Part shown: one piece after another, positions 1-22,335 of the stretch
Layout of the letters: every line of letters starts with the position of its first letter
Position numbering within the stretch: the first letter of the stretch is position 1
Origin: a virus
Direction: 5' to 3' (one strand)
DNA: 22,335 nucleotides
Virus record (IMG/VR): IMGVR_UViG_3300033388_004021
Span: 1 to 22,335 of that record
Notes under the pieces: generated by a model
Told to the model about the DNA's origin: nothing
The model's input: only the letters and a program-made list of their open reading frames with translations
The model's database searches: none
Translations under genes and position numbers: made by a program

Positions 1-19
1 TTAATATTGGAGAGTAATC

Positions 20-442
20 ATGGGTGTTGGTAAGTTTGCAAATTCTAAAGGTAAGAGAGGGGAAAGAGAAGCGATTAAAGTTCTCCAACCGGTTATTGAT
101 AAAGTGTTCGGTGATAGAGGATTAGAGATACCTTTGTTATTTAGGAATCAGAATCAGTCTGCTTTAGGTGGTTATGATATAGATGGTATTGATTGGTTGG
201 CTCTTGAGATTAAGCGACAAGAAACTTTGAATATTAATCAGTGGTGGAAGCAGATAGTAAAACAGGCCTCAGTAGATCAGGTCCCGGTTTTAATGTATAG
301 ACAGAACAATAAGAAATGGAAGGTTCAGATGTATGGTTATCTGGATTGCAATGGTAAAAGGGTTAAGACTAAAGTTGAGATTAGTATTGAGGCTTTTCTA
401 GTGTTTTTAGAGACCAAGATGGTGCAAGTGTTAGAAGGGTAA
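20..442 (+). CDS. PD-(D/E)XK endonuclease-like protein (possible resolvase)
   Basis: The 140-residue product has the layout of a small PD-(D/E)XK nuclease. An N-terminal helix carries G-x-x-x-E-R-E (Gly11 to Glu17), followed by a Gly-Gly turn and an acidic residue (Asp53 or Asp55), then Glu63-x-Lys65 in a hydrophobic strand (LALEIKR). Hjc-type Holliday junction resolvases and many phage recombination nucleases share this order and size. The likely role is metal-dependent cleavage of DNA branches during phage replication or recombination, in the cytoplasm. A GGAG at 9-12 sits well before the ATG. The stop codon lies inside a small hairpin (440-454). It appears to end an upstream operon. The nuclease fold is well supported; the exact substrate is not. 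Confidence 0.7.
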   Translation: MGVGKFANSKGKRGEREAIKVLQPVIDKVFGDRGLEIPLLFRNQNQSALGGYDIDGIDWLALEIKRQETLNINQWWKQIVKQASVDQVPVLMYRQNNKKWKVQMYGYLDCNGKRVKTKVEISIEAFLVFLETKMVQVLEG

Positions 443-454
443 CCCGTTGGGTTA
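440..454 (+). other. Short hairpin overlapping the stop of the nuclease gene
   Basis: TAACCC, GTT, GGGTTA form a perfect 6-bp stem with a 3-base loop that contains the stop codon. The downstream bases read GTATACGGGGTTTT, with a T-run only after a gap, so this is at best a weak terminator. Confidence 0.4.
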
Positions 455-701
455 GTATACGGGGTTTTAATGGGTGGTAAAATGGTAGGTAATAGTATGC
501 CCTAGAGATGGCTGAGAACTGGGGAGAATGAGGGGGTAGAGAGAGGATAAAGGTAGGAGATAACTGGTAGGAAAGTCAATGGTTGAGGTTATGGGTGGGA
601 AATGAGGGTGAATAGAGTGAAAAAGTCCCTTATTAATCATGGGCGGCCAGCGCGCCCGAGAATTTTTCCCTGAACTAAATATCTCCATAAAAGGATCATA
701 G
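443..701 (+). other. Non-coding G-rich, strongly strand-asymmetric tract
   Basis: No convincing gene is present on either strand. Between 481 and 620 I count about 57 G against 7 C on the + strand, far more skewed than any neighbouring gene. GGG and GGGG runs are frequent, for example near 521-536 and 592-608. It ends with a GC-rich hairpin and then passes into the AGGACGATTT repeats. Such tracts favour RNA-DNA hybrids when transcribed, and some replication origins carry them; a role here is inference. Confidence 0.5.
641..670 (+). terminator. Possible weak terminator (GC-rich hairpin)
   Basis: GGGCG at 641-645 pairs with CGCCC at 653-657 around a 7-base loop, followed after five bases by TTTTT. 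The stem is short and the T-run is displaced, so this is tentative. It would end transcription coming from the nuclease gene. Confidence 0.35.
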
Positions 702-829
702 AGGACGATTTTGATCACAAATAGGACGATTTACTTTTGAGCAGAACAGGACGATTTGTGATAGGACGATTTGCTTCTGAGGACGATTTGTGTTAGCAGC
801 AAAGAGGACGATTTCGTTTAGGACGATTT
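702..829 (+). repeat. Seven direct copies of AGGACGATTT (iteron-like)
   Basis: Exact copies of the 10-mer start at 702, 723, 748, 763, 780, 805 and 820, with spacings of 21, 25, 15, 17, 25 and 15. All are in the same orientation. Spacers differ in sequence and there is no CRISPR-like regularity. Clustered same-strand decamers are typical of iteron origins or of multi-site binding regions for a phage regulator. They lie directly after the G-rich tract in a gene-free stretch, which suits a replication origin, but no initiator gene is identified in the window. Confidence 0.85.
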
Positions 830-848
830 GATCTAGGTGGGAGTTGAT

Positions 849-880
849 CCCGGTGGTGTTCGATTCACCCGGCTGCGCCA
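849..880 (+). other. tRNA 3'-end-like segment (T-arm and CCA)
   Basis: GTTCGATTC at 858-866 matches the T-loop consensus, flanked by a 4-bp stem (GGTG with CACC), and the segment ends GCTGCGCCA at 880. A GCAGC at 796-800 could pair with GCTGC at 872-876. However, no credible D-arm or anticodon arm lies between, and the T-stem to CCA distance is one base off canonical. It could be a tRNA remnant, a phage attachment core that mimics the end of a host tRNA gene, or chance. Confidence 0.3.
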
Positions 881-1111
881 AATGAACAACCTTTCGATGT
901 GGTTTCAAAATATCAACACAATTCTACGATTTTCTTTGTGATATTCCAAATGATGATTAGAACCCGGTAGAACACCAAAAATGGTCTAATCACCTTTATA
1001 CGAGTAGACCCAGGTGATCTAAGAGTAGTCTGAACTAGACTAAGAAAAGAGGAGATTAATTTAAGGTTCTGATTAATAATTTAGGTAGATTAATTAAACG
1101 GGGTTCAGAAC
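881..1111 (+). promoter_or_regulatory. Leader region upstream of the first small-gene cluster
   Basis: This stretch contains two inverted repeats: ATCACCT at 989-995 with AGGTGAT at 1012-1018, and TAGTCT at 1026-1031 with AGACTA at 1037-1042. Next come TAATTTAAG (from 1057) and TTAATTAA-AC-GGGGTTCAGAA (1090-1110). The last block recurs before the 2377 gene. It probably carries operator sites and the ribosome binding site (GGGG) of the 1112 gene. No clean sigma70 promoter is evident. Confidence 0.45.
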
Positions 1112-1240
1112 ATGGATTTATATATACGGGTAAAAAGGCAGCAGTTTTTAAGTGGTAATAAAGGGCGAGTAGTTGGGTTATTAATAATGGTTCGCGGCCG
1201 CATACTTTTGAATGTTAACTGGGAAGGTAAAATATTATGA
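1112..1240 (+). CDS. Small basic protein, coupled to the next gene
   Basis: This 42-codon frame begins at the ATG just after the shared GGGGTTCAGAA leader (GGGG eight bases upstream) and ends with a TGA that overlaps the next start as ATGA (1237-1240). The product is basic, with many Lys and Arg and a hydrophobic middle (V-V-G-L-L-I-M-V). I recognise no family. It could be a real micro-protein or a translated leader whose passage opens the next start. The matching layout of the 2377 gene, also a tiny ORF after the same leader and coupled to a small acidic gene, argues that translation is real. Confidence 0.5.
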   Translation: MDLYIRVKRQQFLSGNKGRVVGLLIMVRGRILLNVNWEGKIL

Positions 1241-1419
1241 ATGGTATTATAGTTATTAAGAATGTAAGTGATTCAGATAAAGAATTACTAGTTGGGTCGG
1301 TGGTATGTTTAGATAATGGGGATCATATGGTAGTCCCGGAAGAACTATACGATGACATTCCTGAAGCGATTGGGAATAAGTATGGGCTGCATCATATAGA
1401 CTACTCTGATCAGTTCTAA
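1237..1419 (+). CDS. Small acidic hypothetical protein
   Basis: The 60-residue acidic protein has a GGAAGG ribosome binding site about ten bases before the ATG and a start that overlaps the preceding stop. It opens with a hydrophobic strand (IIVIKNV). The similarly placed protein at 2469 begins IIYKNV, so the two may share an N-terminal motif or ancestry. No known domain is visible. Small acidic proteins early in phage operons are often host-takeover or inhibitor proteins, but nothing here proves that. Confidence 0.7.
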   Translation: MNGIIVIKNVSDSDKELLVGSVVCLDNGDHMVVPEELYDDIPEAIGNKYGLHHIDYSDQF

Positions 1420-1432
1420 GTCCAAAGCGGTA

Positions 1433-1462
1433 TTGTTCTTTTTGAACAAACGATTATATAAT
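1433..1462 (+). promoter_or_regulatory. Candidate sigma70 promoter for the 1526 gene
   Basis: A perfect -10 TATAAT (1457-1462) lies 18 bases after TTGTTC (1433-1438). The -35 is poor (3 of 6). The -10 continues as TATAATTAATTT, exactly the sequence found at the 2330 promoter, which supports a shared promoter class. The -35 also forms one arm of a hairpin, TTGTTC-TTTTT-GAACAA (1433-1449). Confidence 0.5.
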
Positions 1463-1471
1463 TAATTTCAA

Positions 1472-1492
1472 GTTAGGGGATTCGCCCCTAAC
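1472..1492 (+). other. Stable leader hairpin upstream of the 1526 gene
   Basis: GTTAGGGG and CCCCTAAC form a perfect 8-bp stem around ATTCG. No T-run follows, so it is not a standard terminator. It would lie at the very 5' end of an mRNA started at the 1457 promoter, where it could protect the transcript or bind a regulator. Confidence 0.6.
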
Positions 1493-1525
1493 CGTTAAAA
1501 CTAATATTCTGATGGAGAATATATT

Positions 1526-1933
1526 ATGAAAACTTATGCGGCCAAATCTAGTGTTAAACGTGCGATTGTTAAATCTTTAGGTAAAGAAGAATTCGAAAAG
1601 GGTTCAGTAGTCCAAGTTGGTGACAAGTGGGGTTTTGAGCCAGCTCCTGTTGTGGTTAAGGAAGAAAAACCAACAGAGACCAAAACGGTAACAGTTAGGA
1701 CTCAAAAGGACTTAACCCCTGAACGCAGGGCAAGTAATGCAGTTAACCCATGCCAACTAGTTTGGGCTATTGCAGAAGAAATGTTAGCCCAAGGTGCCAA
1801 GCGAAAAGATATAATCGCTGAGTGCGAAAAACAAGGTGTCGCATTTTACACTGCCCGTACCCAATACCAAAAATATACGGCAGCAGTTAAAGAAGCAGCA
1901 GCCAGCCCGGTAGCAGAATTAAAAACAGCATAA
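1526..1933 (+). CDS. Putative DNA-binding phage protein with C-terminal helical HTH-like domain
   Basis: The 135-residue product has a basic N-terminal segment of about 40 residues (KSSVKRAIVKSLG), a Pro/Glu/Lys/Thr-rich linker (about 42-62), and a C-terminal helical domain (about 70-120). That domain has the pattern I-A-E-E-M-L followed by A-K-R-K-D-I-I and G-V-A-F-Y-T-A-R-T-Q-Y-Q-K-Y. The T-A-R-T-Q-Y-Q-K/W ending is familiar from small phage and plasmid proteins and resembles a winged-helix or HTH recognition helix. A GGAGA precedes the ATG. It has its own promoter and leader hairpin and a strong terminator (1951-1977), so it forms a monocistronic unit. It is a plausible regulator for the nearby palindromes, by inference. 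The tail is Ala-rich. Confidence 0.75.
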   Translation: MKTYAAKSSVKRAIVKSLGKEEFEKGSVVQVGDKWGFEPAPVVVKEEKPTETKTVTVRTQKDLTPERRASNAVNPCQLVWAIAEEMLAQGAKRKDIIAECEKQGVAFYTARTQYQKYTAAVKEAAASPVAELKTA

Positions 1934-1950
1934 TCATACCAACCGGGAAT

Positions 1951-1977
1951 AAGGGGCTTAATAGCCCCTTTTCTTTT
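1951..1977 (+). terminator. Rho-independent terminator after the 1526 gene
   Basis: AAGGGGCT (1951-1958) and AGCCCCTT (1963-1970) form an 8-bp stem with a TAAT loop, followed by TTCTTTT. Confidence 0.85.
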
Positions 1978-2010
1978 GCCTAAAGAACAGCCCGGACTAT
2001 GCCCCTGCTT

Positions 2011-2076
2011 TTTAAGACTATCATCTGATGATATAAGTAAATAAACTAACCGCCCACCCTTTAAGACTATCATCTG
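2011..2076 (+). repeat. 17-base direct repeat TTTAAGACTATCATCTG
   Basis: Exact copies lie at 2011-2027 and 2060-2076, 49 bases apart. The first copy extends into a full palindrome; the second contains only the left half-site. The same 49-base spacing separates the two related repeats at 3215 and 3264. Confidence 0.85.
2019..2033 (+). promoter_or_regulatory. Candidate operator: 15-bp palindrome
   Basis: TATCATC-T-GATGATA is a perfect 7+1+7 palindrome. It fits a TATSATC-N-GATSATA consensus together with the sites at 3216-3230 and 3265-3279, all in gene-free DNA. This is the expected form for a dimeric repressor or activator site. Confidence 0.6.
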
Positions 2077-2139
2077 CGCCCATTCGTATTGGGTGTGTAG
2101 CCTATACAAATTAAGAATGGCATCACCTACTTCAGCCCC

Positions 2140-2162
2140 GCCCGGTAGGGGTAAAACCGGGC
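2140..2162 (+). other. GC-rich hairpin
   Basis: GCCCGGT (2140-2146) and ACCGGGC (2156-2162) form a perfect 7-bp stem with a 9-base loop. It is followed by ATGCGTTTT, so it could be a weak terminator or an RNA structure. Confidence 0.5.
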
Positions 2163-2175
2163 ATGCGTTTTAAGC

Positions 2176-2203
2176 CCCCTAAACGGCAAAATAAGGGGTT
2201 TTC
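2176..2203 (+). terminator. Possible weak terminator
   Basis: CCCCT (2176-2180) can pair with AGGGG (2194-2198) around a 13-base loop and is followed by TTTTC. The short stem and large loop make this tentative. Confidence 0.3.
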
Positions 2204-2306
2204 TCGTATACCCTACCCCTACTATGCCCAGCCCATTTCGACAGTTTCACGATATTGAACCGCTTTTTTGAGTCCAAACTAGAATTAAAAAAGGTGTGTA
2301 AACTAG

Positions 2307-2335
2307 TAGACTAATTACTCTAGATGCCCTATAAT
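2307..2335 (+). promoter_or_regulatory. Sigma70-type promoter for the 2377-3064 cluster
   Basis: TAGACT (2307-2312, matching 4 of 6 of the -35 consensus), exactly 17 bases, then a perfect TATAAT (2330-2335). The -10 is followed by TAATTT, as at 1457. Transcription would begin near 2342, leaving a leader of about 35 bases. Confidence 0.65.
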
Positions 2336-2376
2336 TAATTTAAGCATTAGGAAATAAGTTAATTAAGGGGTTCAGA

Positions 2377-2463
2377 ATGGTTCTATTGTTATTGGCGGTC
2401 GTGTTGGGTGGGTTCACTTTAAGTGTTCCAGTTATTAATTTTAAACGTAGTGTATGGGGTTAA
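2377..2463 (+). CDS. Very small hydrophobic protein or leader peptide
   Basis: This 28-codon frame starts nine bases after the GGGG of the shared leader and ends in TAA at 2461-2463, next to the following gene's start. The first half is strongly hydrophobic (M-V-L-L-L-L-A-V-V-L-G-G-F) and the C-terminus is basic (K-R), the pattern of a single-pass micro-protein or a short signal-like peptide. No family is recognised. Its leader matches that of the 1112 gene, and both tiny ORFs are coupled to a small gene, which is the main evidence that it is translated. Confidence 0.5.
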   Translation: MVLLLLAVVLGGFTLSVPVINFKRSVWG

Positions 2464-2468
2464 TGGTA

Positions 2469-2675
2469 ATGGCAACAATTATTTATAAAAATGTAGATAT
2501 GGAAATAACCGATGTTTCTGATGTAATTAAGAACCAAACGGAATTTACAGTAAACGACTGGGGCTTCAAAAAAGGGCATCTATATGTAGTCCCATTTGGA
2601 CTGGCCACGGTTAGAGAAGTGGTAAATCTAGGTGAATTATTTAACTGCCCATTAGAATCAATTAGACTTAAATAA
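2469..2675 (+). CDS. Small acidic hypothetical protein
   Basis: I place the start at 2469 because GGGG at 2456-2459 is nine bases upstream. In-frame ATGs at 2454 and 2463 are also possible, and 2463 would overlap the previous stop as TAATG. The 68-residue product begins with a strand (TIIYKNVDMEITDV) resembling the start of the 1237 protein, then looks mixed alpha/beta. No domain is recognised. It shares a promoter with its neighbours and is followed 14 bases later by the 2690 gene. Confidence 0.7.
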   Translation: MATIIYKNVDMEITDVSDVIKNQTEFTVNDWGFKKGHLYVVPFGLATVREVVNLGELFNCPLESIRLK

Positions 2676-2689
2676 GAAGGAATAGGAAT

Positions 2690-3064
2690 ATGAATAAGTT
2701 AGTAGAAGACCAAATTAAATGCCAATTAGAAATGCAACGCGATCTTTTCCTAGATGGGGAAATACCCCCTAGTCTAAAGGACAAGGCCTATATAAAAGGT
2801 ATGTATATAGACTGTGAGGAAATGTCAGAACCATTGGCAGAAGCCCTAACAAATGACCTAGTTGATTATGTGAATGAATTCGCGGAATGTTATAAGTATA
2901 ACGTTCTATGTATTAAGACCTGCGATGACTATACAAAGGCTGTAGTCCATGATCTGAATGGCAACCCTTGCCTTACTCTTTGCTGGCCTAAAGAAGACCT
3001 AAATGGAATGAATGTAGCCATGATGGGCTTAGCGAATAAATACCCAAAGCTTATACATCTATAA
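2690..3064 (+). CDS. Hypothetical acidic protein
   Basis: The 124-residue protein is preceded by AGAAGGAATAGG. It is acidic, mainly helical in its first 75 residues (EDQIKCQLEMQRDLFLD; EPLAEALTNDLVDYVNEFAE), then shows a short beta-type section (YTKAVVHDLNGNPCLTLCW). It has six cysteines, an unusual number for a cytoplasmic phage protein of this size, without an obvious CxxC zinc pattern. It is the last gene of its cluster and is closed by a strong terminator. Function is unknown. Confidence 0.75.
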   Translation: MNKLVEDQIKCQLEMQRDLFLDGEIPPSLKDKAYIKGMYIDCEEMSEPLAEALTNDLVDYVNEFAECYKYNVLCIKTCDDYTKAVVHDLNGNPCLTLCWPKEDLNGMNVAMMGLANKYPKLIHL

Positions 3065-3079
3065 CCAAATAGACTAACT

Positions 3080-3109
3080 AAAAAAGGTGCAATATGCACC
3101 TTTTTATTT
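3080..3109 (+). terminator. Strong bidirectional-looking terminator
   Basis: AAAAAAGGTGC, loop AATAT, GCACCTTTTT (3080-3105), then ATTT. An A-run precedes the stem and a T-run follows, so it could act on both strands. Confidence 0.9.
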
Positions 3110-3214
3110 GCCTGTTTTTCTATAGTCCATATACGTCTATCCGTATACCCACCGGGACTATACCTCTAGAGCCCCTGCTTATATGATATAGGTCTATGTA
3201 TATACTATCTAAGC

Positions 3215-3295
3215 CTATGATCAGATCATATAACATAATAGACTAAACATATAACGAATAGGACTATGATCAGCTCATAGAACAAAACGGACTAA
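3215..3295 (+). repeat. Two 32-base direct repeats, 49-base period, with operator-like palindromes
   Basis: Copies at 3215-3246 and 3264-3295 match at 27 of 32 positions by my alignment; both begin CTATGATCAG and end GACTAA. Each contains a palindrome: TATGATC-A-GATCATA (3216-3230, perfect) and TATGATC-A-GCTCATA (3265-3279, one mismatch). They fit the same consensus as 2019-2033 and look like binding sites for one dimeric regulator. Confidence 0.75.
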
Positions 3296-3444
3296 GTTTT
3301 GACTTTGAAATTCCGTGGGGGACTATCCCATAGCTCGCGCCCTTAGCGGTTCACCATTTTTTTGCAAAATTTTCAAATCTCTATATAAGCGCAATCCTCT
3401 ACACTTTACCGACTTAAAAAATTTTTTATATATTTTTTTAGTAT

Positions 3445-3473
3445 TGGACCTATCACTTACTCTACATTATAAT
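3445..3473 (+). promoter_or_regulatory. Candidate promoter of the 3554-6622 operon
   Basis: TGGACC (3445-3450), 17 bases, then a perfect TATAAT (3468-3473). The -35 resembles TNGACN as at 2307. Transcription would start near 3480, about 75 bases before the first gene. Confidence 0.5.
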
Positions 3474-3553
3474 TTAGTCTTACTCATAGGACTTCATTTA
3501 CTATATTATCTGAATTCCGAAATTCACTCTAATTTACATATTGTGGTTATACC

Positions 3554-3745
3554 ATGGCTAATATAGAAGTTAAACATAAACCAACGTACAAGGCAGAACT
3601 CACTCAAGAAGAGATGGTCTTCTTGTATAATTATTTACAGAACGATCTGACTGGTGAGGAGAATCCTAAGGATAATGCAACTCGTCAAGTATTATTTAAT
3701 TCAGTTTATGATGCACTTAAAGAGGGGAGTATGCCTAATGGATAA
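3554..3745 (+). CDS. Small hypothetical protein
   Basis: The 63-residue, mostly helical protein (T-Q-E-E-M-V-F-L-Y-N-Y-L-Q-N near 17-30) has no recognised domain. The ATG (ACCATGG) has no clear ribosome binding site, so the first gene of this operon may be poorly translated or use another signal. Its stop overlaps the next start by eight bases, implying coupling. Confidence 0.65.
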   Translation: MANIEVKHKPTYKAELTQEEMVFLYNYLQNDLTGEENPKDNATRQVLFNSVYDALKEGSMPNG

Positions 3746-3983
3746 GGAATGGTGTACTTTTGAAGGAGGTGCTTTTGACGGTCAACAATTGTGGACAGTA
3801 CCATCCGAGTATATTAAAATGGTCGAACCATTTGATGCACCTATGCCTTTGATGAGTGCCGAGAAGGCTGAGCCGTTAGTACACAAAGAGTTACTTTACA
3901 AGCGAACTGCCAGAGCTAAGAAAGTCGGGTATGTTCGTAAATGGCATGTATATGTCTTACAGGAGAATGAAAATGGCGAATAA
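3738..3983 (+). CDS. Small phage protein of the GG-x-x-x-G / W-x-x-P-x-x-Y type
   Basis: The start at 3738 is chosen because AGGGGAG lies just upstream and it overlaps the preceding stop; the frame is open further upstream but without such a signal. The 81-residue product has F-E-G-G-A-F-D-G-Q near the N-terminus, then W-T-V-P-S-E-Y and a C-terminal aromatic strand (K-W-H-V-Y-V-L-Q). The 6730 protein has the matching pattern L-H-G-G-P-Y-E-G-G and W-L-S-S-P-Y-T-Y, so the two are probable distant paralogues. Small phage proteins with this Gly-Gly turn are common and mostly of unknown function. Confidence 0.7.
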   Translation: MDKEWCTFEGGAFDGQQLWTVPSEYIKMVEPFDAPMPLMSAEKAEPLVHKELLYKRTARAKKVGYVRKWHVYVLQENENGE

Positions 3984-4269
3984 GAATATTGTCTTAACCG
4001 AAGGTTCTATACCGGGTTATACCTTAGCAGAGAATTCTGCAGATCCTACTCGAATGGAAGTAGTTATCCATTACGGTGATAATCTGTATTTCTATACTGG
4101 TTGTACTTTGGAAGAGATGCCCACTGAAGAACCTGCACAAGCTTCGATTGGTTCTAGTACAGCCACATTAGGCGAGGCTAGTATCACTAAACAAGAAGGT
4201 GCTATCAGTGAAGGTGGTATGTTATCTATGCTAGCACTCATTAATGGGGCTAAGGAGATACCACGATGA
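3973..4269 (+). CDS. Hypothetical protein with Ser/Thr/Ala-rich middle
   Basis: AGGAG at 3961-3965 is seven bases before the ATG at 3973; an ATG at 3967 is too close. The 98-residue protein has a beta-type first half (R-M-E-V-V-I-H-Y-G-D-N-L-Y-F-Y) and then a low-complexity segment rich in Ala, Ser, Thr, Glu and Gly (about 50-82). No domain is recognised. It overlaps the preceding gene by 11 bases and the next by 4 (ATGA), so it is translated as part of the operon. Confidence 0.7.
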   Translation: MANKNIVLTEGSIPGYTLAENSADPTRMEVVIHYGDNLYFYTGCTLEEMPTEEPAQASIGSSTATLGEASITKQEGAISEGGMLSMLALINGAKEIPR

Positions 4270-4589
4270 AGTTATATAACATGGTTAAGCCTATAGTATC
4301 AACCTTTGGGTATATTACATTACTCAATGATGGTGAACCTATTACGCGCGTTGTATCTCTACTCCAATGTGAAGACTTAGTCGTCTTAGCCGTTTATGAT
4401 ATGGAAAATGAAAAGACCATAAAAACAAATGGTGATGGTGAGCCCCTCGTTAAGCTCTTAGAAGTTCCATTAGCTAAGTTCAAGGTCGAGAATGGCGCCA
4501 AAGAAGACATTACTGAAGCGGTATTAACTCATAGTGAGGCATTATACCAGCACTTTCACGAGGCTAAAGATGAGCCAATTACCATTTAA
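4266..4589 (+). CDS. Hypothetical protein, mainly beta
   Basis: This 107-residue product starts within the previous stop (ATGA). Alternating hydrophobic strands (V-S-T-F-G-Y-I-T-L-L; D-L-V-V-L-A-V-Y-D-M) suggest a small beta-rich fold, followed by an acidic helical C-terminus. No known family is recognised. Its 3' end overlaps the next gene by 20 bases. Confidence 0.7.
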   Translation: MKLYNMVKPIVSTFGYITLLNDGEPITRVVSLLQCEDLVVLAVYDMENEKTIKTNGDGEPLVKLLEVPLAKFKVENGAKEDITEAVLTHSEALYQHFHEAKDEPITI

Positions 4590-4773
4590 CACTGATGATG
4601 ACTTATATGTCATTATTAGCTATATACGCAGTCAATTGGGGAATAGAGGCAAACACCATCTAATTATCGTCGAAATGGATGAATTAGTGCTTGAACTTAA
4701 AGAAAAGTGCAAGATTTTAACTGAAATAGCGCTATTATCCCTTGGAATCCCAATAAATAACGGAGAAACCTAA
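4570..4773 (+). CDS. Small hypothetical helical protein
   Basis: The 67-residue product is read from the ATG at 4570; an earlier in-frame ATG at 4534 lies deep in the previous gene and lacks a binding site. It has an acidic start and a helical, amphipathic second half (M-D-E-L-V-L-E-L-K-E-K-C). It overlaps the preceding gene by 20 bases and its stop overlaps the next start as TAATG. Function is unknown. Confidence 0.6.
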   Translation: MSQLPFNTDDDLYVIISYIRSQLGNRGKHHLIIVEMDELVLELKEKCKILTEIALLSLGIPINNGET

Positions 4774-5012
4774 TGGAATTATCAGAATTATTCATAAATA
4801 TGTCAACAATGGCAGGCAAATTAACTGTTTTAATCATCATAATGATGGTATTAGCGCACGTATTGTGGCCACCATTAGGGAAAGGTGGTAAATCACGGGA
4901 GCCACAGTGGGTCAAGCAAGTAGGTGGTGCTTTGATTATCTTAGATTGCCTCACGATTTGTGTAGTCATTATAGGTGGGCTTTTTACTTGGTTATTTAGT
5001 TCTTTTGCCTGA
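4773..5012 (+). CDS. Two-TM membrane protein (holin-like candidate)
   Basis: The 79-residue protein has two hydrophobic segments, about residues 16-33 (L-T-V-L-I-I-I-M-M-V-L) and 50-75 (G-A-L-I-I-L-D ... I-G-G-L-F-T-W-L-F), joined by a basic, Gly-rich loop (KGGKSREPQWVK). This topology and size fit a class II holin or an inner-membrane accessory protein. No endolysin gene is adjacent; the muralytic enzyme is at 8501. A lysis role is therefore only one option. GGAGAAACCTA precedes the ATG, which overlaps the previous stop. Confidence 0.7.
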   Translation: MELSELFINMSTMAGKLTVLIIIMMVLAHVLWPPLGKGGKSREPQWVKQVGGALIILDCLTICVVIIGGLFTWLFSSFA

Positions 5013-5033
5013 TTACTTATTTTAAGTTAATAT
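5005..5033 (+). promoter_or_regulatory. Weak promoter candidate before the ACP genes
   Basis: TTGCCT (5005-5010), 17 bases, TAATAT (5028-5033). Each hexamer matches 4 of 6. It overlaps the end of the 4773 gene and could boost the 5059-6622 genes. Confidence 0.35.
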
Positions 5034-5058
5034 AGCAATATAAAACGAGGTATTTATT

Positions 5059-5274
5059 ATGTTAGATGCGATTAGAGCAATACAACGCCGAGATCTTGTC
5101 ACCAAGAACGAATGTATTTCTAAGAAATGTATACACACCCAAGCCGAAAAAGAAGCATTAGTAGAAAAATATAAAGAGTTGAACCTTGCCCAGCTTCAGA
5201 AGGTATCACTAGAGCTTGGTTTCTCTAAAACAACCCTTCAATGCTACCGTCAAGAAATCAAGTCTAGGAGATAA
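5059..5274 (+). CDS. Small basic protein with HTH-like C-terminus
   Basis: The 71-residue basic protein follows ACGAGG. Residues about 41-66 (L-N-L-A-Q-L-Q-K-V-S-L-E-L-G-F-S-K-T-T-L) have helix-turn-helix spacing: helix, a Gly-containing turn and a second helix with S-K-T-T-L-Q-C-Y. That suggests DNA binding, but the score cannot be computed here. It stands two bases before the ACP gene and would be co-translated. It could be a regulator of this operon or of the palindromic sites upstream. Confidence 0.65.
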   Translation: MLDAIRAIQRRDLVTKNECISKKCIHTQAEKEALVEKYKELNLAQLQKVSLELGFSKTTLQCYRQEIKSRR

Positions 5275-5276
5275 TT

Positions 5277-5519
5277 ATGCCAGTTGTAGAAAAACTTATA
5301 AAAATATGCCAAGCCCATTGCTTTCATAGTGATACTCCAACGTTATCGTCTTCACTAGAAGACCTTGGTTTTGATTCGCTTGATCTATTAGAATTCGTCA
5401 TGGCAATTGAAGACGATTTTGATATTGAACTTCACGATGAAGAGATAGAACAGTTTACTACCCTTCAAAGTGTTTTCGATGTAGTAGAACCTCGTGTTAA
5501 TGGGAGCAACCTATGTTAG
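5277..5519 (+). CDS. Acyl carrier protein
   Basis: The 80-residue, highly acidic product matches bacterial acyl carrier protein in size and order. Helix I is residues 1-15, and the signature L-G-F-D-S-L-D-L-L-E-F has Ser34 as the phosphopantetheine attachment site (equivalent to Ser36 of E. coli AcpP). Helix II follows (E-F-V-M-A-I-E-D-D-F), then an acidic stretch (D-I-E-L-H-D-E-E-I) and T-L-Q-S-V-F-D-V-V as helix IV. The host would have to supply the 4'-phosphopantetheinyl transferase, since none is seen here. ACPs carry acyl chains in fatty acid and lipid synthesis and also bind unrelated host proteins. Two Cys in helix I and one at the C-terminus are unusual. It overlaps the next gene by seven bases and lies in the same operon as an alpha/beta hydrolase. 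Confidence 0.93.
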   Translation: MPVVEKLIKICQAHCFHSDTPTLSSSLEDLGFDSLDLLEFVMAIEDDFDIELHDEEIEQFTTLQSVFDVVEPRVNGSNLC

Positions 5520-5857
5520 TATTTAAGATCCTAGACGAGCTAACAACGCGTCTGCTATCAATCAATAAATCAATTTATCATTCGACTGGTAAAGCACCTC
5601 GCTTAGCCGTCTATATGAATGACGAAGTATTAACTTCTATGCAACACGCAATTTTGTATTCTTCTGAAGACTCTAGTGCTATTAGTACTTTTATGTCAGA
5701 AGGCGAGATTATGGGATACCCGGTCTATCCAGTATCCGATAAAAGCGGTGGGCATCCACCATTTACCATTGTACATCTACTTGAAGAAGGAATATTTAAT
5801 GAAAATCATGGTTCTACTCCTAGCGTTACTATTAACCGGTTGTCAGGCGACCACTGA
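5513..5857 (+). CDS. Hypothetical protein
   Basis: The 114-residue product starts inside the ACP gene and its 3' end contains the start of the lipoprotein gene. The sequence looks mixed alpha/beta (K-A-P-R-L-A-V-Y-M-N-D-E-V; G-Y-P-V-Y-P-V-S), with no signal peptide or TM segment, so it is not a typical Rz spanin despite the nested lipoprotein. The A-V-Y-M then G-Y-P-V-Y-P-V pattern is seen in small phage proteins of unknown function. It is probably cytoplasmic. Confidence 0.7.
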   Translation: MLVFKILDELTTRLLSINKSIYHSTGKAPRLAVYMNDEVLTSMQHAILYSSEDSSAISTFMSEGEIMGYPVYPVSDKSGGHPPFTIVHLLEEGIFNENHGSTPSVTINRLSGDH

Positions 5858-6017
5858 TGTAGGCTCTTCAGCTTACCAAACGGTCAAGGCTACTAATACG
5901 ACAACTTTTACTGTATCGCTTAATCGTATATGTTCAATTACAGGTCGCGTAGCAGCGACCCGAGAATTGGATGAAGATAGGATGGCTGCATTAGAGCTAC
6001 TTTGTGAAGGGTTATAG
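5799..6017 (+). CDS. Small lipoprotein (possible Rz1-like outer-membrane spanin)
   Basis: GAAGGAA precedes the ATG at 5799; upstream in-frame ATGs lack a binding site. The 72-residue product has a compact lipoprotein signal: Lys2, a hydrophobic run M-V-L-L-L-A-L-L-L, and the lipobox L-T-G-C with Cys15 as the lipidated residue. The mature part has about 58 residues with two further Cys. In Gram-negative phages small lipoproteins nested in another gene are often Rz1-type outer-membrane spanins. However, this one lacks a Pro-rich stretch, and its host gene lacks the TM segment of an Rz partner. It may instead be an immunity or envelope factor. Its presence supports a Gram-negative host. Confidence 0.75.
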   Translation: MKIMVLLLALLLTGCQATTDVGSSAYQTVKATNTTTFTVSLNRICSITGRVAATRELDEDRMAALELLCEGL

Positions 6018-6025
6018 GATATCTT

Positions 6026-6622
6026 ATGAAACATACTTTTTTAGTACATGGCTTCAATGTTCGAGATGAAGGACGTGGTACTGTAAACCGCCTACGTTGC
6101 TTCCTAACTTCCTCAAGTAAGGTAAGTAATTTTAAATACGGATGGATAGGTCTCCTAGGTGCTCTTTTTAAGAATAGTCGCATTGCGTTACATTTGAAAC
6201 AGTTATCTTTTACAGAACCCGGCAGGAAGTATGCTATCGGCCATAGTAACGGTGCCGCCATTATTGCAGCCGCTATTAATAAGGGGGCGCGCTTTGAAAC
6301 TGTACTCCTTATTAATCCCGCTTTAAAAGTAAATACGAAATTCGGCAAAAGTGTAAAACATATTGTGGTCATCTATACTAACCACGATATTCCAACACGT
6401 ATGGCCAGATTCTTCGATAACGTACCTGTTCTAAGCCTCTTAGTTCCTAATGCTTGGGGTGCTATGGGGGCGGTGGGTTATAAAGGTGAAGATAATCGGG
6501 TATTAAACATGAATCTAACAGACGTATTAGATTCTCATAGTGACTTGTTTGATACAGATAACCTTACCTCCCTTGGTAGTACCTTAACCCAACTACTTTA
6601 TAATCCTACCTCGTTTAAATAA
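6026..6622 (+). CDS. Alpha/beta hydrolase (lipase/esterase/thioesterase-like)
   Basis: The 198-residue product starts with the oxyanion strand F-L-V-H-G-F-N (5-11), has the nucleophile elbow G-H-S-N-G with Ser74 after a hydrophobic strand, an acid candidate Asp121 (Y-T-N-H-D) after the next strand, and His171 (D-S-H-S-D) near the C-terminus. This is a complete catalytic triad in the correct order. There is no signal peptide, so it acts in the cytoplasm or after lysis. The substrate cannot be read; lipid ester or acyl thioester cleavage is possible, and the nearby ACP makes a thioesterase role attractive but unproven. The protein is short for the family and has little lid sequence. It is the last gene before a new promoter (6671). 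Confidence 0.85.
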   Translation: MKHTFLVHGFNVRDEGRGTVNRLRCFLTSSSKVSNFKYGWIGLLGALFKNSRIALHLKQLSFTEPGRKYAIGHSNGAAIIAAAINKGARFETVLLINPALKVNTKFGKSVKHIVVIYTNHDIPTRMARFFDNVPVLSLLVPNAWGAMGAVGYKGEDNRVLNMNLTDVLDSHSDLFDTDNLTSLGSTLTQLLYNPTSFK

Positions 6623-6670
6623 GGTAATGAGGTCATCATCGCCTAACTGGGTCTTGGCCTCATATTTCCT

Positions 6671-6699
6671 TTGACTTTATCACCTCACTAAGCTATACT
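6671..6699 (+). promoter_or_regulatory. Strong sigma70 promoter for the 6730-8980 operon
   Basis: TTGACT (6671-6676), exactly 17 bases, TATACT (6694-6699): 5 of 6 matches in each hexamer. Transcription would start near 6706, about 24 bases before the ATG at 6730. Confidence 0.85.
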
Positions 6700-6729
6700 T
6701 ATCTTACACTTTAACAAAGAGTAAAAAGT

Positions 6730-7038
6730 ATGGCTCAACCAAATCGGACACATCTAGGATCTAATCCTCATAGCTCGCTTAAACAAACTAAGCCTGCTAA
6801 GAAGAAATTACCCGTTACCAAGAAAATAAAATATTTCCTTCATGGCGGTCCTTACGAAGGGGGCTTTGCATGGCTTAGTTCCCCGTATACCTACCTATTT
6901 ACGGCCAAGGGTATGAAAGGCCGTTATCGCGCAGGTAAGGTGGTGTTTACTGAGGAGAACGAGCCAGTGAGAATACCTTTACCTTTCGACAATTACGAAT
7001 CACACGACCTAATATGGGAAGAAACTGATGCTGTTTAA
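6730..7038 (+). CDS. Small phage protein, GG-x-x-x-G type with basic N-terminus
   Basis: The 102-residue protein has a basic, probably disordered N-terminus (residues 1-33, Lys/Pro-rich), then Y-F-L-H-G-G-P-Y-E-G-G, W-L-S-S-P-Y-T-Y and a beta-rich remainder with an acidic end (Y-E-S-H-D-L-I-W-E-E). The core resembles the 3738 protein, suggesting ancient duplication. No function is known to me for this family. It is the first gene after a strong promoter, but its binding site is weak (AAAGAG). Confidence 0.7.
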   Translation: MAQPNRTHLGSNPHSSLKQTKPAKKKLPVTKKIKYFLHGGPYEGGFAWLSSPYTYLFTAKGMKGRYRAGKVVFTEENEPVRIPLPFDNYESHDLIWEETDAV

Positions 7039-7372
7039 TAGAGAAGAAGTAGAAAAGAGTTTAACCTCGTTTTTTAAAGAAGCGGAAACACTTAAAACTG
7101 ATCTACCAGAATTTACTCATCATATCATTGATAAGGTAATTTTATTACGTGAAGCTAAAGACGTAGTGGAACTTAAATTAGCTTCTTTAGAGATTATTAT
7201 GACGCTAGAGGGTATGGTTAGGCGTAACGAGCTCAACATAGATCAAACTAAAGGCTTATGCCAGTTAGTTCAGATGTGTGCCTCTATACTTAATCTTAAA
7301 TTGATGTTAGATGGGCTTACTAAAACTATGTCAAAAGAGGATAAAGTTCCTCAAGGGCAAACGGTGCACTAA
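7028..7372 (+). CDS. All-helical hypothetical protein
   Basis: The 114-residue product overlaps the previous gene by 11 bases. Its sequence is almost entirely amphipathic helix (E-V-E-K-S-L-T-S-F-F-K-E-A; A-K-D-V-V-E-L-K-L-A-S-L-E; L-C-Q-L-V-Q-M-C), with no TM segment. A helical bundle or oligomeric accessory protein is likely. Its stop overlaps the next start as TAATG. Function is unknown. Confidence 0.7.
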   Translation: MLFNREEVEKSLTSFFKEAETLKTDLPEFTHHIIDKVILLREAKDVVELKLASLEIIMTLEGMVRRNELNIDQTKGLCQLVQMCASILNLKLMLDGLTKTMSKEDKVPQGQTVH

Positions 7373-7617
7373 TGCTGGATATTAATCTTTTAATAAACTG
7401 GTGGAAGCACGACATAACCATGTTCATAGCGCGGCTTTACCGTTATAAAGTATATCGCTGGTATAAAGGTGGTCTATGGATCTACTTTAAGAACGATACA
7501 TGGGTGCAGACCACATGGTACAAGAAATCAACAGGTTATATTAATCATCCTCAAGAGGGTGGTGTATTCCATAAGCATTTTAACTTAATAGAGAAGATAG
7601 AGGATTATACAAAATGA
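7372..7617 (+). CDS. Small aromatic-rich hypothetical protein
   Basis: The 81-residue product is rich in Trp, Tyr and Lys (Y-R-Y-K-V-Y-R-W-Y-K-G-G-L-W-I-Y-F), with seven Trp. A hydrophobic N-terminus could associate with membranes. No domain is recognised. It overlaps both neighbours (TAATG at the start, ATGA at the end), so translation is coupled throughout this operon. Confidence 0.7.
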   Translation: MLDINLLINWWKHDITMFIARLYRYKVYRWYKGGLWIYFKNDTWVQTTWYKKSTGYINHPQEGGVFHKHFNLIEKIEDYTK

Positions 7618-8501
7618 GAGAAGCTTTCATAGAAAAAAGATTTAATCATAGTAGCAAGGTTATCATTGAGCAAGCCAATGAGATAATCAGTGAATATCAA
7701 GAAATGGGACTAGTACTAACAGTTCGTCAGCTATATTACCAATTCGTATCCCGCGACTATATTCCTAATACGATGCGTTCGTATAAGCGTATCGTTAACA
7801 TCGTTAATGATGCTCGTTTAGCTGGGTTAATCAGTTGGCATGCTATTGAGGATAGAACGCGTAACTTAGTGAGCATGGCTCATTGGGACAAGCCTTCCGA
7901 TATCATGGAAACGGTAGTCAGCCAGTACACGACTAATAAATGGAAGGATCAAGATTCCTATATTGAAGTCTGGATAGAAAAAGAAGCTTTAACAGGTGTA
8001 ATTTCACAGATATGTAATCAAGTAGAAGTACCTTATTTTGCATGTCGCGGTTACGTTAGCCAATCAGAAGTATATAATGCAGCTAAACGTTTAAAGCGTA
8101 AATGCCTTGAAGGTAAGCAGGTTATTGTATTGCATCTAGGCGATTTAGATCCAAGTGGTATGGACATGACCAGAGATAATCAAGATCGTTTGGAGCTGCT
8201 TTCTAATGGTTCAGAAATACATGTCAAGCGCATTGCATTGAACATGGATCAGGTCCATCAATACAATCCGCCACCTAACCCAGCTAAGTTAACTGATTCA
8301 AGATGTAGTGCATACATAAAAGAATTTGGAACCTCCAGCTGGGAATTGGATGCTTTAAGTCCGGCGGTAATCCGGGACTTAATCGATGCGCATGTAGCTC
8401 TATATCGTGATGAGGAGGTATGGGCTGCGAGTACTGAAAAACAAGAAGACGGTCGCGAGAAACTGCAAGAGTGTCTTAACTTCCTAGAGGAGCAAGAATA
8501 A
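7614..8501 (+). CDS. Spo11/topoisomerase VI A-like Toprim protein
   Basis: The 295-residue protein has two parts. An N-terminal winged-helix-like region (about 25-85) contains V-R-Q-L-Y-Y (Tyr41/Tyr42), matching the spacing around the catalytic tyrosine in Spo11 and topoisomerase VI subunit A. A Toprim-type domain follows: V-W-I-E-K-E-A-L (Glu122), then R-G-Y-V-S-Q-S and the Asp177-x-Asp179 pair in L-G-D-L-D-P-S-G. The D-x-D-P-x-G ending is characteristic of the TopoVI A/Spo11 Toprim. Proteins of this kind cut DNA through a tyrosine 5' link with Mg2+ held by the Toprim acids. No B subunit is present. It is shorter than cellular TopoVI A, fitting stand-alone mini-A-type proteins of mobile elements. 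It sits just before lysis and packaging genes. Confidence 0.75.
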   Translation: MREAFIEKRFNHSSKVIIEQANEIISEYQEMGLVLTVRQLYYQFVSRDYIPNTMRSYKRIVNIVNDARLAGLISWHAIEDRTRNLVSMAHWDKPSDIMETVVSQYTTNKWKDQDSYIEVWIEKEALTGVISQICNQVEVPYFACRGYVSQSEVYNAAKRLKRKCLEGKQVIVLHLGDLDPSGMDMTRDNQDRLELLSNGSEIHVKRIALNMDQVHQYNPPPNPAKLTDSRCSAYIKEFGTSSWELDALSPAVIRDLIDAHVALYRDEEVWAASTEKQEDGREKLQECLNFLEEQE

Positions 8502-8980
8502 TGAACCATAACCAATTTAAAGACATACTTCTAATCCCGACACTCAAAAAGATTCCTAAGGGTTACACCATTGAATCAGCGGTAGCCATTTCTATGATTA
8601 TAGCGCATGAATCTCAACGCTGCAAATACATACGACAGGTAGTGGCTGGGGGCTACGGGGCAGCTTATGGCTATATTCAAATGGAAGAAACCACTTACGA
8701 TACCACTTGGCGCTATGGTGATTCTATTTGGAAAAACGCTCTGAAATTAGGTATTATTTCTAAATTAGAATACAAGCATAAAAAGAAACCTTCTATTAAT
8801 AGACTGCTAACTGATATGGAATTCAATATCTTTATGGCGCGTCAAAGACTCTTTATGAAGGCAGCAGCTATCCCGTCAACACCTCATGAAATCTCGGCTT
8901 ATTTAAAGCGGCATTGGAACTCAGCCGGCGGTGCGGCTCATATAGATTCTTACTATGAGGACTGGATGTTGTGGAAATAG
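8501..8980 (+). CDS. Lysozyme-like muralytic enzyme (endolysin or virion transglycosylase)
   Basis: The 159-residue product has a lysozyme-superfamily pattern: a helix ending I-I-A-H-E-S with Glu37 as catalytic candidate, then a Gly-rich turn and G-Y-I-Q-M-E (57-62), matching the G-x-x-Q-x-E strand of transglycosylase-like enzymes. A helical C-terminal lobe follows, with R-Q-R-L-F-M-K and W-N-S-A-G-G-A-A. It would cleave peptidoglycan glycan strands. No secretion signal is present, so export would need a holin or virion delivery. GAGGAGCAAGAATA precedes the ATG, which overlaps the previous stop. It is the last gene before the terminase promoter. Confidence 0.75.
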   Translation: MNHNQFKDILLIPTLKKIPKGYTIESAVAISMIIAHESQRCKYIRQVVAGGYGAAYGYIQMEETTYDTTWRYGDSIWKNALKLGIISKLEYKHKKKPSINRLLTDMEFNIFMARQRLFMKAAAIPSTPHEISAYLKRHWNSAGGAAHIDSYYEDWMLWK

Positions 8981-8984
8981 TTAG

Positions 8985-9013
8985 TTGACACCCAAGCTCC
9001 AAAGATGGATAAT
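8985..9013 (+). promoter_or_regulatory. Near-consensus sigma70 promoter for the packaging genes
   Basis: Perfect TTGACA (8985-8990), 17 bases, GATAAT (9008-9013, 5 of 6). Transcription should start near 9020, inside the loop of the hairpin at 8997-9038 and 25 bases before the terS start codon. Confidence 0.9.
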
Positions 9014-9038
9014 GATTCTTATTGCGCCATCTTTGGAG
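8997..9038 (+). promoter_or_regulatory. RBS-sequestering hairpin upstream of terS
   Basis: CTCCAAAGATGG (8997-9008) and CCATCTTTGGAG (9027-9038) are perfect 12-bp complements with an 18-base loop. The 3' arm contains GGAG (9035-9038), the only good ribosome binding site for the ATG at 9045. mRNA reading through from upstream would hide it; mRNA from the local promoter lacks the 5' arm and leaves it free. No T-run follows, so it is not a terminator. Confidence 0.85.
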
Positions 9039-9044
9039 ATACCC

Positions 9045-9758
9045 ATGCCAATTAAATTAGAGCACGAAGTACACCCACAACCTAATCAGTGGAAACCTGA
9101 TGAAGATAAAGCCTTAGCTACTGCTGATCCCCTAGAAAAAATAGCTAATGAAATGCACGCACGAGGTTTTGCTTCTCTATGGACCGAAACCAAACCAAAA
9201 CAAGACAGAGTCGGTATTACTTTCGATGATAAGACTAAACGCCTTTATTTACGTAAACTAGCTGTTACAGGCAGGCATGGTTATTCAGCAGCTCATGCTG
9301 GGGTTAGCAGAAGTTGCGTGAACGCGCATAAACGCCGTGATCCAGTCTTTGCTGCAGCAATCGAGGAAGCTTTAGAATATTTCCGCGACCTACTCCAAGG
9401 GGAATTAATTCGCCGCGGTATTGAAGGTTTCGAAGAGGAAGTTGTCGGTGGTAAAAACCGTAATGAGATTATCAAGGTTAGAAAATACAGCGATAAATGT
9501 ATTGAACTCTTAGGTAAGATTCATATAGCCCAACTTAATCATCAAAGTATGCGAGGTTCTGTGAATGCATCCACAGATCAAGCAGAAATGGTAGAACAAG
9601 CCCATCTGAACGGTCCTTTTGATTTAGATGATATGCCACCAGAAGAATTGGCTATGTTTCAGCAGTTATTAGAATCCCAAGCTAAACGTATGCAGATTAA
9701 AGCAACCGTAGAAGCTAAACAGCCTATAAAGGACATTAACCCTGAAGGGGATAAATAA
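9045..9758 (+). CDS. terS: Terminase small subunit
   Basis: The start is placed at 9045 because GGAG is six bases upstream; the frame extends further but only to a TTG that belongs to the promoter. The 237-residue protein has a linker-like N-terminus, a helix-turn-helix near 63-97 (R-K-L-A-V-T-G ... Y-S-A-A-H-A-G-V-S-R-S-C-V-N-A-H-K-R-R-D), a helical oligomerisation region (A-A-I-E-E-A-L-E-Y-F-R) and Y-S-D-K-C-I-E-L-L-G-K, the usual terminase small-subunit motif. It would bind the packaging site and recruit TerL. Its stop overlaps the terL start (TAATG). Confidence 0.85.
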   Translation: MPIKLEHEVHPQPNQWKPDEDKALATADPLEKIANEMHARGFASLWTETKPKQDRVGITFDDKTKRLYLRKLAVTGRHGYSAAHAGVSRSCVNAHKRRDPVFAAAIEEALEYFRDLLQGELIRRGIEGFEEEVVGGKNRNEIIKVRKYSDKCIELLGKIHIAQLNHQSMRGSVNASTDQAEMVEQAHLNGPFDLDDMPPEELAMFQQLLESQAKRMQIKATVEAKQPIKDINPEGDK

Positions 9759-11347
9759 TGGATGCAGCGCTACTCCAGTCAGCCATGTCTAATCCAGCTC
9801 GTGCATTAGAAGCTATTAAGAAGGTTCAATCAGAACGTAACTTAATAGATTTTATTCGTAACGGTTGGGAGGCACTAGAACCCGGTCAGCCTTTTGTAAC
9901 GGGTTGGGCGGTAGAAGCGACATGTGAGCATCTTCAGGCTGTAACGGAAGGTGAAATCAAACGCTTATTAATAAATGTCCCACCGGGCTGCACCAAATCA
10001 ATGACTACTTCGGTATATTGGCCGTCATGGGAATGGGGTCCAAAAAATATGCCTCATAACAGGTACATCCTAGCGGCTCATGAACAAAACCTAGCGATTC
10101 GGGATAGTGTTCGTGCACGTGATCTTATGCAAGATGAATGGTATCAAAAGAATTGGGGCGACCGATTCAGTACTAAAGGCGATGTTAATGCCAAGACCTA
10201 TTATGCGAATGACAAGACTGGTTGGCGCATGGCTTCATCAGTCGGTTCTGGTTTAACAGGTTATCGGGGGGATAGATTAATACTTGATGATCCTCATTCA
10301 ATTAAGAAAGCTGATTCTGATGCCTTCCGTGAAGACACTCTTAGATGGTTCTCTGAAACCTTACCAACACGTTTGAATAAGGCGTCCGAGTCTGCTATTG
10401 TGGTTATCATGCAGCGGGTACATGAAAGGGACGTATCAGGTCTTATTCTCGCTGAAGAACTAGGTTATGAACATCTGATGCTACCTATGGAGTACGAAGC
10501 GGAACGAGCTTGCTACTCTAAAGTAAAACCTAAGTACATACCAGGAGTAGAATTAACAAAAGTCTCTTGGGATAAACAAGAACGTGCTTGGAAACCTGAC
10601 CCTGAGAGTACCATTGAAAAGTATAAAGTAGATCCTAGAACGGAAGACGGGGAGTTATTATGGGCAGACCGTTTTCCAAGAGAATCTGTTAATGAGTTAA
10701 AGAAAGCTCTTCGCTCGTGGGGTGGCTCATATGCTGAAGCTGGCCAGTTACAGCAACGACCAGCACCTCGCGGTGGTGGTATGTTCCAGAAAACCGATTT
10801 TGGTATTGTTGATAGAGCTCCTGAGGGAGGCCGTGAGGTTCGCGGATGGGATTTAGCAGCTACTGATGCTGCATCTAGTAAAAAAGCCGCTTATACTGTT
10901 GGTGCTAAGCTAAAACTAGTGGAAGGTAATCTTTATATCTGCGATATAGATAGAAAACAAGCTAGTCCTAGTGGTGTTGAGAAAATGATAAAAGTCAATG
11001 CGGAAATGGACGGTCACCGAACCTTGCAAGATTTTCCTCAAGATCCTGGTCAAGCCGGTAAAGCCCAAAAGTTAGCCATAGCCAAATTATTACATGGTTA
11101 TACTTTTACTTTCAGTCCTGAAACTGGGTCGAAAGAGGCAAGAGCTCAACCTTTAGCAGCTCAGTGTGAGTCTGGTAATGTTTATATAGTAAGAGCATCT
11201 TGGAATGATAACTTTTTAAATGAAGCATCAATGTTTCCGAATGGTGAGTTTAAAGATCAGGTTGATGCATGCACTCGTGCGTATTCTAGTTTACTACGTA
11301 AACGTAGACGTCTAGTAGGCGCCGCGCCTAAAGTAGTTACTTCGTGA
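9758..11347 (+). CDS. terL: Terminase large subunit
   Basis: The 529-residue packaging motor has an ATPase domain with Walker A at 74-81 (V-P-P-G-C-T-K-S), Walker B L-I-L-D-D (174-178) and a coupling segment V-V-I-M-Q-R-V. The C-terminal RNase H-like nuclease domain begins with R-G-W-D-L-A-A-T-D (about 365) and has a further acid in Q-V-D-A-C-T near the end. It cuts concatemeric DNA and pumps it into proheads through the portal. Its length and domain order are normal for the family. The G-C-T-K-S loop has Cys before the Thr-Lys-Ser, a small variant of the more usual G-x-G-K-S/T. Confidence 0.95.
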   Translation: MDAALLQSAMSNPARALEAIKKVQSERNLIDFIRNGWEALEPGQPFVTGWAVEATCEHLQAVTEGEIKRLLINVPPGCTKSMTTSVYWPSWEWGPKNMPHNRYILAAHEQNLAIRDSVRARDLMQDEWYQKNWGDRFSTKGDVNAKTYYANDKTGWRMASSVGSGLTGYRGDRLILDDPHSIKKADSDAFREDTLRWFSETLPTRLNKASESAIVVIMQRVHERDVSGLILAEELGYEHLMLPMEYEAERACYSKVKPKYIPGVELTKVSWDKQERAWKPDPESTIEKYKVDPRTEDGELLWADRFPRESVNELKKALRSWGGSYAEAGQLQQRPAPRGGGMFQKTDFGIVDRAPEGGREVRGWDLAATDAASSKKAAYTVGAKLKLVEGNLYICDIDRKQASPSGVEKMIKVNAEMDGHRTLQDFPQDPGQAGKAQKLAIAKLLHGYTFTFSPETGSKEARAQPLAAQCESGNVYIVRASWNDNFLNEASMFPNGEFKDQVDACTRAYSSLLRKRRRLVGAAPKVVTS

Positions 11348-11403
11348 CCTTTAGCTAAAACCATATAAAATAAAAAACCATTAAATAACGATCTTGGATA
11401 CTT

Positions 11404-12849
11404 ATGAAAAATATTCTAAAGAGATTTGGTGCCGCTTTTGGTAGCCCAAGCCAGAAGGCTAGCCCAACCAAAACAAAAGGTGCACCAGGAACAGCAGTAT
11501 ATGGTGGTTATATTCTTGAAGATGAAAAGAATAGTGAATTAGCCGGTTCCAAGAAGTATCAGACGTATAGCGATATCCTAGCTAATGTTGGCATAGTAGC
11601 CGCTGGTACACGTTACTTCTTAAACTTAGTATCTAAAGCTAAGTGGAAAGTTGTCCCCGCAGATGACTCAGATGAAGCTAAGGAATATGCAGATATAATC
11701 ACATCTCAGATGTCCCGTATGGACACTTCTTGGTCTAGAGTAATCAGACGCGCGGCTATGTATCGTTTCTATGGTTTTAGTATTCAAGAATGGACTATGG
11801 AAAAGAAAGATGGTATGTTGCAGTTTGTGGATATAGCCCCACGTCCTCAAATAACAATTGAACGCTGGAACACCGATGATTACGGTAAAGTATTAGGTGT
11901 AGCCCAAAGATCCCCTCAGACAGCTCAAGAGATTTATTTACCTCGCCAAAAAATTATTTATATAGTAGATGACTCCATTAATGACTCACCAGAGGGTCTT
12001 GGCCTGTTTAGGCATATTGTTGCGAAGTCCCAAAGACTATTACGTTATGAACAATTAGAGGGTTACGGTTTCGAATCTGATCTAAGAGGCATCCCAGTTG
12101 GTAGAGCCCCATACGCTACTCTACAAGAAGGTGTCGATACTGGATTACTAACCCAAGCAGAAATGAATGATGCCTTAGCACCGATTACCTCCTTTATATC
12201 TAATCACATTAAAAATCCTGCCCTCGGTATCTTACTAGATAGTATGACTTACCAATCCGAAGACGAAGCAGCTACCCCTAGTGAGGTTTACCAATGGGAC
12301 GTAGACCTCTTAAAAGGCAGCGCTACTTCCTTCGCCGATGTAGCATTAGCCATTGAGCGTTTAAATAGAGAAATAGCCCGTATACTAGGCGTCGATGGGA
12401 TGCTCCTCGGAGAATCTGGTGGCTCTAATGCAATGAGTTCAGATAAGTCCCTAAACTTTGCTTTGATTGTGGACAGTACCCTAAGTGAACTAGCCGATAC
12501 CTATGAAAAGGATATGATCGCTAGAATGTTCGAAGTTAATGGTTGGCCAGAAGATATGAAGCCTACCTTTAATACTGAGCAAATGCAGCATCGTGATATT
12601 ACACAGATTACACAAGCCCTTAAAGATATTGCAGCGGCTGGTGGTAAGCTATCGAGAAATGATCCAGCGATCAACTCTATTCGAGAAAGGCTTGGTCTAC
12701 CAGCTCAACCTGAACTAACTGAAGAAGAATTTGCTTCTCTTCAAGGTAAGGGTGGTGCAACAACTAATGCCGGTGGAAACACTGACCCAAACGTTGATAT
12801 CAGTGAAGGTAAGAAAAATAGTCTAGACGATTCAAATCAACAGAAATAA
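11404..12849 (+). CDS. Portal protein (DUF935-like)
   Basis: The 481-residue product follows terL and has the features of DUF935-type portals: I-L-A-N-V-G-I-V-A-A-G-T-R-Y near 60, K-W-K-V-V-P-A, then F-Y-G-F-S-I-Q-E-W, and a central segment with I-A-R-I-L-G-V-D-G-M-L-L-G. It forms the dodecameric DNA channel at the head vertex. The binding site is weak (TTGGAT). The C-terminus is low complexity (Gly, Asn, Thr). Family assignment is by pattern; function is well supported by context. Confidence 0.85.
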   Translation: MKNILKRFGAAFGSPSQKASPTKTKGAPGTAVYGGYILEDEKNSELAGSKKYQTYSDILANVGIVAAGTRYFLNLVSKAKWKVVPADDSDEAKEYADIITSQMSRMDTSWSRVIRRAAMYRFYGFSIQEWTMEKKDGMLQFVDIAPRPQITIERWNTDDYGKVLGVAQRSPQTAQEIYLPRQKIIYIVDDSINDSPEGLGLFRHIVAKSQRLLRYEQLEGYGFESDLRGIPVGRAPYATLQEGVDTGLLTQAEMNDALAPITSFISNHIKNPALGILLDSMTYQSEDEAATPSEVYQWDVDLLKGSATSFADVALAIERLNREIARILGVDGMLLGESGGSNAMSSDKSLNFALIVDSTLSELADTYEKDMIARMFEVNGWPEDMKPTFNTEQMQHRDITQITQALKDIAAAGGKLSRNDPAINSIRERLGLPAQPELTEEEFASLQGKGGATTNAGGNTDPNVDISEGKKNSLDDSNQQK

Positions 12850-12892
12850 TTAAGCACCCCTGATTACGGTATCCTCATAAATATGAATTGGA

Positions 12893-12907
12893 TCCCGATA
12901 ATCGGGA
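12893..12907 (+). other. 15-bp palindrome downstream of the portal gene
   Basis: TCCCGATAATCGGGA is a perfect 7+1+7 palindrome just upstream of the 12913 promoter. It could be an operator or an RNA hairpin. Confidence 0.55.
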
Positions 12908-12912
12908 GTCCC

Positions 12913-12941
12913 GTGACATTCTAAAAGGTTCTTGGGATAAT
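12913..12941 (+). promoter_or_regulatory. Sigma70-type promoter before the 12994 gene
   Basis: GTGACA (12913-12918), 17 bases, GATAAT (12936-12941): 5 of 6 in both hexamers. It is flanked by palindromes at 12893-12907 and 12977-12990. Confidence 0.7.
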
Positions 12942-12976
12942 TTAACCATTACCTAAGAATCGTACACTAATAACCA

Positions 12977-12990
12977 AGTCTCCGGAGACT
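12977..12990 (+). promoter_or_regulatory. Palindrome overlapping the ribosome binding site of the 12994 gene
   Basis: AGTCTCCGGAGACT is a perfect 14-bp palindrome containing GGAGA, six to seven bases before the ATG. As RNA it forms a 5-bp stem around CCGG, which may limit ribosome access or bind a regulator. Confidence 0.55.
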
Positions 12991-12993
12991 AGA

Positions 12994-13425
12994 ATGCCTG
13001 AAGATAAAGTTTCAACTAGAGAATTTGATCGCTGGGCTGACTTGCTCATTCAGGCACAAGCTGATCTCAGCTCTGAGCTTAAAGATATTAGTCACGAGAT
13101 TAAAGTAACTAACGGCCTTCTCCGAGAAGATATAGCCACAACAAGAAATCTAGTTGAAAACCATATTCAGAGTTACCGTTCAGATCAACGTCAAAATCAA
13201 GTAACCTTCGTTCAATTTAATTCCAGAATAGAAGAAATAGAGCAGCTCCAAGCAGACCAATCTAGTATTTACCAGTCGGCTAAGATCATTAAGTACGCTG
13301 CGACATTAATCCTTGCGGGAGCTTTGACGGCAGTAGGTACAGGACTAACCGGTTATGTTCATTTTGGTAAGAGTGAACCTATTAAACAACTTAAGACTAA
13401 AGAAGAGCAGGATAATACCGAATAG
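12994..13425 (+). CDS. Coiled-coil protein with one C-terminal TM segment
   Basis: The 143-residue product has a long helical, heptad-rich region (about 10-95) and one hydrophobic segment (about 101-122: Y-A-A-T-L-I-L-A-G-A-L-T-A-V-G-T-G), then a short charged tail. The layout resembles XhlA-type hemolysin/holin partners and other phage tail-anchored proteins, but no signature is certain. It is unusual for such a gene to lie between portal and connector genes. Its own promoter and structured ribosome binding site suggest separate control. Confidence 0.7.
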   Translation: MPEDKVSTREFDRWADLLIQAQADLSSELKDISHEIKVTNGLLREDIATTRNLVENHIQSYRSDQRQNQVTFVQFNSRIEEIEQLQADQSSIYQSAKIIKYAATLILAGALTAVGTGLTGYVHFGKSEPIKQLKTKEEQDNTE

Positions 13426-13439
13426 CCTCTGAGTAGAGG
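13426..13439 (+). other. Small hairpin after the 12994 gene
   Basis: CCTCT and AGAGG form a 5-bp stem with a GAGT loop directly after the stop codon. There is no T-run. TATACT occurs at 13445 and 13454, so a weak promoter could lie here, but no -35 is evident. Confidence 0.3.
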
Positions 13440-13477
13440 GAAGGTATACTTGCTATACTATTTATGAGGAATAACAG

Positions 13478-14029
13478 ATGGCACTAGTTGTAGGTACTAA
13501 CAGTTATGGTTCTCAATCAGAAGCTGATGCTTATTTTGAGGATTCTGTGCACAACAACACTTGGTCTTCTTACACTAGTGAGCAGAAAGATCAAGGTCTA
13601 GTTACCGCTACCCGCCAACTTGAAAGGCAGTCTTGGGACGGTACGAAAGAGGATTCCACTCAGATATTAGATTTTCCAAGAACTGGGCTATATGATTGCG
13701 CAGGTAATTCTATAACTGCTGACGAATCCTTAACCTATATAAAAGAGGCCGAATTTGAGTACTCCCTAGCTATTTTGCAGGATAATAGTATCTTGACTTC
13801 GTCAAATGTTTCCGGATCTAACATTAAGAAGGCAGAAGCTGGTTCAGCTAAAGTAACCTATTTCCGTCCAGTAACTGGTACCAAATACCCACTTCCAGTT
13901 CTTAACATTGTTAAATGCTTCTTCTTGGGGAACAGTTCTAGTACGCCTACCATGAGAGTGAGCGGTAATTCAGACGGTAGTAGTTTTACCTCAGCCCCTG
14001 CGTATGGATTAAACCGAGGATTCAAGTAA
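13478..14029 (+). CDS. Head-tail connector, DnaT-like family
   Basis: The 183-residue product opens with G-T-N-S-Y-G-S-Q-S-E-A-D-A-Y-F and continues with A-T-R-Q-L-E-R-Q-S-W-D-G-T-K and L-D-F-P-R-T-G-L. This is the pattern of the phage DnaT-like/head completion adaptor family, which sits on the portal and joins it to the tail. The C-terminal third is Ser/Gly-rich. TGAGGAATAACAG precedes the ATG. Its stop overlaps the next start (TAATG). Confidence 0.75.
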   Translation: MALVVGTNSYGSQSEADAYFEDSVHNNTWSSYTSEQKDQGLVTATRQLERQSWDGTKEDSTQILDFPRTGLYDCAGNSITADESLTYIKEAEFEYSLAILQDNSILTSSNVSGSNIKKAEAGSAKVTYFRPVTGTKYPLPVLNIVKCFFLGNSSSTPTMRVSGNSDGSSFTSAPAYGLNRGFK

Positions 14030-14394
14030 TGCTTAATATACTTAATGCTAATATAGCAGGAGTGATAAACTCAGCTCTTGGTAATTTGGTATTCGACCAG
14101 ACCTTGGTAAAAATAACTAGTGTCAGGGATCCTTCAGATTCTACAAAGAGAATCAAAACACAGGCCTCTTATCCGTGTAAGGGCTTCGTTGATTCTTACA
14201 CTGATAAGTGGGTGAACGGTGAAACCATTAAGATAACGGACAGAAAGATAATCATCCTAGGGGATACTCTAGAGTCAGGTATTATTCCAGAAACAGGTGA
14301 TCAGATAATTGCCGAGAATACTACTTTTACAATTGTGGCCAATGGCGTTACACGGGATCCTGCTGGGGCTACCTATGAATGTCGTTCCAATTAA
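14029..14394 (+). CDS. Putative head-tail stopper or minor structural protein
   Basis: The 121-residue product is beta-rich after an N-terminal helix, with K-G-F-V-D-S-Y-T-D-K-W and I-I-L-G-D-T-L and an I-I-P-E-T-G-D-Q-I turn. Small beta-barrel stopper or head-closure proteins occupy this place after the adaptor in many phages. Assignment relies on order and size more than on motifs. Confidence 0.6.
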   Translation: MLNILNANIAGVINSALGNLVFDQTLVKITSVRDPSDSTKRIKTQASYPCKGFVDSYTDKWVNGETIKITDRKIIILGDTLESGIIPETGDQIIAENTTFTIVANGVTRDPAGATYECRSN

Positions 14395-14425
14395 CCTTTA
14401 AATCTTCTTTATTTTATATTCGCTG

Positions 14426-14455
14426 TTGACAGTATTATATAAAGCATGGTAAGAT
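14426..14455 (+). promoter_or_regulatory. Promoter for the protease-scaffold-capsid genes
   Basis: Perfect TTGACA (14426-14431), 18 bases, TAAGAT (14450-14455) with a TGG extended -10 just upstream. It would start near 14462, before the protease gene. Confidence 0.75.
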
Positions 14456-14497
14456 CATTGTATTGTATATTTATTAAACTTCTTCAGGAAACCCAGA

Positions 14498-14911
14498 ATG
14501 AGTAAAGAATTCCATGTTAATACATCTATATGCAAGGTTGATGACAACCTAGGTTTAGTATTTGGTTGGGCTATCGTCTGTAAGAAAGATGGTGAAGATT
14601 ACTTTGATCTCCAAGATGATCACATTCCTGAAGACGCAATGCTAAAGGCATCTGCTGACTTTATGTTAAATAGCCGTATGGCGAAGGACATGCATAAAGA
14701 AGATGGCGAACTTCCTGGTTCTATCGTATTCGCTTTTCCAATGACTACTGAAGTAGCTAAATCATTCGGTATTGATACACCACAAACTGGTTTAATGATT
14801 GCAATGAAGCCAGACGATCAAGATATCCTTGCTAAGTTTCAAGATGGTACTTATACAGGGTTCTCGATTGGTGGTAACCGTATAACTTCTGAGGATGTTA
14901 AAGATGCCTAG
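14498..14911 (+). CDS. XkdF-like prohead protease (N-terminal part)
   Basis: The 137-residue product has V-F-G-W-A-I-V (21-27), D-L-Q-D-D-H-I-P (37-44), A-D-F-M-L and M-H-K-E-D-G-E-L-P-G-S-I (65-76), then G-F-S-I-G-G-N near the end. These are the blocks of XkdF-type prohead proteases, with His66 and a following Ser (Ser75, or the Ser of F-S-I-G-G) as catalytic candidates. In many relatives the chain continues into an L-x-E-I-S-x-V-D-x-P-A block; here that block lies in the next, +1-shifted frame. It would cut scaffold and capsid precursors inside the prohead. CAGGAAA precedes the ATG. Confidence 0.8.
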   Translation: MSKEFHVNTSICKVDDNLGLVFGWAIVCKKDGEDYFDLQDDHIPEDAMLKASADFMLNSRMAKDMHKEDGELPGSIVFAFPMTTEVAKSFGIDTPQTGLMIAMKPDDQDILAKFQDGTYTGFSIGGNRITSEDVKDA

Positions 14912-16025
14912 TAAAAAACGAATTTTAAAAGAATTCAAATTGACTGAGATTAGTGCCGTTGATAAACCTGCTCAGTCTCCGGCCTTGGCCACAATCATGA
15001 AACGTAATGATGATACCATCGAAAAGAAATATGTCATGACTAGTGGTACGGATGGGCATACTCATTTAATATCAATCGATATCTGGTCGAAAGATAACAT
15101 GGGTGGGTACACAAGCTGGACTGATGGTCACGAGCATCCCTTTATATTAAGAGATGATGGTACCATTGAAGTAGGTGAAGCAGACGGCCACGATCACGGG
15201 GTATTCCCTAGTACAGAACAAATTTTCCAGAAAGACTTGACAGAAGATCAAATAAAGCCTATTATGGCCTTAATGAAAACAACTTTTGAAAAACCAAACG
15301 CTGCCGATAACGGTGGGCAACAACCAGTGCATACTAAGGAGACTAACATGCCTGATATTAGCAAAGCCGTTCATCAAACGGCATTAGACCAAGTGGACAG
15401 TCTGAAAAAATCTTTAGCTGTAGCAATAGCTTTCGGTACATTAACAGACTTACAAAAATCTCACCATGCAACACTTGATGAAGCAGGCAAAGAACTTTTC
15501 TTAGCTAAGTCTTCAGCTGAACGTGCCATGGAATTAGAAGTAATTGAAAAAGCAAATGCAATTGTTTATACAGCTGATGATGGTACTGAGTTCCGTAAGA
15601 ACGATGATCCTCGTATGGTACAAATGGCTAAACGAGCTGATGAAGCTGATAGAAACTTAGCTAAAGCCTTAGAAGCTGAACAAGCTGCTACTTTTGCAAA
15701 ACGTGCTACTACAGAGCTGGCTAACCTTCCCGGTGAGCAAGATGATCAAGTTGCTTTATTAAAAGCCGTTGCTACAATTGAAGATGATACAGTACGTGGT
15801 AATGTGGAAACTATCTTAAAAGCACACAATAATAACATGGCCACTACCACTACCACTTTTGGTACGCAGCTGACACCAGTAACTAAAGGCCAAAGCGCTG
15901 CTGTACAGTTAGATACTTTAGCTAAAGCCCATGTAGCCGCTAACCCTGACGTATCTTACTTAGATGCATATGAGCTGGTTGGTGCCGCTAACCCTGACCT
16001 TTATAACGAAGCAGTATCAAGTTAA
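14904..16025 (+). CDS. XkdF C-terminal block fused to scaffold protein
   Basis: I prefer the ATG at 14904, with GAGG nine bases upstream, over 14895; it overlaps the protease stop by eight bases. The 373-residue product begins with L-T-E-I-S-A-V-D-K-P-A-Q, the segment that usually ends the XkdF protease. A region with three D-G-H-x-H motifs follows (about residues 50-100). From about 149 it is a charged helical protein (A-E-L/E-A-L-E-A-E-Q patterns) typical of scaffolds, with D-V-S-Y-L-D-A-Y near the C-terminus. It probably links the protease to scaffold assembly. Translation may be by coupling or by a +1 frameshift from the protease. Confidence 0.75.
   Translation: MPSKKRILKEFKLTEISAVDKPAQSPALATIMKRNDDTIEKKYVMTSGTDGHTHLISIDIWSKDNMGGYTSWTDGHEHPFILRDDGTIEVGEADGHDHGVFPSTEQIFQKDLTEDQIKPIMALMKTTFEKPNAADNGGQQPVHTKETNMPDISKAVHQTALDQVDSLKKSLAVAIAFGTLTDLQKSHHATLDEAGKELFLAKSSAERAMELEVIEKANAIVYTADDGTEFRKNDDPRMVQMAKRADEADRNLAKALEAEQAATFAKRATTELANLPGEQDDQVALLKAVATIEDDTVRGNVETILKAHNNNMATTTTTFGTQLTPVTKGQSAAVQLDTLAKAHVAANPDVSYLDAYELVGAANPDLYNEAVSS
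15348..16025 (+). CDS. Internal in-frame start: separate scaffold protein
   Basis: AAGGAG (15336-15341), six bases, then ATG at 15348, in frame with the larger gene. It is one of the best ribosome binding sites in the window, placed inside a coding region at the boundary between the His-rich and helical parts. It would give a 225-residue scaffold alone (from M-P-D-I-S-K-A-V). Lambda C/Nu3 is the precedent for a scaffold made from an internal start. Confidence 0.65.
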   Translation: MPDISKAVHQTALDQVDSLKKSLAVAIAFGTLTDLQKSHHATLDEAGKELFLAKSSAERAMELEVIEKANAIVYTADDGTEFRKNDDPRMVQMAKRADEADRNLAKALEAEQAATFAKRATTELANLPGEQDDQVALLKAVATIEDDTVRGNVETILKAHNNNMATTTTTFGTQLTPVTKGQSAAVQLDTLAKAHVAANPDVSYLDAYELVGAANPDLYNEAVSS

Positions 16026-16060
16026 TCGATACTCTTCCAATATTTTTGGAGTAAATTATT

Positions 16061-16450
16061 ATGTTCGAATCAAATCGTTCAATTAGCCTTCCACCAAGCA
16101 CTAATGTTATTACTCAATATCGCTTTGTGTCTATGGGTACTGGTGGACATGTTAAACAGGCTGCAGACACTGAAGGTGTAGTCGGTATTTCCCTTGAAGC
16201 CTCATCAGCCAATCAAGACGCTGCCATTCCTGTATCCATCTTAGATGGTGCTCTTATGGAGGTTGAAGCAGGAGCTACGATTACTCCTGGTGTTCAGCTT
16301 ACTACTGACAGTGATGGACGGGCTATTCCACTACCCGCAAGTGGAGGTACTACACACTTTGTTTGTGGTACTAGCTATGTCGGTGGTGACATAAATGAAA
16401 CCATAACCATTATCGCTAACCAATCAGGTTTCGTCACGGTACCTGCCTAA
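16061..16450 (+). CDS. Capsid decoration/head protein (DUF2190-like)
   Basis: The 129-residue beta-rich product includes G-V-V-G-I-S-L-E-A, A-T-I-T-P-G-V-Q-L-T-T-D-S-D-G-R-A and a Gly-rich C-terminus (I-I-A-N-Q-S-G-F). The P-G-x-x-L-T-T-D-x-x-G-R-A block is typical of the small phage decoration proteins encoded just before the major capsid gene. It would sit on the outer capsid surface. TTGGAGT precedes the ATG. Confidence 0.8.
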   Translation: MFESNRSISLPPSTNVITQYRFVSMGTGGHVKQAADTEGVVGISLEASSANQDAAIPVSILDGALMEVEAGATITPGVQLTTDSDGRAIPLPASGGTTHFVCGTSYVGGDINETITIIANQSGFVTVPA

Positions 16451-16483
16451 CCCTTAACTTGAACTATATCTTAGGAGAATAAG

Positions 16484-17470
16484 ATGCCAGTTACTAACCC
16501 TACAGCCGGTGACGTTCATGTTAACGCCCCGCTAACTAACTTCGGTCAGAAGTATTTATTAAATGCTTCTTCATTTATTGCATCACGAGCAATGCCGAAT
16601 ATTCCAGTTGCTAAACAATCGGATCTTTATTATGAATTTAATAAAGGTGATTTTCTTCGTGATGAGGCCGCACAACGTGCTGATGGTACTGAGTCAGCCG
16701 GTGGTGGTTTCCGTCTATCGACTACTCCTTACTATGCGAATGTGTATGCTTTCCATAAAGATATCACAGATCGCCAACGAGCTAACCAAGATGTTCAAGT
16801 ACGCCTTGACCAATCTGCCAGTCAATGGGTAATTCAGAAACTACTCATTAAACGTGAGCTTTTATTCACAAGCTCATATATCAGCTCTGGTAAGTGGGCT
16901 ACAGACAAGACGCTTACGGCCGATGAAAAATGGGACAATGCGTTATCAGACCCTATCCAGCAGATCCGTGAAGGTAAACGTACTGTTCAAGGCCAGACCG
17001 GTATGCGCCCAAACAAGATGGTTATAGCACGTGATGCTTATGATGCTCTTTTGGATAACGATGCTATTGTTGGGCGTATTGCAGGTGGGGCAACAGTTGC
17101 TTTACCAGCAATGGTTCAGAAGCAGCGTTTAACTGAATTACTAGAGCTTGAAGAGATCTATGTTTTAGATGGTATATATAATTCTGCGAAAGCTAACCTA
17201 GCTGACCCGACAGCGGCTACCATTGGCTTTATGTCTACCGGCACAGCTTTGCTTTATTATGCACCTTCTTCAGTAAACTTAGATGAACCAACAGCCGGTT
17301 CACAGTTCTCTTGGACTGGTTTTACAGGAGCAACTGATTCTGGTCAACGTATTAAGCGTTTCCGTATGGAGAACCTATCATCAGACCGTGTTGAAGGTGA
17401 GATGGCTTTTGATTACAAACTTGTTGGATCAGAACTTGGTTACTTCTTCCCAGCTGTATTAACTGCTTAG
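16484..17470 (+). CDS. Major capsid protein
   Basis: The 328-residue product lies after scaffold and decoration genes. It has an N-terminal arm (L-N-A-S-S-F-I-A-S-R-A-M-P-N-I-P-V-A), a long segment with F-H-K-D-I-T-D-R-Q-R-A-N-Q, and A-R-D-A-Y-D-A-L-L-D-N-D and G-F-M-S-T-G-T-A-L-L-Y-Y typical of HK97-fold capsid proteins. TAGGAGAATAAG is a very strong ribosome binding site, and a strong terminator follows. Both fit a highly expressed virion protein. Confidence 0.9.
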   Translation: MPVTNPTAGDVHVNAPLTNFGQKYLLNASSFIASRAMPNIPVAKQSDLYYEFNKGDFLRDEAAQRADGTESAGGGFRLSTTPYYANVYAFHKDITDRQRANQDVQVRLDQSASQWVIQKLLIKRELLFTSSYISSGKWATDKTLTADEKWDNALSDPIQQIREGKRTVQGQTGMRPNKMVIARDAYDALLDNDAIVGRIAGGATVALPAMVQKQRLTELLELEEIYVLDGIYNSAKANLADPTAATIGFMSTGTALLYYAPSSVNLDEPTAGSQFSWTGFTGATDSGQRIKRFRMENLSSDRVEGEMAFDYKLVGSELGYFFPAVLTA

Positions 17471-17491
17471 TCAGTTAAAGTTAATGCTTCG

Positions 17492-17519
17492 ATAAAGGGG
17501 GCTACATGCCCCCTTTATT
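17492..17519 (+). terminator. Strong terminator after the major capsid gene
   Basis: ATAAAGGGGGC (17492-17502) and GCCCCCTTTAT (17508-17518) form an 11-bp stem with a TACAT loop. It should cut transcription sharply after the capsid gene. No clear promoter is seen before 17550, so downstream genes may rely on read-through. Confidence 0.85.
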
Positions 17520-17549
17520 CTATTCACTAAAATATAAGGAATACAGCAA

Positions 17550-17900
17550 ATGGCTATTCAAGGTTTTTACAAAAGAAACAGAATATATACAGTTGTTAGA
17601 GCGATCACTTTAACCTCAAAAACAAAATTGCCTGTCGGCACTGAGTTACCAAACAAAGATATAACACTTCGTGGATTTCAAATGCGTAGCCTTTTCCAGC
17701 GCGGTTATATCGGCCTGAAAGATAGTGCTTGGACAAAAGCCCGGTTATCTCAATACCAAGAAAACCTCACTCCAGAGCCAACACCAGAGCCAGAGCCAGA
17801 GCCAGAGCCAACTCCTAAAAAGAAACCTAGAACAAAAAAACAAAAAACAAAAACAGAACCTAAAGAAAGCAGTTCTGTTCCTTGGGCAGAAGAAGAATAA
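17550..17900 (+). CDS. Small structural protein with Pro-Glu repeats and basic tail
   Basis: The 116-residue product has a folded N-terminus of about 70 residues, then a P-E-P repeat region (about 75-89), a very basic stretch (K-K-K-P-R-T-K-K-Q-K-T-K) and an acidic end (W-A-E-E-E). The P-E-P part is encoded by CCAGAG hexamer repeats. The split of acidic-proline and lysine regions suggests a flexible tether. No family is recognised; it is probably a virion accessory. ATAAGGAATACAGCAA precedes the start. Confidence 0.7.
   Translation: MAIQGFYKRNRIYTVVRAITLTSKTKLPVGTELPNKDITLRGFQMRSLFQRGYIGLKDSAWTKARLSQYQENLTPEPTPEPEPEPEPTPKKKPRTKKQKTKTEPKESSSVPWAEEE
17784..17810 (+). repeat. CCAGAG hexamer tandem repeat (4.5 copies)
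   Basis: Four perfect CCAGAG units (17784-17807) plus CCA. A related CCAGAG sits at 17772-17777. The repeat encodes P-E and could gain or lose units in frame by slippage. Confidence 0.85.
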
Positions 17901-17915
17901 CCAAGGCAGGTACGT

Positions 17916-18296
17916 ATGGGAAACCGTTCTTATAACAGTATTTACACGCGTTCTGTGGAGCACCGTTTCACTCATGATGGTGTCTCAGGTTCTTTTGAAT
18001 TCGATTTAAACGTTCATGCCCCACGGAATAATATCGTGGAGTATTTCTACTTTATTGATATGAATGGAGAATTAATCGAAGCAACCGCAGGTAATGTGGA
18101 TATTACTATGGCCGCTGACAGCCCGATCTTTAATACCTTGCACGATGGTTCGTTTAAGGCTAAGAATGCAGCTTACCCTGATCGTACGAAACCAAGCGGT
18201 TATGGTATGGCCAGTAAGGTAAGAATAACCTTGTCAGGTATCGCTGGCAGCGGTATAGTAGGGTTTTCTTTCCTTGTAACCCAGAATATAAGCTAA
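17916..18296 (+). CDS. Putative virion structural protein
   Basis: The 126-residue beta-rich product has alternating hydrophobic strands (G-S-F-E-F-D-L-N-V-H-A; I-V-E-Y-F-Y-F-I-D) and K-V-R-I-T-L-S-G-I-A-G-S-G-I-V-G-F-S-F. It resembles small head or tail accessory proteins by position and composition only. Its stop overlaps the next start (TAATG). Confidence 0.65.
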   Translation: MGNRSYNSIYTRSVEHRFTHDGVSGSFEFDLNVHAPRNNIVEYFYFIDMNGELIEATAGNVDITMAADSPIFNTLHDGSFKAKNAAYPDRTKPSGYGMASKVRITLSGIAGSGIVGFSFLVTQNIS

Positions 18297-18556
18297 TGGC
18301 TGGTTATTTACGGATACCTAATAAAAACGAGGAGAAAGGGAACCCACCCGCTCCATCGGACTTAAAGAACCCAGTCTTCACCTACGAGGGGGATTCCCTT
18401 TCCAGAGTTGATTATGATAACGGGTCATCCAAGTCTCTTACTTATGATAGTAATGGTTCATTATCTCAATTAGTGTTTGATAATGAAGGGGTGGTTATTA
18501 CCCGAGAGTTTATATATAATTCCAATGGAACGTTAAGTTCCATTATTGATACTTAA
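18296..18556 (+). CDS. Small protein with YD-like repeats
   Basis: The 86-residue product has a Pro-rich N-terminus and then short repeats of the type Y-D/N-x-x-G-x-L-S-x-L/I (about 28-86): Y-E-G-D-S-L-S-R-V, Y-D-S-N-G-S-L-S-Q-L, Y-N-S-N-G-T-L-S-S-I. This resembles the YD/RHS repeat used in carbohydrate-binding shells. The protein is too short for an RHS shell, so it may be a fibre or adhesin accessory. Confidence 0.65.
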   Translation: MAGYLRIPNKNEEKGNPPAPSDLKNPVFTYEGDSLSRVDYDNGSSKSLTYDSNGSLSQLVFDNEGVVITREFIYNSNGTLSSIIDT

Positions 18557-18571
18557 AAAGAGATTATTACA

Positions 18572-19888
18572 ATGGCTATAATTAACGATCCTGATGACCT
18601 TAACCAAGGTACGGAAATAACTATAGATACAGAACTACTTGAGATTACTCTAACCCAGACAGGTAACCTTTCTGCAGACGGTGTCACAGGGCAAGCTTTG
18701 TATTCATTCCTAAAAGAAGAATGGAACGCAGACCCGTCCTTGATCCCTTTCTTATTCCCAATGGTATCAATTACTCCAGAACAGTTTGAATTCAATAATG
18801 GCTGGAAACCTGTTGATGATACTACTCGTAATCTACTAAGGTCATGTGGTTGGCGCGAGCTAGATAATACAGGTACTGTGTTACGTGAGTATACTGGTAT
18901 TGTGTCTCTTGGTAATATAGATCCTGCAGATACGGCATACTACGCCTTTGCTAGCGATAGTACTAAGACCGAATTTGATTTCACTGGCGTTGTAAACCAA
19001 GGTATCCAAACTTTCGGTAATGCAGCTAATGGTGATTTTGATAAACGTAGCGAAGTACTAACATTATATATTCGTACCCAAGGTAAGCTATACGGTATCT
19101 CTACTACGACTGATATAGGGGTAACAGGTTTATCTTATATAGCTTACCGCTTCCCACTATCAGAATCACCTGATCTTAAAATCACAGTTAGTGATAATGA
19201 TATAGATACACTCCCACCTTATACTGGAATGAGTATTACGTATGGCTCTGTTGTACGTACTATAGGGGGTAGTGACTATAACTTTGATGTTGTAATCGAC
19301 GGTAATGATGGTACAGCCGAGCAGATTTATGGGTTTGTTCGACGTCAGTTAAGGCAGTCCACAGATATTGATGATGGAACTGGAGAAGTAATTGGTGAAC
19401 TTGCATCTGCTTTACTTGAATTTGTTGGTGATACTTTAAAGACTAAACAAGGTGTTTATATAGATAGTTTTAGCGCTAATGATACGAACCGTATTATCTT
19501 CTCTGACACCTCCGGTACTGAGATTACCTTCCCATTTGTTGCAGCTGGTAGTATTAACTTCAATGCTAACTTAGCTAATGATCCTAACGCTATTTTTAGA
19601 ATGTTCTTCTCTGATAGTTTTGGTACAACAAGCGCAATTATCGTTAACGATAACAGTGGTACCCCAATAGCCGGCAATGTTTCAGGTAACTCATCAATAT
19701 CTTTTGATTTTGATTATGATGGTAATATTCAAGGTGGTAGACTACAGGGGACAGATGCAGACATAACTGTTGTGGCTATAGGGGAAGGTACCGCTCAGTA
19801 CGTATTAGCTGAAGGTACCATTACCCGATCAGTAGGCCAAGGTATATCCCTTGTTGCTCCACTAGAACGTAACTATAGTAACCCATAA
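18572..19888 (+). CDS. Virion structural protein (baseplate/fibre-type)
   Basis: The 438-residue acidic product has an alpha/beta N-terminus (E-I-T-I-D-T-E-L-L-E-I-T-L; A-L-Y-S-F-L-K-E-E-W-N), a middle with W-K-P-V-D-D-T-T-R, and a long beta-rich C-terminal half of Gly, Asp, Ser and Asn repeats. Large beta-rich phage proteins of this sort are found after the capsid gene in many marine-type phages and are detected in virions. No catalytic motif is visible. The exact role is unknown. Its stop overlaps the next start (TAATG). Confidence 0.7.
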   Translation: MAIINDPDDLNQGTEITIDTELLEITLTQTGNLSADGVTGQALYSFLKEEWNADPSLIPFLFPMVSITPEQFEFNNGWKPVDDTTRNLLRSCGWRELDNTGTVLREYTGIVSLGNIDPADTAYYAFASDSTKTEFDFTGVVNQGIQTFGNAANGDFDKRSEVLTLYIRTQGKLYGISTTTDIGVTGLSYIAYRFPLSESPDLKITVSDNDIDTLPPYTGMSITYGSVVRTIGGSDYNFDVVIDGNDGTAEQIYGFVRRQLRQSTDIDDGTGEVIGELASALLEFVGDTLKTKQGVYIDSFSANDTNRIIFSDTSGTEITFPFVAAGSINFNANLANDPNAIFRMFFSDSFGTTSAIIVNDNSGTPIAGNVSGNSSISFDFDYDGNIQGGRLQGTDADITVVAIGEGTAQYVLAEGTITRSVGQGISLVAPLERNYSNP

Positions 19889-21099
19889 TGAGCTATATAG
19901 TAGATTTAACAAGTTTAAGCCCTGACCATTTATGGGCTTTTGATGGAGACTATTCAGATAGTCTCGGGAGCGCTAATGGTACTCCTTCAGGTTTCATAGC
20001 TAGCGTACCTATCTGTGAGGGTACTGCAGCCTGCGTCAAATCTACTTCTACGAGTGATAGAGTTGTAGTTGCATCTCAATCTGATATTGATGGGGTAGTA
20101 ATTAATAAAGCTGTCGGTGGGTGGTTGATGGTGGATAGTATTCAACTACCTCCGAAATCTATATATAGAGAAGGTACTACAGATAATCAGTATAATATTA
20201 TTATGTGGGCGGGTAATAAGTTAATGCTAGATATAGTATCCGGGTCAACTGTGTTGCAAGCGTTCTCTGATAACGTATTAAAACCCAATCGTAGCTATCA
20301 TATTTTTACAAAGTTTATTGGGAACGGTGAATTTGCTTTATTTATTGATGGAATTGAACAATCCATTACATTACCTGCAAATGCCCAAGCAGGTGTTGGA
20401 ACCATACCTGCTAGAACACCTTTACAATTTGCAGACCCTTCAGGTTCAACTGAAGCAGGTAATACTCCTGTCCTCTTAAACGCCCCTACCAATGGCAGCT
20501 ATAATTGCTGGTGTACGTTCTTTGGTGATAACGCTTTTGCTTTAAGTAATGAAATGATCAGAACTATTTTATTTGAAAAGGGTGCTATCCCTAATAAGGT
20601 AGTTAGTAATCAAGTAGACCTAGACTTACTAGCTAATACTATACAACCAGATGCACCGTTAAACATAAGGGTATTAGATAATGGAAGTGATTTAACATTA
20701 GTAGCCGATAATATTACCCATGACCCATTAGCTAGCATCCATATTCAGTGGATGGGGGCTGGTACCTTAACCTATATTAATAATAACGGAAGTAATGCAA
20801 ACATTGTATCAACACCTAACAGTGGAACAGTCATTATAGTTAAACCAGCTCAGCTTACTATAACCCCATTAATAGCGGGAACAGAAGTTAGAGTCTATGA
20901 GAGTGGTACATTTACCGAATTAGCTGGAATCGAGGAATCAACGACTATCTTTACCACCTCAGTGCAGGTTAATACCATCGATGTTGTTATAGCGAAGAGG
21001 GATTATATCTACATCAGAGTTAATGGTGTGGACATGACTCAGGGCGATGTAGCGCTACCAGTAAACCAACAATTTGATAGGAATTACAATGGCGACTAG
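19888..21099 (+). CDS. Fibre-type protein with N-terminal lectin-like (ConA/LamG) domain
   Basis: The 403-residue product begins with S-P-D-H-L-W-A-F-D-G-D-Y-S-D (11-24). This is followed by strands including G-G-W-L-M-V (77-82), R-S-Y-H-I-F-T-K-F and G-E-F-A-L-F-I-D-G-I-E-Q, the layout of a concanavalin A/LamG jelly roll (about 8-220). The C-terminal half is a beta-rich segment (S-V-Q-V-N-T-I-D-V-V near the end). It would bind host surface glycans or decorate the virion. The following gene repeats the same opening motif inside its own chain, so the domain is modular here. Confidence 0.75.
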   Translation: MSYIVDLTSLSPDHLWAFDGDYSDSLGSANGTPSGFIASVPICEGTAACVKSTSTSDRVVVASQSDIDGVVINKAVGGWLMVDSIQLPPKSIYREGTTDNQYNIIMWAGNKLMLDIVSGSTVLQAFSDNVLKPNRSYHIFTKFIGNGEFALFIDGIEQSITLPANAQAGVGTIPARTPLQFADPSGSTEAGNTPVLLNAPTNGSYNCWCTFFGDNAFALSNEMIRTILFEKGAIPNKVVSNQVDLDLLANTIQPDAPLNIRVLDNGSDLTLVADNITHDPLASIHIQWMGAGTLTYINNNGSNANIVSTPNSGTVIIVKPAQLTITPLIAGTEVRVYESGTFTELAGIEESTTIFTTSVQVNTIDVVIAKRDYIYIRVNGVDMTQGDVALPVNQQFDRNYNGD

Positions 21100-22335
21100 C
21101 TTAGTAGGTTATACTACGACAAATACAGACAATTCTCCAACAGGGAATATACGCGTCCCAGCTGGTGTCGTTAATGGAGATGTGTTGATCGCTTTTGCAG
21201 CTAAGGATGGAACTGTTTCTCCTTCCTTACCCGGATTCAATATTCAATACAGTCAAGCAGCCACTGGAGGTTCTTCGAGCGATGCAGTATTCTGGAGAGT
21301 AGCATTAGATGAACCAGCTACCTACGCATATATAAATAATGGTAATGAACGGGCTTGGTTACTTTTAGCAGCATTCAGGGAAGTAGATAACGCTAATCCT
21401 TTTGATGACTTTCAAGTATTAAGTAATAATGCAAACGATATTACACAAACAGTTCCTGCAATAAATAGAAGTATTACAGAACAAATGTGTGTAGCATTAC
21501 TAGGTTTAGAAAGCGGGAATAGCGGTGAGCCGTTAACCCCTACTTGGGTAAGTGGTGGGTGGACTACTATTAGTGATAATGAGAACGGTCCTCCTGGCAC
21601 TGGTAATGGTTCAGCAGCTGGCGCATTTGCTATACAACAAACAAATAACACAGGAGCATTACCATCTACCAATTTTAGTTACGCCGGCGGTAGTTCCACA
21701 GGTCAAACAATTGCGTTTACACTAAATGATGGACCTCCACCTGAGATAGCAATAATAACCGCGGATACCGTCCTTTTTCAAAATAGTACTGGGTTAATCA
21801 TTAATGGTTTAGGTTTTGAAACAGTTCAAGGTACCGGTAAGGTAGAGATAGGAGATAACCCCACCTATGGACTAGCGACTTTAGCTTTACAGAGTATAGT
21901 TAGTTGGAGCGATACTCAAGTTATTTACGATGCCCTAAATTTAACTGAGTTTTTTGATGGTTTACTATACCTATTCATTACGGATAGTAACGGGAGTAGG
22001 GCTTCAATAGAACTTAGTTACGGTATACAATCTTATAATATGATAATACAGCGGAGCAGTCCTGACCATTGGTGGAAGTTTAATGGTACTTATGACGACG
22101 AAGTTAACTCGAATCCTTTTACCACAGAGACCGTGGGTACGAATGGATTTGAAAGTTTAAGTATAGCGGAAGACACTGCCCAGTCTTGGCGAACTCAAAA
22201 TGGTCGTAGAGAATGCCCTAACTCAGCAAACATGAATACAACTAGTACTTCGAATCGTCTTATGGGTGGCTGGATTCGCTTAGGCGGTATTCAGAAAGGT
22301 TTTAGCTGCTTATATGAAGAAGGTGGAGGTGTTAA
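21089..22335 (+). CDS. Fibre-type protein, partial (runs off the window)
   Basis: This frame starts at 21089, overlapping the previous stop by 11 bases, and stays open to the last base, so it is truncated at the 3' end (at least 415 residues). Three parts are visible. The N-terminal beta domain (1-212) has G-D-V-L-I-A-F-A-A and A-W-L-L-L-A-A-F-R-E-V-D. An IPT/TIG-like middle (about 215-315) contains I-I-N-G-L-G-F and K-V-E-I-G-D. A lectin-like domain beginning S-P-D-H-W-W-K-F-N-G-T-Y-D-D (about 323 onward) matches the N-terminus of the 19888 protein. It is probably a tail fibre or other receptor-binding protein. Confidence 0.8.
   Translation, partial: MATSLVGYTTTNTDNSPTGNIRVPAGVVNGDVLIAFAAKDGTVSPSLPGFNIQYSQAATGGSSSDAVFWRVALDEPATYAYINNGNERAWLLLAAFREVDNANPFDDFQVLSNNANDITQTVPAINRSITEQMCVALLGLESGNSGEPLTPTWVSGGWTTISDNENGPPGTGNGSAAGAFAIQQTNNTGALPSTNFSYAGGSSTGQTIAFTLNDGPPPEIAIITADTVLFQNSTGLIINGLGFETVQGTGKVEIGDNPTYGLATLALQSIVSWSDTQVIYDALNLTEFFDGLLYLFITDSNGSRASIELSYGIQSYNMIIQRSSPDHWWKFNGTYDDEVNSNPFTTETVGTNGFESLSIAEDTAQSWRTQNGRRECPNSANMNTTSTSNRLMGGWIRLGGIQKGFSCLYEEGGGV

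Follow-up and report, generated by a model that had tools for sequence, protein, structure and literature searches.

The DNA analysed here, a 22.3-kb IMG/VR virus record (IMGVR_UViG_3300033388_004021) referred to below as the window, carries adjacent genes for the small and large terminase subunits, terS and terL, downstream of an endolysin-like gene (Table 1). The terL start codon shares one base with the terS stop codon (TAATG), an overlap that makes translational coupling of the two genes plausible. Packed into the short interval before terS is a perfect 12-bp inverted repeat, its arms 100% complementary, which is interleaved with a near-consensus promoter and with the terS Shine-Dalgarno (SD) sequence. 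The 5' arm contains the anti-SD sequence CUCC, and the GGAG that closes the 3' arm is followed, after 6 nt, by the terS ATG. A preliminary description of this DNA had reported the interleaved repeat, promoter and SD, and all are confirmed at the same coordinates; its placing of the promoter's start inside the hairpin loop also holds, as a prediction.

Table 1. Features of the terS leader and its surroundings in the window and in three relatives.
Sequence	Feature	Position	Strand	Basis or remark
Window	endolysin-like gene	8501..8980	+	phrog_3108; S0112 homologue annotated as putative endolysin
Window	σ70-type promoter, TTGACA-17-GATAAT	8985..9013	+	-35 at 8985-8990, -10 at 9008-9013; consensus scan, 11/12
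Window	hairpin 5' arm, CTCCAAAGATGG	8997..9008	+	within promoter spacer and first base of -10
Window	18-nt loop	9009..9026	+	holds predicted start; inner stem pairs -10 core with 3' half of loop (UAAUGA/UUAUUG); fold prediction
Window	predicted transcription start	about 9020	+	7 nt after -10, in hairpin loop; from consensus only
Window	hairpin 3' arm, CCATCTTTGGAG	9027..9038	+	ends in terS SD, GGAG (9035-9038)
Window	terS, terminase small subunit, 237 aa	9045..9758	+	phrog_4044, E 2e-25; start backed by alignment with relatives
Window	terL, terminase large subunit	9758..11347	+	phrog_38 and Terminase_6C
Window	second TTGACA-16..18-NATAAT site	4806	-	consensus scan
L012	promoter, TTTGCT-17 (or TTGCTA-16)-GATAAT			
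L012	hairpin 5' arm, CTTTATTGATGG	1976-1987		loop 16 nt
L012	hairpin 3' arm, CCATTAATGGAT	2004-2015		
L012	terS ATG	2023		
L100	promoter, TTGCCT-17-GATAAT			
L100	hairpin 5' arm, CTCCTTGCATGG	2002-2013		loop 34 nt
L100	hairpin 3' arm, CCATGCACGGAG	2048-2059		
L100	terS ATG	2065		
S0112	intrinsic terminator before terS, AAGGGGATGGATCCCCTT CTTTTT			
S0112	promoter-like site, TTGCCA-17-CATAAT			directly before terS

The endolysin-like gene is presumed to be the source of read-through RNA. Its stop codon and the 5' arm are separated by 16 nt, so that ribosomes terminating there are expected to do little to open the arm. No T-run follows position 9038, and we therefore rejected the hairpin as an intrinsic terminator, which would consist of a stem and then a T-run. 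No Rfam family matched the hairpin above the gathering threshold; the sole match, SAM-II, scored 17.6 bits against a threshold of 44, a chance-level value, and lay off the hairpin. Plasmid homologues were not found. A regulatory layer of this kind is overlooked by annotation that records open reading frames only.

The leader repeat is the window's sole perfect 12-bp repeat with a loop of 3-40 nt, compared with 0.057 per window in 300 dinucleotide shuffles. Sites of the form TTGACA-16..18-NATAAT occur twice on the two strands, compared with 0.093 in dinucleotide-shuffled windows, and no promoter-in-hairpin equal in strength to that of terS arose in 200 shuffles of the window. The terS hairpin was chosen by eye, so these window-only statistics are post hoc and descriptive, and the relatives provide the fair test.

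RNA folding, computed at 37 °C for a host whose growth temperature may differ, predicts opposite states for the two transcripts that could carry terS. In long RNA entering from upstream, the 12-bp stem and an inner 6-bp stem form a structure of -20.4 kcal/mol (z -5.0), and each of the twelve stem pairs has a predicted probability of about 1 whether 100, 200 or 400 nt of upstream sequence is included. RNA started at 9020 is predicted to be unstructured (z +0.5), and the probability that the SD is unpaired rises from about 0 in the long RNA to 0.41 in the short one.

Relatives were gathered by searches with TerL, TerS, portal and endolysin, and seven had a comparable terS start (L012, L100, L018, L020, L013, L019 and the Shewanella phage S0112). 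L013 and L019 were set aside for lack of a leader to compare, since their terS begins flush with the upstream reading frame or overlaps it. The nearest viral contig by TerL, L001, ends within terS and is uninformative on the leader. Among viral contigs, neither a single-sequence TerS query nor endolysin alone retrieved a relative; 80 portal-based loci included few with a close terS, and the endolysin relatives L180-L197 have no related terS nearby, except L183, which is the contig of L018.

Two relatives keep the hairpin: L012, a metagenomic contig whose TerS is 51% identical to that of the window, and L100, a Desulfocapsa-MAG contig with 80% identity in TerL and 51% in TerS. Together with the window they make up a single TerL clade (support 94/96), and all three have a common layout, in which a promoter is followed by a predicted start in the loop and by a 3' arm leading into the SD; L012 has a weak SD (GGAU) that lies next to the stem rather than within it. 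All 2.0 Mb of fetched loci were also scanned blindly for promoters that would start within a hairpin loop, the stem extending to an SD; this gave 18 matches, all three terS leaders among them. A whole-leader MAFFT alignment misaligned the L100 arms, and pairs were therefore counted on the arms only, which were aligned by structure and are to that extent biased towards it. On this count 34 of the 36 cells are standard pairs, even though 7 of the 12 arm pairs vary among the three sequences, three of them altered on both sides; shifting the arms by 1-3 columns lowers pairing to 33-56%. Differing letters with kept pairing in two relatives suggest that the hairpin is real and selected, and the comparison, which covers one clade and three sequences, points to one origin with retention through compensatory change. 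We regard it as very unlikely that the structure arose by chance or is a functionless relic shared by descent: its one origin, the small number of sequences and its selection by eye would fit such an account, but a relic would have decayed at a TerS identity of about 50%, and the variation of the arms has left their pairing in place.

The predicted effect on ribosome access is also common to the three leaders. Opening the ribosome footprint (-18 to +12) costs 20.0, 17.5 and 20.9 kcal/mol on the long RNAs of the window, L012 and L100, respectively, versus 4.9, 8.5 and 6.8 kcal/mol on the short ones, and the long-RNA cost exceeds that obtained with shuffled upstream sequence in every case (p 0.0025 each, the floor of the test). 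Hairpin z-scores in L012 and L100 are -4.5 and -5.5, and their local transcripts score -0.6 and -1.0. When the 45 nt upstream of the predicted start were allowed to interact with the RNA downstream of it, against a null of shuffled upstream sequence, the interaction energy was significant in the window (p 0.001), L012 (0.011) and L100 (0.001), and was not beyond chance in L018 (0.33), L020 (0.58) or S0112 (0.36). A stricter test on opening of the SD only, which we judged too narrow, was significant in the window alone (p 0.001; L100 0.09, L012 0.23), and the L100 short RNA is predicted to retain weak SD pairing.

A repeat that straddles a -10 element might instead be a DNA operator at which a dimeric protein regulates the terS promoter, with the RNA hairpin as a by-product. 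The arms are arranged almost symmetrically about the promoter, and a palindrome, CCATTAATGG, is common to L012 and L018. However, an operator would be expected to show conserved half-sites at a fixed spacing; the arms have been replaced in sequence between relatives and lie 18, 16 and 34 nt apart, distances that are not helical-turn steps. In L012 three G-U pairs preserve pairing of the RNA but break the symmetry of the DNA, the outer pairs coincide exactly with SD and anti-SD, and the window has no further copy of an arm with fewer than two mismatches. We consider an operator unlikely and reject it as the sole function. It need not oppose masking of the SD, since the T4 I-TevI gene has an operator and a masking hairpin at one promoter (PMC2988022).

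Outside this clade the long hairpin is absent from S0112, L018 and L020. Each of these carries a hairpin and then a T-run, about 40-80 nt ahead of terS, whereas no terminator occurs within 300 nt before terS in the window, L012 or L100. Thus wherever a gap precedes terS, in six leaders of six, transcription from upstream would meet a terminator or a masking hairpin on its way to the gene. That the two devices stand in for each other is suggestive only, with three leaders on each side and the hairpin group a single clade. S0112 resembles the window in having homologous terS-terL genes after an endolysin-like gene and a promoter-like site just before terS, as L012 and L100 do at the same place; it differs in its terminator in front and in having only short SD pairing (CCUCU/GGAGG), which is not beyond chance. 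Because packaging sites are often located within terS or close to it, the repeat could be a pac or cos site or a TerS-binding repeat. This is extremely unlikely and was rejected, because S0112, L018 and L020 have related TerS and TerL and no repeat; such a role would also leave the overlap with promoter and SD unexplained.

Masking of this kind is known from phage T4. The genes e, soc, 49 and I-TevI have helices over the SD or AUG on long RNA (PMC3014915; for I-TevI also PMC2988022), and at e and I-TevI late promoters yield transcripts that lack the helix's 5' strand (PMC3014915, PMC2988022). In gene e, promoters within the 5' strand give a well-translated RNA, and the structure is kept in related phages (PMC3014915). 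The likeness to e drawn in the preliminary description is apt in mechanism: as in e, soc and 49, the terS SD is predicted to be buried in a stable helix of the long RNA, and as in e an internal promoter, here an 11/12 match with its predicted start in the loop, would give RNA lacking the 5' strand (PMC3014915). The structure is likewise kept in L012 and L100 and is absent outside their clade. Unlike e, the gene encodes a terminase rather than a lysozyme, without sequence relation, and the promoter is of the σ70 type, whereas T4 late promoters require the phage sigma factor gp55. The homing endonuclease genes I-TevI and Aeh1 mobE also have a ribosome binding site masked on read-through RNA, which at I-TevI is freed by an internal promoter (PMC2988022, PMC3014915); they differ from terS in the class of gene, in the late promoter and, at I-TevI, in the operator. 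The masking logic of the terS leader is the same as in T4, and the gene and promoter type differ. In open-licence papers we found no terminase gene with a masked SD. In the transposase genes of IS10 and IS50, RNA started outside the element folds over the ribosome binding site and RNA from the element's own promoter does not. There the purpose, as proposed here, is insulation and not timing, although these are transposons and the fold derives from their terminal repeats.

We propose that the hairpin probably insulates terS, and the probably coupled terL, from upstream read-through. Polymerase arriving from upstream genes would copy both arms, the read-through RNA would fold with the terS SD buried, and TerS, probably with TerL, would be poorly made from it. 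Polymerase starting at the embedded promoter would begin in the loop and produce RNA that lacks the 5' arm and has an open SD. What the analysis shows directly is the sequence anatomy, the predicted folds, the layout and pairing conserved in one clade and the terminators in relatives outside it; where transcription starts, that read-through occurs, how strongly translation is affected and the coupling to terL are inferred. The masking and freeing of terS had been put forward in the preliminary description, with stem covariation among relatives as a check; the predicted folds and the compensatory changes in L012 and L100 support it, but the long stem is confined to one clade and is missing from S0112, L018 and L020.

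The same RNA logic might serve as a timed switch, as in T4, if the local promoter were activated late and packaging waited for it. T4 pairs such logic with late promoters (PMC3014915), and in S0112 a long block of replication and hypothetical genes is followed, on the same strand, by the packaging and head block, of which terS is the first gene. We nevertheless hold a timed switch to be doubtful, because the window promoter, by its near-consensus match, looks like a plain σ70 promoter that should work without a phage factor, and neither a regulator nor a late motif was identified. The earlier suggestion that packaging is coupled to the timing of the local promoter was accordingly not borne out, there being no sign of late control. 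Insulation fits better than a dedicated timer with a hairpin in one group of relatives and a terminator in the other. If this is true, a device of T4 lysozyme and homing endonuclease genes also guards a packaging motor; the phage concerned is unrelated, and its promoter is of the ordinary bacterial type. The relatives with a terminator at the same place offer a natural comparison of how phages hold terminase off during DNA replication.

Promoter-in-hairpin arrangements number four on the + strand of the window, compared with 0.95 in shuffles (P 0.015). A second one (2307-2377, TAGACT-17-TATAAT) has its -10 in the 5' arm (2326-2342) and the SD AAGGGG in the 3' arm (2355-2371), followed at 2377 by a 28-codon hydrophobic reading frame (MVLLLLAVVLGG...); its hairpin has a predicted energy of -13.5 kcal/mol (z -2.9). 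Two sites directly before genes elsewhere, 12750-12816 in S0112 (locus L222; TTGATT-16-TATACT) and 7745-7823 in a Desulfocapsa-MAG contig (L218; TTGATT-16-TATAAT), have a promoter -10 in the loop of a terminator-like hairpin with a T-run (12755-12805 and 7766-7797, respectively). Read-through RNA could terminate there, and RNA started locally would be unable to fold in this way. We tentatively suggest, as a possibility short of an even chance, that promoters in hairpin loops provide general insulation in this phage group, with interchangeable outputs, an SD-masking hairpin (terS in this clade and possibly window 2326-2371) or a terminator-like one (the S0112 and L218 sites), which would include the swap of terminator and masking hairpin at terS.

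Several further observations concern these loci. In a Planctomycetaceae MAG (L168, 2880-2918) an unrelated terminase small subunit gene, of the Sf6 type, has a strong hairpin immediately ahead of its start; the hairpin contains only a weak (8/12) promoter match and is possibly an independent case. A 15-bp SD-masking hairpin, also with a weak promoter match, precedes a peptidoglycan-binding and M15 peptidase gene in L040 (940-993), which is endolysin-like, as is T4 e. On the - strand of S0112, at about 1543, a strong hairpin (GTAATACCCTTCTGT...ATAGGAGGGTATTATG) covers the SD of an unannotated 90-codon reading frame. A small reading frame with a common KPSKKL/KPAKKL motif lies between the endolysin gene and terS in L012, L018 and L100 and is missing there in the window. 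In L100, 7 nt separate the stop codon of a small upstream reading frame from the 5' arm, so that translation there might be coupled across the hairpin. Finally, the terL genes of L100 and L001 are interrupted in frame, at the Walker A sequence VPPGCTK, by an intein-like element of about 330 residues with LAGLIDADG and Hom_end matches; the TerL of the window is without it.
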